NCBI GenBank assembly: GCA_947585595.1
Contig: CANPXB010000009.1
Location: 1 to 49,182 of the forward strand
Reading direction: 5' to 3'
Origin: an uncultured Bacilli bacterium
GTDB taxonomy: Bacteria > Bacillota_I > Bacilli_A > RF39 > UBA660
Length of the DNA stretch: 49,182 bases
A program made the translations under genes and the position numbers. The notes below the pieces were generated by a model. That model was not told the origin of the DNA, ran no database searches, and saw only the letters and a list, made by a program, of their open reading frames with translations. Each line of letters starts with the position of its first letter. Within the stretch, counting starts at the first letter, position 1. Shown here one piece after another: positions 1-49,182 of the stretch.

Positions 1-111
1 ACTATTACTAGAACATTGTTCAGGACTAGTAACTGTATCATCAGCAAAAACTGTTACTAATGACATTGTGAGTAAGCATAATGCGAACACAAATAATTTT
101 AAATTTTTCAT
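1..111 (-). CDS. Secreted protein, N-terminal part only (runs off the window)
   Basis: The reading frame starts at the ATG at 111 and continues past base 1, so only about 37 residues are visible. They form a signal peptide: MKNLK, then a hydrophobic stretch (LFVFALCLLTMSLVTVFA), probably cleaved after VFA, followed by a polar segment containing a Cys. A good Shine-Dalgarno (GGAGAGG) lies just upstream. The segment coding for LLTMSLVTV is nearly identical in DNA to the start of the beta-helix-type gene ending at 6719, so the two are probably paralogues. Function of the mature protein cannot be seen. Confidence 0.6.
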   Translation of the reverse strand, partial: MKNLKLFVFALCLLTMSLVTVFADDTVTSPEQCSSNS

Positions 112-174
112 AATATCCTCTCCCTTTCTTAAAATTGTTTGCTTTTAAACAAATTAATCTCCTTTCTATAGTTA

Positions 175-203
175 ATTATATTATCATGATTCTAAAAAGT
201 CAA
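175..203 (-). promoter_or_regulatory. Promoter of the secreted-protein gene at 111
   Basis: On the minus strand TTGACT (198-203) and TATAAT (175-180) are separated by exactly 17 bases, a sigma-A-type promoter. The ~60-base 5' leader contains a small hairpin (TTGTTT / GCAAACAA) before the ribosome-binding site. Confidence 0.7.
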
Positions 204-266
204 CATTAAGTATTGGTTTTTTTATAAAAATTAATACCAATTATTAGAAAAACTAAGCTTATTTCC

Positions 267-1586
267 TTAATTATTCCAATATTTTAAATTAATTGTCTCA
301 TTTTCACAATCACTTGACCTATCTATTACATCTCTTTGCTTATAAACACATAGGGTTAAAACATTTTCATTTTCTCTATATATTTTAAATGCTGGATTAG
401 TAATAGTTGAGTGGTTCATCTCTGAGAACTTAAGCTGTAATTTAAGCTTCTCATCATGGGCGTAGTCAATAAAATGTAAAATATTATCTTGACTAGTTAA
501 ATATGCGACAAAAGATCCTCTTTCCATTATTTGATTAACTCTTTCTAAGTTTAAGAATTCTCTTCCATCATTCATACGATATATTTTATAGTCAGTAAAT
601 TCTTCACTACCTACTATTCTATCTCTACCCGTCTTTATATAGTATGTCATATTATCATTACGCCATACATCATAAATAATATCATTACTATCTATTGATA
701 CTTTTTTATTTTCTTTTAAATCATATACATACCAAACATCATCCTTACAAAGGATATAATACTTAGTATCTGAATCATAATTAATAGATTTATATTCAAA
801 TGGTAATACTTCCGTAATAGTACCATCTTCATCTATATGGATTAAACCCCATTTATAGTTTTCCATATTTTTAACTATAAACCTATTATTTTCTCCATTA
901 GATTTCTCTTTATCTTCATCATAAGTACTATCTTTTATATCAGCATACTTAGCTAATATCTTTCTATCTTCCATTAAAAATTGATATAAATAGATAGTTC
1001 TAGCATATCCATCCTCCCCATATTTCTTATCTTGTTCTATTGAATCATCAACAAAACCAAACTTATCATAGATATTACCCATAGTATGTTGTTCTTCTAA
1101 CCTAGTTAAAGGATCTTTATTTATAATATTATATTCATCATATCCCCCAAAAGCTTTATTACAATCTCTTTCGGTATTAATACATTTATAAGCTCCTACT
1201 AATTCATACTTACTATCATAGTAATATAATAAACCTCTATGTTTATCTTCTTTACTATAATTATCTTCTGGTATTTCATAATCTGTAGGTACTACAGGTA
1301 AATCTGGTCTTGCTTCAGGATTCTTTCTAGCTACCCAAATCGGAACTAACTCTTCCCCTTTAATCGCATTTCTTTCATATTTACGATATACATACCCTAA
1401 AGATATATATTCTTCTACTACTCCATCATCATAATCTCTAACAGCGTGGATAGCAAGTAACAAAGGTTTACTATGCGTATATCTTACATAATTAAAGATA
1501 AATAATATTCCCCATAATATAGCTATTATTAAAATAGCTATCTCTATTTTCTTCTTATTTGATAATTTAATTGGTTCTTGATACAT
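267..1586 (-). CDS. Membrane-anchored protein of unknown function (439 aa)
   Basis: No family recognised. Residues 1-12 are polar and basic, then one hydrophobic helix (about 14-35: IAILIIAILWGILFIFNY) anchors the protein, leaving about 400 residues outside the membrane. The external part is rich in Tyr, Asp and Glu and has stretches such as KYYILCKDDVWYVYDLKENK that look like beta strands, possibly a beta-propeller or a WG-repeat-like fold; this is only an impression. It follows the next upstream unknown gene by 9 bases, so it is probably last in the comN-rel-dtd operon. Confidence 0.6.
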   Translation of the reverse strand: MYQEPIKLSNKKKIEIAILIIAILWGILFIFNYVRYTHSKPLLLAIHAVRDYDDGVVEEYISLGYVYRKYERNAIKGEELVPIWVARKNPEARPDLPVVPTDYEIPEDNYSKEDKHRGLLYYYDSKYELVGAYKCINTERDCNKAFGGYDEYNIINKDPLTRLEEQHTMGNIYDKFGFVDDSIEQDKKYGEDGYARTIYLYQFLMEDRKILAKYADIKDSTYDEDKEKSNGENNRFIVKNMENYKWGLIHIDEDGTITEVLPFEYKSINYDSDTKYYILCKDDVWYVYDLKENKKVSIDSNDIIYDVWRNDNMTYYIKTGRDRIVGSEEFTDYKIYRMNDGREFLNLERVNQIMERGSFVAYLTSQDNILHFIDYAHDEKLKLQLKFSEMNHSTITNPAFKIYRENENVLTLCVYKQRDVIDRSSDCENETINLKYWNN

Positions 1587-1595
1587 TTAAAACAC

Positions 1596-2360
1596 CTATC
1601 TTTCACTTGATATAACACTTTCTACTAAATAAAATGAATTATCACTTCTTTTAAAAGTATGTTCATATAATACTCCATCCCTTTTAATAATATCATCTTC
1701 TATGTAATACGGAATAGTACTCTCTTCCGTATTACATATATTAGGACTAAAGTAACTTAAACATCTTTGGTTATTAGTTAATTCTATTTTTAAATAGTAT
1801 TCTCTTATTACTATCTTATCTTTAGTTTCATAAGCATCTTTAATTGTTCTATAAGATATAAATTCTTTTTTATAATCATTTACTAAGCAATAGTACTTAG
1901 TACCATCATTCTTACATGTATATCCTTCATATTCTATTTTAGGATATGTCATTTCTCTTTCAATATTAAAGTATTTCTTATTATATTCATTAAATACTTT
2001 ATTATCAATAACTATTATGTTACATAATGAATTTGAAGTAAAAAAGATTTTCTTATTTACTTCACAAGTTATTTTCTTTGGTTTAACTTGTATTTTATTA
2101 TAATCTTCATCATTTAAAACAGATAAAGTAAATGTAATAAGTTCTTCATCACTAAGTTCATTAGGTATAACTTTAGCTTTTCTTAAATCATTATCTAAAC
2201 GATCATTCAAAATTATTACCGTTGGATCATTTAGTTCTAATTCGGTACGTGAAAGTATCTGTTCTAAACTATATCTTACTTTACCAAAGATAATAATGAC
2301 TAATAAGAATATTATTATTAGTATTCCTGTTAAAGTTATGGTCTTTAATACATCTTTCAC
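1596..2360 (-). CDS. Membrane-anchored protein of unknown function (254 aa)
   Basis: No family recognised. A single N-terminal hydrophobic helix (about residues 10-28, LTGILIIIFLLVIIIFG) is followed by a soluble, Lys/Asn/Tyr-rich region with several Cys residues. Topology resembles the next gene downstream (single anchor, external domain). It starts 14 bases after the dtd stop codon and is likely co-transcribed with it. Confidence 0.6.
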   Translation of the reverse strand: MKDVLKTITLTGILIIIFLLVIIIFGKVRYSLEQILSRTELELNDPTVIILNDRLDNDLRKAKVIPNELSDEELITFTLSVLNDEDYNKIQVKPKKITCEVNKKIFFTSNSLCNIIVIDNKVFNEYNKKYFNIEREMTYPKIEYEGYTCKNDGTKYYCLVNDYKKEFISYRTIKDAYETKDKIVIREYYLKIELTNNQRCLSYFSPNICNTEESTIPYYIEDDIIKRDGVLYEHTFKRSDNSFYLVESVISSER

Positions 2361-2374
2361 GTCTCACCTTCTTA

Positions 2375-2815
2375 CTACATATCAGTATCAATAATGATGG
2401 TACATGGTCCATCATTATTTATTGATACTTTCATATCTGCTCCAAATACTCCTTCTTTAGTTGGTACTATATTATTAAGTAATCTATTAAATTCTTCATA
2501 CATTGGTTTAGCTTTATCTCCCCCTAGTGCTTTTATATAACTAGGACGATTCCCTTTTCTAACATCACCATATAAAGTAAATTGTGATATTGATAGTATT
2601 TCTCCCTTTATATCAATAACACTTTTATTCATAACACCATTCTCATCATCAAAGACTCTTAAATTAGTTATCTTCTTTACACAGTATTCTATTTCTTTTA
2701 TAGTATCTGTCTCTGTAAACCCTACTAAGACATTTAAACCATTCTTTATTTCCCCAACTGTTTTACCATCAACATCTACTTTCGAAGAAGTAACTCTTTG
2801 TACAACGCATCTCAT
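2375..2815 (-). CDS. dtd: D-aminoacyl-tRNA deacylase
   Basis: This 146-residue protein removes D-amino acids wrongly loaded on tRNA. It matches Dtd over its length: MRCVVQRV start, the SQFTLYGD motif near residue 78 and a C-terminal NDGPCTIIIDT stretch that is a variant of the family's NDGPVT motif. It overlaps the end of rel by four bases (ATGA), the usual Firmicutes order rel-dtd. The overlap also shows that TGA is a stop codon here. Confidence 0.95.
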   Translation of the reverse strand: MRCVVQRVTSSKVDVDGKTVGEIKNGLNVLVGFTETDTIKEIEYCVKKITNLRVFDDENGVMNKSVIDIKGEILSISQFTLYGDVRKGNRPSYIKALGGDKAKPMYEEFNRLLNNIVPTKEGVFGADMKVSINNDGPCTIIIDTDM

Positions 2816-4980
2816 AATCTATGTCCTCTTCCTACTTCCATAACAAAATTCAATGATTTTAAATCACTAATAAAGTTATCTAATTCTTCTGAGTTATTAG
2901 TTTTAACTGTTAAAGTATATAAAGTAGCTGTATCTTCTTCAGTTGTTTTAACTGCTTCAATGTAAACATCTTTTTGTGATGCTTTCGTAATAATATCTAA
3001 TAATTGGTTCTTACCTTTAACTACTTTAATATAAATATCAGTTAAATAAGAAGCATCACTAGCCATATTCCACTCGACATCTATTAAACGATTACTATTT
3101 TTAATATTAATACAATCAGCTTTATGAACTGTAATACCTTCTCCTTTAGTAATATAACCAACTATCTTATCGCCCTTAACTGGTTTACAACAACTAGCTA
3201 TAGTTACTAAGATATCATCAGTACCAGCTACTAAGATATCTCCTTTAATAGCTTTACTATTATCCGTAATTCTATTAGCCACTTTACCTAAATAGATATC
3301 CACAACATCTTTCTTATCAGCATAGATTAAATCTAAGATATATCCCGCTGTAAATCTTAAAGATCCGAGTGACAGATATAATTCATCAATATCTGTCATA
3401 TGAGTATCTTTAAGAATTTTACTTATATTTTCTTCCGTTAATACTTCATTAAAAGATAATTTTCTTTTTCTTATCTCTTTTTCAAGCATTTCTTTACCCA
3501 TATTAATATAGTTAACACGATCTTGTTTACTAAAATAAGACTTAATCTTACCTTTAGCTTGACTAGTTTTAACAAAATTTAACCAATCTTTATTTGGATT
3601 AGCTTCTTTACCTGTATTGATTTTAACTATATCACCATCTTGTAATTCGTAGTCGAGTGGCACAATTTGGTCATTAACGATTGCTCCAATTGTTCTATCT
3701 CCTACGCCACTATGAATACGATAAGCAAAATCAATAGGAGTTGCTCCCTTAGGTAACTCTAAAACATCTCCTTTAGGAGTATAACAATATATTAAATCAC
3801 TTAATAATTCATCACTTAAATTATTAGCAAACTCAGTATCAGATGAAACTTCTTTATTAGCATCAATAATATTTCTAAACATCTCTAACTTATGTTCCAT
3901 CATACTTTGTATTTTAACAGAACCCTTTTCTTTATAAGACCAGTGAGAAGCAATACCTTTCTCAGCTATCTCATCCATTTCATAAGTTCTAACTTGAACT
4001 TCAAATAAATGACCATCTGGTCCAAATACTGTGGTATGTAAACTTTGATACATATTCTCTTTAGGATTAGCTATATAATCTTTAAATCTTTTAGGCATTG
4101 GTCTAAACTTACTATGAATTAAACCAATAGTTAAATAACAATCTTGTTCTGTATCAACAAATACTCTCAAAGCTAAAATATCATAGATATCATTCCATCT
4201 TTTACCATTATCCATTTTATTATATAAACTATGGACTGATTTAACTCTTCCTTTTATTTTAAAATTAATGCCATTTTGGGTAAGAATATCAGAAATACTT
4301 TGCTTCATCTCACTAAGTAATTCATTTAATTCTTCCCTAGATGCATCTAATTTTTCCAAAATGTCATTATAAACATCTGGTTTAGTATATTTTAAACATA
4401 AATCTTCTAGTTCACTTTTAATACTATTAATACCTAATCTATGAGCAATAGGTATTAAAACACTAGTTGTTTCATTAGCTTTTTGTTTTTGTTCTTCTAC
4501 TGATAAAGCATATATGGTTCTCATATTATGTAATCTATCAGCTAACTTAATAAACAAAACTCTAACATCTTCTGATAAACCAACTAATACTTTTCTTAAA
4601 TAAGCTGCTGATGAATCCTTTTCATCAGATAGCTCTAATTTATTAATCTTACTAATACTTGTTACTATATTAGCAATCTCATCCCCAAATTCATCTCTTA
4701 TCTCAGTAATAGTTGCTTCACTATGATTAACAGTTTCGTGTAATAATGCACAAGCAATAGTTATATAATCAACATTTAAGTCACATAAAATATTAGCGAC
4801 TTCAAGTGGATGCGTAATATACGCATCCCCATTACGTCTAAACTTTCCACTATGTTTATCTAAAGCAAAGCCATAAGCTTTATTAATAACTTCTAATTCA
4901 CTATCTTTTTTTATAAACTTCTTAACTTTATCATATAGTTCATCATAGGTAATCGGTTTTTCATGCAGATTTTCATTCAT
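2812..4980 (-). CDS. rel: Rel (p)ppGpp synthetase with a degraded hydrolase motif
   Basis: The 722-residue protein has the long RSH layout: HD hydrolase domain (about 30-190), synthetase domain (about 230-360), TGS (about 400-460) and C-terminal ACT (about 650-722). The synthetase keeps MPKRFKDYIA, YQSLHTTV and EVQVRT; the RFKD signature is that of bifunctional Rel/SpoT rather than RelA (EFDD). In the hydrolase domain R48, H57 and DRLHN are kept, but the usual HDVVEDT is HETVNHS (residues 81-87), replacing a metal ligand and the catalytic Glu-Asp pair. Hydrolysis is therefore probably lost or weak. Start chosen at 4980 behind AGGAGG. Operon: comN-like, rel, dtd. Confidence 0.93.
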   Translation of the reverse strand: MNENLHEKPITYDELYDKVKKFIKKDSELEVINKAYGFALDKHSGKFRRNGDAYITHPLEVANILCDLNVDYITIACALLHETVNHSEATITEIRDEFGDEIANIVTSISKINKLELSDEKDSSAAYLRKVLVGLSEDVRVLFIKLADRLHNMRTIYALSVEEQKQKANETTSVLIPIAHRLGINSIKSELEDLCLKYTKPDVYNDILEKLDASREELNELLSEMKQSISDILTQNGINFKIKGRVKSVHSLYNKMDNGKRWNDIYDILALRVFVDTEQDCYLTIGLIHSKFRPMPKRFKDYIANPKENMYQSLHTTVFGPDGHLFEVQVRTYEMDEIAEKGIASHWSYKEKGSVKIQSMMEHKLEMFRNIIDANKEVSSDTEFANNLSDELLSDLIYCYTPKGDVLELPKGATPIDFAYRIHSGVGDRTIGAIVNDQIVPLDYELQDGDIVKINTGKEANPNKDWLNFVKTSQAKGKIKSYFSKQDRVNYINMGKEMLEKEIRKRKLSFNEVLTEENISKILKDTHMTDIDELYLSLGSLRFTAGYILDLIYADKKDVVDIYLGKVANRITDNSKAIKGDILVAGTDDILVTIASCCKPVKGDKIVGYITKGEGITVHKADCINIKNSNRLIDVEWNMASDASYLTDIYIKVVKGKNQLLDIITKASQKDVYIEAVKTTEEDTATLYTLTVKTNNSEELDNFISDLKSLNFVMEVGRGHRL

Positions 4981-4995
4981 TTTGTCTTCCTCCTA

Positions 4996-5292
4996 CTAAT
5001 TATCTTTTAATTTAGGCAAATCAATAACTTCTATTTTATCATTATCAGGCATATGTATTTTATGATAGTACTTCATAATTTCAATATTAGGTGTATTTAA
5101 TATATCATCAACCATATCACATAGTTCTAATCCTACACTCTTATTCCATTTATTAAAACGCATATAATCCCAAATATCTATCTCATTAATACTTTTATAA
5201 CCTTCTTTATGTACCCTTTTCTTCTTACTACGTAAAGCAGGTAATATTCTTTTATATAATTCCTCTTGTGACTCAAATACTATCTCTTCCAT
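4996..5292 (-). CDS. ComN-like post-transcriptional regulator
   Basis: A 98-residue soluble protein. The central part (KEGYKSINEIDIWDYM, then Lys/Trp-rich, then ELCDMVDDILNT) resembles the ComN/YrzD family of small Bacilli proteins, in which ComN of Bacillus subtilis acts on late competence mRNA localisation. The assignment rests on remembered family pattern and size. It is first in the rel operon, 16 bases before rel. Confidence 0.5.
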   Translation of the reverse strand: MEEIVFESQEELYKRILPALRSKKKRVHKEGYKSINEIDIWDYMRFNKWNKSVGLELCDMVDDILNTPNIEIMKYYHKIHMPDNDKIEVIDLPKLKDN

Positions 5293-5324
5293 ATAATCAC
5301 CTAAATAAACCCCTTACTAGACCT

Positions 5325-5330
5325 ATTATA
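5325..5330 (-). promoter_or_regulatory. -10 box for the comN-rel-dtd operon
   Basis: TATAAT on the minus strand about 33 bases ahead of the comN-like start; no convincing -35. The 73-base gap to the flippase gene is a divergent promoter region. Confidence 0.45.
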
Positions 5331-5365
5331 TAACAAAATAAAAAACTAATAAAGGAGAAAAGACT

Positions 5366-6652
5366 ACGAAAAATAATTTTTGGAAATCAACTTTTATCTT
5401 ACTTATTGGTGGTTGTTTAACCAAAATAATTGGTTTAATAATTAAAATAATTTATACCAGATTACTTGGTATAAATGGTATTAGTTTATATTCATTAATA
5501 TCTCCAACTTATTCTCTACTAATGAGTTTAGCATCATTTAACATGATAATCTCCATTAGTAAGAGAATAAGTTCTAATATAAATAGTAAAAAAGTCTTAA
5601 TAAATTCCTGTTATATAATGTTTACTTTAAACATCCTCTTAATAAGTATTATGTTTTTAAGTTCCAAGTTCATTAGTAATAGTTTACTTAAAAACCATAA
5701 TACTTATTACCCCCTCCTTGCTTGTTCTATAACATTACCATTTATATCCCTTGGTTATATTATCAAAGGTTACTTCTATGGTAAACAAAACATGACTCCT
5801 CATATGGTAAGTAATGTTTTAGAACAACTATTTAGATTATTTATTATAACTTTATTATTACCTAAAGTTCTAAAATACGGTTTAGTCTTCTCTGTTACTA
5901 TCTTCATCTTATTTAATATCTTAAGTGAATCATTCTCTATCCTAGTCTTTATCTTCTTCTTACCTAAACACATAAAAATAACTAAACAAGATCTTAAATT
6001 CGATTATCATGAAACAAAAGAAATACTAGGTATCTCTATTCCATCCGTATCAGGAAGATTACTAGGTAATATTGGGTTTTTCCTAGAACCAATCTTACTT
6101 ACTAACATCTTACTATATAAAGGAAGTTCACTTAATTACATCACTAATGAATATGGTATCTATAATGCTTATGCTATAAGTACCTTACTCTTCCCTTCTT
6201 TTTTTATTACAGCAATTAGTAATGCTCTATTACCCGAGATATCTAAAGAATATAGTAAAAATAACTATTCCATGGTCAAAAAAAGAATCAAAGAGTCCTT
6301 ACTTATCTCCGCCCTTATTGGTTTATTATGTACAACCTTCGTCTTCATCTTCCGTCACCCTATTCTAAAATTACTATATAATACAACTTCCGGAAGTAAC
6401 TACATTGCATTATTAAGTCCCTTCTTTGTTCTATTCTATTTAGAGTCCCCTCTAAATAGTATCTTAGTCGGATTAAATAAAGTTAAAACATGTATGTTAA
6501 TCAGTACTACTGGTATTATTCTTAAACTATTATGTATCATCATCTTCGGTTTATTAAACTTCAAAATCTATTCTTTAATCATCTCTGAGATTATTAATAT
6601 CTCTTATGTAACCATCTTAAACTTCTTAACATTAAAAAAGATAAAAATATAA
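5366..6652 (+). CDS. SpoVB/MurJ-like MOP-superfamily flippase, apparent ACG start
   Basis: Polytopic membrane protein (428 residues, about 12 helices) of the polysaccharide/lipid flippase group. The first in-frame ATG (5522) would remove the first helix. The frame is open upstream and codes for KNNFWKSTFILLIGGCLTKI then IIYTRLLGINGISLY, the normal start of SpoVB-like proteins. At 5366 an ACG sits 8 bases after GGAG (5354-5357), exactly where an ATG should be. No ATG, GTG or TTG occurs in frame between them, so either ACG is used as start or this copy carries an ATG-to-ACG change. Probable substrate: an undecaprenyl-linked glycan; not provable here. Confidence 0.8.
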   Translation, partial: TKNNFWKSTFILLIGGCLTKIIGLIIKIIYTRLLGINGISLYSLISPTYSLLMSLASFNMIISISKRISSNINSKKVLINSCYIMFTLNILLISIMFLSSKFISNSLLKNHNTYYPLLACSITLPFISLGYIIKGYFYGKQNMTPHMVSNVLEQLFRLFIITLLLPKVLKYGLVFSVTIFILFNILSESFSILVFIFFLPKHIKITKQDLKFDYHETKEILGISIPSVSGRLLGNIGFFLEPILLTNILLYKGSSLNYITNEYGIYNAYAISTLLFPSFFITAISNALLPEISKEYSKNNYSMVKKRIKESLLISALIGLLCTTFVFIFRHPILKLLYNTTSGSNYIALLSPFFVLFYLESPLNSILVGLNKVKTCMLISTTGIILKLLCIIIFGLLNFKIYSLIISEIINISYVTILNFLTLKKIKI

Positions 6653-6713
6653 AAAAGAATGTTTCTGGCAAATCTAGGATTAATCCCAGATTTGCCAAGC
6701 ATCTCTTTTTTTA
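6650..6713. terminator. Bidirectional terminator between convergent genes
   Basis: Perfect 9-bp stem GGCAAATCT / AGATTTGCC (6667-6696), extended outward by A-rich and T-rich arms (AAAAAAGA ... TCTTTTTTT), so it works for the flippase gene and for the convergent gene ending at 6719. Confidence 0.85.
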
Positions 6714-6718
6714 TTGTT

Positions 6719-7867
6719 TTATCCATTTAATACTGTTGCATTTCCAACTAGATCTTTTTCTGCTTCAGAAGCTTTTACTAATAAGCCATCGTCACCTTTT
6801 ACGTCACCAACTAATGCACCTTTAAATGTTCCAGATTTAACCATTCCAGGATGTTTTTCTAAAAATTCTTTATTTGGTACATGTAGTGCTGGAATTCTAT
6901 CGCCTTTTGCATTTTCTCCAGATGTAACTGTTGCATCAGCAATACTATAAGTTCCTTTTATACCATCGAACCATATAGCTTCATATACATCATCTTCAGA
7001 TATGATTTCAGTTTCTTTTCCTTTAATTGTTAAAGCATTTGTATAATCTTCATCTGCTTCTTTAACCCAAATTGTTGAATTACTTGCAGCTTTTACAGTA
7101 CCTGCATTTATGTTTAATGTTCCGTTTTGTAGTATGAAAGTAGCACTATCACCAGTTGTTTCATAGTTTCCACCATTAACATTAACTACTGCTTTTCCTG
7201 CATCTAATATAACTAAACTAGATGCTCCTTTTACTGTAGCATTTAAGTTAACTGTTAAATTGTCAGCTTTATTAGCTGTACAATTAATCAATTCACCAAC
7301 TAAGCCTTCCCATTTACCATTAATATTAACTACTGTTTTTTCTGTAGCGTCAGTTACTTCAACTACATATAGTTCATCTCTGTCACCTTTAACAGTAACA
7401 TCTTTAGCAATAGTTAATGTAGTAGCTTTATCAGCACCATTAACTTTAATTCTTCCTGCAACACTATTTGGAACCATATCAAGAGTACCATTTTTAATAG
7501 TAACATTGGCACCTTCGACTTGCCATACTCCATTACCACTAAATGTTACAGATTGTTTATTTAAGTTAAGTGTTACATTTGATTTAATAGTTTCATTACT
7601 AACAAAATTAAATGTTTTACCTTTAACGAATACTATTTCTGCTGTTTCGTCATCTTCAACTGAATCAGCAGCATTACTTAAATCATCAAAACATTTATAT
7701 TGTTTGTTTCCTGAGTAATTTACATAAAAATAATTATTTTTACAGCTTTCTTCTGGACCTTCAGCAGCAGAAACTGTTACTAGTGACATTGTGAGTAAGC
7801 CTAGTGGTTGAGGTCCTATATATGGTTGATTTTGTAAGATTTTATAAAAAAATTTAAAAAATTTCAC
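6719..7867 (-). CDS. Secreted beta-helix-like protein with a rearranged 5' end
   Basis: About 360 residues of repeated short strands with regular Val/Ile-Asn/Gly steps (for example VNINGKWEGL, LTVNLNATVKG, AVVNVNGGNYETTG, TLNINAGTVKA), typical of right-handed beta-helix/pectate-lyase-like surface proteins. The signal-peptide core LLTMSLVTVSAA matches the partial gene at 1-111 almost base for base, but the match stops near 7800. Upstream of that point the frame codes for an unrelated segment, there is no ribosome-binding site before the only upstream start (GTG, 7867), and the divergent rpn gene begins 62 bases away. The natural start was probably lost, so this may be silent. No cell-wall anchor motif at the C-terminus. 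Confidence 0.6.
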   Translation of the reverse strand: MKFFKFFYKILQNQPYIGPQPLGLLTMSLVTVSAAEGPEESCKNNYFYVNYSGNKQYKCFDDLSNAADSVEDDETAEIVFVKGKTFNFVSNETIKSNVTLNLNKQSVTFSGNGVWQVEGANVTIKNGTLDMVPNSVAGRIKVNGADKATTLTIAKDVTVKGDRDELYVVEVTDATEKTVVNINGKWEGLVGELINCTANKADNLTVNLNATVKGASSLVILDAGKAVVNVNGGNYETTGDSATFILQNGTLNINAGTVKAASNSTIWVKEADEDYTNALTIKGKETEIISEDDVYEAIWFDGIKGTYSIADATVTSGENAKGDRIPALHVPNKEFLEKHPGMVKSGTFKGALVGDVKGDDGLLVKASEAEKDLVGNATVLNG

Positions 7868-7928
7868 TGAAAAAAAAGGAAATCAGGGGGTGAATGTAGA
7901 ATATATATAGTGAAGGGAGAAAATTTCG

Positions 7929-8831
7929 ATGAATGCAGAAAGCGAAGAAAAATTCGAAAAAATAGAAGAAGTTGAAGATGAAGAAGCCGAAGAAAAATTC
8001 CTACCACTAACAAACGATTATTTATTTCAATCTCTATGGACAGAAGGCAGCATAGAAAGTAAAAAATTCTTATATCGATTTATAAGCAATATAGTTGGAA
8101 TTGATATTAGTAAATTTGAAGTTAAAAATAATGAAATTGGTATTGAAGCAGGAAAAGGTAAAAGAAATAGATTAGATATCCTATTAGAATCATCAGATAA
8201 AAAAATTAAAATAGATATTGAATTAAATACTCAATATTATAAAGGGTTAAGAAATCGAAATGAATCATATTTATATAGAATAGCAGGTAGATACTTCAAA
8301 AGAGGTTCAAAAAATAAATATAAAGATAAAATAACTGTATATCAAGTAAATTTAGATCTTTTTTCATCAAGAGATGATAAAAAGATAGGTATTTCTACAT
8401 ATAGTATGAAAGACAAAGAAAACGACTTAGATTTAAATAGTATTAAAATTATTGATATTTTTATACCAACAATTTGTAAAACGTGGTACAATATTGATAC
8501 AGAGATACAACTAGATTATAAAATGTTTATTGCTAAAAATTATGAAGAAATGGAAAAATATGCAAAAGATAATAAAGAAAGGAGAGCAATTATGGAGGAT
8601 ATAAAAGAAAAAATGAAAACAGACGAGCTATTAGAAAGAATATATGAAGAACAAAAATTCTATAATGAAGAAGTAAAAGTAGATATTGAAAAAAAAGCTC
8701 TTAAAAAGGGCGTTAAAAAAGGTATTAAAAAAGGCCGTGAAGAGGAACGTAAAGAAATAATAAACAAATTAATATCAAGTGGAATGCCTAAAGCAGAAAT
8801 ATCTAAAGTTCTTGGTATACCTGTACTTTAA
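7929..8831 (+). CDS. Rpn-family recombination-promoting nuclease / PD-(D/E)XK transposase-like protein
   Basis: A 300-residue protein. Residues about 24-185 form the Rpn/PD-(D/E)XK domain: it opens FLPLTNDYLFQSLW, and has the nuclease strand pair RLDILLE and IKIDIELNTQ. The C-terminal third is charged coiled coil with KKGVKKGIKKGREEER and ends in a small helix-turn-helix-like tail (LISSGMPKAEISKVLGIP). Start supported by GGGAG 10 bases upstream. Rpn proteins cut DNA and some act in phage defence. The gene contains a strong internal start (next entry). Confidence 0.85.
   Translation: MNAESEEKFEKIEEVEDEEAEEKFLPLTNDYLFQSLWTEGSIESKKFLYRFISNIVGIDISKFEVKNNEIGIEAGKGKRNRLDILLESSDKKIKIDIELNTQYYKGLRNRNESYLYRIAGRYFKRGSKNKYKDKITVYQVNLDLFSSRDDKKIGISTYSMKDKENDLDLNSIKIIDIFIPTICKTWYNIDTEIQLDYKMFIAKNYEEMEKYAKDNKERRAIMEDIKEKMKTDELLERIYEEQKFYNEEVKVDIEKKALKKGVKKGIKKGREEERKEIINKLISSGMPKAEISKVLGIPVL
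8592..8831 (+). CDS. Internal in-frame ORF of rpn: possible RpnS-like intragenic inhibitor (79 aa)
   Basis: Inside the rpn gene, AAAGGAG (8578-8584) precedes an in-frame ATG (8592) by 7 bases. Translation from it gives only the C-terminal region (MEDIKEKMKTDEL ... GMPKAEISKVLGIPVL). The free-standing gene at 8924 starts at the equivalent codon (MKDIKEQ), which argues that this internal start is real. In E. coli, rpn genes are reported to encode a small C-terminal protein in frame that blocks the nuclease; the same role here is inference. Confidence 0.5.
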   Translation: MEDIKEKMKTDELLERIYEEQKFYNEEVKVDIEKKALKKGVKKGIKKGREEERKEIINKLISSGMPKAEISKVLGIPVL

Positions 8832-8923
8832 TTAATATAATAACAATTAAGGTATAACATATATAAGGCAAAAAGCTATAAATAACTTATTAAACTGAAG
8901 ATAGTTAAGAAAGGATGAGTGTT

Positions 8924-9136
8924 ATGAAGGACATTAAAGAACAATTAGCAAAATATAAGAGGATTGAAAGAAAATATGATGCAGAAGAATATATAAAATC
9001 AGTTGAGAAAGCTAATATAGAAGAAGCACGTAAAGAAGAACACGAGGAAACAATAAATGATACAATAAATAAATTAACATCATATGGAATGCCTAAAGAA
9101 GAAATATCTAAAGCTCTTGGTATTTCACTACAATAA
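8924..9136 (+). CDS. Free-standing copy of the Rpn C-terminal segment (70 aa)
   Basis: MKDIKEQLAKY ... KLTSYGMPKEEISKALGISLQ aligns over its whole length with the internal product of the preceding rpn gene. An ATG nine bases upstream (8915) is in frame, but the Shine-Dalgarno AAAGGA sits right against it; 8924 has the correct spacing of about 8. It follows rpn by 92 bases on the same strand. Either a separate small inhibitor of the nuclease or the relic of a second rpn copy. Confidence 0.6.
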   Translation: MKDIKEQLAKYKRIERKYDAEEYIKSVEKANIEEARKEEHEETINDTINKLTSYGMPKEEISKALGISLQ

Positions 9137-9141
9137 AAAAC

Positions 9142-9164
9142 AAGAATACATACAACGTATTCTT
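9142..9164 (+). terminator. Terminator after the rpn pair
   Basis: Stem AAGAATAC / GTATTCTT with a 7-base loop followed by TTCATTT, five bases after the stop codon at 9136. Also usable for the convergent fic gene. Confidence 0.7.
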
Positions 9165-9180
9165 TTCATTTGCTATAAAG

Positions 9181-9939
9181 CTATTTATCTTCTAAATCAA
9201 AATCTAACATTTCTTTAGCAATACTTTCATACATATCTTGTTCATGTTTTATTGTATCAATTAAATACATTTTATCTGTTTTATAATTTTTTAAACCTCT
9301 CATATAATATGGTTTATCTTGATCTAAAATAATAAAAGGCATTATATTATTTTTTAAACATTCTTTAAACATAATCATTCTTCCTACTCTACCATTACCA
9401 TCACCAAAAGGATGAATACATTCAAATTTATAATGAAAATCAATAATATCTTCTATTGTTACCTTTTTTAATTTATTATATTCTTTTAATAAAGTATCTA
9501 AATCTTTTATAACATCTTCAGGTTTAGAAGTATCTATAACATTAATAAGTCCAATCTTATTAGGAACTACTTTAAATCCCCCAACATTATAACGAGGATT
9601 TTCTTCATCAGAAGTATTTCTTTTAAGTATTTTATTCATTTCAATCATTATATCTTTAGATAATTCTTCATCAATAATATCTAAACAATAATCAAAAAGA
9701 CGAAAATGATTCTTCATTTCAGTTAAATCATCAAATTGAATAGCATCTTCACTTTTAGGAATAAAAGAATTAGTTACAAATAATTCTTCAGTTTCATCTT
9801 CTGTTAAATGACTACCTTCAATCTTATTAGAATTATAAGCAAAATTAACTTGATAATAGTGATAAATATTTCCTTTGAACTTCGATTTTTTCTGATCAAT
9901 TAATTCATGCTTTATTTTATCTACCAACAAATTAATCAT
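9181..9939 (-). CDS. Fic-domain protein with its own inhibitory helix
   Basis: Fic proteins transfer AMP or a similar group to target proteins. The active-site loop HPFGDGNGR is intact (residues 176-184), with a second Arg at 187. Near the N-terminus SNKIEG (37-42) fits the (S/T)xxxE(G/N) inhibition motif, so this is the class II type held off by its own N-terminal helix. Length 252, typical for single-domain Fic. GGAG directly abuts the first ATG (9939); the TTG two codons later has better spacing and may be the real start. Stands alone between terminators. Confidence 0.9.
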   Translation of the reverse strand: MINLLVDKIKHELIDQKKSKFKGNIYHYYQVNFAYNSNKIEGSHLTEDETEELFVTNSFIPKSEDAIQFDDLTEMKNHFRLFDYCLDIIDEELSKDIMIEMNKILKRNTSDEENPRYNVGGFKVVPNKIGLINVIDTSKPEDVIKDLDTLLKEYNKLKKVTIEDIIDFHYKFECIHPFGDGNGRVGRMIMFKECLKNNIMPFIILDQDKPYYMRGLKNYKTDKMYLIDTIKHEQDMYESIAKEMLDFDLEDK

Positions 9940-9966
9940 CTCCTTCTAATACTTTAATCATATCAT

Positions 9967-9995
9967 AAAAAATAGGAGATCTCTCTCCTATTTTT
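9967..9995 (-). terminator. Terminator after the gene ending at 9988
   Basis: Stem AAAATAGGAGA / TCTCCTATTTT; on the minus strand it overlaps the TAG stop codon and is followed by a T-rich run. Confidence 0.75.
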
Positions 9996-10932
9996 GTGTA
10001 ATTAATTTATAGTAATAATCTACTTTAGCATTAAGATGTGTTCTCATTACTTCAACAGTATACTTTTCAAAACCTAATATCGTTCTCATATCTAAATTAG
10101 TTATTAAAACAATCTCAGGTAAACTATAATAAGTTTCATTAATAAAACCAAATCTTAATAACATATACATACCATATTCTTTATTCTTACTATAATCAAT
10201 TAAATCATAAGTACCAAAGTTTAAGAAAGTTTGAACAAATTCATCTTTTTCTTTACTTCCTTTAGCTAAACTACATCTTTTAAGACATACTTCATAAGCA
10301 CTTTCTTCTTTTACTTCTTCCTTCTTAGGCTGTATTACTTCTGGCTCACTTACTTCTTCTATTACTTCTGGAACAATAACTTTATCTGGTTTTAACTCTC
10401 TATTCTTTTTCTTCTTATTCTTTTTATCTTTTTTAGTTTCAGGTATTACTACTTTACTTTCTGTTCTTGCTTCTTGATCTTTTTTAGATTCATAAGGAAC
10501 ACCCTTAATTCTTGCAATAACATATCTTGTAATATAAGTATCAATACTTTCTTCCCCATCAAAAGAAGTTAAAGCATCAATTAAATAATCTTCTTTTCTT
10601 TGTTCATCTGTAAAGTTAAACTTTCTCGCTACCATATTAACAATTCTCATCTTATCACTAACAAGTTCTAATAATACATCAGCATCATCAGTAGCTAAAG
10701 AACATAACTTATTATATATTAAACTTTGAATCTTAAATGAAATAAACAAATAAGCATTAGTATCAGGTGGATACTCACCTATCCTTAATTCCATTCCATC
10801 ATATGTTTCTTCTTCATTAATAAAAGCCGTAATAAATCCCATAATATAATCATAAGTTATTAACTCATAATCTTTAAATCTCTTTAATAGAGAATCAATA
10901 ATTAAATTTTTTTCATTATTAGTTATTGTCAT
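9988..10932 (-). CDS. Unknown protein with a possible helix-turn-helix end (314 aa)
   Basis: No family recognised. Residues 1-160 look helical and globular; 160-205 are a charged low-complexity linker (KKDKKNKKKKNRELK, then Glu/Val/Pro-rich); the C-terminal 100 residues contain SLPEIVLITNLDMRTILGFE, which reads like the recognition helices of sigma region 4. It lies one base after the upstream gene and is probably translated with it. The similarity to the sigma-like repeats at 25.8-29.5 kb is weak and offered as a lead only. Confidence 0.55.
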   Translation of the reverse strand: MTITNNEKNLIIDSLLKRFKDYELITYDYIMGFITAFINEEETYDGMELRIGEYPPDTNAYLFISFKIQSLIYNKLCSLATDDADVLLELVSDKMRIVNMVARKFNFTDEQRKEDYLIDALTSFDGEESIDTYITRYVIARIKGVPYESKKDQEARTESKVVIPETKKDKKNKKKKNRELKPDKVIVPEVIEEVSEPEVIQPKKEEVKEESAYEVCLKRCSLAKGSKEKDEFVQTFLNFGTYDLIDYSKNKEYGMYMLLRFGFINETYYSLPEIVLITNLDMRTILGFEKYTVEVMRTHLNAKVDYYYKLITQK

Positions 10933-10933
10933 T

Positions 10934-11893
10934 TTATTTTACTCCATCATTATTTATCATTAATTTTAATAGATTATTTTCATATTCATCTATTCTTTCA
11001 TTTATAGCTTTACGATATTCTTCAGTTGATTTCCTTGCTATTTCCATAATTACTTCTCTACTAACCCCTAAAAATCTCTCTAAATCTTCTATCGTAAATC
11101 TCTTACCTTTAAAACCATGATGAATTAATGAAGCAACTATTATTTCTTCTAAAGGTAAATTAAGTCGCATTAATTCTTTAAATTCTTCTGAATTAAATAT
11201 TTTAACAATATCTAAATAATCTTCTTTGGTAAAACCAATTTCATCTTTAACAACTACTCCTAAAGGCATTGTTAATTCTTCATTACTAACTACAGTCGTT
11301 TCTTTAACTACTGGTGTAGTTACTTCTACTACACTATCTTCTTTAACTATTCTATCTGGATACAATTTCTTTAAACGACTCTTTACTTTAGGTAAATAAT
11401 GAGTATTTACTCTTCCTCTTTCTTCTTTACTTAAAGTATCTTCTTTCGTATTTTCTCCATTAAGTAATACACCACATACCGCATATATTCCTCTTTGTTC
11501 TTCATCTTTTAAAGTTTTAATAACAGCATCTAACTCTTCATAACTATATAAATTATTAAAATAACCTAATAAATTACTTACTGAATTCATTTTCTTAATT
11601 CGCGTAAAACTAATTCTTAACTTTTCTAATTCTTTACTATATTCTTCTTTATCTTCTATCTTACTTAAAGTTAATAAGCCATTTCTTATTCTCGGTTTAA
11701 TAACAGAAAAGAATCTTGCTGTCTCTTCCTTAGTTAAAGTAGAAGTATTCTCCCCATCGTAATTAGGACCACATTTCTTTCTTACTATCTCTTGATCACT
11801 AGGTAATAATATCCTAACTACATCTAAGACAATATCTTTTCTATCTATATCTTCATCTAAATAAACAAATAGACTACTTCCTTTTTTTCTCAC
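10934..11893 (-). CDS. Unknown protein with sigma-region-4-like segments (319 aa)
   Basis: The frame is open to 11965, but AGGAGG lies 9 bases before a GTG at 11893, which gives a start MRKKGSSLFVYLDEDI and avoids a spurious hydrophobic head. No family recognised. Two segments (starting LLPSDQEIVRKKCGPNYDGE and LKDEEQRGIYAVCGVLLNGE) share a pattern with the ends of sigma factors (hydrophobic helix, G-x-N/D-G, then a helix pair), and a third, FTIEDLERFLGVSREVIMEI, is a good helix-turn-helix candidate. Confidence 0.55.
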   Translation of the reverse strand: MRKKGSSLFVYLDEDIDRKDIVLDVVRILLPSDQEIVRKKCGPNYDGENTSTLTKEETARFFSVIKPRIRNGLLTLSKIEDKEEYSKELEKLRISFTRIKKMNSVSNLLGYFNNLYSYEELDAVIKTLKDEEQRGIYAVCGVLLNGENTKEDTLSKEERGRVNTHYLPKVKSRLKKLYPDRIVKEDSVVEVTTPVVKETTVVSNEELTMPLGVVVKDEIGFTKEDYLDIVKIFNSEEFKELMRLNLPLEEIIVASLIHHGFKGKRFTIEDLERFLGVSREVIMEIARKSTEEYRKAINERIDEYENNLLKLMINNDGVK

Positions 11894-11980
11894 TCCGTAA
11901 AACCTCCTAAATGATATAAATAGTGTAACAAATAATTTTTTAATCTTCAATAAAAACATTATCAATTTTTTTGGTCACTT

Positions 11981-12020
11981 TCGGCAACCCTTTCGGCAAC
12001 CCTTTCGGCAACCCTTTCGG
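11981..12020. repeat. 12-bp tandem repeat (CGGCAACCCTTT) beyond the stop of the Bro-N gene
   Basis: Three full units plus partial ones. On the minus strand the unit is GCCGAAAGGGTT; in one frame it codes for AERV repeats (VTERVAERVAERVAES) and ends at TGA. That frame is offset by one base from the end of the upstream Bro-N/DinD-like gene. A palindrome CGGTCA-G-TGACCG (12041-12053) lies between. Confidence 0.75.
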
Positions 12021-12058
12021 TCACTTTTTCAGCCACTTTTCGGTCAGTGACCGATAAT

Positions 12059-12913
12059 CTATTTATTTTCTATTTTTACTTGTTCATCAATATATTGATA
12101 ACTCAATTTATTTTGGGTAGTAACAATTGATTCCCCAAGTAAACTTTCTATTTCATCTCTTGTGTTTTTAGCAACTCGACCTCCATCATGAGCAACTTTT
12201 ATGTTTTCTTCTAATCCTTGTGGTTTCCTTTTCTTTGCTAATCTTTTTGTTACTTCTTCACTTATATCAGTCAAAGATACTTCTAAATTATCCATATTAT
12301 CACGAAGGGCTTCTTTACGAAGACCTTTGTACTCTTTATATTCTTTAGCCGTCATTCCAGACCAAGTTTTATATATTTCATTAGTTAAGATAGCAAATTC
12401 TTTATTTTCAGTAATACCATTTTCTTTCCATACATCAGTAAGTTCTTTTCTATCTTGAATACCTTGCATTCTTTTAGATATCCATTTTTCATCATAACCT
12501 TTTGCTCGATATAAATCAATTGATCTTTGCGCTGCTATTGATGGATCAAATACCTCATCAATTCTTTCACTTCCTAATTTTGCTAGCCATTGCTTTATAG
12601 GCTCTGCATTCTTACTCGGAATTGATTCAATTATTCTAAACATACCTTCTATATCTACAACATCAGTTAAACGATATTTACCATCTTGGGCTTTGAGTTT
12701 CAAAGCGTGACAATTTGTCACGGTTTCATTTCCTTCTTCTCTTAATCGTTGTTTTAATTTTCGCCAGTATCCTTGTTTATCTTTGCTTTCTGAAATAACA
12801 CCTACTATATCCACAACACTAATATAATATTTTTCATCTTCCTTATCCCATATCGTTCTTATTGTTTCATTATTAAATATCTTATTTACTAAATGCATTT
12901 TATCTTGATTCAT
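12059..12913 (-). CDS. Bro-N / DinD-like protein (284 aa)
   Basis: N-terminal Bro-N type domain (about 1-110: NKIFNNETIRTIWDKEDEKYY, YISVVDIVGVIS, YWRKLKQRL, DGKYRLTDVVDIEGMFRIIE), as in phage antirepressors and E. coli DinD; the C-terminal half (SGMTAKEYKEYKG to GGRVAKNTRDEIE) also resembles DinD-type proteins. AAGGAG precedes the chosen ATG (12913) by nine bases; the longer frame to 12967 crosses the promoter. The promoter carries an SOS box, agreeing with damage induction. The stop may be due to a slip: a repeat-coded tail continues in the next frame. Confidence 0.75.
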   Translation of the reverse strand: MNQDKMHLVNKIFNNETIRTIWDKEDEKYYISVVDIVGVISESKDKQGYWRKLKQRLREEGNETVTNCHALKLKAQDGKYRLTDVVDIEGMFRIIESIPSKNAEPIKQWLAKLGSERIDEVFDPSIAAQRSIDLYRAKGYDEKWISKRMQGIQDRKELTDVWKENGITENKEFAILTNEIYKTWSGMTAKEYKEYKGLRKEALRDNMDNLEVSLTDISEEVTKRLAKKRKPQGLEENIKVAHDGGRVAKNTRDEIESLLGESIVTTQNKLSYQYIDEQVKIENK

Positions 12914-12937
12914 TATATAACTCTCCTTGTTAATTAA

Positions 12938-12967
12938 ATTATACAATAAGAAACATATGTTCGTCAA
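12938..12967 (-). promoter_or_regulatory. Promoter with LexA/SOS-like box for the Bro-N/DinD-like gene
   Basis: TTGACG (12962-12967) and TATAAT (12938-12943) with an 18-base spacer. Between them, at 12950-12963, the minus strand reads CGAACATATGTTTC, one mismatch from the Bacillus SOS box CGAACRNRYGTTYG. The same arrangement recurs before tnpB at 48926-48955. Confidence 0.7.
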
Positions 12968-13001
12968 TATATTTTGTTATATTTTTGATACAAAAACATT
13001 C

Positions 13002-13028
13002 ACAAAAAAAAGACCAAATATAGGTCTT
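13002..13028 (-). terminator. Terminator of the tad operon
   Basis: Stem AAGACC / GGTCTT followed on the minus strand by eight T; overlaps the tadC stop codon. Confidence 0.8.
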
Positions 13029-13674
13029 ATAAAAACATCGCTAAAACAATTAAAACACTTAGCATAATAAAAGTAAAACTAATACTAACTATTGTTAAAT
13101 ATAAAGGAACAACTTTATATTTTTTAATTAACTTCTTTTCTTGTTTAGCATTTATTAAACTTAATTGTTTATCTATACTACTACTTATATCATTACCAAA
13201 TCTATTAGCTTCTCTAATATTAATTAAAATATTATTAATACTCTCACTAGGTATTCTACTTTCTAATAACATTAAAGCTTCTTCTAAAGATTTACCAACT
13301 TTTAAATCATTTAATACTTTTTTAAATTCTATAGATAATTCATTATCGACAATATCTGTTGTAATAGCTATAGCTTTCTTTACATTTCTTCCCCCTTTTA
13401 AACTTAAACTAAAGACCGTAAAGAATTCTATAGCATCACTTTCTAAACTTAAACTACGATAATATATTGCTAAATCTATAAATAAATATTCTACTAAAAA
13501 ATAATATATCAAAGTAATTAAAGGTGCTAAGACATAACCTACTTTACTAATTAATAATAATACTAAGAATAAGATAATACTACTAACTATTCTAAATATT
13601 ATTATGGTCTTAGCATTAACTCTATATCCTAATAAATCTAGTTTTCTTTGTAATCTGTTCTTCATTCTTCTCAT
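13027..13674 (-). CDS. tadC: TadC-like type II/IV secretion inner-membrane protein
   Basis: A 215-residue GspF/T2SF-domain protein. Two hydrophobic helices near the N-terminus (about 25-65), a cytoplasmic helical domain with the T2SF pattern (FFTVFSLSLKGGRNVKKAI ... VGKSLEEALMLLESRIPSESINNIL), and a C-terminal membrane helix. It forms the membrane platform with TadB on which the TadA ATPase acts. It overlaps tadB by four bases. Confidence 0.85.
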   Translation of the reverse strand: MRRMKNRLQRKLDLLGYRVNAKTIIIFRIVSSIILFLVLLLISKVGYVLAPLITLIYYFLVEYLFIDLAIYYRSLSLESDAIEFFTVFSLSLKGGRNVKKAIAITTDIVDNELSIEFKKVLNDLKVGKSLEEALMLLESRIPSESINNILINIREANRFGNDISSSIDKQLSLINAKQEKKLIKKYKVVPLYLTIVSISFTFIMLSVLIVLAMFL

Positions 13675-14648
13675 AAGTATCTACCCTTTACTATTTTATT
13701 AATTACTAAGATATATAAAATATAAATAATAGTTAATGTTAAGATAATGGCACTACCAGCACTACTACCTATAACACTTAAATAACTTTGATTAGAAATA
13801 ATAATAAATACTAAGAATACAAATGGTAATAATAAAAATACTACATATGCTAATTTATTAACACTAATATAGACATTAAGATCATCATTTAATTTTTCAT
13901 AATCAATAACTTTCTTTTCCATTGTCTCTAAGACATTAATCATATTAATACTAGTTTTATTAGCTAAAGCTAAAATATTAGACATATCTAATATAACTGG
14001 TAACTTAGTTCTATCATACATTCTTTTAAATGCTTCACTAATACTTAAACCTACTTTAGTATCTCCTCTAACTCTTTTAAATTCATCTTTAATTCTTCCA
14101 TTAGTTCTATTAACTAAATCATCCATCATTTCATCTATATTACGATTAGCTTTATAACTATTTCTCATTATAATAATAGCACTTAATAAATCTTTCATTA
14201 CTATATCTTTATAACGATATTGTTTATAATAACAATAAAAATCAGTAACTACATATCCAAGTACAAAACATATAATAAGTATAATTAAATTAATTTTACT
14301 CATACTTATCATCATCATAAAGACATAGATAAAACTAAATAATATTCCTAACATTAACTTAATAGCTAAATAATCCATACCTTTTCTTAATCTACTATCA
14401 TTATCTACATACTTATCATATGTTCTAGCTATCCCATTAAAGATAACTAAAGATTCTAAAATATTAGCTACTTTATATAATACTTTATATCTAAAAGATA
14501 CATCAATATCTGTTCCACTTAATTCTATTCCAAAATCACTTAATCTATCTTTTTTCTTAAAATATCCTATTACTTTATAAAGAAGATATAAAACAAAACA
14601 TATTGCTAAAATAGCTATAATAAATAAAACTATTTCTAAGTCTTTCAT
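13671..14648 (-). CDS. tadB: TadB-like secretion platform protein
   Basis: 325 residues: N-terminal membrane helix (5-27), a pair of helices around 95-140, a T2SF cytoplasmic domain (LLSAIIIMRNSYKANRNIDEM ... VGLSISEAFKRMYDRTKLPVI) and two C-terminal helices. Stop codon TGA overlaps tadC. AGGAGG precedes the start. Confidence 0.85.
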   Translation of the reverse strand: MKDLEIVLFIIAILAICFVLYLLYKVIGYFKKKDRLSDFGIELSGTDIDVSFRYKVLYKVANILESLVIFNGIARTYDKYVDNDSRLRKGMDYLAIKLMLGILFSFIYVFMMMISMSKINLIILIICFVLGYVVTDFYCYYKQYRYKDIVMKDLLSAIIIMRNSYKANRNIDEMMDDLVNRTNGRIKDEFKRVRGDTKVGLSISEAFKRMYDRTKLPVILDMSNILALANKTSINMINVLETMEKKVIDYEKLNDDLNVYISVNKLAYVVFLLLPFVFLVFIIISNQSYLSVIGSSAGSAIILTLTIIYILYILVINKIVKGRYL

Positions 14649-14659
14649 CTTATACCTCC

Positions 14660-16003
14660 TTATTTTTTATTCTTTATTTTCTTATCATTAAAATTAAATA
14701 TATCATCTAAGTCATTAATTCCCGCATTCTTAATCTTACTTAATACTTTAGGTTTATATTCATTTAATATAAATTCTCCTTGAACTACTCCTGCATCATT
14801 AACTCCATCACTAATAAATTCAAAGATCGGTTTTAAGACTAATTCATTATCTTTAACTCCAACTATTTCTGATATATCTGTTATCTTTCTTCTTCCATCT
14901 CTTAATCTAGTAAAATGAATAACTAAATCTAATGCACTATTAATATATTTTCTAACTGCATCCATTGGTACATTAATACCATCCATTAAAATCATTGTTT
15001 CTAATCTACTAATAGCATCTTCACAACTATTAGCATGTAATGTTGTAATTGATCCTTCATGACCTGTATTCATTGCTTGTAATAAATCAAAAGCTTCAGC
15101 TCCTCTTACTTCCCCAATAATAATACGATCAGGTCTCATACGTAAACTATTTCTAACTAAATCACGAACTGTTACTTCCCCAATACCATCATAATTAGCT
15201 AACTTAGTTTCTAAAGATACAACATGTTCTTGTTTTAAATTTAATTCCTTAACATCTTCTATAGTAATAATTCTTTCATCATCTGGAATAAAATTACTTA
15301 AAATATTAAGTAATGTAGTTTTACCACTACCAGCTGAACCAGATACAATAATATTTAATTTAGCTTTAACACTAGCTTCCAAAAATCTAGCCATATAAGG
15401 AGTTAAACTACCATTACCAACTAAAGTATCTAAATCAGCTATATTTTTAGTAAACTTCCTAATCGTAATAATTGGATTCTTACTTAAAGGAGGTATAACG
15501 GCATTAATACGACTTCCATCTTCTAATCTCGCATCAACCATTGGATTATTAACATCAATTGTTTTACCAGATTTTTCTATTAATCTTTCAATAGTTCTAA
15601 TAATATGTTCATCATTAATAAAAGAAACACTATTATCCCTTCTAAGTATTCCATCTATTTCAATATATACTTCTGAAGGACTATTAACCATAATCTCAGT
15701 TATATTATCTTCATTTAATAACTCCGTAATAGGTCCATACCCATTTATTTCTCCATCAATTAAATTAAATAAATATAATCTTTCATTCTTCGATAAATCA
15801 TATCCATAAGTAATATCATCTATTTCATTATTAATAACATCTTTACTAACATACTCACTAGCTAAACCTTTATCACTAATATCTTCTAAGATCTTAACTC
15901 TAAACTTATCTAATAACTCCTTATCTTTAAATATATAATAATCATTAGTTTCATAATAAGACTTTCTAGGTTTAATATTAAACTCTTCTAATAATCTACT
16001 CAT
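14660..16003 (-). CDS. tadA: TadA/CpaF-type secretion ATPase
   Basis: A 447-residue CpaF-family ATPase that powers Tad/Flp pilus assembly or a related secretion process. Walker [10 protein letters not shown], Asp box ([12 protein letters not shown]), Walker [17 protein letters not shown] and His box ([14 protein letters not shown]) are all present. It starts inside the last codons of the upstream tadZ-like gene and is followed by tadB 11 bases later. Confidence 0.93.
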
Positions 16004-16766
16004 TACTATCTTCTCCTTTTAATATATCAGTAGCCATAACTAAGAAAGTATGATAATCATCACTCATTACATCAGAAAACTTTCTATCTAAAGAAACAAT
16101 AACTCCTTTCATAATTAAGTTCTCCATTTCTTTTAAATATAAATTAACTGATATAGTATAATCAATATTATGACCAATTAACTTCTTTAACTCATACATA
16201 CTAAAATAATCTTTAAAAGGATCTCTACTATTATTTAAGATAACTTTATAATTATTCATATCTAATGATTTAAAGATAGCAACTAAAGACTTAATATTCT
16301 TAATATCTAATGGATCATTTAACATCATAAAGTATATTAAATCAACACTATCTAAAATATTAAGATTAATATCATTTAAAGCATGATTAGTATCTATTAA
16401 TACTACATCATAATAATAACTAGCATTCTTAATTATATTAGGTACTAAACTAGCTTCTATTTTATTAGCATCTCTAGGATCTTTAGGAGCACATATTAAA
16501 TCTATATAATCATCTACTTGTACTGTATAATCTTTAATATCATTAAATTCAGCAGATTCTATATCTAATGCCATATGATAAATACTTTTATCATATTTCT
16601 TATTTAAGTACGTAGCTACACTACCACTATATAAATCAAAATCTATTATTAAAACTTTCTTTTCTAATTGTTCTAATATTCCCGCTAAGTTAAGTAAATT
16701 AGTAGTTTTACCAACTCCACCTTTACCAGAAAAGAAACAAATTGTCTTACCTTGTTTATTTGCCAT
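15996..16766 (-). CDS. tadZ: TadZ/CpaE-like MinD-family ATPase
   Basis: 256 residues with the deviant Walker A KGGVGKTT (14-21), DFDLYSG after the second strand, and LIDTNHA Walker B. In Tad systems such ATPases position the pilus machine. First gene of a four-gene operon (tadZ-A-B-C); no Flp pilin, prepilin peptidase, secretin or pseudopilin is nearby. GGAGTG five bases before the ATG. Confidence 0.82.
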   Translation of the reverse strand: MANKQGKTICFFSGKGGVGKTTNLLNLAGILEQLEKKVLIIDFDLYSGSVATYLNKKYDKSIYHMALDIESAEFNDIKDYTVQVDDYIDLICAPKDPRDANKIEASLVPNIIKNASYYYDVVLIDTNHALNDINLNILDSVDLIYFMMLNDPLDIKNIKSLVAIFKSLDMNNYKVILNNSRDPFKDYFSMYELKKLIGHNIDYTISVNLYLKEMENLIMKGVIVSLDRKFSDVMSDDYHTFLVMATDILKGEDSNE

Positions 16767-16803
16767 AATATCACTCCATCCCCTATCTTATCTATCATAA
16801 TCT

Positions 16804-16812
16804 ATTATACCA
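16804..16812 (-). promoter_or_regulatory. Extended -10 promoter of the tad operon
   Basis: TGGTATAAT on the minus strand, with only a weak -35. The surrounding sequence is a near copy of the region at 19900-19955, so it was duplicated together with the upstream repeat-protein gene. Confidence 0.6.
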
Positions 16813-16823
16813 AACTTATATCA

Positions 16824-16862
16824 AGAAAAAAAGATTAATCTCATCATCAAAGAGATTAACCT
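16824..16862 (-). terminator. Terminator after the first InlB-repeat gene
   Basis: Stem AGGTTAATCTC / GAGATTAATCT (minus-strand order) followed by a T run. The same terminator occurs at 19954-19991. Confidence 0.85.
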
Positions 16863-16873
16863 TTAATTATTAA

Positions 16874-19800
16874 TTAAGATTGACCACCTACAGTAACAGT
16901 TATTTCAGTAGAACTTAATGGACCATCTTCTGGATAATTATAATCATATACTTCAAATTTAACTTTATATGTTCCTTCTTCACTAAATTTGAAATCATAT
17001 TTCTTTTTAACTTGACCATCCTCATCTTTTTCCTCACAAGCACCATCTATATTAGCAAGCTCGCAAGCACTACCAGGTTTAAGTCTAAATCCTTTAGAAG
17101 TTGGTAATGTTAATTTACCACTTGTATCATTTTGTGATGTTTCACTAGATAGGAATGGTAATATAGTATTAACTTCATTAAGTCTTGCTTCAACTTTACC
17201 TTGTTCACTTAAAGTATGATTATCTTTAGTAATAGTAGTAACTATTTTAACTTTAGTTCCATTGTGATTATTAGGACTTATCTTTAACTCAATAGTTTTC
17301 CATTCATCCTTTTTAACATCAGAAATACTATCTTCAGTTATCTTCATTTCTGGATTGCTTTGAGTCCAAGTTGCTACCAACAACATATCACTATTAACTT
17401 TAATCTTAACCTTTGTTTTATCATCTGGTTCTTGTTTTTCAGTGCTAACTTCTTCTCCATCTTTATCAACCCAACCAGCAAATGTATATCCATCTTTTAC
17501 TGGATTTGGAATTTCAACTACAGATCCTTCTTTATATTTAGTCGAAGTCAATGAAGATTGATCATCACTGAACTTACCACCATCTAAATAGATTTCAATT
17601 TGATAATCTTTTTTCCACTTAGCAACTAAAATCATATTATTTGATACAGTAACTTTAACACTATTTTCTTCATCAGCACTTGTAGTAGAAATATCCTTAC
17701 CAGTTTCATCTACCCATTTATCAAAGGTATATCCATCTTTCGTTGGATTAGGAACAGTTATTTGTTCATCTTTAGTTGCAGTTGTTTCTGGAGTCTTATC
17801 AGGAACACCCTTAAATTCTCCACCATCCAAGTAATAAGTAATAGTAAATTTAACTTCTTCAGCAACAGCATATAATTTAACAAGACCTTGAGATTCAGAA
17901 GTAAGATTCTTAACTGTAATTCCATCGCTTAAATAAATACTATTATTGTTACTCTTTTCACCATAACTTAATGACCAACCACGTAATTTTTCTTTTTTTG
18001 TTTCAAAGTAATCATCGTGTTTTTCTAACTCACAGTTTGTATCATATGTACAAGTTTTGTCCTTACCCTCTAGTTTTTGATATCCTTCATCTGGAGCTCC
18101 AGATGACATTAAAGCAAGTTGTACTGCTGAAACATCTTTTGGTTCATAGAACTCAACAGTATAAGTATTTGCTTTCCACTTAGCATATAACGTTAAATCG
18201 TTAAGATCTTCAGAACCAGCTCCTTCATTTTCTAAAAATTCTTTAATCTTAGCAGTAGTTCCTTTACAATTTGTAGATTTTTGTTCATCAGAGCACCAAC
18301 CTTCGAATGTATAACCGACTTTTACAGGTGTTGGAAGTTGAGTTTCAATAGTTTTTCTACCATATTTATCAATCGCCTCAGTTGGGAACTGACCGCCATC
18401 TAAATTATAAGTAATAGTATACATTGGTTCATTCTTGGCATTCCATTGAGCAGTTAAAGCAACAGTATCAGTTTTAAAATCAATACCCTTATAATCTTTA
18501 TTTTCAGAATATAAGTATCCATCTGAATCGGCCCAACCAGCAAAGATATAATCGTCTCTATCTGGAGCGTCAGCTAATGTACAACCAGATTCAAATTTAC
18601 ATTCTGTACTTTGAGGATTAACTAAATCAGCTAACATTGTCGCATAAGCTCTACTGTTAGTTCTAGAATCAGTCAATTCTGGATATTGATCCAAATTCAA
18701 ATCATAAGTTATTGTATATTCTTTTTCTTTCCATTGTGCTGTTAAAGTTATTGCTTCTAACTTATCGCCATCAACAGATAAAGTATATTTTCCTTCATGA
18801 TCACCACCAGGAGCATTTACAGTTCCACCACTTTCAGGGCTTGTTACATTCCAACCAGTAAATGTATAACCTGTTCTACTTGGAACAAATAATTCGATTT
18901 TATCTTTAGTTAAAATATTATATGATGATTTTATAACTGTTTGATTTTCATAAGTACCACCATTTAAATTATATGTAATATCGTATAAAACAGGTGTCCA
19001 TACAGCATATAAAGTAATATTGTATTCATCACCTAACATATCGGCCATTGAGTCTTCAGCTTCAAAGTGAGTTCCTTTTTCACCTGTTTCATCTTTAACA
19101 GTCGACCAACCATCAAATTTATAACCTTTTCTTGTTTCACTTAGAGTTGGTAACTTACAATTACTTTCTTCAGGACTTGCTAATTGTTCGATTGTACAAG
19201 TCTGTTCACCAATTTGTTCTGTAGGACTTTCCAAGCCATTTAAATCAAATGTAATTTTATACTTAATTAAATCATAATAAGGAGCTAAATCAACACTTTC
19301 AGAAATTGTTTGACTAAAATCATAGCAAGAACTACGATCTTCGTTTACTGCATCACTTTTAACCCAACAAACAAATTCATAACCTTTTTTTGTTTTAGGA
19401 GTTGGAATATCAGCAGCTGCAATTTTTTCTCCATTTACAATTGAAACAGTTTTACTATCTTGTTCTCCAGTTATACCAGTAAATTTAACAGCGAATCTTG
19501 TAGCATCACAATCTGGATCTTGAACTTGTTCACCATTAACATGCGTAATACAAATTAAACCATTAACATTAGCAGGTACTTCATCTTCACCAGAGATAGC
19601 ATCAATCCACCAACCTTCTGGATACTCATCTTCATCATCAGCATCCTCTTTATCTAAAAGTTTTTGGTAGATTATAGCATCATCCCCAACTACAGTTTGC
19701 GTCGCATCCATAATTAATCGCGTACTAGCTTTAGTTGGATCGGTAATTAAATGCGTACCTATTATCAAAGCATTTTCAGGTACTACTTCTTCACCATTTT

Positions 19801-19900
19801 GAGACTCGTCATTGTTTAATGCATAGGTTTCAGCATGAACATAACCAATAAAGCCAAAGAATAAATAAATTACTAAGAATGTTTTAATTATTTTTTTCAT
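16874..19900 (-). CDS. Large secreted InlB-B-repeat protein, copy 1 (1008 aa)
   Basis: Signal peptide (MKKIIKTFLVIYLFFGFIGY, cut after HA), then an N-terminal region of ~170 residues without repeats, then about eight InlB B-type repeats (pattern Y-x-I-T-Y/F-x-L-x-GG ... GYTFxGW ... ITLYAxW) up to about residue 850, and a C-terminal Ig-like region. No LPXTG or membrane anchor. Start at 19900 because GGAG lies seven bases upstream; the longer frame has none. The N-terminal ~300 residues are almost the same as in the next gene, so this is a tandem duplicate. Confidence 0.85.
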   Translation of the reverse strand: MKKIIKTFLVIYLFFGFIGYVHAETYALNNDESQNGEEVVPENALIIGTHLITDPTKASTRLIMDATQTVVGDDAIIYQKLLDKEDADDEDEYPEGWWIDAISGEDEVPANVNGLICITHVNGEQVQDPDCDATRFAVKFTGITGEQDSKTVSIVNGEKIAAADIPTPKTKKGYEFVCWVKSDAVNEDRSSCYDFSQTISESVDLAPYYDLIKYKITFDLNGLESPTEQIGEQTCTIEQLASPEESNCKLPTLSETRKGYKFDGWSTVKDETGEKGTHFEAEDSMADMLGDEYNITLYAVWTPVLYDITYNLNGGTYENQTVIKSSYNILTKDKIELFVPSRTGYTFTGWNVTSPESGGTVNAPGGDHEGKYTLSVDGDKLEAITLTAQWKEKEYTITYDLNLDQYPELTDSRTNSRAYATMLADLVNPQSTECKFESGCTLADAPDRDDYIFAGWADSDGYLYSENKDYKGIDFKTDTVALTAQWNAKNEPMYTITYNLDGGQFPTEAIDKYGRKTIETQLPTPVKVGYTFEGWCSDEQKSTNCKGTTAKIKEFLENEGAGSEDLNDLTLYAKWKANTYTVEFYEPKDVSAVQLALMSSGAPDEGYQKLEGKDKTCTYDTNCELEKHDDYFETKKEKLRGWSLSYGEKSNNNSIYLSDGITVKNLTSESQGLVKLYAVAEEVKFTITYYLDGGEFKGVPDKTPETTATKDEQITVPNPTKDGYTFDKWVDETGKDISTTSADEENSVKVTVSNNMILVAKWKKDYQIEIYLDGGKFSDDQSSLTSTKYKEGSVVEIPNPVKDGYTFAGWVDKDGEEVSTEKQEPDDKTKVKIKVNSDMLLVATWTQSNPEMKITEDSISDVKKDEWKTIELKISPNNHNGTKVKIVTTITKDNHTLSEQGKVEARLNEVNTILPFLSSETSQNDTSGKLTLPTSKGFRLKPGSACELANIDGACEEKDEDGQVKKKYDFKFSEEGTYKVKFEVYDYNYPEDGPLSSTEITVTVGGQS

Positions 19901-19932
19901 ACGACCACTCCATATCTTATCCATCATAATAT

Positions 19933-19941
19933 ATTATATCA
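19933..19941 (-). promoter_or_regulatory. Extended -10 promoter of InlB-repeat gene copy 1
   Basis: TGATATAAT on the minus strand 32 bases before the start codon; related in sequence to the promoter at 16804-16812. Confidence 0.6.
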
Positions 19942-19951
19942 AAATTATATC

Positions 19952-19991
19952 AAGAAAAAAAGATTAATCTCATCATCAAAGAGATTAACCT
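19952..19991 (-). terminator. Terminator after InlB-repeat gene copy 2
   Basis: Stem AGGTTAATCTC / GAGATTAATCT then a T run; near-identical to the one at 16824-16862. Confidence 0.85.
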
Positions 19992-19998
19992 TTAATTA

Positions 19999-22947
19999 TT
20001 ATGAACTTCCTTTTTGTAATGGAACAGTTACTGAACCACTAGCAGATACAGCTGTTACCTCATATGAAGCATATACTTTATTTTCATCATTGTAATCAAC
20101 TAATTCCACTTTAATATAATATGTCTCAGGTTGTTTAACAAGAATAGAAAGATACTTTCCAAGTTTTTCTTCTAATATAATACCTTCTTCAGGAGATATA
20201 ATTACTGTACCATCTTTAAAATCTTGTTTTAAAGTAGCAAGAAGTTCTTTTTCTTGACCAGGAACTTGATCTCCATATGAGACTTCTACGTCGGTATTAG
20301 AAGCATCTGATTTTTGACTACCTTTTTTAATTGTTAACTTAAGTTTAGTTCTAAAACCTTTACGATTATTTGATTTAACATCTATTTTATATTTATATAA
20401 TATTTGATTATTAGCAGTCGTAGACCTTTCTAAAGACAATTTCAATTCTGGATTATTTTGTTGCCACTTCGCAATCAAGAATAAATCTTTATTAATAATA
20501 ATAGTAGTCTTATCTTTAGATTCTGGTTTAGATTTTTTCTCAGGAACACTATTTCCTTCGTCATCTACCCAACCTATGAATGTATATCCTTCTTTTGTTG
20601 GATTAGGTATTTCAATACTACTTCCGTCTTTATATTTTTTATTAGTTAAAGTAGTTTGTCCTTCACTGAACCTACCACCATCTAAGTAAATATTTAATGA
20701 CCATTCAACATCCTTTTTCCACTTAGCAACTAAAACCATATCAGAGGTAACACTTACATCTTGATTTTCTTTATCAATTTTTTCTTCAGCTAGTGAATTA
20801 TTTCCCAATTTGTACCAACCATCAAATGTATATCCTTCTCTTTCACTTAGTTCAGGAAGTTTTAATTTTTCACCATCAGTATATTCAGTTTTAACTTCTT
20901 TTTCAGTTTGGAAGCTTCCACCTTCAGGATAATAAGTAACATGATACTTAATATCCGCAGTAACAGCATAAAGTTTAACAGTTCTCCTAGAAATACTAGT
21001 TACATTTATAACAGAAATATTATCGCTAAAATAACTTTGATAATAATTGCCAACTACATATTCAGATAAAGACCAACCTAATAGTTTTTTATGTTTATTT
21101 TTAAAATACTCGCTATGATCACCTAAAGGGCATGGTTTATCATAAGTACAAGTAACAGTATTAATAACTTCATCTCTACTTAAAAAGCCACCAACTATTG
21201 AATTAAATGTAACAAATTGAACATCATAAGTTATAGCTTCCCATTTAGCATAAAGTGTAATATCTTTAGGCGTCTTTTCTTGGCCAAGAGCATCATTTAT
21301 AGTATTAATACCCGTACATTGTGTTCTTGCTTCATCAGTACACCAACCTTTGAAAGTATAACCAACTCTTGTAGGTTTAGGAAGTTGAGTACCAGTAGTT
21401 TTACTACCATAAGTACTAACAGGAGTTAAATTAAAACTACCTCCTCTTAAATCATAAGTTATATTATATACAGGTTCATTTTTAGAGAACCATACAGCTT
21501 CTAATTCTACTGTTGATTTATCGTCACCGAAATCAACACCTCTATAATCTCCACTAGCAGAGAATAAATAGCCATCATCATTCTGCCATCCACCAAATAA
21601 GAAGTTTTCATCCTCAGGAGCAGCTGCTAAAGTACATTCAGATTTAAACTTGCAAGTTGTATTAGCAGGATTTTGTAAATTAGCAAGCATAGTAGCATAT
21701 ACTCTACTATTGGCATTTGCATTAACTTGTTGTAAAGATTCCGTATTAACTTCATATGTAATAGTATATTCTTTTTCTTTCCATTGAGCTGTTAAAGTTA
21801 ATGCTTGTAAAGATTCTCCAACAGATAATTTATATTTACCTTCATTTTCTTCAGGACCAGTAATATTTCCACCACTTTCAGAAGGATTAGTTATTTTCCA
21901 GCCAGCAAATGTATAACCAGTTCTAGAAGGAGTAAATAATTCTATATTATCTTTAGTTAAAATTGTATAAGAAGATTTTAATGTTGTTTGATCTTCATAT
22001 GTTCCACCATCTAAGTTATATGTTATTTCATAAGTTTCAGGTGTCCATACAGCATATAAAGTAATATTGTATTCATCACCTAGCATATCAGCCATTGAAG
22101 AATTTGCTTCAAAGTGTGTACCTGTTTCACCGGTTTCATCTTTAACCGTTGACCAGCCATCAAATTTATAACCTTTTCTTGTTTCGTGAAGTTCAGGTAA
22201 TGTACAATTGCTGTCTTCAGGGCTAGCTAGTTCTTCAATTGTACAAGTTTGATCACTTACTTGTTGGGAAGAACTATCTAAACCATTCAAGTCAAATTTT
22301 ATTTTATATTTAATTAAATCATAATAAGGATCTAATTCTACATTTGCTGAAATTGTTTTACTAAAATCGTAACACGAATCATGAGTTTCATTTTTAGTTC
22401 CTTTAACTACCCAGCAAACAAATTCATATCCTTTTTTTGTTTTTGGTGTTGGAATATCAGCAGATGCTATTTTCTCACCATTTTTTATATAAACTGTTTT
22501 TTCTCCCTCTTCACCAGTAATACCACTAAACTTAACACTAAATCTTGTAGCATCACAATCAGGGTCCTCTACCTCATCCCCATTTAAGTGAGTAATACAA
22601 ATCAAGCCTTCAACATTAGATGGAACCATATCGTCGCCTGAGATAGCATTAATCCACCATCCTTCAGGGTATTCTTCTTCATCATCAGCTTCTTCTTTAT
22701 CTAATATTTTTTGAAAGATAATAGCATCATCACCAACGATTGTTTGTGTGGCATCCATTATTAATTGAGTACTAGCTTTTGAAGAATCGGTAATTAAGTG
22801 TGTTCCAATAACTAAAGCATTATCTGGAACAACTGGTTCTCCATTTTGTGCCTCATCTTCGTTAAGAGCATAAGTTTCTGCATAAACATAACCAATAAAA
22901 CCAAAGAATAAATAAATTATTAAAAATGTTTTAATTATTTTTTTCAT
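19999..22947 (-). CDS. Large secreted InlB-B-repeat protein, copy 2 (982 aa)
   Basis: Same plan as copy 1: signal peptide (MKKIIKTFLIIYLFFGFIGY ... YAETYALNEDEA), non-repeat head, about eight InlB-B repeats, and a different C-terminal tail (VSASGSVTVPLQ). The open frame runs further upstream, but AGGGATGG just ahead of 22947 and alignment to copy 1 place the start there. It begins 10 bases after the end of the third family member, so these two form an operon. Bacterial InlB-B repeats are small beta folds in surface adhesins; the ligand is unknown. Confidence 0.85.
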   Translation of the reverse strand: MKKIIKTFLIIYLFFGFIGYVYAETYALNEDEAQNGEPVVPDNALVIGTHLITDSSKASTQLIMDATQTIVGDDAIIFQKILDKEEADDEEEYPEGWWINAISGDDMVPSNVEGLICITHLNGDEVEDPDCDATRFSVKFSGITGEEGEKTVYIKNGEKIASADIPTPKTKKGYEFVCWVVKGTKNETHDSCYDFSKTISANVELDPYYDLIKYKIKFDLNGLDSSSQQVSDQTCTIEELASPEDSNCTLPELHETRKGYKFDGWSTVKDETGETGTHFEANSSMADMLGDEYNITLYAVWTPETYEITYNLDGGTYEDQTTLKSSYTILTKDNIELFTPSRTGYTFAGWKITNPSESGGNITGPEENEGKYKLSVGESLQALTLTAQWKEKEYTITYEVNTESLQQVNANANSRVYATMLANLQNPANTTCKFKSECTLAAAPEDENFLFGGWQNDDGYLFSASGDYRGVDFGDDKSTVELEAVWFSKNEPVYNITYDLRGGSFNLTPVSTYGSKTTGTQLPKPTRVGYTFKGWCTDEARTQCTGINTINDALGQEKTPKDITLYAKWEAITYDVQFVTFNSIVGGFLSRDEVINTVTCTYDKPCPLGDHSEYFKNKHKKLLGWSLSEYVVGNYYQSYFSDNISVINVTSISRRTVKLYAVTADIKYHVTYYPEGGSFQTEKEVKTEYTDGEKLKLPELSEREGYTFDGWYKLGNNSLAEEKIDKENQDVSVTSDMVLVAKWKKDVEWSLNIYLDGGRFSEGQTTLTNKKYKDGSSIEIPNPTKEGYTFIGWVDDEGNSVPEKKSKPESKDKTTIIINKDLFLIAKWQQNNPELKLSLERSTTANNQILYKYKIDVKSNNRKGFRTKLKLTIKKGSQKSDASNTDVEVSYGDQVPGQEKELLATLKQDFKDGTVIISPEEGIILEEKLGKYLSILVKQPETYYIKVELVDYNDENKVYASYEVTAVSASGSVTVPLQKGSS

Positions 22948-22957
22948 ACAGCCATCC

Positions 22958-24241
22958 CTAACTACCATCATTAACAGTTGATGCTTTTTCACAATTTTGC
23001 GAACCGCTCGATTCACAAACACTTATACCATTCTTTTTAGCTTGGGCTTTATATTGACCAGTAGTTATGCTTGAGCCATTTTTATAATATGTTTTTCCTA
23101 TGGTAATTCCAGCGGTGCTAGGAAGATATCCACCACCAGAAAGCGAAATATTCAAAATACAGTTTACACCAGCTCCACCTACGCCATTATCTTGTGGAGG
23201 ACAACTTACAGTTATTGAAGATTTAGAATATTGTGCATAAAAATCCATTGATTGATTTATTGTTGTACTATTAACATTTGTTCCACCAGTTTGTGAAGTG
23301 AACCAACCATTGAACTTATAGAAAGCTCTATTAGGTCCGGCTGGAGCACTAGCTTTTTTACCACCATCTACATTAATTGTACTAATAACACTTCTACCAT
23401 CATAACTTAAGAATCTTACAGCATATTTTCTTGCTGGTGTAGGTATTGCTTTCCAAGAAGCATATAATGTTATATTTGAATTAACTTTAGAATTAAAGTT
23501 ATAAGCTTTACCTTTAGCTGAATTTAATAACCAACCATTAAATGTATAACCACTTCTTGCTGGATTAGCAGGTCTAGTAACTTTACCACCAGCTTTAACT
23601 GTTTGTGATGCTATTGAACCAGTACCACCATTTAAATTAAATTTAACTGTATAAGTTTTATTAGGATCACTTGGTTCAGTAGGCCCTGTAGGTTCTTCTG
23701 GTTCTTCAACCTTAACCTCAACCCATTGAGCTACTAAATTAACATTATCATTAAGTGGTTGATTAAAATCAAATAAATTACCATTTAAATACCAACCTAC
23801 AAATTCATATCCATCTCTAGTAGGTGACACAGGTTCAACTGGTATCTTACCAGCTTCTAATATAATATTTCCTATTGTTGTACCACCTGCTGAATCAAAA
23901 GTAATTGTATAATAAGTTATTTCTGGATCTATCTTTTTCCAAGCAGCTTTTAAAGTAATATCCTCACTAACTTCTTCACTGAAGTCATATAGTTCATCAC
24001 CAAGCATCCATCCTACAAATTCATATCCATCTCTAGTCGGAGTATCAGGCATAGATATTAATTTACCATCTTCTATCTCTAAAGCATTAAGTACACTACC
24101 ACCATCAGTATCAAAGATAACTTTATATTTGTCTAAAACTTGTTCTTCTTTAGGACTTATACAAAATAAAGCCACTATAATCGCACATAAAACAAAGGTT
24201 AATGTATTAAGAACTATAGTTTTCTTCTTTCTATCATTCAT
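22958..24241 (-). CDS. Membrane-anchored InlB-B-repeat protein (427 aa)
   Basis: A basic head and one membrane helix (about 8-28) are followed by four InlB-B repeats (about 38-105, 110-175, 195-265, 270-335), a Pro/Glu linker between the second and third, and a Cys-containing C-terminal domain (CPPQDN ... NCILNIS ... SVCESSGSQNC) that could form disulfides. No cleavage site is obvious, so it may stay anchored at its N-terminus. First gene of the operon with repeat-protein copy 2. Confidence 0.8.
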   Translation of the reverse strand: MNDRKKKTIVLNTLTFVLCAIIVALFCISPKEEQVLDKYKVIFDTDGGSVLNALEIEDGKLISMPDTPTRDGYEFVGWMLGDELYDFSEEVSEDITLKAAWKKIDPEITYYTITFDSAGGTTIGNIILEAGKIPVEPVSPTRDGYEFVGWYLNGNLFDFNQPLNDNVNLVAQWVEVKVEEPEEPTGPTEPSDPNKTYTVKFNLNGGTGSIASQTVKAGGKVTRPANPARSGYTFNGWLLNSAKGKAYNFNSKVNSNITLYASWKAIPTPARKYAVRFLSYDGRSVISTINVDGGKKASAPAGPNRAFYKFNGWFTSQTGGTNVNSTTINQSMDFYAQYSKSSITVSCPPQDNGVGGAGVNCILNISLSGGGYLPSTAGITIGKTYYKNGSSITTGQYKAQAKKNGISVCESSGSQNCEKASTVNDGS

Positions 24242-24271
24242 CTATATCACTCTTCCTAGACTATCATTTAA

Positions 24272-24280
24272 ATTATATCA
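24272..24280 (-). promoter_or_regulatory. Extended -10 promoter of the InlB-repeat operon
   Basis: TGATATAAT on the minus strand, about 30 bases before the start codon at 24241; AGGAAGAG is the ribosome-binding site. Confidence 0.6.
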
Positions 24281-24372
24281 TCAGTAAGCAAGAATGTAAA
24301 TTAAAAAGACATTAGCTTTACTCCATTTTCTACTTTTATTTTACCCATTTTACATTAAAAATATTCATATTA

Positions 24373-24397
24373 AAAAGAAGTAATATTTCTATTACTT
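24373..24397 (-). terminator. Terminator of the FAD-dehydrogenase gene
   Basis: Stem AAGTAATA / TATTACTT followed by CTTTTT on the minus strand, overlapping the last codons. Confidence 0.7.
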
Positions 24398-25786
24398 TCT
24401 TTCTAATATATCTCTAGCTGCTACTAATCCTGTAGCTGCAGCTGTAACTATATTACCTGCTTTACCAGCTCCATCACCTATAAAGTAGATATTATTATCT
24501 TTAACTCTAAATTTATTATCTGTTTCTATTTCATTACTAAAGAATTTAATTTCTGGTCCATATAGTAATGTATCATCATTAGCTACTCCAGGTATTATTT
24601 TATCTAATGTTTCTAATCCTTCTAAGATATTAGTTATAATACGATGAGGTAATACTAAAGCTAAATCACCAGCTACACAATCTTTAAGTGTTGGTTCTAT
24701 AAATCCTTTATTTATTCTATGCCATTCACTTCTTCTTCCTTGTTTTAAATCTTTAAGTGATTGAATAATTGGTTTACCATCTCCTAATACATTAGCTATT
24801 CTAGCAATAGATTCTCCATATAATCTTGTATTAGTAACTGGTTCAGTTAAATTAACTTTAGATATAAAAGCAAAATTAGTATTATTACTCTTAACTTCTT
24901 TTAAAGCATGACCATTAACACAAATAAAACCATAATAATTTTCTTTAGCTACAAATCCTCCTGGATTAGTACAGAATGTTCTAATCTCATCTCCATAAGT
25001 ATTAGTTTTAATAAATATTGTAGGATCATAAATTACATTAGTAATTTCTTCCATTATATCTTTTCTTACTTCTACTCTAACCCCTATCTCTATACTTTGA
25101 GATAAATAAGGTATATTTAATTTATCAGCTAATTCTTGTATCCATTTCGCCCCTGTTCTACCAGGTGCTACTACTACCTTTTTAGCACTTAATACTGTTT
25201 CTTTATTATTAGTTAAATAAGTTACTTCATGTTCATTTTCATTAATAGTTTTAATATCAGTTACATCAGCTCTATCTATTAAAGTAACCCCTTCTTTAGT
25301 TAAATAATCACATATACCTTCTATATATTCTGGTAAATGATCACTACCTAAATGTTTTTGTTTAATAACTAATAATTTAGCACCAGCTATAGCTACTTTT
25401 CTTTTTATTTCATTAGCTTCATCCATATTACTTGGATATACTTCAGCATCCATTTTAAATTTATTAAATATTTCTTCTGTTTGATCAATTAATTTATAAC
25501 TTTCAGATTCACTCATATATTTAGTTAAATCACTTTTACCTAAACGAGGTATGAAATTTAATTTACCATCAGAAAATGTTCCTGCTCCCCCATAACCAGA
25601 TAATATATTACATGGATTACAATTTTGACAAGGAATACCTAATTTATTCATTGGACATACTCTTTTAGATACTCTAAATCCTCGATCTAAAATAGCTATC
25701 TTTAATTTTTTATTATTATTAATTAGTTCATATGCACAAAATAATCCTGCTGGACCAGCTCCAACTATTATTACATCATATTTCAT
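24392..25786 (-). CDS. FAD-dependent dehydrogenase (COG2509-type)
   Basis: A 464-residue flavoprotein. The N-terminus has the dinucleotide-binding GAGPAG (8-13) after a VIIVG strand, an E/D at the end of the second strand (ILDRG), then the Cys-rich CPMNKLGIPCQNCNPC and GYGGAGTFSDGKLN typical of this uncharacterised dehydrogenase family; FIGDGAGKAGNIVTAAATG closes the FAD site near the C-terminus. GGAGG is placed 8 bases before the second ATG (25786), not the first. Substrate unknown. Flanked by terminators, so probably alone. Confidence 0.85.
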   Translation of the reverse strand: MKYDVIIVGAGPAGLFCAYELINNNKKLKIAILDRGFRVSKRVCPMNKLGIPCQNCNPCNILSGYGGAGTFSDGKLNFIPRLGKSDLTKYMSESESYKLIDQTEEIFNKFKMDAEVYPSNMDEANEIKRKVAIAGAKLLVIKQKHLGSDHLPEYIEGICDYLTKEGVTLIDRADVTDIKTINENEHEVTYLTNNKETVLSAKKVVVAPGRTGAKWIQELADKLNIPYLSQSIEIGVRVEVRKDIMEEITNVIYDPTIFIKTNTYGDEIRTFCTNPGGFVAKENYYGFICVNGHALKEVKSNNTNFAFISKVNLTEPVTNTRLYGESIARIANVLGDGKPIIQSLKDLKQGRRSEWHRINKGFIEPTLKDCVAGDLALVLPHRIITNILEGLETLDKIIPGVANDDTLLYGPEIKFFSNEIETDNKFRVKDNNIYFIGDGAGKAGNIVTAAATGLVAARDILERK

Positions 25787-25811
25787 ATTCATTACCTCCT
25801 TTAGTATTTTA

Positions 25812-25841
25812 TCAAAAAAAAAGACTATCTACTAGTCTTTT
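25812..25841 (-). terminator. Terminator of the giant sigma-like gene
   Basis: Stem AAAAGACTA / TAGTCTTTT, then a run of T on the minus strand, overlapping the TAG stop. Confidence 0.8.
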
Positions 25842-28800
25842 CTCAATAATAGTTCTTGATTATCTAAACTTAATAATTTTCTATCTAAAGTATCTAATAG
25901 TTTAAAAACATGATTTGTTTCTTTACCACTCATAAAGTCTCTTTCTCTTATGCCATATAAAGCCATTAATTCATCTCTTGTACTTTTCTTTAAATCTTTA
26001 CCATATTTTTTAATAAGTCCTAATACCTCATCATAATTAGCTGTACTAAAATCAAATGCATCAGGATATATATCTTTTATTAAATCATTAATTATATTAT
26101 ATGATAATTTTTCTGATAAACCATTTATATTACGACTATTAGTTATTCTATTAAAATATCTTAAGTAATATTGTCTATGTAAATAAGACATTTTCATATG
26201 ATTCTTTAAGTAATAACTATATACATCTTCTAATGAAAATGTCTGTTCTTTTAATATTCCATCTTTTAATTTACATACACTAAGCATTAAATTACTTATT
26301 ACTCGATTAATAGCTGATACTTGTAAATCTAAATTAAGTTCTTTAATTATCTCTGGGGCCCCTTTTCTTTCCTCCCCATTCATCCCAAATGCTAAATTAA
26401 ATATTTTAATAGCTGTATCTAAATCACCATAAAATGGTAAATCAGGATTATTAATTGCTTCTAAGTAATAATCAAAATCAAATACTTTAGTTTTATCTAT
26501 ATTATTACTTAATTCAAATAGATTAATTTTTATTCTATCCATTGTACTAACTACCTGACTAAAACTAATCTTACATTTCTTAGCTATCTCTTCATAAGAT
26601 AAACCATTCTTATAATAATCTTCTAGTTTTATTCTATCACTAATCCCAAAGTATTTAAGTAATGGTAATATATCTGTATCATAATCTATCTTACCATCTA
26701 TCTCTTTATTTAAATATTTATATATACTAACTATTGCTCTTTGATATCTTCTTCTAATACTTCCTTTATTATCATTAAATATCTTAGGTAATTCATTTAA
26801 ATCTTTATAAGGATATCCTTTAAGTTCAAATAAGTAACATATTATTTCTTTTTCTTTATCACTTATTGGTAAATGTTTATCATCTAGTAATTTATTTAAT
26901 TGAGTGCGTTCTATATAAAGTAATTCTGGTTTTAAGATACCAATCTTTCTACTCTTAATCTTTTTCATTACTACTGTATATTTATGCCAATAACTAGCTT
27001 TAGTTAAATGTAATTTCTTACATAATTCATTAAAGTCTAATTTAGTTCCATCTAGATTATATTTATTCTTATATCCAATATAGTAACTTATAAATATTTT
27101 TTCATCTTCTGTTAAAACAGATTCACTAATATGTCTATCTATTTCAGTAATTATTTCTTCTTCATTTATTTTAACATCTTTAATTAAATAACTAGTATAT
27201 AAGTTATTAAAATGACTTAATGCTCTTTTAACTATCTCAATATCTATATTTAAATAACTAGCTATATCATCTGGCATCATACCTTCAATATAACGACATA
27301 TAACTATTCTAACTTCATCTTTATTTATATTATTTTTATAGACACTTAAAAACTCTTTTAACTTAGTTTTATTTATATCTAATATCTCAGTAATCCCAAA
27401 ACGATAATTATCCATCTTTCTTATTGCATCAGTAATTATATTAGATATTCTAGTTTTACTAAGGTTTGTTCTTTTACTTATTTCTTCATAAGATAAATCT
27501 TGTAAAATAAACATTTCTAAGATATCTCTTGTTTCTTTAACAAAATAGTATTTCGGATTTGTAATATATTTTTTATAATTCTTTTTATCAATTGTAATTC
27601 GATAATTAGTAATTCCACTATATAGTTTAATAGCAAAGTTTCTGGCATCACGACATAAATCATGTGCTTTTATATAATCTATTCCTAAAGAGGTAGCTAT
27701 CTCACTAATTGTATATACTTCTTTACCAACTCCATAATACATATCTAGAATTATTAATCTCATTGGGGAGAATTGATCACTATATTTCTTTTTAACTTCC
27801 TCATACATTTCTTTGGTAAATGTATTATCAAAGAATCTCAAGATATGATAATAACTTCTTTCTAAACGATCAATTAAGAAGTAATAGCGATATCTTAAAC
27901 TAGAATTAGGATACTTTAAATCAAATTCTTTTTTATCTTTCTTACCAAAGTAATAACTTTCTAAAAATAATTGTTGTTCATCAGTAAATTCATACTTTAT
28001 CTTTAAGTATTCTTTATATAATTTATCATTAGGTACTTTCATATCTTGATGTTTAAAACCAAAGACAGTTGTATTAATATCTATAATTAATTCTTCTTCA
28101 CTTATACCCTTTTTTTCCTTTATTCCATAATATCTTTCTAGTAATTTTAATTCATCACTATTAAGTTCATAATTAGTTTTCTTAAATAAACTAAGTATCT
28201 CATCTAAACTTAAATTACTATATCTTTCTGTTAAATCTTGATAATTTATTTCTTTAACTTTACTCTTTATATCAATACTAAAAAGTTGTGTTCCATAACT
28301 TTTAATAATTGATTTACGATATTCTGAAAATCTCTTTTTATCTTTAAATTTACTATCAAACTTTTTAGCAATACTTTGATAAGCATCTTTTATCTCTTTA
28401 ACAGTAAAACCTAGTTCTAAAGCCATCTCTTCATAATTATAACGATATTTACCAAAGACATTTAAGTATAATACTTTATCTTCTATATATGATAAATTAT
28501 CTCTAATATATAAGTATTCAATTATCTTATTAGGATCTAATGGCTCTGTTTTAATTCTATGTACTTTATTTCCTTCTTTTAAAGCTATTGCACTATAAGC
28601 TTCCCCTACTTTTTTACTATCCCTCATCATATAAGGTTTTAATTTTTTTAAAACCTTACTCTCTATCTGTCTTATTCTTTCTCTTGTTATATTAAAATAA
28701 GAAGCAACATGTTCTAAAGTTAAATTTTCTCCACTTAATACTCTATGATATAAAATAAAGTATTGTAATGGTTTTAATATATCTTTTAAAACAATTAATA

Positions 28801-29464
28801 AACTATTATTAACCATTTGATTTAAGATATCATCATATCCATTATCACTACTAGGTATAAAATTACTTAACTCTGTATCTCCATCATCACTAACTTTTTG
28901 ATCAATACTAACTGGACTTTGTTGAATAGCATCTCTAATATTTTTTAAAGTTTCTTTAGTTATCTTTAGTTTCTCACATATCTCTTCATCACTTAAATTT
29001 ATATTATTGTTAAGATTCTTTTCCATTAATCTTTTATAGCGTCTTATTCCTTCAACAAGATGCACTGGTTTTCTAATAACTGACTCTTTATCAGCAATTG
29101 ATCTAGTAATTGCTTGTTTTATCCACCAAACCGCATAAGTTGAAAAAGCTCCTATTGAAGGATCATAATCTTCAACTGCTCTCATTAAACCTAAATTACC
29201 TTCTTGGATGATATCTAAGATATGTAAATTTTTTATTACTTCACGATAATGATTAGCAACACTAACTACTAATCTTAAATTACTATTAATAAGTAATTCT
29301 CTAGCTTTTAAATCCCCCTTTTTATATTTATAAGCAAGACTCTTTTGTTCTTCACTTGACAAAATAGGATATTTAGAAATATCTTTCATATACATTTTAA
29401 AGGCATCATCACTAAATGTATCTACTAACTCATCATCTGTTAAAATCTCTATCTCGTCATCCAT
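25832..29464 (-). CDS. Giant sigma-70-family protein with a long tandem helix-turn-helix extension (1210 aa)
   Basis: Residues 20-285 are a complete sigma-70: region 1.2 (DDAFKMYMKDISKYPILSSE), region 2 (NLRLVVSVANHYRE, LDIIQEGNLGLMRAVEDYD, FSTYAVWWIKQAITRSI), region 3, and region 4 with TLEHVASYFNITRERIRQIE (about 249-268). Primary sigma factors end shortly after this point. Here about 930 more residues follow, made of some ten segments with the region-4 pattern, for example YNYEEMALELGFTVKEIKDA (343), YTISEIATSLGIDYIKAHDL (584), LSYEEISKRTNLSKTRISNI (657), MPDDIASYLNIDIEIVKRAL (730) and LSYEEIAKKCKISFSQVVST (955). Start at 29464 because AGGTG precedes it at 6 bases. No dnaG neighbour, so whether it is the housekeeping sigma is open. 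Confidence 0.85.
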   Translation of the reverse strand: MDDEIEILTDDELVDTFSDDAFKMYMKDISKYPILSSEEQKSLAYKYKKGDLKARELLINSNLRLVVSVANHYREVIKNLHILDIIQEGNLGLMRAVEDYDPSIGAFSTYAVWWIKQAITRSIADKESVIRKPVHLVEGIRRYKRLMEKNLNNNINLSDEEICEKLKITKETLKNIRDAIQQSPVSIDQKVSDDGDTELSNFIPSSDNGYDDILNQMVNNSLLIVLKDILKPLQYFILYHRVLSGENLTLEHVASYFNITRERIRQIESKVLKKLKPYMMRDSKKVGEAYSAIALKEGNKVHRIKTEPLDPNKIIEYLYIRDNLSYIEDKVLYLNVFGKYRYNYEEMALELGFTVKEIKDAYQSIAKKFDSKFKDKKRFSEYRKSIIKSYGTQLFSIDIKSKVKEINYQDLTERYSNLSLDEILSLFKKTNYELNSDELKLLERYYGIKEKKGISEEELIIDINTTVFGFKHQDMKVPNDKLYKEYLKIKYEFTDEQQLFLESYYFGKKDKKEFDLKYPNSSLRYRYYFLIDRLERSYYHILRFFDNTFTKEMYEEVKKKYSDQFSPMRLIILDMYYGVGKEVYTISEIATSLGIDYIKAHDLCRDARNFAIKLYSGITNYRITIDKKNYKKYITNPKYYFVKETRDILEMFILQDLSYEEISKRTNLSKTRISNIITDAIRKMDNYRFGITEILDINKTKLKEFLSVYKNNINKDEVRIVICRYIEGMMPDDIASYLNIDIEIVKRALSHFNNLYTSYLIKDVKINEEEIITEIDRHISESVLTEDEKIFISYYIGYKNKYNLDGTKLDFNELCKKLHLTKASYWHKYTVVMKKIKSRKIGILKPELLYIERTQLNKLLDDKHLPISDKEKEIICYLFELKGYPYKDLNELPKIFNDNKGSIRRRYQRAIVSIYKYLNKEIDGKIDYDTDILPLLKYFGISDRIKLEDYYKNGLSYEEIAKKCKISFSQVVSTMDRIKINLFELSNNIDKTKVFDFDYYLEAINNPDLPFYGDLDTAIKIFNLAFGMNGEERKGAPEIIKELNLDLQVSAINRVISNLMLSVCKLKDGILKEQTFSLEDVYSYYLKNHMKMSYLHRQYYLRYFNRITNSRNINGLSEKLSYNIINDLIKDIYPDAFDFSTANYDEVLGLIKKYGKDLKKSTRDELMALYGIRERDFMSGKETNHVFKLLDTLDRKLLSLDNQELLLRKD

Positions 29465-29482
29465 AAGAAACACCTGCCATTT

Positions 29483-29488
29483 ATTATA
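29483..29488 (-). promoter_or_regulatory. -10 box of the giant sigma-like gene
   Basis: TATAAT on the minus strand 19 bases before the start codon; no clear -35, so the leader would be very short. Confidence 0.4.
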
Positions 29489-29526
29489 CAAAAATTATTA
29501 AAAATAATAAATAATAAATTTAGCTT

Positions 29527-30415
29527 AATTGTGTCACTACTGGTGGCACAATTTAATTTGTCGCGCCAACGGACCGACAATTTCATAAATTGGTAATAAA
29601 CCAAACAAAAATGAGCAAAAAAAGATTCAAACACAGAAATTTTCAACAGTTTTAGTTTTCAATCCTAATTGTCGCACCAATGGCGCGACAATTTCAAAAT
29701 ATGTCATTCATTCAACAAACTTTAATAACGATAAATGCTTTAATTCAAAGCCTTCATCAGTAAAAACACATTAAAAGACAAGCCTTAAAAATCTATCATC
29801 GAGTGGAAAATTAATTAATTGTGTCACCGTCGGTGGCACAATTTAAATTGTCGCGCCAATGGACCGACAATTTAAAACACGATTTTTAATGACATTAAAC
29901 ATAATAATTACAGTCAATTTAAGATAGTAAAACTATAAAAGTAAACATAATTATGAAGTTTTTCAATTATTTTAGTAGTTTAACTTAATTGTCGCGCCAA
30001 TGGTGCGACAATTTCATAATGCATTCCTCATTTCATGAATTTTAATACTGACAAATACCATATTTAAAGCTAATTCATTAATAATTAAGCATTAAAAATG
30101 GAGCAACAAAAGGCAAAGCAAGGAATGGAATCAATCTTAATTGTGTCACCAATAGTGACACAATTTAAATTGTCGGTCCATTGGCACGACAATTTAAATA
30201 TACCTCTAATAATATAATATATTTACAAATTATACTTTACTTTATTAAGTTTAATTTTTAATAACAAAAACATTAATCCTAAATAGTTCAATAATAGTAA
30301 ATAAATTAAAAATCAAAAAAAGAAGCCCAATTTGGGCAAATCTTCAGATTTAAATAAATTAAAAATATAAAATTTAATGTTCAAACTAAATTGTCGCTCC
30401 ATTGGCGCGACAATT
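29527..30415. repeat. Array of ~27-bp palindromes in alternating doublets and singlets
   Basis: Nine palindromes with outer arms AATTGTCG / CGACAATT or AATTGTGTCAC / GTGNCACAATT: doublet 29527-29553 + 29555-29583; singlet 29667-29693; doublet 29817-29843 + 29846-29872; singlet 29987-30013; doublet 30139-30165 + 30168-30194; singlet 30389-30415. In each doublet the first member is the GTGTCAC class and the second the GTCG class, 1-2 bases apart. The ~85-195-base spacers are AT-rich without ORFs; those after the first two singlets look distantly related to each other. No gene is visible in this ~900-base stretch. Confidence 0.9.
30314..30337 (-). terminator. Terminator of the YhcG-type nuclease gene
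   Basis: Stem GCCCAA / TTGGGC followed on the minus strand by CTTCTTTTTTT. Confidence 0.8.
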
Positions 30416-31440
30416 TATATTTTTTCATTTTCTTCTACCATAATAGATATTTCATTTAATTTGTTTTCTAATATTTTTTTATCTATCAAATTCAATTTGT
30501 ATTTTGCAACCATTGTTGGGGACATAGTTCTACTCATTGAGTACTCTACTATTTTTTCGTCTTTATCAGCACATAATATTATTCCTACACTCGGATTCTC
30601 ATTATTTTTTCTTTCTTGTCTATCTAGTGCTTCTAAATAAAAATCCATTTTAGAAACATATTCAGGCATAAACTTTCCAACCTTCAATTCAAAAGCCACT
30701 AAACAAGATAAATCGCGATTATAAAATAAAAGATCAATAAAGAAATCCTCATCTCCTACTTGTACTCTATATTCTTCTCCAACAAAAGTAAAAGACTTTC
30801 CTATTTCTAAAATAAAATTTTTTAGATTTTTTATAATTGCTTTTCTTAAGTCACTCTCAGAATATTCATTTGGTAAATCTAAAAATTCTAACGAATACAA
30901 ATCAAGTAATTTAGTATTAGGAAAATCACCTTCATCAATTGTTTTTGTCGTTGATTGTAATGCCTTCCCATTCGATAGCATGTATCTTTCATAATAGGCG
31001 CTAGAAAATTGTCTATTTAGTTCGGCTTTAGAATAATTATTTTTAATAGCCATTTTAATATAAAATTCTCTTTCTTCTCTAGTTTTTGATCTTGCCATAA
31101 TCAAAATATTATTAGTCCAACTTAATTGTCGCGCCAATGGTGCGACAATTTCATCATCTTTATACAATTCATAAAATTGTTTCATTCTATATATTCCACT
31201 TCGATCAAATCCTTTTAAAGTCGGATATTTTTGTTTTAAAAACAAAGCTAAACTACCAACGACTTTACTACCCCACCTATGACTTTCTAATTGTCTACTA
31301 ACAAAACATCCTATATCCCAATACAAAGCTATCAATTCTTCATTTACTTTTCTATAAGCATTATATCTTCTGGTTTCTATCATTTCGATAATTTTTGAAA
31401 AGTCATCATAATATTCGTCGTTTTTTACTAGATCATTCAT
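30415..31440 (-). CDS. YhcG/DUF1016-family PD-(D/E)XK nuclease
   Basis: A 341-residue protein with the DUF1016 N-terminal domain (about 10-150: ALYWDIGCFVSRQ, WGSKVVGSLALFLK, GFDRSGIYRMKQFYELY, LSWTNNILIM) and a C-terminal PD-(D/E)XK nuclease (about 175-330) with FFIDLLFYNRDL and VAFELKVGKF. Start at 31440 (GGAG six bases upstream). Bases 31124-31150 of the gene are a palindrome of the neighbouring array, coding for EIVAPLARQL in the conserved part of the N-terminal domain. A second palindrome touches the stop codon. Cellular role of the family is poorly known; defence or mobile-DNA processing is likely. Confidence 0.9.
   Translation of the reverse strand: MNDLVKNDEYYDDFSKIIEMIETRRYNAYRKVNEELIALYWDIGCFVSRQLESHRWGSKVVGSLALFLKQKYPTLKGFDRSGIYRMKQFYELYKDDEIVAPLARQLSWTNNILIMARSKTREEREFYIKMAIKNNYSKAELNRQFSSAYYERYMLSNGKALQSTTKTIDEGDFPNTKLLDLYSLEFLDLPNEYSESDLRKAIIKNLKNFILEIGKSFTFVGEEYRVQVGDEDFFIDLLFYNRDLSCLVAFELKVGKFMPEYVSKMDFYLEALDRQERKNNENPSVGIILCADKDEKIVEYSMSRTMSPTMVAKYKLNLIDKKILENKLNEISIMVEENEKI
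31124..31150. repeat. Palindrome inside the YhcG-type coding sequence
   Basis: Arms AATTGTCGCGCC / GGTGCGACAATT. With its flanks it is identical to the intergenic copy at 29987-30013 over 36 bases (from AACTT to TTCAT). Confidence 0.95.
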
Positions 31441-31523
31441 CATATTCTCCTTTCTTTTAATATTTTTTCAAAATGCATATTATAACTAATAATTGTATCA
31501 TTTTTGAGTAAATACATTTTAAA

Positions 31524-31548
31524 TTAAAAGCACTTAATAATAAGTGCC
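31524..31548 (-). terminator. Hairpin terminator at the edge of toxin-like module 1
   Basis: GCACTTA / TAAGTGC stem with TTTT on the minus strand, equivalent in position and form to the hairpins ending the small RNAs at 32046 and 32428. It would end an RNA antisense to the leader of module 1. Confidence 0.55.
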
Positions 31549-31628
31549 AAAAATTAATGGAGATATAATTTATTAAATGTACCTTCTACCAATTTATAAT
31601 TTCTGATTATATAATAGAAGGTGATTAT

Positions 31629-31679
31629 ATGAAACTATATAAACTTAATTTTTCATTTTTACAAAAATGGAATATATAA
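31629..31679 (+). CDS. Tiny leader ORF of toxin-like module 1 (16 aa)
   Basis: MKLYKLNFSFLQKWNI, preceded by AGAAGGTG. Its counterpart in module 2 (32321) has the same length and 10 of 16 residues the same. The ribosome-binding site pairs perfectly with an upstream 8-mer (ACCTTCTA / TAGAAGGT), suggesting a masked start. Its end overlaps the start of the next small ORF by 13 bases. Confidence 0.5.
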   Translation: MKLYKLNFSFLQKWNI

Positions 31680-31810
31680 ATAGTATAGTTCTACTATTAA
31701 TTATATTATTGCTACTAATAGTATTAAATTTATTTTTCTCTAAGAAACCTCACGATTCCTTGTTCTTGCTTCACTGGAGTCTCCTCCTCCACAAGCCTAA
31801 CTTCCGATGA
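31667..31810 (+). pseudogene. Membrane-peptide ORF of module 1, 3' part replaced by an omega-RNA element
   Basis: Starts MEYINSIVLLLIILLLLIVL, almost all hydrophobic, matching the 23-residue peptide of module 2. After about residue 25 the frame runs into the inserted element at 31741 and gains a foreign 22-residue tail before TGA. Probably an interrupted type I toxin-like gene. Confidence 0.5.
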
Positions 31811-31823
31811 TCATCACCGTACA
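31741..31823 (-). ncRNA. Orphan omega-RNA / IS605-type right end without tnpB
   Basis: 83 bases matching 47636-47718, downstream of tnpB, at 76 of 83 positions. The minus strand has the same stem TGGAG / CTCCA around GAGGAGA, and ends in GTGAGGTTTCTTA, where the guide would begin. No tnpB copy adjoins it. A sigma-A promoter at 31873-31901 points into it. Confidence 0.6.
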
Positions 31824-31872
31824 TTGTTCTTCTTTTTTTTAATTTTTTAAAACAAATTATATCTCTAAGAAA

Positions 31873-31901
31873 ATTATACAATACCCGTATCATAAATGCA
31901 A
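31873..31901 (-). promoter_or_regulatory. Promoter reading into the orphan omega-RNA
   Basis: TTGCAT (31896-31901), 17-base spacer, TATAAT (31873-31878). Same sequence context as the promoter at 32140-32168, so originally the promoter of the module's antisense RNA. Confidence 0.7.
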
Positions 31902-31947
31902 CATAAAATTTTAAAAACTTTTAAATTTAATTTTAATATTTTATCTT

Positions 31948-31975
31948 AATTGTCTCACCAATAGTGAGACAAATT
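31948..31975. repeat. Isolated palindrome of the array family
   Basis: AATTGTCTCAC / GTGAGACAAATT around CAATA. A variant of the palindromes at 29.5-30.4 kb, about 800 bases past the coding-sequence copy. Confidence 0.85.
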
Positions 31976-32006
31976 CATAAGTTGTTTTTTACAAGTAATA
32001 CATCAT

Positions 32007-32035
32007 TGAAAAAAGCCCAATCAGGGCCATTTTCA
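32007..32035. terminator. Hairpin terminator, possibly bidirectional
   Basis: GCCC / GGGC stem extended by TGAAAA / TTTTCA arms. Its gene is not obvious; may end transcription between the two modules. Confidence 0.6.
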
Positions 32036-32045
32036 ATAAAACAAT

Positions 32046-32133
32046 TAAAAAAAACACCTATATAATAAGTGTAACCCAAAAGGAGATACATTTATTATAA
32101 GAGATACATCTATAAGGAATAGATTATACCTCT
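32046..32133 (-). ncRNA. Predicted small RNA a of the toxin-like module
   Basis: From the promoter at 32140-32168 a ~90-base RNA would end at the hairpin ACACTTAT / ATAGGTGT (32054-32072) with eight T. Its 5' part forms a stem (TATAATCTAT / ATAGATGTA). It is closely related to the RNA at 32428-32501, supporting both. Confidence 0.6.
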
Positions 32134-32139
32134 AAAATG

Positions 32140-32168
32140 ATTATACTATAATAGTATCATAATTGCAA
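32140..32168 (-). promoter_or_regulatory. Promoter of small RNA a
   Basis: TTGCAA (32163-32168), 17-base spacer, TATAAT (32140-32145). Confidence 0.75.
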
Positions 32169-32320
32169 CATACTTTTTAAAAAAATTTATTGCGTCAAGA
32201 AAGTGTCTTATAGTATCTTTTAAGCTGCATATATGATACAACGAATTTAGAGATATAATTTATTAGGTGTACCTCCTAACAATAAATAATTTTCATTTAT
32301 ATAGTAGAGGAGATGGTAAT

Positions 32321-32371
32321 ATGACACTATATAAATTTAATATTTCATTTTTAAAAAGATGGAATATATAA
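32321..32371 (+). CDS. Tiny leader ORF of toxin-like module 2 (16 aa)
   Basis: MTLYKFNISFLKRWNI behind AGAGGAGATGG. Upstream, ACCTCCTA can pair with the ribosome-binding site; module 1 has the matching changes on both sides (CTTC with GAAG instead of CTCC with GGAG), a hint that the pairing matters. Overlaps the next ORF by 13 bases, suggesting translational coupling. Confidence 0.5.
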   Translation: MTLYKFNISFLKRWNI

Positions 32372-32430
32372 GTAATATAGTTCTAATATTAATTATATTA
32401 TTGTTGTTAATAACAACAATAAAGAATTAA
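32359..32430 (+). CDS. Small membrane peptide, type I toxin-like (23 aa)
   Basis: MEYISNIVLILIILLLLI followed by TTIKN: one membrane-spanning helix with a short basic end, like Ibs, Hok/Fst-type toxins in size and character but not matched to any by sequence. It starts inside the leader ORF. Its 3' end meets an opposite-strand small RNA (32428-32501). The leader/toxin overlap resembles mok/hok. Confidence 0.5.
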   Translation: MEYISNIVLILIILLLLITTIKN

Positions 32431-32501
32431 AAACACCTATTATATAGGTGTATCATCAACAGGAGATACATCTATCGACAATAGATTATATCTCTTTTTC
32501 T
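32428..32501 (-). ncRNA. Predicted small RNA b, convergent with the membrane-peptide gene
   Basis: Promoter at 32508-32537; RNA starts near 32501, forms a stem (AGAGATATAATCTAT / ATAGATGTATCTC), and ends at ACACCTATATAATAGGTGT with TTTTT. Homologous to small RNA a. Candidate antitoxin RNA. Confidence 0.6.
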
Positions 32502-32507
32502 ATTTAT

Positions 32508-32537
32508 ATTATAACTTATATTATGCTCTAAGTCCAA
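32508..32537 (-). promoter_or_regulatory. Promoter of small RNA b
   Basis: TTGGAC (32532-32537), 18-base spacer, TATAAT (32508-32513). Confidence 0.65.
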
Positions 32538-32551
32538 TATTTTTTACATTT

Positions 32552-33415
32552 TTATAAACTTTTCTTGATCTTATCTAGTTCTTCTTCAAAGATATCTTTA
32601 TTACTAGTTCCATAAATACTTAAAGTATTTAACATATCTAAAGTAGTTATTTCATGATTTAATACTTTTCTAATTAAACCCAGAACTAAGTTTTGATCTT
32701 CTAAATAAATATGATAAAGAATTAAAGCATAGTAGAAACTATTTAAATATTGACCTGTTCTTGTTGCATATAATTTATATAAATCTTTTTCTCTAAATTC
32801 ATTTTTAGCCATCTGACGTGCTGTCATATATTGTCTTTTTAAATCACTCATTAAATACATTCTTGCATTAAGCCATATTTTATATATTTCAGGATAGCTT
32901 TTTTTCGTTATTACTAATTCATAGAATAAAGGAATAACATCCCCTATTCTTTGACCATTTATATATTCGGGATAATTAGTTTCTTTTAAAGAGTGAATAT
33001 GTTCATGTCCAAGAAATATTGGTGCTAACTCAGAAATACGCATTGGAACTTTATAATGATGAACAGCTCCTGATTCCGGTATTACTTTTTGACTCTTTTC
33101 ATCAACAGAATAAATTATATAAGAAGTATAACTTAAATGACCACTAAAATATGGTACACAATCTGTTGCTTTTATTAAACTAGCTATTTTAGTTGCATAA
33201 TCTTCACCAAATATTTTAATATCTCCATAACTTAAATCAAGAGCTGATTGTAATTGATAAGTTTTTAAAGCCATATTAGCATTAGCTTTATAACCAATTA
33301 ATTTATTTGCAACAAAACTAGTTACTTCATTATCAGTACCAGTAAAGAGTTTAATCCCTAAAAAATCAAAAGTTCTTTTCTCTCGTAAAAGTTGTTGCTT
33401 TTTCACACTATCCAT
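32552..33415 (-). CDS. Possible zinc metallopeptidase (HEHIH motif), 287 aa
   Basis: No family recognised with certainty. Residues 137-141 read HEHIH, which fits HExxH, and a Glu at 166 (IPLFYELV) is at the distance of the third ligand in gluzincins such as M3 peptidases. No signal peptide or membrane helix, so it would act in the cytoplasm. AGGGGG precedes the start. Single-gene unit with its own promoter, ahead of the palindrome/toxin region. Confidence 0.55.
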   Translation of the reverse strand: MDSVKKQQLLREKRTFDFLGIKLFTGTDNEVTSFVANKLIGYKANANMALKTYQLQSALDLSYGDIKIFGEDYATKIASLIKATDCVPYFSGHLSYTSYIIYSVDEKSQKVIPESGAVHHYKVPMRISELAPIFLGHEHIHSLKETNYPEYINGQRIGDVIPLFYELVITKKSYPEIYKIWLNARMYLMSDLKRQYMTARQMAKNEFREKDLYKLYATRTGQYLNSFYYALILYHIYLEDQNLVLGLIRKVLNHEITTLDMLNTLSIYGTSNKDIFEEELDKIKKSL

Positions 33416-33438
33416 AACTATCCCCCTAAAGCAGTTGT

Positions 33439-33467
33439 ATTATAGCATCAAGATCTTTTTTTGTAAA
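33439..33467 (-). promoter_or_regulatory. Promoter of the HEHIH protein gene
   Basis: TTTACA (33462-33467), 17-base spacer, TATAAT (33439-33444). Confidence 0.7.
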
Positions 33468-33474
33468 AATCTGC

Positions 33475-33502
33475 ATTAAAAAAATCTGTTAAAAAACAGA
33501 TT
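33475..33502 (-). terminator. Terminator after obg-GNAT
   Basis: Stem AATCTGTT / AACAGATT followed by seven T on the minus strand, overlapping the stop of the GNAT gene. Confidence 0.8.
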
Positions 33503-33968
33503 AATTATTAATTTTCATTGAATAAGCAATATTTTTAATTTTAAAGCCAACTTTTTCATATAAATGACGAGCATTTTCATTTTCTTCATTTACCGTTAAT
33601 CTCAAATCAGTATAATTATGTTCTTTAGCATACTTTTTTATATATTCTAATAATTCATAACCAATTCCTTGATTACGATATGTATCTAAAACACCCATTG
33701 CATCAATATCTAATTCTTTACGATATTTGTAACCATTCTTTTTATTTTCTCTCTTAGATAATAATATATAACCTACAATTTGCTTATCTAATTTAGCGAC
33801 AAATATATTTTCTTCTTGAATTAAATTTTTTAAATCTTCTTCATTAAAAATATAATCAGTATGTTCAAAAATATCTGGACGCCATTTAACATGACAATCA
33901 TGAACTTGAAGAGCTATTTTATCAATAATTTCTAAATCAGATACTTGCGGAATTTCTACTTTTATCAT
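33501..33968 (-). CDS. GNAT-family N-acetyltransferase
   Basis: 155 residues with the GNAT fold order: VEIPQVSDLEIIDKIAL start, strands around EENIFVAKLDKQIVGYILL, the acetyl-CoA loop in LDTYRNQGIGYELLEYIKKY (about 94-113, Q/R-x-x-G-x-G/A type), and NENARHLYEKVGFK near the end. Substrate not predictable. Starts 12 bases after obg; same operon. Confidence 0.85.
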   Translation of the reverse strand: MIKVEIPQVSDLEIIDKIALQVHDCHVKWRPDIFEHTDYIFNEEDLKNLIQEENIFVAKLDKQIVGYILLSKRENKKNGYKYRKELDIDAMGVLDTYRNQGIGYELLEYIKKYAKEHNYTDLRLTVNEENENARHLYEKVGFKIKNIAYSMKINN

Positions 33969-33979
33969 CTATCCAACAC

Positions 33980-35257
33980 CTATTCTTTAAAAGTAAACAT
34001 AAAGTCTAAGATTTGAACATCATCACCTTTTTGAGCTCCAAGACGTTCTAATTCATCATCAACACCCATACCCCTTAATTTACGAGCAAATCTTTGTACA
34101 GATTCATCCTCTTGAAACTTTGTCATCTTAAGTAACTTTTCAATTTCTGCTCCTTTTAAAATCCATACACCACTATCATCACGACTTATTGTATATGGTT
34201 TTTCGTTCTTAAACTTATATATAACATGACTTTCTAATTTTTCATCTTCATATATTGGTTCTTCTTCTATTGTTTCTAATAAATCAGCCAGTCTAACAAT
34301 CATCTTATCTAAACCATCATTATTAATTGCACTAAGTAAAATAATTTCTTTATCTGGATACTCCTTTTTAAATTTTTCTAAATTATCTAAAGCATCAGGT
34401 AAATCCATTTTATTAGCAATAATTATTTCTTTTTTCTTAGCTAATTTATCATTATAAGATTCTATTTCTTTTCTAATAACTTTATAATCTTCAATTGGAT
34501 TTCTTCCTTCAAAAGAACCCATATCTATAACATGAGCTATTAATTTAGTACGCATCGCATGTTTTAAGAATTTTTCTCCTAAACCTGCTCCTTCACTAGC
34601 TCCTTCAATTAAACCTGGTAAATCAGCCATGACAAATGATCTATTATCTTTTAATTTAACTACTCCTAAATTAGGACTTAATGTTGTAAAGTGATAAGAA
34701 GCAATCTTTGGATTCGCTCCACTTATTAAAGAAAGAATAGTACTCTTACCTACTGAAGGCATTCCTACTAAACCAACATCAGCTAAGACTTTTAATTCAC
34801 ATTTAACAATTCTTTCTTCTCCTGGTTCACCATATTCACTCATTTTAGGAGCTGGTTCTTCTTGGGTAGCAAACGCTTTATTACCACGTCCTCCTCTACC
34901 ACCATGACAGACAACAAACTCATCCCCATCATTAACTAAATCACAGATAACTAAACCAGTTTCATCATCTATTAAAGTTGTTCCTTCTGGTACTTTGATA
35001 ATAATATTATCAGCATTCGCCCCATGTTTATTACTACCTTTACCATTAACTCCTTTAGTTCCTTTAATAATCTTGGCATATTTTAAATCAACTAAAGTCT
35101 TTAAACCTTTTTCTACTTTAAATATTATATCTGATCCTTTGCCACCATTCCCTCCATCTGGTCCTCCTAGAGGAACAAACTTCTCTCTTCTAAAAGAAGT
35201 ACATCCATCTCCTCCTTTACCAGCTATGAGTTTAATTGTAACTTCATCGATAAACAT
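33980..35257 (-). CDS. obg: Obg GTPase
   Basis: 425-residue ribosome-assembly and stress GTPase. Glycine-rich Obg fold (1-158: GGKGGDGCTSFRREKFVPLG, GPDGGNGGKG), G domain with GMPSVGKST, TTLSPNLGVV (switch region), DLPGLIEGA and NKMDLP, then the C-terminal OCT domain (about 350-425). Directly follows the 126-residue unknown gene, at the position obg has after spo0B in Bacillus. Confidence 0.97.
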   Translation of the reverse strand: MFIDEVTIKLIAGKGGDGCTSFRREKFVPLGGPDGGNGGKGSDIIFKVEKGLKTLVDLKYAKIIKGTKGVNGKGSNKHGANADNIIIKVPEGTTLIDDETGLVICDLVNDGDEFVVCHGGRGGRGNKAFATQEEPAPKMSEYGEPGEERIVKCELKVLADVGLVGMPSVGKSTILSLISGANPKIASYHFTTLSPNLGVVKLKDNRSFVMADLPGLIEGASEGAGLGEKFLKHAMRTKLIAHVIDMGSFEGRNPIEDYKVIRKEIESYNDKLAKKKEIIIANKMDLPDALDNLEKFKKEYPDKEIILLSAINNDGLDKMIVRLADLLETIEEEPIYEDEKLESHVIYKFKNEKPYTISRDDSGVWILKGAEIEKLLKMTKFQEDESVQRFARKLRGMGVDDELERLGAQKGDDVQILDFMFTFKE

Positions 35258-35638
35258 TTAAATCACCTTACCTTTATCATGATTCATTAACTTTTCATGA
35301 TGTTCTAACATCACTACTAAAAAATTCTTTATCATTTCAATACTACGATCTACTTTACCTTCTTTTGCCATATACTTTTGTAAACGATCTACTGAACTCA
35401 TTCTTGTTAAGATATCTTTTTTTTCATCTATTAAATCACTTGGATAATATTCTATCCCAAATAATGTTAAAGAATTAGCTACATAACCAAATAATAAATC
35501 TATAACTTGATATAATTTATCACTACTTACTAAACTTAAATCTAATACATCATCTCTAATATATTCTTCAAATTTATCACGGTATATATCACCTAATGGT
35601 AATTCGTAAATTTTATTATCTAATTTAGCTTTTAACAT
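35258..35638 (-). CDS. Unknown protein in the spo0B position (126 aa)
   Basis: Small, soluble, helical; no family recognised. It sits between rpmA and obg, where Bacillus has spo0B, but no phosphotransferase-type His motif is apparent and it is much shorter than Spo0B. Its stop is directly followed by the obg start. Confidence 0.65.
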   Translation of the reverse strand: MLKAKLDNKIYELPLGDIYRDKFEEYIRDDVLDLSLVSSDKLYQVIDLLFGYVANSLTLFGIEYYPSDLIDEKKDILTRMSSVDRLQKYMAKEGKVDRSIEMIKNFLVVMLEHHEKLMNHDKGKVI

Positions 35639-35656
35639 TTATATCATCTCAATTAA

Positions 35657-35665
35657 ATTATAACA
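35657..35665 (-). promoter_or_regulatory. Extended -10 promoter before the 126-aa gene and obg
   Basis: TGTTATAAT on the minus strand 19 bases before the start codon. Confidence 0.5.
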
Positions 35666-35670
35666 TAAAC

Positions 35671-35692
35671 AAAGGACCTAAATAAGGTCCTT
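35671..35692 (-). terminator. Hairpin between rpmA and the obg unit
   Basis: AAAGGACC / GGTCCTTT stem with a 6-base loop and a short T-rich tail; a weak terminator or attenuator. Confidence 0.6.
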
Positions 35693-35695
35693 TTA

Positions 35696-35980
35696 TTAAG
35701 CTTCGTAAACACTAACTTTTTTCTTATCTCTACCTAGTCTTTCAAATTTAACTACTCCAGAGACTTTAGCAAATAAAGTGTGGTCTTTACCCATTCCAAC
35801 ATTTACGCCAGGATAAATCTTAGTTCCTCTTTGACGGTATAATATACTTCCAGCTGATACCATTTGGCCATCAGCAGCTTTAGCACCTAATCTACGACCT
35901 CTAGAATCTCTACCGTTTTGTGTAGAACCTTGAGCTTTAACGTGAGCGAATAATTGGATATTTAATCTCATCAATTTCAT
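35696..35980 (-). CDS. rpmA: Ribosomal protein L27 with cleavable N-terminus
   Basis: 94 residues: [22 protein letters not shown] and [17 protein letters not shown] are the L27 core. The N-terminus [12 protein letters not shown] is the Firmicutes-type extension removed by the Prp protease after LFA; prp is the neighbouring gene. Start at 35980 has GAGG 8 bases ahead. Confidence 0.97.
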
Positions 35981-35983
35981 ATT

Positions 35984-36292
35984 CTAAACCTCATTTCTAA
36001 TCTCAATATTTTTCGGATACTCTTCTTGTAATTCATTTAACATATTAACTAAGTTATTTAATAACTTTTCATTAACAACTGTATCCTCTTTAACTCTAAT
36101 CTTTAAATAACCAGAGTCTTCTTCGTAACTAATTGAATCATCTAATAATAATATACTATTTACAGTAGTTATTGCCATTGCACTAACTGAAGCACAAACA
36201 ATGTCATTACCTAAATTATCATAATTAGCATGACCCTTTATTACAAGTTCATAAACTTTATTCTTTTTTACTTTAACATTAACCTTAATCAT
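35984..36292 (-). CDS. prp: Ribosomal-processing cysteine protease Prp
   Basis: 102 residues of the YsxB family. It keeps the catalytic His in KGHANYD (about residue 20) and the Cys in GNDIVCASVS (about 33). It trims the L27 N-terminus and is conserved between rplU and rpmA, as here. Confidence 0.95.
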   Translation of the reverse strand: MIKVNVKVKKNKVYELVIKGHANYDNLGNDIVCASVSAMAITTVNSILLLDDSISYEEDSGYLKIRVKEDTVVNEKLLNNLVNMLNELQEEYPKNIEIRNEV

Positions 36293-36294
36293 AA

Positions 36295-36594
36295 TTATTT
36301 ACTAATTTTCTTAACAATTAACTTAGTATATGGTTGTCTATGACCTTGTCTATTACGGAATTTTTTCTTAGGTCTGTATTTAAAAATAATAACCTTTTTT
36401 TGTTTTCCTTGTTTTTCAACAGAACAAACAACTTTTGCACCGTCAACTACTGGATTACCAGCTACACCATCAACATATAATACTTCAGTAAAAGTAACAT
36501 CGCTACCTACTTCAGCATCTAACTTTTCAACATAGATAGTATCGCCTTCAGAAACATAATATTGTTTACCACCAGTAACAAATATAGCTTTCAT
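36295..36594 (-). CDS. rplU: Ribosomal protein L21
   Basis: 99 residues, [18 protein letters not shown] to [19 protein letters not shown], full length for L21. GGAGG lies 7 bases before the second ATG (36594); the ATG at 36600 is too close. First gene of rplU-prp-rpmA. Confidence 0.96.
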
Positions 36595-36600
36595 CTTCAT

Positions 36601-36692
36601 ACCTCCTTATAATTTTTAAGACGCGCCCTTAAGGTGACTTAAAGTTCTTATAACCTTTTTAGTGCGGTTTTGATGATTGCTTCAAAACAATT
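36601..36692 (-). ncRNA. Probable L21 leader (autoregulatory 5' UTR of rplU)
   Basis: About 90 transcribed bases, less AT-rich than the surroundings (contains AAAACCGCAC and AAGGGCGCGTCTT), with complementary blocks CTTTAAGTCACCTTAAGG and TTTTGAAGC / GATGATT-type pairing. The position fits the L21 leader known upstream of rplU in Firmicutes; consensus match not tested. Confidence 0.5.
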
Positions 36693-36695
36693 GAA

Positions 36696-36704
36696 ATTAT
36701 AACA
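36696..36704 (-). promoter_or_regulatory. Extended -10 promoter of rplU-prp-rpmA
   Basis: TGTTATAAT on the minus strand, about 100 bases before the rplU start, allowing for the structured leader. Confidence 0.6.
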
Positions 36705-36724
36705 AATTATTATATATTAGTCAA

Positions 36725-37777
36725 TTAAAACCTTTGTTTAGTTAAGACTAAGTTACTTACTTGATCTACATCATGATAATTAGCTATTTTCTGTTCATAA
36801 AAACTAATTTGTTCTAATTTACGACTTATATATTGATAAAAATCTAGTATTCTACTTCTTTGACTATAAAAAACACTCATAATAAATTCATATGATTGAT
36901 TTACATCTCTTGTATCTAATATAGCTGAAGGTGACTTTCTTACTCCAACATAACTATCATAGTTAAGTAAATGACGACGATTTATTAAAGTAGTATAACC
37001 TATAACATAACGACTATCTTTTTCTGTATTACCTATAATATGTGCAAATTTATCATCATTATCAAATGTTGCTACCTTTTCCCAAGTAGGATCTATTATA
37101 TATTTACCATAAGTATCTTTAACACAAACAACTGCATGATTTATTGAAGATGGCATTATTCTTGTTTTAACATTACTAACCCAAGTACTTTTTGCTCCAC
37201 CTACTGATAAATAAGAAGCAGTAAATCCCATCTTTTCATAGATATCTTTTAAATTAGTAGCTATATGACGACATACTCCTGTTCCACTACTTATTCTAGC
37301 TCCATATATCTCTGGACATATCCCACCATCATAATTATATTTATGATAATTAAAATCTCCATTATAAGATAAAAAACCATTATATAATAAACATTGATAA
37401 AATAACCCAATATCTAAGCTATCTTTTAAATTAAGATATCTAAAGAAATGAGCAATATCTTCTACTAATGAATCATATAAATCAACACAATTATGATACT
37501 CTTGACTTCCTCTAATTAATTGTCTTTTATATTCTAAAGAGAAATCCTTTGTATCTTTTAAAGCTTTAAGAATTGAGGTAGTTAAGGCATAACCAGTCGC
37601 TCCTGTAATAATCGGAAATAACATATTATTATTACCCATTGTTACAGTAAGTCCTAGACTAGTTAAAAAAGATATTAATTTAGCAATATTTCTTTGGTCA
37701 GTTAAAAAGCTAGTTAACTGACTTTGATAAGCACTAGCTACCTTCTCACTTACATTACATAATTGTCTAGACGTCAT
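36725..37777 (-). CDS. Transglutaminase-like protein (350 aa)
   Basis: Residues about 150-235 carry the transglutaminase-core triad: C169 in GTGVCRHIA, H214 in INHAVV and D229 in YIIDPTW. The region before (30-75) is hydrophobic and may be membrane-associated (LISFLTSLGLTV, MLFPIITGATGYAL). The N- and C-terminal parts are not recognised. Such proteins are usually proteases or crosslinking enzymes. It has its own promoter, inserted between spoIVFB and rplU. Confidence 0.75.
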   Translation of the reverse strand: MTSRQLCNVSEKVASAYQSQLTSFLTDQRNIAKLISFLTSLGLTVTMGNNNMLFPIITGATGYALTTSILKALKDTKDFSLEYKRQLIRGSQEYHNCVDLYDSLVEDIAHFFRYLNLKDSLDIGLFYQCLLYNGFLSYNGDFNYHKYNYDGGICPEIYGARISSGTGVCRHIATNLKDIYEKMGFTASYLSVGGAKSTWVSNVKTRIMPSSINHAVVCVKDTYGKYIIDPTWEKVATFDNDDKFAHIIGNTEKDSRYVIGYTTLINRRHLLNYDSYVGVRKSPSAILDTRDVNQSYEFIMSVFYSQRSRILDFYQYISRKLEQISFYEQKIANYHDVDQVSNLVLTKQRF

Positions 37778-37807
37778 ACCTTAAATCCTCTTTTCATTCC
37801 CGGTAAA

Positions 37808-37836
37808 ATAGTACTAAAAAAACCTTTATTTGTCAA
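37808..37836 (-). promoter_or_regulatory. Promoter of the transglutaminase-like gene
   Basis: TTGACA (37831-37836), 17-base spacer, TACTAT (37808-37813), just past the stop of the upstream M50 gene. Confidence 0.6.
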
Positions 37837-37838
37837 AA

Positions 37839-38606
37839 TTAGCTTCTATATTTAACTATCCTAATATAATCTCTTTCATTAATAAATCTCTTCTTATTTT
37901 TAAAATAATAATATTTATCTAATCTCATCTTATCTATATCATCTATATTATTAATTATCTTATTATAATAATGATCATATAATATTCTTTCTAAATAAAA
38001 CTTATTAATTACTTGTTTTTCTTCTTTTATAACTTCATATATCTTCATTCCTAAATAAATATATAGTATTAAATCATTAACTTTATATATTAAATTAAAT
38101 CCGATATATAAAATAAGACTTATAATACCTATTATAATCATTAAATGATAACTCTTTTTATAAGCGATAAACTTACTTAAAATAGCTAATAATAACTTAC
38201 TTCCATCTAAAGGAATAATCGGTATTAAATTAAATAAAATAATATTTATATTATATTTAATAAATAATATATATGTTCTTTCTACCACTAAGTTATATTT
38301 ATATAACATAAATATTATTAATATTAAGATTAATTGAAATATGATACCACCTAAACTAATCAAGATATCTCTATATATTCTTTCATGGATTTTTTTCTTA
38401 ATATAACTAACTCCTCCAAAAGGATAAATAACTATTTTTTCTATTTCTATTTTAAAAAGTTTAAAGAAAAATACATGACCTAGTTCATGTATTATAACAA
38501 TTATAAATATTATACTAATATTCTTGATATATCCTGCTAATAAAGATAGTAACATTATTAAATAAGTACTATAATCTATTTTTATCTTAAGAAATATATT
38601 CTTCAT
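37839..38606 (-). CDS. M50 site-2 protease, SpoIVFB-like
   Basis: 255-residue membrane metalloprotease with about six helices. Zinc motif HELGH in FIIVIIHELGHVFFFKLF (about residue 41) and the third ligand in IPIIPLDGSKLLLA (about 135). It overlaps the end of a SpoIVFA-like gene by 20 bases and precedes rplU, the position of spoIVFB in Bacillus. There SpoIVFB activates a sporulation sigma factor; the target here is unknown. Confidence 0.85.
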   Translation of the reverse strand: MKNIFLKIKIDYSTYLIMLLSLLAGYIKNISIIFIIVIIHELGHVFFFKLFKIEIEKIVIYPFGGVSYIKKKIHERIYRDILISLGGIIFQLILILIIFMLYKYNLVVERTYILFIKYNINIILFNLIPIIPLDGSKLLLAILSKFIAYKKSYHLMIIIGIISLILYIGFNLIYKVNDLILYIYLGMKIYEVIKEEKQVINKFYLERILYDHYYNKIINNIDDIDKMRLDKYYYFKNKKRFINERDYIRIVKYRS

Positions 38607-39162
38607 ACTTTATAACTTGATCATCTTTCTTAATCGTTACTAAGTACTCCCTATCTTCTACTACTCCAATAATATCTCCTTTAGATACATAATCATATAA
38701 ACTATATTCAGTTACTTCTATATTACTATACCAAATATCTACTCCATCATTACCTTGAATAATTATGGTCTTCCCTAAATCATCTTTATCTCCAATAAAG
38801 ACAATAATACCGCCCTCTAAAGCCTTAACAGGTGTTTCTTTATCTACCAAGAATTTAACTGCCTCTCCAACATGTTCATATGACATATTATTATCTAAAT
38901 TAGCTACCTCCATCTCTTCCTTATTTTCTTTATCTCCCCCAATATATTTATTATAAAATTTATTAATTTTACTAAAATCAAAATTATTTTCTAAAACTTC
39001 ATTAACATATTTACTTTTAAATTCACTACTAAAATTAGTTAAAACTAAACTTCCTAATACAAAAATAACAGCTAATAAAAACTGACTAAATAAAATAGAT
39101 AATTTATCACTACTAACTTTTCTTGTTTTAAATCTCTTCTTATAATACTTACTATCTTTCAT
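38587..39162 (-). CDS. SpoIVFA-like membrane protein with an M23-like domain
   Basis: 191 residues: basic head, one membrane helix (about 25-45), and an external domain with the LytM/M23 strand pattern (PVKALEGGIIVFIGDKDDLG, TIIIQGNDGVDIWYSNI, VSKGDIIGVVE) but without the zinc ligands HxH, as in SpoIVFA. It would hold or regulate the neighbouring M50 protease. Its start lies 22 bases after mreD. Confidence 0.75.
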   Translation of the reverse strand: MKDSKYYKKRFKTRKVSSDKLSILFSQFLLAVIFVLGSLVLTNFSSEFKSKYVNEVLENNFDFSKINKFYNKYIGGDKENKEEMEVANLDNNMSYEHVGEAVKFLVDKETPVKALEGGIIVFIGDKDDLGKTIIIQGNDGVDIWYSNIEVTEYSLYDYVSKGDIIGVVEDREYLVTIKKDDQVIKYEEYIS

Positions 39163-39184
39163 CTAATCACCATTAAATAATATG

Positions 39185-39559
39185 CTAATGACTATTATTT
39201 AATAACCACTTACTATATAAAATATAACCTATTTGTAAGATTAAACTCCCTATAAAATATCCAATATAATAATTATTATAACTACCAAGATAAAATGTTA
39301 TATTAAAGTATAACCCATATAATAAGATATTCTTTATTACATTATATTTTTTCTTAAATTTAATTTTTTTAAAGATTAAATAAAGTATTACAAGAATAAT
39401 TAAGTTTAAAAGTATTTTATGATATAAAAAGTCAAGTATAATACCACAAACTATAACTGAGAATAAATCATTTTTATCAAGATTATTAATTATAAAATAA
39501 GTTTTAATTGGGTTAAAGAAAGATAAAATATAATCTAAAATAAAACCCAGATAAATCAT
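39185..39559 (-). CDS. mreD: MreD-like membrane protein
   Basis: 124 residues, almost entirely membrane helices (four or so), shorter than usual MreD (~160-170). Identified by the position after mreC, with a four-base overlap, and by hydrophobicity; sequence identity is low. Confidence 0.65.
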   Translation of the reverse strand: MIYLGFILDYILSFFNPIKTYFIINNLDKNDLFSVIVCGIILDFLYHKILLNLIILVILYLIFKKIKFKKKYNVIKNILLYGLYFNITFYLGSYNNYYIGYFIGSLILQIGYILYSKWLLNNSH

Positions 39560-40203
39560 TTAAGACTACTTAAGACTCCAACATATATTAAGTCTTGATT
39601 ATCAACTAATTCTACTTCTAATTCTTTACCCAAGTTATTCTCATCCATCTTAACCTTTTTAATCTTCCCCACATAGATTCCTCCAGGTATATTTGTAAGC
39701 CCTGATGTTGTAATTATATCTCCGACTTTTAATTCACTATATTTATCTAGTAAATCAACCTTCTTCCCTTTTAAATTACCATAAGTATCATCAACTTTAA
39801 CTGATAAACTAAGATTACTAGATAGTAATTTAACATTAGCTTCTGATTTATTTACTTCACTAATAATTCCTACTAAACCTTCTTCATTTATTACCGGATC
39901 TCCGACATTTACTTTATTACTTCCAACATTAATAATTATTTCATTATAAAAATTATGAATATCTCTTAAAATAACTCTAGCTATGACATAACTATTATCT
40001 AAACTTTCAATCTTTTTTAAACTCTTTATTTCATCTCTTAAAATATCATTTTCTTGTTGCAAAACAGCAATATCTACCTCTTCTTTATTATTATATTTTA
40101 AATAATTAAATAGATAATTACCTCCTATTACTAAACTAATAACAATTATTAATAATATAACTTTTATAATATATTTATTTTTCTTCGGCAAATAAATCAC
40201 CAT
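39556..40203 (-). CDS. mreC: Cell-shape protein MreC
   Basis: About 215 residues: membrane helix (about 13-33), short coiled coil (VDIAVLQQENDILRDEIKSLKKI), then the MreC beta domain (VIARVILRD, VNVGDPVINEEGLVGIISEV, LKVGDIITTSGLTNIPGGIYVGKI). Shorter than the common 270-290. The start is uncertain because the frame overlaps radC; ATG 40203 or TTG 40191 are the candidates. mreB is not next to it. Confidence 0.85.
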   Translation of the reverse strand: MVIYLPKKNKYIIKVILLIIVISLVIGGNYLFNYLKYNNKEEVDIAVLQQENDILRDEIKSLKKIESLDNSYVIARVILRDIHNFYNEIIINVGSNKVNVGDPVINEEGLVGIISEVNKSEANVKLLSSNLSLSVKVDDTYGNLKGKKVDLLDKYSELKVGDIITTSGLTNIPGGIYVGKIKKVKMDENNLGKELEVELVDNQDLIYVGVLSSLK

Positions 40204-40867
40204 CACTTTCTCGGAAACTATAATAATTATTCTTCCCAATAATTAAGTGATCTATTACATTTATTCCCATTAATCTACCAATTTTAATAAATTCATTTGT
40301 TAATAATACATCATCAAATGAAGGACTTATACTACCTGCTGGATGATTATGAACAATAATCATAGCACTTGCATTACATTTAACTCCTTCTCTAAAAACA
40401 TCTCTTAAACTTACTTGACTATTATTAACTGTGCCAATAAATATTATCTTTTTAAAAATAACATATTTCTTAGTATCTAAATATATAGCTAAAAACTTTT
40501 CTTGTAATTCATTTTCTAATTCATCTTTAACTAAGTAATAAGCATCTTTACTACTTAGTATTTGATTAACTAAATCTTTTCTTGATAAGACTCTTTTGCC
40601 AAACTCAATAGCACTTAATAAAGTAATAGCTTTAACTTCCCCAACTCCTTTTATTTCTTTTAAAGTATTATAGTTAAGAGAAGCTAAATCATGTAATTTT
40701 ATTTCTCTTAATATATCTGTACTTACTTCTCTAACTGATTTATTATTTGTCCCTGTTCTAAGTAAAATACTAAGTAACTCTTCATTACTTAAAGCTTCGA
40801 CTCCATATTTTTTAAATCTTTCTCTTGGTCTTTCATCTAATGGTAATTCTTTAATTAAATAACTCAT
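40175..40867 (-). CDS. radC: RadC-family JAB/MPN protein
   Basis: 230 residues: N-terminal helix-hairpin-helix (ALSNEELLSILLRTG, LKEIKGVGEVKA) and a C-terminal MPN domain with the metal motif HNHPAGSISPSFDD. Exact role is not settled despite the old DNA-repair name. Overlaps the SPOR gene upstream and mreC downstream. Confidence 0.93.
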   Translation of the reverse strand: MSYLIKELPLDERPRERFKKYGVEALSNEELLSILLRTGTNNKSVREVSTDILREIKLHDLASLNYNTLKEIKGVGEVKAITLLSAIEFGKRVLSRKDLVNQILSSKDAYYLVKDELENELQEKFLAIYLDTKKYVIFKKIIFIGTVNNSQVSLRDVFREGVKCNASAMIIVHNHPAGSISPSFDDVLLTNEFIKIGRLMGINVIDHLIIGKNNYYSFRESDGDLFAEEK

Positions 40868-41292
40868 AACAACTCCTTATATTTATTTAAAACATCTAAA
40901 TTAATTGTTTTATAAGTATCACTATTCCCCCTTTTTATTAACTCTTCATCTTCTTTTATTTCTTTAATAAATTCTTTACTAACATTTATTTCTTTTAAAT
41001 AATAATTAAGACCAATCTTATCATAATATCTTTTAACTTTATTAATCGCTTCTTTATCTGATAAGATAGCTACATATACACGATATAAACTATCATCCAT
41101 AATAACAACCCCATTATTTCGCTCTGCTATCTTTAAAGCATTATCATAATTACTATAAACTCCTATCTGAAAAGCCTTAACTATTTTCGTTTCTTCTTTA
41201 TCATTTAAAACTATCTTATTAAACATCAAGTAAGCAAGACCACTTCCCAGTAAAATTGCGCTTAATAGTATAAGTAAAACTTTTTTCATCAT
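40864..41292 (-). CDS. SPOR-domain membrane protein (SpoIIB position)
   Basis: 142 residues: N-terminal membrane helix (3-24), then a SPOR-like domain (about 40-105: FQIGVYSNYDNALKIAERN, VIMDDSLYRVYVAILSDKEA, YYDKIGLNYYLKEI). SPOR domains bind denuded septal peptidoglycan. Placed ahead of radC-mreC-mreD, as spoIIB is in Bacillus. Confidence 0.75.
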   Translation of the reverse strand: MMKKVLLILLSAILLGSGLAYLMFNKIVLNDKEETKIVKAFQIGVYSNYDNALKIAERNNGVVIMDDSLYRVYVAILSDKEAINKVKRYYDKIGLNYYLKEINVSKEFIKEIKEDEELIKRGNSDTYKTINLDVLNKYKELL

Positions 41293-41403
41293 ATCACCTA
41301 TCTTAATATAAATTATTTATTTCATATTAAATGTCGATGTCTGTCACTAATAATCCCTCTACTTATATTATTATCTCTTTATCTTTAATTTCCTTTTTTT
41401 TAA

Positions 41404-41427
41404 ATAAAAAAAGATCCTTAAGGATCT
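41404..41427 (-). terminator. Terminator of rnc-smc
   Basis: AGATCCTTAAGGATCT stem followed by TTTTTTT on the minus strand, overlapping the smc stop. Confidence 0.85.
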
Positions 41428-44365
41428 AATTTTCTAATTTTACACTAACTATCTTCGAAACACCTGACTCTTGCATTGTTACCCCATATAAAGCATCAGC
41501 ATATTCCATTGTTTTCTTTTTATGGGTAATTATCACAAATTGACTTTTTTCTTTACAAGATAGTAAGTAATTACCAAATGCTTCAACATTAACTTCATCT
41601 AATGCTGCTTCTACTTCATCTAAGATAACAAATGGTACTGGTTTAACATTTAAGATTGAGAAAAGTAAAGCAATCGCCGTTAAAGTTTTTTCTCCTCCTG
41701 AAAGTAAACCAATTGAATTTAATTTCTTTCCTGGTGGTACCGCTGATATTTCAATTCCTGTATTTAAAATATCTTCGGGATTAGTTAATTCTAAGATACC
41801 TTCGCCACCTTTAAATAACTTCTTAAAGACAACTTTAAATTCTTGTTTAATCTGTTCAAAAGTAGTTTCAAACTTCTCTTTCATTATCTCATCCATTTCT
41901 GAAATAACTTTAAGTAAACTACTTACTGATTCTTCTAAATCATTACGTTGATTAGTTAAGAACATATAACGATCATTAATTCTTTCATATTCAGCTATAC
42001 TACCAGTATTAACTTCTCCTAAAGTCTTAATTTTCGCTTTTAAATTACTAACTGTAATCTTAGCTGTTTCATAATCAACATCTAAATGATAAGTCTCTTT
42101 AGCTTTTTCATAAGTTAAATTATAATTTTCATTTAAACTAAGTAATAAACTATCTAATTTAACATCCATCTTACCCATTTTAATTTCTTCAATCTTTAAT
42201 TCATTTTGTTTTTGGGTAATCTTACTATTCATTTCTCTATAAGTTTTTTCTAAAGTATTAATTTCTTCATTTAATGAAGCTTTATCACTCTTTAATTTAT
42301 TAACTTCTTTAACTAAATTATCTTTATTACCTACTACTTCATAATAACGTTTAACGATATTTTCTAATTCTTTATCTAAAGTATTATTACTCTTATTAAC
42401 TGAACCATCAAGTTCATTATTCTTATTCTCATAAGTTTCTTTCATTTCATTTAAACGATTACTCTTTAAACCATATTCTTCTTTTAAAATAATACTTTCT
42501 CTTTGACTTTCTTCTAACATTAAAGCATTATTATCTATTTCTAAATTAACTTCTTTAATTTCTTTTTCTAATTTTTCTAAATTATCTTTTTTCTTATTTA
42601 AAGCTTTATTTAAACTATCAAGTTCATATTTTTGATTTAATAGTCCATTACTACTTTTTATATTACCACCTGTAATAGCACCCCCACTATATTGAATTTC
42701 TCCTTCTAAAGATACAATTTTATATTTATAATTTAATATTTTACCTACTTTATTTAATGTATCTATATTATCTACAACAATAACATTACCTAATTGATTT
42801 AAAACAATACTACGATACTTTTCATCATATCTTACTAAAGAATCGCCTGTTCCAATAAATCCATCTATCTCTTTAACTTTCGCTAAGTCTTCAAATACTA
42901 CATTACGTGGTTTAATAATTGATATCGGAAAGAAAGTTGCTCTACCTAAGCGATTCTCTTTTAAGTAATTAATTGCTTCTTTAGCACATACTTCACCATC
43001 AACAACTATAACATTACTATTAGCACCTAGTGATGTTTCAATTGCTGTTACATACTTTTCTGGTACTTCAATTAATTTCCCTAATACTCCATGAATACCT
43101 CTAAGTCTTATATTATTAATAACATTCTTAACACTATAAGGTAACTTCGTATCATTACTAATATTATCTTTAATAATCTCTATTTTATTAGTTAAATCCA
43201 TTACTTCACGTGTTTTATTATTAATCTCATTACTTAAACTAAAACGTTTATTCTTCGCTTCTTCTAACTTCTTCATTAATTCTCTGTTTTTTAATTCTTT
43301 AACTTCTAAATCTTGTTTTAAAGTATCTAAATCACTACTTAAAGAACTAATTGTATTTGTTAAATTTAAAACTTCTTCTTTTAAAGCTAGAATATTTTCT
43401 TGTAATTTATTATCATCTACTTCATACTTTTGTCTTTCTAAAGTAATTTGTTTCTGACTTTGTAAACTAGCTATTTCTGTTTGTAATTCATTTATTTTAT
43501 TAGTCTTTTCTTCTATTTCACTATCTAGTTTTATCGCTTTTAATTTTAATTCTTCTACTTTAGATGAATCTGTATTATTAGATGTATCTAAATCTCCTAC
43601 TTCTTCATTTAATCTCTTAATATGTTCTTTAACATTTAAATATTCTTCATTAATCTTTTCAATATCCGTAGCTATTAAAGCTATCTCTATATTTTCTAAA
43701 TCATCTCTATACTCTAAGTATTTTCTTGCTTTTTCTGATTGTTCTTTTAAAGGTTCTAAAGTAATTAATAATTCATCAATTAGTAAATTAACTCTTTCTA
43801 GGTTTTCATTAGTACGATCTAATTTACGAAAAGATTCTTCCTTACGTTTCTTATATTTTAATACTCCTGCTGCCTCTTCGAATATTACTCTTCGATCTTC
43901 TGGTTTATTATTAATAACATCAGCAACTGCTCCTTGCGAAATAATATTAAATGATTCCCTACCAGCTCCACTATCTAAGAATAAATCCGTTATATCTTTA
44001 AGTCTTACTTTACTATTATTAATATAGTATTCATTCTCTCCTGTTTTATAAACAACTCTTTTTATTTCTATTTCATTAAATTCACTATTTAAATAATAAT
44101 CACTATTATCAAATACTAAGCTAACACTTGCTCTTGTCTGACCACTACGTGTTTTAGAACCAGCAAAAATAACATCAATCATTGATGAATCTCCACGTAA
44201 AGCTTTAACTGATTGTTCACCTAAAACCCATCTAACTGCATCAACAATATTACTTTTACCAGATCCATTCGGACCTACAACACCCGTAATCCCTTTATCA
44301 ATATCTAACTCAATTTTATCGGCAAAAGATTTAAACCCATTTGCTCTAATACACTTCAAGTACAT
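41426..44365 (-). CDS. smc: Chromosome segregation ATPase SMC
   Basis: 979 residues. Walker A VVGPNGSGKSN (31-41), long coiled coils, hinge at about 410-560 (GVLGKLIEVPEKYVTAIETSLG ... GGAITGG), signature LSGGEKTLTAIALLFS and Walker B PFVILDEVEAALD near the C-terminus. About 200 residues shorter than Bacillus SMC (~1186), the loss being in the coiled coils, similar in length to mycoplasma SMC. Follows rnc by five bases. Confidence 0.96.
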   Translation of the reverse strand: MYLKCIRANGFKSFADKIELDIDKGITGVVGPNGSGKSNIVDAVRWVLGEQSVKALRGDSSMIDVIFAGSKTRSGQTRASVSLVFDNSDYYLNSEFNEIEIKRVVYKTGENEYYINNSKVRLKDITDLFLDSGAGRESFNIISQGAVADVINNKPEDRRVIFEEAAGVLKYKKRKEESFRKLDRTNENLERVNLLIDELLITLEPLKEQSEKARKYLEYRDDLENIEIALIATDIEKINEEYLNVKEHIKRLNEEVGDLDTSNNTDSSKVEELKLKAIKLDSEIEEKTNKINELQTEIASLQSQKQITLERQKYEVDDNKLQENILALKEEVLNLTNTISSLSSDLDTLKQDLEVKELKNRELMKKLEEAKNKRFSLSNEINNKTREVMDLTNKIEIIKDNISNDTKLPYSVKNVINNIRLRGIHGVLGKLIEVPEKYVTAIETSLGANSNVIVVDGEVCAKEAINYLKENRLGRATFFPISIIKPRNVVFEDLAKVKEIDGFIGTGDSLVRYDEKYRSIVLNQLGNVIVVDNIDTLNKVGKILNYKYKIVSLEGEIQYSGGAITGGNIKSSNGLLNQKYELDSLNKALNKKKDNLEKLEKEIKEVNLEIDNNALMLEESQRESIILKEEYGLKSNRLNEMKETYENKNNELDGSVNKSNNTLDKELENIVKRYYEVVGNKDNLVKEVNKLKSDKASLNEEINTLEKTYREMNSKITQKQNELKIEEIKMGKMDVKLDSLLLSLNENYNLTYEKAKETYHLDVDYETAKITVSNLKAKIKTLGEVNTGSIAEYERINDRYMFLTNQRNDLEESVSSLLKVISEMDEIMKEKFETTFEQIKQEFKVVFKKLFKGGEGILELTNPEDILNTGIEISAVPPGKKLNSIGLLSGGEKTLTAIALLFSILNVKPVPFVILDEVEAALDEVNVEAFGNYLLSCKEKSQFVIITHKKKTMEYADALYGVTMQESGVSKIVSVKLEN

Positions 44366-44370
44366 TTAAA

Positions 44371-45024
44371 TCACCTAATTTTCGCTTGTTTATTATAGGC
44401 ATCAAGTGCTGCCCTTTGCTCAGCTTCTTTCTTTGACTTTCCACTACCTCTACCATAGATAATATCATCAATTACTACTTCAACATAAAATACCTTATCA
44501 TGAGCAGGTCCTTCTTCACCTACCAAACGATATTCTAAAGATTTCTTAGTTGTTTGAACTAATTCTTGTAATTTACTTTTATAATCACCTAAAAACATAT
44601 TATGATTCTGAATACAAGGAACAATAACTTCATCAAAAACTTTTTTTGCTGCTTCTAATCCTTGATCTAAATAAATACAACCCATAACACTTTCAAACAT
44701 ATCTGCAATAATCGTTTCATTAATATTATTTAACTGACCATGTCCAACTCTAATATAAGGTTTAAAATTAAGAACTTCAGCATATTTAGCACATGCACTC
44801 TCACAAACATATGAAGCTCTAGTCTTACTCATATCTCCTTCAGACAACTCCATATTATTATAAAGATAATCACTAGTTAAGATTTGTAAAACTGCATCTC
44901 CTAAAAATTCTAATCTTTCATAGTTTTCACATTCATGTTCATTAGAATAAGATGAATGCGTTAATGCTCTTAATAATAATTCTTTATCATTAATATAAAT
45001 TCCATACTTTTCTAGAAAATCCAT
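44371..45024 (-). CDS. rnc: Ribonuclease III
   Basis: 217 residues. The RNase III signature NYERLEFLGDAVLQ (about 39-52) with its acidic residues, a second acidic site (ADMFESVMGCIYLDQG), and a C-terminal double-stranded-RNA-binding domain (KSKLQELVQ ... GRGSGKSKKEAEQRAALDAY). Processes rRNA and duplex RNA. rnc-smc is the usual Firmicutes order. Confidence 0.96.
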   Translation of the reverse strand: MDFLEKYGIYINDKELLLRALTHSSYSNEHECENYERLEFLGDAVLQILTSDYLYNNMELSEGDMSKTRASYVCESACAKYAEVLNFKPYIRVGHGQLNNINETIIADMFESVMGCIYLDQGLEAAKKVFDEVIVPCIQNHNMFLGDYKSKLQELVQTTKKSLEYRLVGEEGPAHDKVFYVEVVIDDIIYGRGSGKSKKEAEQRAALDAYNKQAKIR

Positions 45025-45039
45025 ATTATCACCTTTTTC

Positions 45040-45048
45040 ATTATATCA
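45040..45048 (-). promoter_or_regulatory. Extended -10 promoter of rnc-smc
   Basis: TGATATAAT on the minus strand, 16 bases before the rnc start; GGTGAT is the ribosome-binding site. Confidence 0.55.
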
Positions 45049-45090
45049 AATCTAATTAATATTTACTAGTAATAAACCATACGAATAAAA

Positions 45091-45119
45091 TTTACAAAAG
45101 AAATAAAATATAGTAAAAT
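45091..45119 (+). promoter_or_regulatory. Promoter of the ZnuA-like lipoprotein gene
   Basis: TTTACA (45091-45096), 17-base spacer, TAAAAT (45114-45119); then GGAGG and ATG at 45154. Confidence 0.65.
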
Positions 45120-45153
45120 TATTATGTTATATAAATTATATACGGAGGAATAA

Positions 45154-46023
45154 ATGAAAAAGAAAATTATCTATTTATTATTAATTTGTTTAATAACTTT
45201 AACTTGTACTGGTTGTTTTGAATCAGATGAATTAAAAGGTTCTAATATTACTACTACAGTATATCCTATTGAATATATTGTTACTAGATTATATGATGAT
45301 GGTAAAATAACAAGTATCTACCCTAATGATACTGATGTAACTAATTATAAATTAACTGATAAACAATTAAATGATATAGCTAAATCAACTATGATCTTTG
45401 TCTATAATGGTTCTAGTGATGAAAAAGAAATAGCTAAAGCTTTAGTTAATAAGAATAAAGATATTCAACCTATTGGTGCTTCATATAATTATAAATATGG
45501 TGTTGAAGAACTATGGTTAAGTCCTAATAACTATTTAATGATGGCTGATAATATTAAAACTAGATTAAAAGAATTAAGTACTTCTAAATATGCTGCTGAT
45601 GAAATCGAAAAGAATTATGCTTCTTTAGAAGAAGACTTATCAACTTTAGATGCTAACTTAAGAAATATTGCAAGTAGTGCTAAAAATAATGATAAAGGAA
45701 CTATTATTATTGCCTATAATTCATTAGGATTCTTAGAAAAATATGGTTTCGATGTAATAAATATTTCTAGTGAAAATAATATTACAACCAGTATTAAAAA
45801 TAAATTTAAAAATAAAACATATAAATATATCTTTGTTGATGATAAAAACAATGTTTCTGATAGCGTTAAAGATTTAGTTGATAACTATAATGCTGAATTA
45901 GTTGAAATAAATACGATGAGTACTTTAACTGATGAAGAAAGAAGTAACAATGATAATTACTTAACTATTATGAAAGACTTTATTAATAACTTATCTAATA
46001 TAGTCTTAAGTGAAGAAGAATAA
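45154..46023 (+). CDS. ZnuA-like metal-ABC-transporter binding lipoprotein, ligand histidines missing
   Basis: 289 residues. Lipoprotein signal with lipobox ending TGC (Cys 21). The fold pattern follows zinc/manganese-binding proteins: TTTVYPIEYIVTRL, NYKLTDKQLNDIAKSTMIFVYNG, EELWLSPNNYLMMADNI, then IIAYNSLGFLEKYGFDVI. In true ZnuA these positions have His (PHxYEP, PHxWLSP, AHxAFGYL); here they are Asn, Glu and Asn. Metal binding is thus doubtful. No permease or ATPase gene adjoins it. Confidence 0.75.
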   Translation: MKKKIIYLLLICLITLTCTGCFESDELKGSNITTTVYPIEYIVTRLYDDGKITSIYPNDTDVTNYKLTDKQLNDIAKSTMIFVYNGSSDEKEIAKALVNKNKDIQPIGASYNYKYGVEELWLSPNNYLMMADNIKTRLKELSTSKYAADEIEKNYASLEEDLSTLDANLRNIASSAKNNDKGTIIIAYNSLGFLEKYGFDVINISSENNITTSIKNKFKNKTYKYIFVDDKNNVSDSVKDLVDNYNAELVEINTMSTLTDEERSNNDNYLTIMKDFINNLSNIVLSEEE

Positions 46024-46045
46024 AACCCCACTATTGTGAGGTTTT
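46022..46045. terminator. Terminator shared by convergent genes
   Basis: AAAACCCCAC / GTGAGGTTTT stem followed by ATTTTT; serves the lipoprotein gene and the convergent unknown gene. Confidence 0.8.
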
Positions 46046-46678
46046 ATTTTTAAATTTTTTCGTAATCTTATCAAGTATTGTTACTTCTTTCTTCTTTTCT
46101 ATACATAGAACAACATAACTACCTTTACTTATTACATGGTATTTCACGTCTTCTCTAATTAAACCTTTATCATGTAAATACTTTAAACCACGTTTTAAAA
46201 GTTCTTGAGTATCACCTACTTCTTCCCCATTTAATGATTCAATAACATAGTAATCACTAAATATTGTACTTTTAAAACATCCATTAAGATCATCATATAC
46301 TTCATTAATCTTATCATCTGGTATTAAAGGTATTGAATAACCAAGTTCATTTCTTTTAAGACTTATCATATCTCTTAAATCATCTATCTTATGTTCTAAT
46401 ACTTCACTATTACCATTACTAGTTAAAGTAAGTGTAATAATTAAACTACTTAAATGATAATCACTATAATCTTTACATTCATTAAAATCAATAATTATAT
46501 CAGAAGCTAATAACTTATTTAATAACTTATTATTTGCTTTAACAAAATCATTATCACCAAAACCTTGATTAATTAAAGATAAATAATAATTCATTAAAAC
46601 TTTATTTTTATATAATCTTGCTAAAAAGATAATATCTCTAACTTGAACATATATCTTATCATTAACAACAACTTTCAT
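46031..46678 (-). CDS. Unknown protein (215 aa)
   Basis: Soluble, mixed alpha/beta, no signal peptide or membrane helix, no motif recognised. It ends in a basic tail (KKKEVTILDKITKKFKNKTSQ). A -10 box (TATAAT, 46713-46718 complement) lies upstream. Confidence 0.65.
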   Translation of the reverse strand: MKVVVNDKIYVQVRDIIFLARLYKNKVLMNYYLSLINQGFGDNDFVKANNKLLNKLLASDIIIDFNECKDYSDYHLSSLIITLTLTSNGNSEVLEHKIDDLRDMISLKRNELGYSIPLIPDDKINEVYDDLNGCFKSTIFSDYYVIESLNGEEVGDTQELLKRGLKYLHDKGLIREDVKYHVISKGSYVVLCIEKKKEVTILDKITKKFKNKTSQ

Positions 46679-46760
46679 TTCTTACACCCCATTTCCACAC
46701 AAAAAAACTCTTATTATAGAACCTATAATAATTACGAAAAACAAACTAAATTAAATAATT

Positions 46761-46823
46761 CTAAAGACACCCAAGAGGAATATCTTTTTCCTTATTCGAG
46801 TTATAATCATCATTATCTAGCAT
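46761..46823 (-). CDS. Possible 20-residue peptide gene
   Basis: Between two larger minus-strand genes. GGGAGG is placed 7 bases before ATG 46823; the peptide starts MLDNDDYNSNKEK and ends DIPLGCL, then TAG. Acidic head and a Cys near the end. No promoter or homologue is evident; the strong Shine-Dalgarno is the only support. The rest of this 220-base gap shows nothing else. Confidence 0.3.
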   Translation of the reverse strand: MLDNDDYNSNKEKDIPLGCL

Positions 46824-46899
46824 ATATATTCCTCCCTTCAAACTACTTTTAACCTAACATAATATGTTATTTAATGCAACCCTCTAAAAAGATTTTATG

Positions 46900-47556
46900 T
46901 CAATAATTAACAGATATAATATCTGTAAAATAATTAGTTCCGACTCTTTCTTGTAACTCACTATCATAAATAACTCGACTCGTAATTAAACTAATTTTAG
47001 TTAAACCACTACCTCCACCACTGTAAGATACATGAGCAACATTAATAACTTCTTCTTTATAATCAACATCACATATAATTCCAATATGTCCTTCCATATA
47101 AGCTAAATCACCTATTTTAACTATATTAATAATATCTTCATCATTTATTTTAAAAACCTCTCCTATTTGTAAAAAATCATGACTATTTAATGAATAATCT
47201 AAATCAGGTTTACTAATATATTTACTTAAATCATATCCCGCATTAACTAAACACCAAGTAACAAAACCAGAACAATCTAATGATTTAGGATAGTACTCCC
47301 CAACTAAATAGTAATCACTACCATAATCTTTAATAACTTCTAAACTTCCCCAGTACCGATCTAATCCTAATAACTGTTCTTTTAACTTATTATGTCCTCC
47401 ACCCCAAAAATAAGGTAATTTAGGAAACTTACTTACCATATAAAAAGCTAATTTACCTACTTTTATATTTACATCTATATCACTATTAACTATTTTATTA
47501 AAATCCCCTTCATACTCCTTATAATCATAATACTCTGTAATATATTCTCTTTTCAT
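46900..47556 (-). CDS. NlpC/P60-family hydrolase
   Basis: About 218 residues. Catalytic Cys in KSLDCSGFVTW, His in GDLAYMEGHIGIICD and a third polar residue in INVAHVS form the NlpC/P60 triad. Such enzymes usually cut cell-wall peptides, but no signal peptide is clear. The start is unsure: none of the candidates (47556, 47580 or TTG 47604) has a ribosome-binding site, and a -10-like TGGTATAAA sits right against the ATG at 47580, so a leaderless message is possible. Confidence 0.8.
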   Translation of the reverse strand: MKREYITEYYDYKEYEGDFNKIVNSDIDVNIKVGKLAFYMVSKFPKLPYFWGGGHNKLKEQLLGLDRYWGSLEVIKDYGSDYYLVGEYYPKSLDCSGFVTWCLVNAGYDLSKYISKPDLDYSLNSHDFLQIGEVFKINDEDIINIVKIGDLAYMEGHIGIICDVDYKEEVINVAHVSYSGGGSGLTKISLITSRVIYDSELQERVGTNYFTDIISVNY

Positions 47557-47635
47557 TAGTAAAATATATTCAATTATCATAATTTTATACCAGAACAAAA
47601 GCAAAATAAATAATTAAAATTATTATATTTTACAT

Positions 47636-47718
47636 TAAGAAACCTCACGATTTCTTTTTCTTGTTTCATTGGAGTCTCCTCCTCCACAAGCCTAACTTCC
47701 GATGGTCGCCACCGTACA
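47636..47718 (-). ncRNA. omega-RNA scaffold / right end of the tnpB element
   Basis: Immediately downstream of tnpB, where IS200/IS605 elements encode the guide RNA. Stem TGGAG / CTCCA, conserved blocks CATCGGAAGTTAGGCTTG and GTGAGGTTTCTTA; the guide would start after TTTCTTA (below 47636). Conserved in the orphan copy at 31741-31823. Confidence 0.65.
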
Positions 47719-47766
47719 ATACTTTTATTTTTTTATTTATTTGTTATTTATTATTTCTTTTATTCT

Positions 47767-48903
47767 TTAATTTGTTTGATAACTTCTAAATAATCCTTCA
47801 ATCATTATATTTATACTCGCATTTATATCTCTATCTATTTCTAATCCACAATTTCTACATATATACTTTCTTCTACTTAGACTTTTCATTTCTACTTCTT
47901 TATGATTACATCTTGAACATATCTGACTACTGGCATAGTATCTATTTACTTGATAGAATTTCTTACCGAGCCATTTACATTTATACTTGAGTCTATTTAT
48001 AATGTCACTCATTGTAGAATTAGTAATAGATTTTCTTAGATACTTTTTGGATTCTTCAATCATTTTTTTAATACTTAAATCTTCACTTATTATAATGTCA
48101 TAATCTTTGGTTATTTTACTTACTATTTCTTCATTAGTTTTAATACGAGCATTTTTAAGTTTTCTATATATTTCTTCTAATTTGATTTTAGTCTTATAGA
48201 AGTTATTACTTCCTTTTATTTTTCTAGATAAATCTCTTTGTAGTCTTTTTATTCTTCTTTCATATTTATTTAAATAATTTGGATTACCATAAGAAATACC
48301 ATCACTTGTAGTTACTAAACTTTTTATACCTACATCTATTCCGACTACACTTGAAGGTATTATTTCTTTTATATCTAAATACTCTTCAACACATACTGAT
48401 ACATAGTATTTGTTTGCTACCTTAGAAATAGTAGCATTAAGAATTCTTCCATTAATTTTATTTAAGTTTCTATAACCTCTTATTTTTACTTCTTTTAGTT
48501 TAGGCAAAGTTATATTGTTATTTATTAAATCTAATTTTATATTTTCATATATTTTATTCTTATATTTATTTTTTACATAGCATGTACGATAGCTATCCTT
48601 TACTCCTTTTGCTTTAAATTTAGGATAATTTCCTTTCTTAGTAAAATATCTTTGAAATCCATTATCTAAATCAAATAAAGAACATCTTAAAGCACAGACA
48701 TCTACTTCCTTTAAAAATGGGTAGGTAATAGTTAAAGATGGGACTTGCTTGCTTAAATCATATTTGGACAAAAAAATATTATCTTTTTTCTTATCTAACA
48801 TATAGTTATAAATAAACCTAGAACAACCAAGAGTTTTATTAATTAACTCTTTTTGTTTGTAATTAGGATACAATCTAAATTTATAAGCTTTATTAATAAT
48901 CAT
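47767..48903 (-). CDS. tnpB: TnpB RNA-guided nuclease (IS200/IS605 group)
   Basis: 378 residues, full length. RuvC residues D190 (VGIDVG), E274 (IISEDLS) and D359 (DRDINAS) are intact, with the zinc ribbon C329, C332, C349, C352. N-terminal KAYKFRLYPNYKQKELI is typical. AGGGG is 9 bases before ATG 48903; the ATG at 48909 is too close. No tnpA is present, so movement would need a transposase elsewhere. The promoter carries an SOS-like box. Confidence 0.95.
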   Translation of the reverse strand: MIINKAYKFRLYPNYKQKELINKTLGCSRFIYNYMLDKKKDNIFLSKYDLSKQVPSLTITYPFLKEVDVCALRCSLFDLDNGFQRYFTKKGNYPKFKAKGVKDSYRTCYVKNKYKNKIYENIKLDLINNNITLPKLKEVKIRGYRNLNKINGRILNATISKVANKYYVSVCVEEYLDIKEIIPSSVVGIDVGIKSLVTTSDGISYGNPNYLNKYERRIKRLQRDLSRKIKGSNNFYKTKIKLEEIYRKLKNARIKTNEEIVSKITKDYDIIISEDLSIKKMIEESKKYLRKSITNSTMSDIINRLKYKCKWLGKKFYQVNRYYASSQICSRCNHKEVEMKSLSRRKYICRNCGLEIDRDINASINIMIEGLFRSYQTN

Positions 48904-48925
48904 AACCATCTTCCCCTGTAAGATA

Positions 48926-48955
48926 ATTATACAATAACGAACTAGTGTTCGTCAA
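48926..48955 (-). promoter_or_regulatory. Promoter with LexA/SOS-like box for tnpB
   Basis: TTGACG (48950-48955) and TATAAT (48926-48931) with an 18-base spacer. CGAACTAGTGTTCG (48938-48951) matches the Bacillus SOS box at 13 of 14 positions and contains the full GAAC-N4-GTTC core. Confidence 0.7.
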
Positions 48956-48992
48956 TATATTTTCAATGTTTTTTATGAACTTTCCTATAAGA

Positions 48993-49019
48993 CAAAAAAA
49001 CTTCGGATTATTCCGAAGT
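48993..49019 (-). terminator. Terminator of the tRNA-Ser gene
   Basis: ACTTCGGA / TCCGAAGT stem followed by seven T on the minus strand, 12 bases after the tRNA. Confidence 0.85.
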
Positions 49020-49031
49020 AAATTTATATAA

Positions 49032-49122
49032 TGGCGGAGCAGGAGAGATTTGAACTCTCGCGCCAGTTACCCGACCTACACCCTTAGCAGGGGCGCCTCT
49101 TCAGCCTCTTGAGTACTACTCC
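49032..49122 (-). tRNA. tRNA-Ser(GCU)
   Basis: 91 bases including encoded CCA. Acceptor stem GGAGTAG / CTGCTCC, T loop GTTCAAATC, a long variable arm as in class II tRNAs, and anticodon GCT (complement 49086-49088), reading AGC/AGU serine codons. Confidence 0.95.
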
Positions 49123-49130
49123 ATTTTTGG

Positions 49131-49136
49131 ATTATA
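49131..49136 (-). promoter_or_regulatory. -10 box of the tRNA-Ser gene
   Basis: TATAAT on the minus strand nine bases before the tRNA; no clear -35 in view. Confidence 0.45.
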
Positions 49137-49182
49137 CACACTGCATCCGTACTTATAATATTATCGTAATTGTTTTATGATG

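Follow-up and report, generated by a model that had tools for sequence, protein, structure and literature searches.

The rpn locus between positions 7929 and 9136 of the window, by which we mean the whole 49,182-nucleotide stretch of DNA that was analysed (from a gut bacterium, an uncultured member of the Bacilli), raises the question of whether a putative Rpn nuclease is restrained by a small protein encoded within its own gene, and of what a second, free-standing gene for a similar protein contributes downstream. Zhong et al. (2023) described that in E. coli RpnS is translated from within rpn and blocks RpnL, an inhibition that the earlier note had named correctly, and that RpnS also occurs as a separate downstream gene, as in ypaA and RpnC_S (PMC10327210). 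In their account, free and nested copies cluster together. As far as we found, this is the only paper in the Rpn literature that treats RpnS. A nested plus a separate RpnS is already published for E. coli, and given this precedent the window locus belongs to that known kind.

The full-length gene encodes a predicted Rpn nuclease

The positions that had been read from the letters (rpn, the internal Shine-Dalgarno with the ATG at 8592 giving 79 residues, and the next gene at 8924, which opens at the same point of the alignment) were correct. The full-length gene (rpnL, 7929..8831, plus strand) encodes a predicted nuclease of 300 aa, and its Shine-Dalgarno sequence (7912..7919, plus strand) lies inside an 87-base leader. 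Its identification as Rpn was confirmed with TIGR01784, which the window protein matched with 59.0 bits, above the curated cut-off of 52.1; this model was also matched by 21/21 aligned members of the family at E ≤ 0.01. PDDEXK_2 (PF12784) was matched by 13/21 of the aligned members at E ≤ 0.01, and a search with the window protein gave no match to it at E ≤ 1. Residues D83 and E98 were invariant across 21/21 relatives. N sits at the motif position where PD-(D/E)XK nucleases usually have K or Q.

The AlphaFold model of the protein (mean pLDDT 81.1) contains a long helix spanning residues 233-283. When this model was compared with the PDB using Foldseek, a McrC subunit was the sole match at E ≤ 0.001 (4e-4, with a low TM-score of 0.24), and restriction enzymes ranked below it. 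The family profile matched the tail structure of RpnA_S (7th0) with an E value of 8e-4 over its distal 38 positions, and we assign a distal helical tail module resembling this structure to 8739..8828 (plus strand). Immediately before it, at 8703..8738 (plus strand), the translation shows three four-residue repeats, KKGV, KKGI and KKGR, which fall within the tail's long helix in the model, so that the hypervariable repeats typical of RpnL/RpnS are present in the nested tail of the window.

The PADLOC scan yielded no usable match to an Rpn model. A Fic-domain protein encoded convergently with the rpn locus (9181-9939, minus strand) strongly matched PDC-S04, a candidate defence family of PADLOC (5e-96), and it is possible that the rpn locus and the adjoining Fic gene form a small defence cluster. 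A promoter scan of 7700-9300 yielded fewer sites than shuffled sequences, and no terminator was found.

The internal start of rpn is a conserved feature of the family

Inside rpnL, the Shine-Dalgarno sequence AAGGAGA (8579..8585, plus strand), whose position is kept across the family, precedes an in-frame ATG from which the nested rpnS (8592..8831, plus strand) would give a predicted antitoxin of 79 residues beginning with MEDIKEKM. Measured as the duplex with a generic 16S tail (kcal/mol), the internal site (−9.0) matches that of rpn's own start (−8.7). At the sequence level, the RpnL/RpnS trait of an internal ribosome binding site and start giving the C-terminal tail is present.

For comparison with the window, rpn loci were collected across its taxonomic family, giving 133 non-duplicate loci with 122 full-length genes, 121 of them distinct. 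Of these loci, 80 were further ones chosen among the best matches listed, mostly full-length, with truncated or stop-bearing entries mostly omitted and lower-ranking ones left out. Every in-frame ATG, GTG and TTG of the 121 distinct genes was scanned in bins of 10 profile positions. Starts with a duplex ≤ −7.5 clustered at profile positions 190-209 (83 + 21 = 104 gene-bin counts), where the window start lies at position 198; the background was 0-6 such starts per bin, and the N-terminal bin, with the true starts, had 8. Under the looser limit of ≤ −5.5, an internal start was detected at positions 183-212 in 117/121 genes, the exceptions being L011, L035, L058 and L086. The earlier claim that the internal start is real is thus borne out by a Shine-Dalgarno-backed start at the aligned position in nearly the whole family.

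It is very improbable that the residues encoded here produced the internal Shine-Dalgarno and ATG by chance. For the window gene by itself, 13% of synonymous draws gave an equally strong duplex (P = 0.13), but this is a weak test, as the encoded Glu-Arg-Arg leaves the purines little freedom to vary. Across the family, the observed duplex exceeded the mean of the gene's own synonymous resampling in 111/120 genes (mean of −9.65 observed vs −6.01 after resampling), and the position-specific conservation stands against the low background per bin. As judged from these alignments, the internal start is a conserved family feature and not the product of chance. The comparison strongly supports the view that rpn genes of this lineage carry it as a regular component.

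The free-standing gene carries a start inherited from the nested tail

A free-standing rpnS-like gene (8924..9136, plus strand) lies on the same strand as rpn and is separated from it by 92 bases. Its product of 70 aa begins with MKDIKEQL, M(E/K)DIKE being the N-terminus common to the nested and free small proteins. The duplex of its Shine-Dalgarno is −6.4; a second in-frame ATG at 8915 abuts this site and is the less likely start. The leader of the gene (8906..8923, plus strand) contains an in-frame TAA followed by the Shine-Dalgarno sequence AAGAAAGG, and in the alignment it is homologous to the nested leaders; tblastn matches extend into it, interrupted by stops, and we interpret it as a remnant of rpn coding sequence. 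The earlier note took the free gene as independent proof of the internal start. This could not be sustained, since the leader, and with it the start, came along with the duplicated tail, and only the retention of the start counts as evidence.

By codon alignment, the proximal parts of the nested and free tails of the window share 11/32 residues, whereas the distal modules are rather similar (20/34 identical). The free copy, with 70 aa vs 79, has none of the three glycine tetrads found in the nested tail. This lack and the divergence of the proximal part make it doubtful that the two proteins are one and the same inhibitor. In a neutral simulation with a simple model, a 70-codon frame survived a dS of 0.45 with P 0.003-0.018; the frame of the window free copy has been kept beyond neutral expectation.

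A small protein encoded both nested and free-standing, as the earlier note had suggested, was found twice in this genome (G000; 1.55 Mb, 55 contigs, contamination estimate of 6.22%). The second full rpn, on contig C48, has its own nested start (−8.6/−11.6) and its own downstream free tail of 81 codons. The leaders of both rpn genes align over 87 bases with 84% identity, indicating that they are paralogues of one lineage. The presence of a TAA before the Shine-Dalgarno in both free copies was considered as a mark of common origin and was not relied on, because a TAA beside the Shine-Dalgarno is frequent in AT-rich leaders. Two more tails end at contig edges, on C6 and at the start of C48; they have 88% DNA identity over 267 bases and differ at their ends, one being like the C48 tails and the other like the window tail.

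Upstream of the second rpn (locus L008) there are two overlapping genes, at 618-1175 and 1168-1629, whose products carry Rpn-tail-like helical modules (profile matches; two in each by eye) and have no nuclease domain. The stretch 465-511 of the same locus, which lies in a surface-protein gene at the end encoding the signal peptide, is repeated in the window at 7754-7800 and 25-77 with 86-87% identity. This common stretch suggests repeats or duplication around the rpn loci.

Free-standing tails differ in repeat length from their nested neighbours

In the family we detected 12 free-standing tails, found as open frames, so decayed copies would be missed. Eleven are downstream of 10/122 full-length genes, on the same strand, and the twelfth stands behind a tail cut by the contig end. 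All of them (12/12) begin at the aligned internal-start position, and 11/12 have a Shine-Dalgarno ≤ −5.5, the exception being L079 (−1.5). These tails were compared with the nested ones by codon alignment; DNA-level profiles were spoiled in 6/12 pairs by self-overlap alignment. Internal gaps, mostly of multiples of four residues, were required in 11/12 pairs, and only L079 aligned without gaps.

Other arrangements of tails were also observed. At L043 (G090:C38, 209-1677) two consecutive free tails lie behind rpn and form a small array, in which each stop-to-stop frame overlaps the preceding gene by a few bases. The tail L013 is upstream of a truncated rpn and behind an rpn-type leader. The RpnL of L029 (G031), 366 aa long, contains two tandem copies of the tail in one protein and is perhaps an intermediate of tail duplication. 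A search of genome contigs with the single protein found no relative; an alignment-based search found four named loci from uncultured Bacilli, including Candidatus Coprovivens, and none of these four has a free tail.

In E. coli, 16 of the 18 rpnE loci sampled have both a nested and a free copy, and the length of the repeat block was unequal in 16/16. Eight combinations of rpnE/ypaA blocks were present: 8/12, 28/12, 28/8, 40/24, 28/16, 40/32, 32/24 and 20/12 residues. The K-12 pair has a block of 8 in RpnE_S and of 12 in YpaA. In these 16 strains, the nested tail ends in a TDADIPN-type sequence (once SDADIPN) and the free one in a SEADLAANN-type sequence. The two strains without the free copy carry the SEADLAANNH type on rpnE itself, which fits the deletion-fusion mentioned by Zhong et al. 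(PMC10327210). The Results, Discussion and legends of that paper contain no statement on a repeat mismatch of free copies, and in relation to these parts of it the mismatch is a new observation. That the free copy so rarely matches the repeats of its neighbour raises the question of its purpose.

Distal modules are exchanged between tails

In several nested/free pairs the proximal part is nearly identical and the last 34 codons are much older. The distal vs proximal dS was 0.81 vs 0.08 for L090, 0.37 vs 0.12 for L043a, 1.48 vs 0.38 for L031 and 2.79 vs 0.33 for L079. The window pair is reversed (proximal dS of 1.49, distal of 0.45), and the C48 and L054 pairs showed no contrast between the two parts. 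For 7/12 free tails (window, L043 second copy, L079, L105, L125, L129 and L031) the best distal match was not the neighbouring nested tail, and for the other 5/12 (C48, L043 first copy, L054, L090 and L108) it was. Some of these modules have relatives elsewhere in their own genome: that of a free tail of G026 is identical at 31/32 residues to another rpn, and that of G090 at 29/32 to the tail of another rpn locus. In a comparison of seven free tails with same-genome loci of the collected sample only, the free tail at position 1095 of L043 aligned without gaps to another RpnL of its genome.

Variation of this kind was also evident among the full-length proteins. In 40 RpnL pairs with nuclease domains ≥ 80% identical, distal identity ranged from 31% to 100%, and just 10/40 were of equal length. 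Tails are thus exchanged generally, and unequal repeats also occur beyond the free copies; with so few close pairs of equal length, the mismatch may simply reflect hypervariability. The claim that free copies shun the matched repeat number beyond expectation was dropped against this baseline.

Possible roles of the free-standing tail

We consider it reasonably probable that the locus is an rpnL-rpnS module in which nested RpnS is the matched inhibitor and the free copy is a variant tail, probably an unmatched one. The full-length protein would act as a PD-(D/E)XK nuclease whose toxicity we infer, and its C-terminal tail would also be translated alone from 8592 as the matched RpnS, a role suggested by the work of Zhong et al. 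(PMC10327210). By homology, a duplicated or displaced downstream tail became a gene of its own, bringing with it the internal Shine-Dalgarno and start, and it has probably been retained as a translatable gene. Sequence comparison shows the tails of this family to behave as exchangeable cassettes, with recombination altering the repeat number and swapping the distal module. The free copy would therefore be a variant probably not matched to the adjacent RpnL, and that nuclease is most likely restrained by the nested product rather than by the free one.

It is unlikely that the free gene instead supplies additional antitoxin against the adjacent RpnL, its separate expression keeping the inhibitor above the toxin. 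The same start point, the same strand, the distance of 92 bases, an own Shine-Dalgarno and the similarity of the distal modules agree with such a role, and E. coli YpaA/RpnE_S is synthesised (PMC10327210). However, the free copy lacks the glycine tetrads and is 9 residues shorter, and repeat blocks are unequal in all the E. coli strains with both copies and in 11/12 family pairs. For RpnC, the only case in which this was shown, the number of repeats decides which RpnS inhibits which RpnL, and one extra four-residue repeat abolishes inhibition (PMC10327210). If repeat length sets specificity as in RpnC, the free copy is predicted not to be an equivalent inhibitor; its match to the adjacent nuclease would be poor. 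It is rather unlikely that the gene is a decaying, functionless leftover of tail duplication. RefSeq labels 14/16 E. coli downstream copies as pseudogene or incomplete (L148-L150, L153-L156, L162-L166, L168 and L170), and the window copy has lost the tetrads and diverged strongly in its proximal part; nevertheless, 16/16 E. coli copies conserve frame, start and Shine-Dalgarno, the open frame and start of the window copy survive at a dS that neutral frames seldom withstand, and pN is lower than pS in both halves.

A further explanation, to which we give only tentative weight, casts the free tail as an antitoxin that works in trans on different or earlier versions of RpnL, or else as a reserve of alternative tails that can recombine into rpn. 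The same-genome matches in G026 and G090, the gap-free alignment at L043 and the E. coli strains that have the free distal type on rpnE point in this direction. Against it, no full-length partner with the tail of the window free copy was found among seven matches in its genome, though contig ends cut two further tails there, and no switching of tails over time was observed. The broader proposal that Rpn tails are shuffling cassettes, with mismatched free tails serving both as trans-antitoxins and as recombination donors, seems doubtful to us; if true, one recombination would change the toxin tail and the nested antitoxin together, and the specificity of the pair would switch without any unprotected stage.

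Comparison with known systems

The window locus extends the nested-antitoxin arrangement, with an extra free copy, to an uncultured Bacilli lineage rich in rpn genes. In the Rhs and CDI systems, where the toxins are secreted and immunity is encoded separately, there are orphan C-terminal tips as well as orphan immunity genes. The resemblance to those orphans lies in displaced C-terminal modules of variable specificity downstream of the main gene; the difference is that in Rpn the module itself is both the inhibitor and the tail of the toxin. The C. difficile rpn is a Gram-positive counterpart, likened here by its published description, in which an RpnS product was seen on expression in E. coli (PMC10327210). 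The closest parallel is RpnE_L/RpnE_S with ypaA of E. coli K-12, an Rpn nuclease with an internal start giving a C-terminal inhibitor, as is predicted for the window. Like the gene at 8924, ypaA is a downstream free copy with the same start residue and its own Shine-Dalgarno. The two systems belong to different phyla, the free copy follows the rpn stop after 12 bases in E. coli vs 92 in the window, and the glycine tetrads are kept in the free copy of E. coli, whereas that of the window has none.

Follow-up and report, generated by a model that had tools for sequence, protein, structure and literature searches.

The window, that is, the whole 49,182-nucleotide stretch of contig CANPXB010000009.1 that was analysed, carries on its minus strand a gene for a giant sigma factor of 1210 amino acids (25832..29464). 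The reading frame starts with an ATG at 29464, ends with a stop codon at 25832 and has no internal stop, and relatives of the protein are equal in length. A putative −10 element, TATAAT (29483..29488, minus strand), is located about 19 bp 5′ of the start codon. At this distance TATAATA is kept in all five of the same-genus loci, suggesting that the giant sigma gene has its own promoter. Gene order around the locus is fixed within the genus: rplU/L27, obgE, a gene for a 287-residue protein, the giant sigma gene, an FAD oxidoreductase gene, and genes for InlB-type surface proteins. Elsewhere, in two further genera (three genomes), the giant sigma gene follows mnmG-rsmG-parB. The gene is chromosomal and not mobile, and no relative of its extension was found in the phages, plasmids or viral contigs searched.

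The neighbouring genes were also inspected. The 287-residue protein (32552-33415), encoded just upstream of the giant sigma gene, syntenic across much of the genus and fast-evolving, had no match in Pfam, NCBIfam or PADLOC. On the other side, three genes for surface proteins with InlB B-repeats (List_Bact_rpt, Flg_new; 16874-24241) adjoin the giant sigma gene. The genome encodes about seven surface proteins with InlB-type repeats, and similar genes lie beside giant or short sigma genes in other genera (L107, L110 and L114). These adjacent genes were considered as targets of the giant sigma factor and set aside, as their conserved promoter is an ordinary TTTACA-17-TATAAT with no specific link to it.

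Between the giant sigma gene and the next gene upstream, at 29527-31974, a 27-bp imperfect palindrome, AATTGTCGCRCCAATGGYGCGACAATT, is present eleven times, and these are all its copies in the genome. They are placed around and inside a gene for a DUF1016/YhcG nuclease (30415-31443, minus strand), assigned by PADLOC to the candidate defence family PDC-S02, with one copy inside the open reading frame, where it encodes IVAPLARQL. Upstream of the same gene lie further direct and inverted repeats (AGATTATAYCTCTA, ACACCTATATAATAGGTGT and GAGATACATCTAT; 31851-32495), which form a second group. In same-genus relatives the giant sigma gene directly follows the 287-residue gene, with no insert, while three other genomes have single palindrome copies, each at a DUF1016 gene. 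Although they looked well suited to a protein with many helix-turn-helix units, we rejected the palindromes as binding sites of the giant sigma factor, since relatives have the sigma gene without them and the copies occur at DUF1016 genes. Judged by this distribution, the palindrome array belongs to the inserted DUF1016 nuclease gene, and it may be where the nuclease itself acts or is controlled.

The N-terminal part of the giant protein has the layout of a standard sigma factor. Pfam domains Sigma70_r1_2, r2, r3 and r4 matched over cut-off and in this order within residues 20-276. Regions 1.2 and 2 (residues 20-126; 29087..29407, minus strand) contain an intact WWIKQAIT, which reads the −10 element. 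They are followed on the same strand by region 3 (residues 155-207; 28844..29002) and by the factor's own region 4, here U0 (residues 225-279; 28628..28792), detected by Pfam and by profile and with an intact TRERIRQIE. These motifs correspond to WWIRQAIT and TRERIRQIE in the RpoD of the same genome. Positions reading −10 and −35 are RpoD-like in the window genome and its nearest relatives, and are eroded in some other relatives. By its domain content, the giant protein is a member of the sigma-70 family.

The initial annotation had described the first 285 or so residues as a complete sigma-70, which the Pfam matches bear out, and had raised the possibility of another rpoD in the genome. A standard RpoD of 364 residues is indeed encoded on contig C16, and the genome has three more sigma-70 proteins, whose frames of 234-270 codons fit sporulation sigma factors in size. 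The giant protein is therefore an additional sigma factor. Its identification as the genome's only primary sigma factor was rejected on account of this RpoD, and as RpoD itself on account of scores below the equivalog cut-offs (211.6 of 572 for NF006666 and 202.5 of 354 for TIGR02393).

After the sigma core, the protein continues for about 925 residues, and past residue 290 Pfam reported additional significant stretches of Sigma70_r4 and Sigma70_r4_2. Repeats were sought by profile-against-profile comparison, in which windows of an alignment of 26 homologues were matched to a sigma4 profile for which the genomes' own standard RpoD-type sigma factors were used. Within the extension, seven windows scored 20.6-36.5, with maxima of 16.0 among 576 column-shuffled controls and 12.4 among reversed ones. 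Against a profile of the units themselves, with the tested unit left out, the seven scored 31-45 (shuffled maximum 12.4). By these comparisons at least seven extra sigma4 units are certain, starting near residues 317, 557, 631, 705, 777, 860 and 931. They are U1 (residues 317-370; 28355..28516), the sole extra unit of the short forms described below; U5 (557-615; 27620..27796); U6 (631-688; 27401..27574), which has the most conserved helix-turn-helix; U7 (705-759; 27188..27352); U8 (777-839; 26948..27136); U9 (860-917; 26714..26887); and U10 (931-984; 26513..26674), all on the minus strand.

Three more sigma4-like units are probable, with scores of 17-21 against the unit profile at residues ~400-447, ~486-522 and ~1019-1050; they are graded only as probable because one reversed control reached 20.8. 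These are, again on the minus strand, U2 (~400-447; 28124..28267; score 17.3, shuffled maximum 9.5), found among relatives in G145 only, U3 (~486-522; 27899..28009; 21.1, shuffled maximum 8.8), and U11 (~1019-1049; 26318..26410; 20.5, shuffled maximum 10.3), found in five relatives. Sites near 1085-1140 and 1150-1205 did not rise above control in the profile comparison. Unit starts are spaced 71-92 residues apart, except over 370-557, where two of the weaker candidates are located. When each member was left out of the profile in turn, most units recurred in the same order in distant relatives, which have six to ten sigma4-type domains per protein, counting the native region 4. The array comprises at least seven, and probably about ten, further region-4-type helix-turn-helix domains.

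The architecture read by the initial annotation, a full sigma-70 followed by roughly seven to ten region-4-like units, is upheld by Pfam and the profiles. In detail, of its approximately ten extra units, those near 343, 584, 657, 730, 810, 890 and 955 exceed the controls, those near 440, 500 and 1037 are only probable, and the one suggested near 1110 is at control level.

The fold of the units is consistent with this reading. An AlphaFold model of residues 548-695, spanning U5 and U6 and built from two sequences, reached a pLDDT of 84 and has four helices per unit. In VIA-align, this model matched the YlxM-like structure 1xsv (Z 9.9), region 4 of SigF (Z 8.3), region 4 of T. aquaticus (Z 8.2; 1.7 A across 60 residues) and many other sigma factors; Z values of 8-10 are not proof by themselves for small helical domains, and they agree with the sequence profiles. 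The Foldseek matches of the model were mostly sigma factors, none of them below E 0.001. When the extension profile was compared with the PDB, the best matches were nearly all sigma factors or sigma4-like UPF0122/YlxM proteins. A four-helix fold superposing on sigma4 is thus predicted by model for U5 and U6, and by profile only for U1 and U7-U10. A model of residues 225-1210 (986 residues) had two input sequences only, the window protein and L039, and with a pLDDT of 38 was left out of these fold assignments. The concern that residues 290-1210 might not be helix-turn-helix units at all is answered by U5 and U6, which are sigma4 folds in the confident model.

The units differ in how well their DNA-facing surface is conserved. 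In U5, U6 and U9, the DNA-facing helix positions are about as conserved as in the native region 4, while the corresponding positions show little conservation in U1, U7, U8 and U10; it is therefore not necessary that all units read DNA. A net positive charge is found on the reading helices of U6-U10 and on the extension as a whole, with U1 and U6 barely charged overall. Comparison with the protein of G005 (66% identical) gave a dN/dS of about 0.34 in core and extension alike; nearby, the values were 0.08 for obgE and about 0.55 for the 287-residue neighbour. The giant sigma factor is under purifying selection, yet evolves fast. Four relatives (G001, G294a, G107 and G119) keep the array and have lost residues reading −10 or −35. 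This retention of the array while the −10 and −35 readers decay suggests that what is conserved may be something other than sigma activity.

The same architecture, which the initial annotation had proposed to seek in RF39-like genomes, recurs in related genomes: a full-length sigma core with an array was found in 16 proteins from 15 genomes and eight genera of one family, counting the family sample and additional relatives, and it is present there on top of the ordinary rpoD. Nearly all of these proteins have 1174-1228 residues (1092 in G107), and a seventeenth long form, in G001 (1115 residues), has lost much of sigma2 and sigma3. Within the family sample of 386 genomes, matches to the extension, short forms among them, occurred in 24 genomes and in 16 of the 150 genera. 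No array was found outside the family in the ~390-genome samples of class and phylum, a search that scored two candidates per genome only, so that copies may be undercounted. It returned three weak, short matches (E 1e-5 to 1e-7; 60-125 positions), which we read as single sigma4-like proteins and not as arrays.

The array also occurs without sigma2 and sigma3, in tandem in one relative and alone in another, which is new. G007 has several such arrays, each beginning at region 4, arranged head to tail with gaps of 50-70 bp. They form tandem genes at loci L042 (contig C61) and L043 (contig C113) that encode 753-1008 residues, and the last member of the L042 row is a sigma-containing protein cut by the contig end. 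G391 encodes a single array of 978 residues. The occurrence of arrays without sigma2 and sigma3 in these two genomes implies that the array can act alone. Sigma and array are in separate frames in G089 and G123, in the latter at least partly through decay. Also new are short forms of 394-427 residues, which consist of the sigma core and U1 only and nest repeatedly among the long forms: a tree of the core places them in at least four positions within a clade that as a whole has 87% support. Given this nesting, repeated loss of the array is a simpler explanation than repeated gain. As judged from these gene structures, the array is a separable module.

Also in the same family is another set of large sigma proteins (438-1196 residues), more distantly related. 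Their C-terminal part had one to three weak extra sigma4-like matches (14-18 bits; G014, G028 and G033), with reversed controls at or below 11.5. The giants of this second class (L046, L047, L048, L049, L050, L051 and L052; 696-1196 residues), mostly from other genera of the family, have N-terminal extensions of about 100-250 residues and C-terminal ones of 250-750, and are in tandem in G021.

Known systems resemble the giant sigma factor in part. With RpoD/SigA and the group 2 sigma-70 factors it shares regions 1.2, 2, 3 and 4 and RpoD-type −10 and −35 readers, but it has about 925 residues of additional sigma4 units and coexists with a normal rpoD. Extended ECF factors, which are small and bear SnoaL, TPR or cysteine-rich extensions of up to ~200 residues (PMC8999054), likewise have a long stretch after region 4, whereas the giant factor has an RpoD-type core and repeats of its own region 4. 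Its assignment as an ECF factor with a regulatory extension was rejected, since it has regions 1.2 and 3 and an ECF core consists of sigma2 and sigma4 only. YlxM/UPF0122 is a free-standing sigma4-like helix-turn-helix, and the best match of the units in structure and sequence (1xsv); unlike the giant factor, it is a single small protein (~106-113 residues in solved chains) without sigma2, sigma3 or an array. MzaA, the oversized sigma-70 protein of the MZA anti-phage system, resembles it in the sigma core only, but has that core at the C-terminus and shows no similarity to the array. An assignment as MzaA was rejected (201.8 of 800 bits for NF041931).

We propose that the giant protein works as an alternative sigma factor and that its array tethers the holoenzyme to several DNA sites, probably upstream, a reading to which we give a probability of roughly 0.45. 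The tether reading is favoured because the sigma core is complete and the certain extra units all have the sigma4-type helix-turn-helix fold, whose usual role is DNA binding. Under this model, RNA polymerase would be bound by the core, which would read a −10/−35 promoter near the RpoD consensus, while the array, serving as a multivalent activator or tether within the same protein, would grip several DNA sites, most likely on the upstream side of the promoter. Promoters with several upstream elements would thereby be selected. The array-only paralogues without sigma2 and sigma3 would not serve as sigma factors and would instead compete or help at the same DNA. A DNA target for the array was not found, the palindrome array nearby being assigned to the DUF1016 gene. 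A more specific version, which we regard as rather doubtful, is that one sigma factor reads a series of upstream elements through at least eight diverged copies of region 4, modulated by array-only paralogues, so that region 4 would be a modular DNA-reading repeat. The roles suggested in the initial annotation (contact with a long upstream stretch of DNA, bridging of polymerases, holding of promoters) would leave the array-only relatives unexplained.

The array might instead be a regulatory extension that contacts its own sigma2 and sigma4, or another protein, with the units as scaffold and not as DNA readers. C-terminal extensions of the non-canonical sigma factors ECF41, ECF42 and ECF238 do act in this way (PMC8999054), DNA-facing positions are variable in several units, and the repeated nesting of U1-only short forms among long ones is what a removable regulator predicts. 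We nevertheless consider this unlikely: known regulatory extensions have other folds (SnoaL, TPR, cysteine-rich, WD40), a mere switch made of seven or more copies of a DNA-binding fold would be costly, and array-only paralogues could control a sigma domain only in trans, since they lack one themselves. The beta flap is another usual partner of region 4. Hence the units could bind RNA polymerase and not DNA, one protein bridging several polymerases or competing with RpoD. Sigma4 has a flap-binding face, and paralogues without sigma2 and sigma3 would be natural competitors; several units, however, keep conserved, positively charged reading helices, and binding to polymerase seems quite improbable.

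Less probable again is a protein that organises or silences DNA, fused to or grown from a sigma factor, the sigma part being a relic. The array is kept where the sigma core is eroded or missing (G001, G294a, G007 and G391) and the extension is net positive, as such a protein would have it, but the core is intact and under purifying selection in the window genome and its nearest relatives, and the short forms go the opposite way, keeping the core and losing the array. Lastly, two joined genes or a decayed gene could mimic a giant protein, and the genome bin has an estimated contamination of 6%. An artefact of assembly or prediction has a negligible probability and is refuted by recurrence: the frame is one continuous ORF with a dN/dS of 0.34 and conserved synteny in the genus, and equal length, architecture and unit order recur in 16 independently assembled proteins from eight genera. 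Tethering of the holoenzyme to DNA through the array is the explanation that we prefer.

Few bacterial proteins are as well studied as sigma factors, and a single sigma2 with a single sigma4 is regarded as their fixed core plan. To our knowledge, the −35-reading domain is present only once in known sigma factors, and the open-access literature searched yielded no account of one in which region 4 is repeated. A conserved sigma factor with at least seven added sigma4 domains, accompanied by array-only paralogues, shows that the plan is open to enlargement through extra copies of region 4. Such repetition suggests that this sigma factor holds on to DNA or polymerase at numerous points, and the protein offers a direct test of whether region 4 serves as a repeated DNA-reading unit. 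It also illustrates the way in which transcription control is diversified in a gut lineage that is uncultured and has small genomes.
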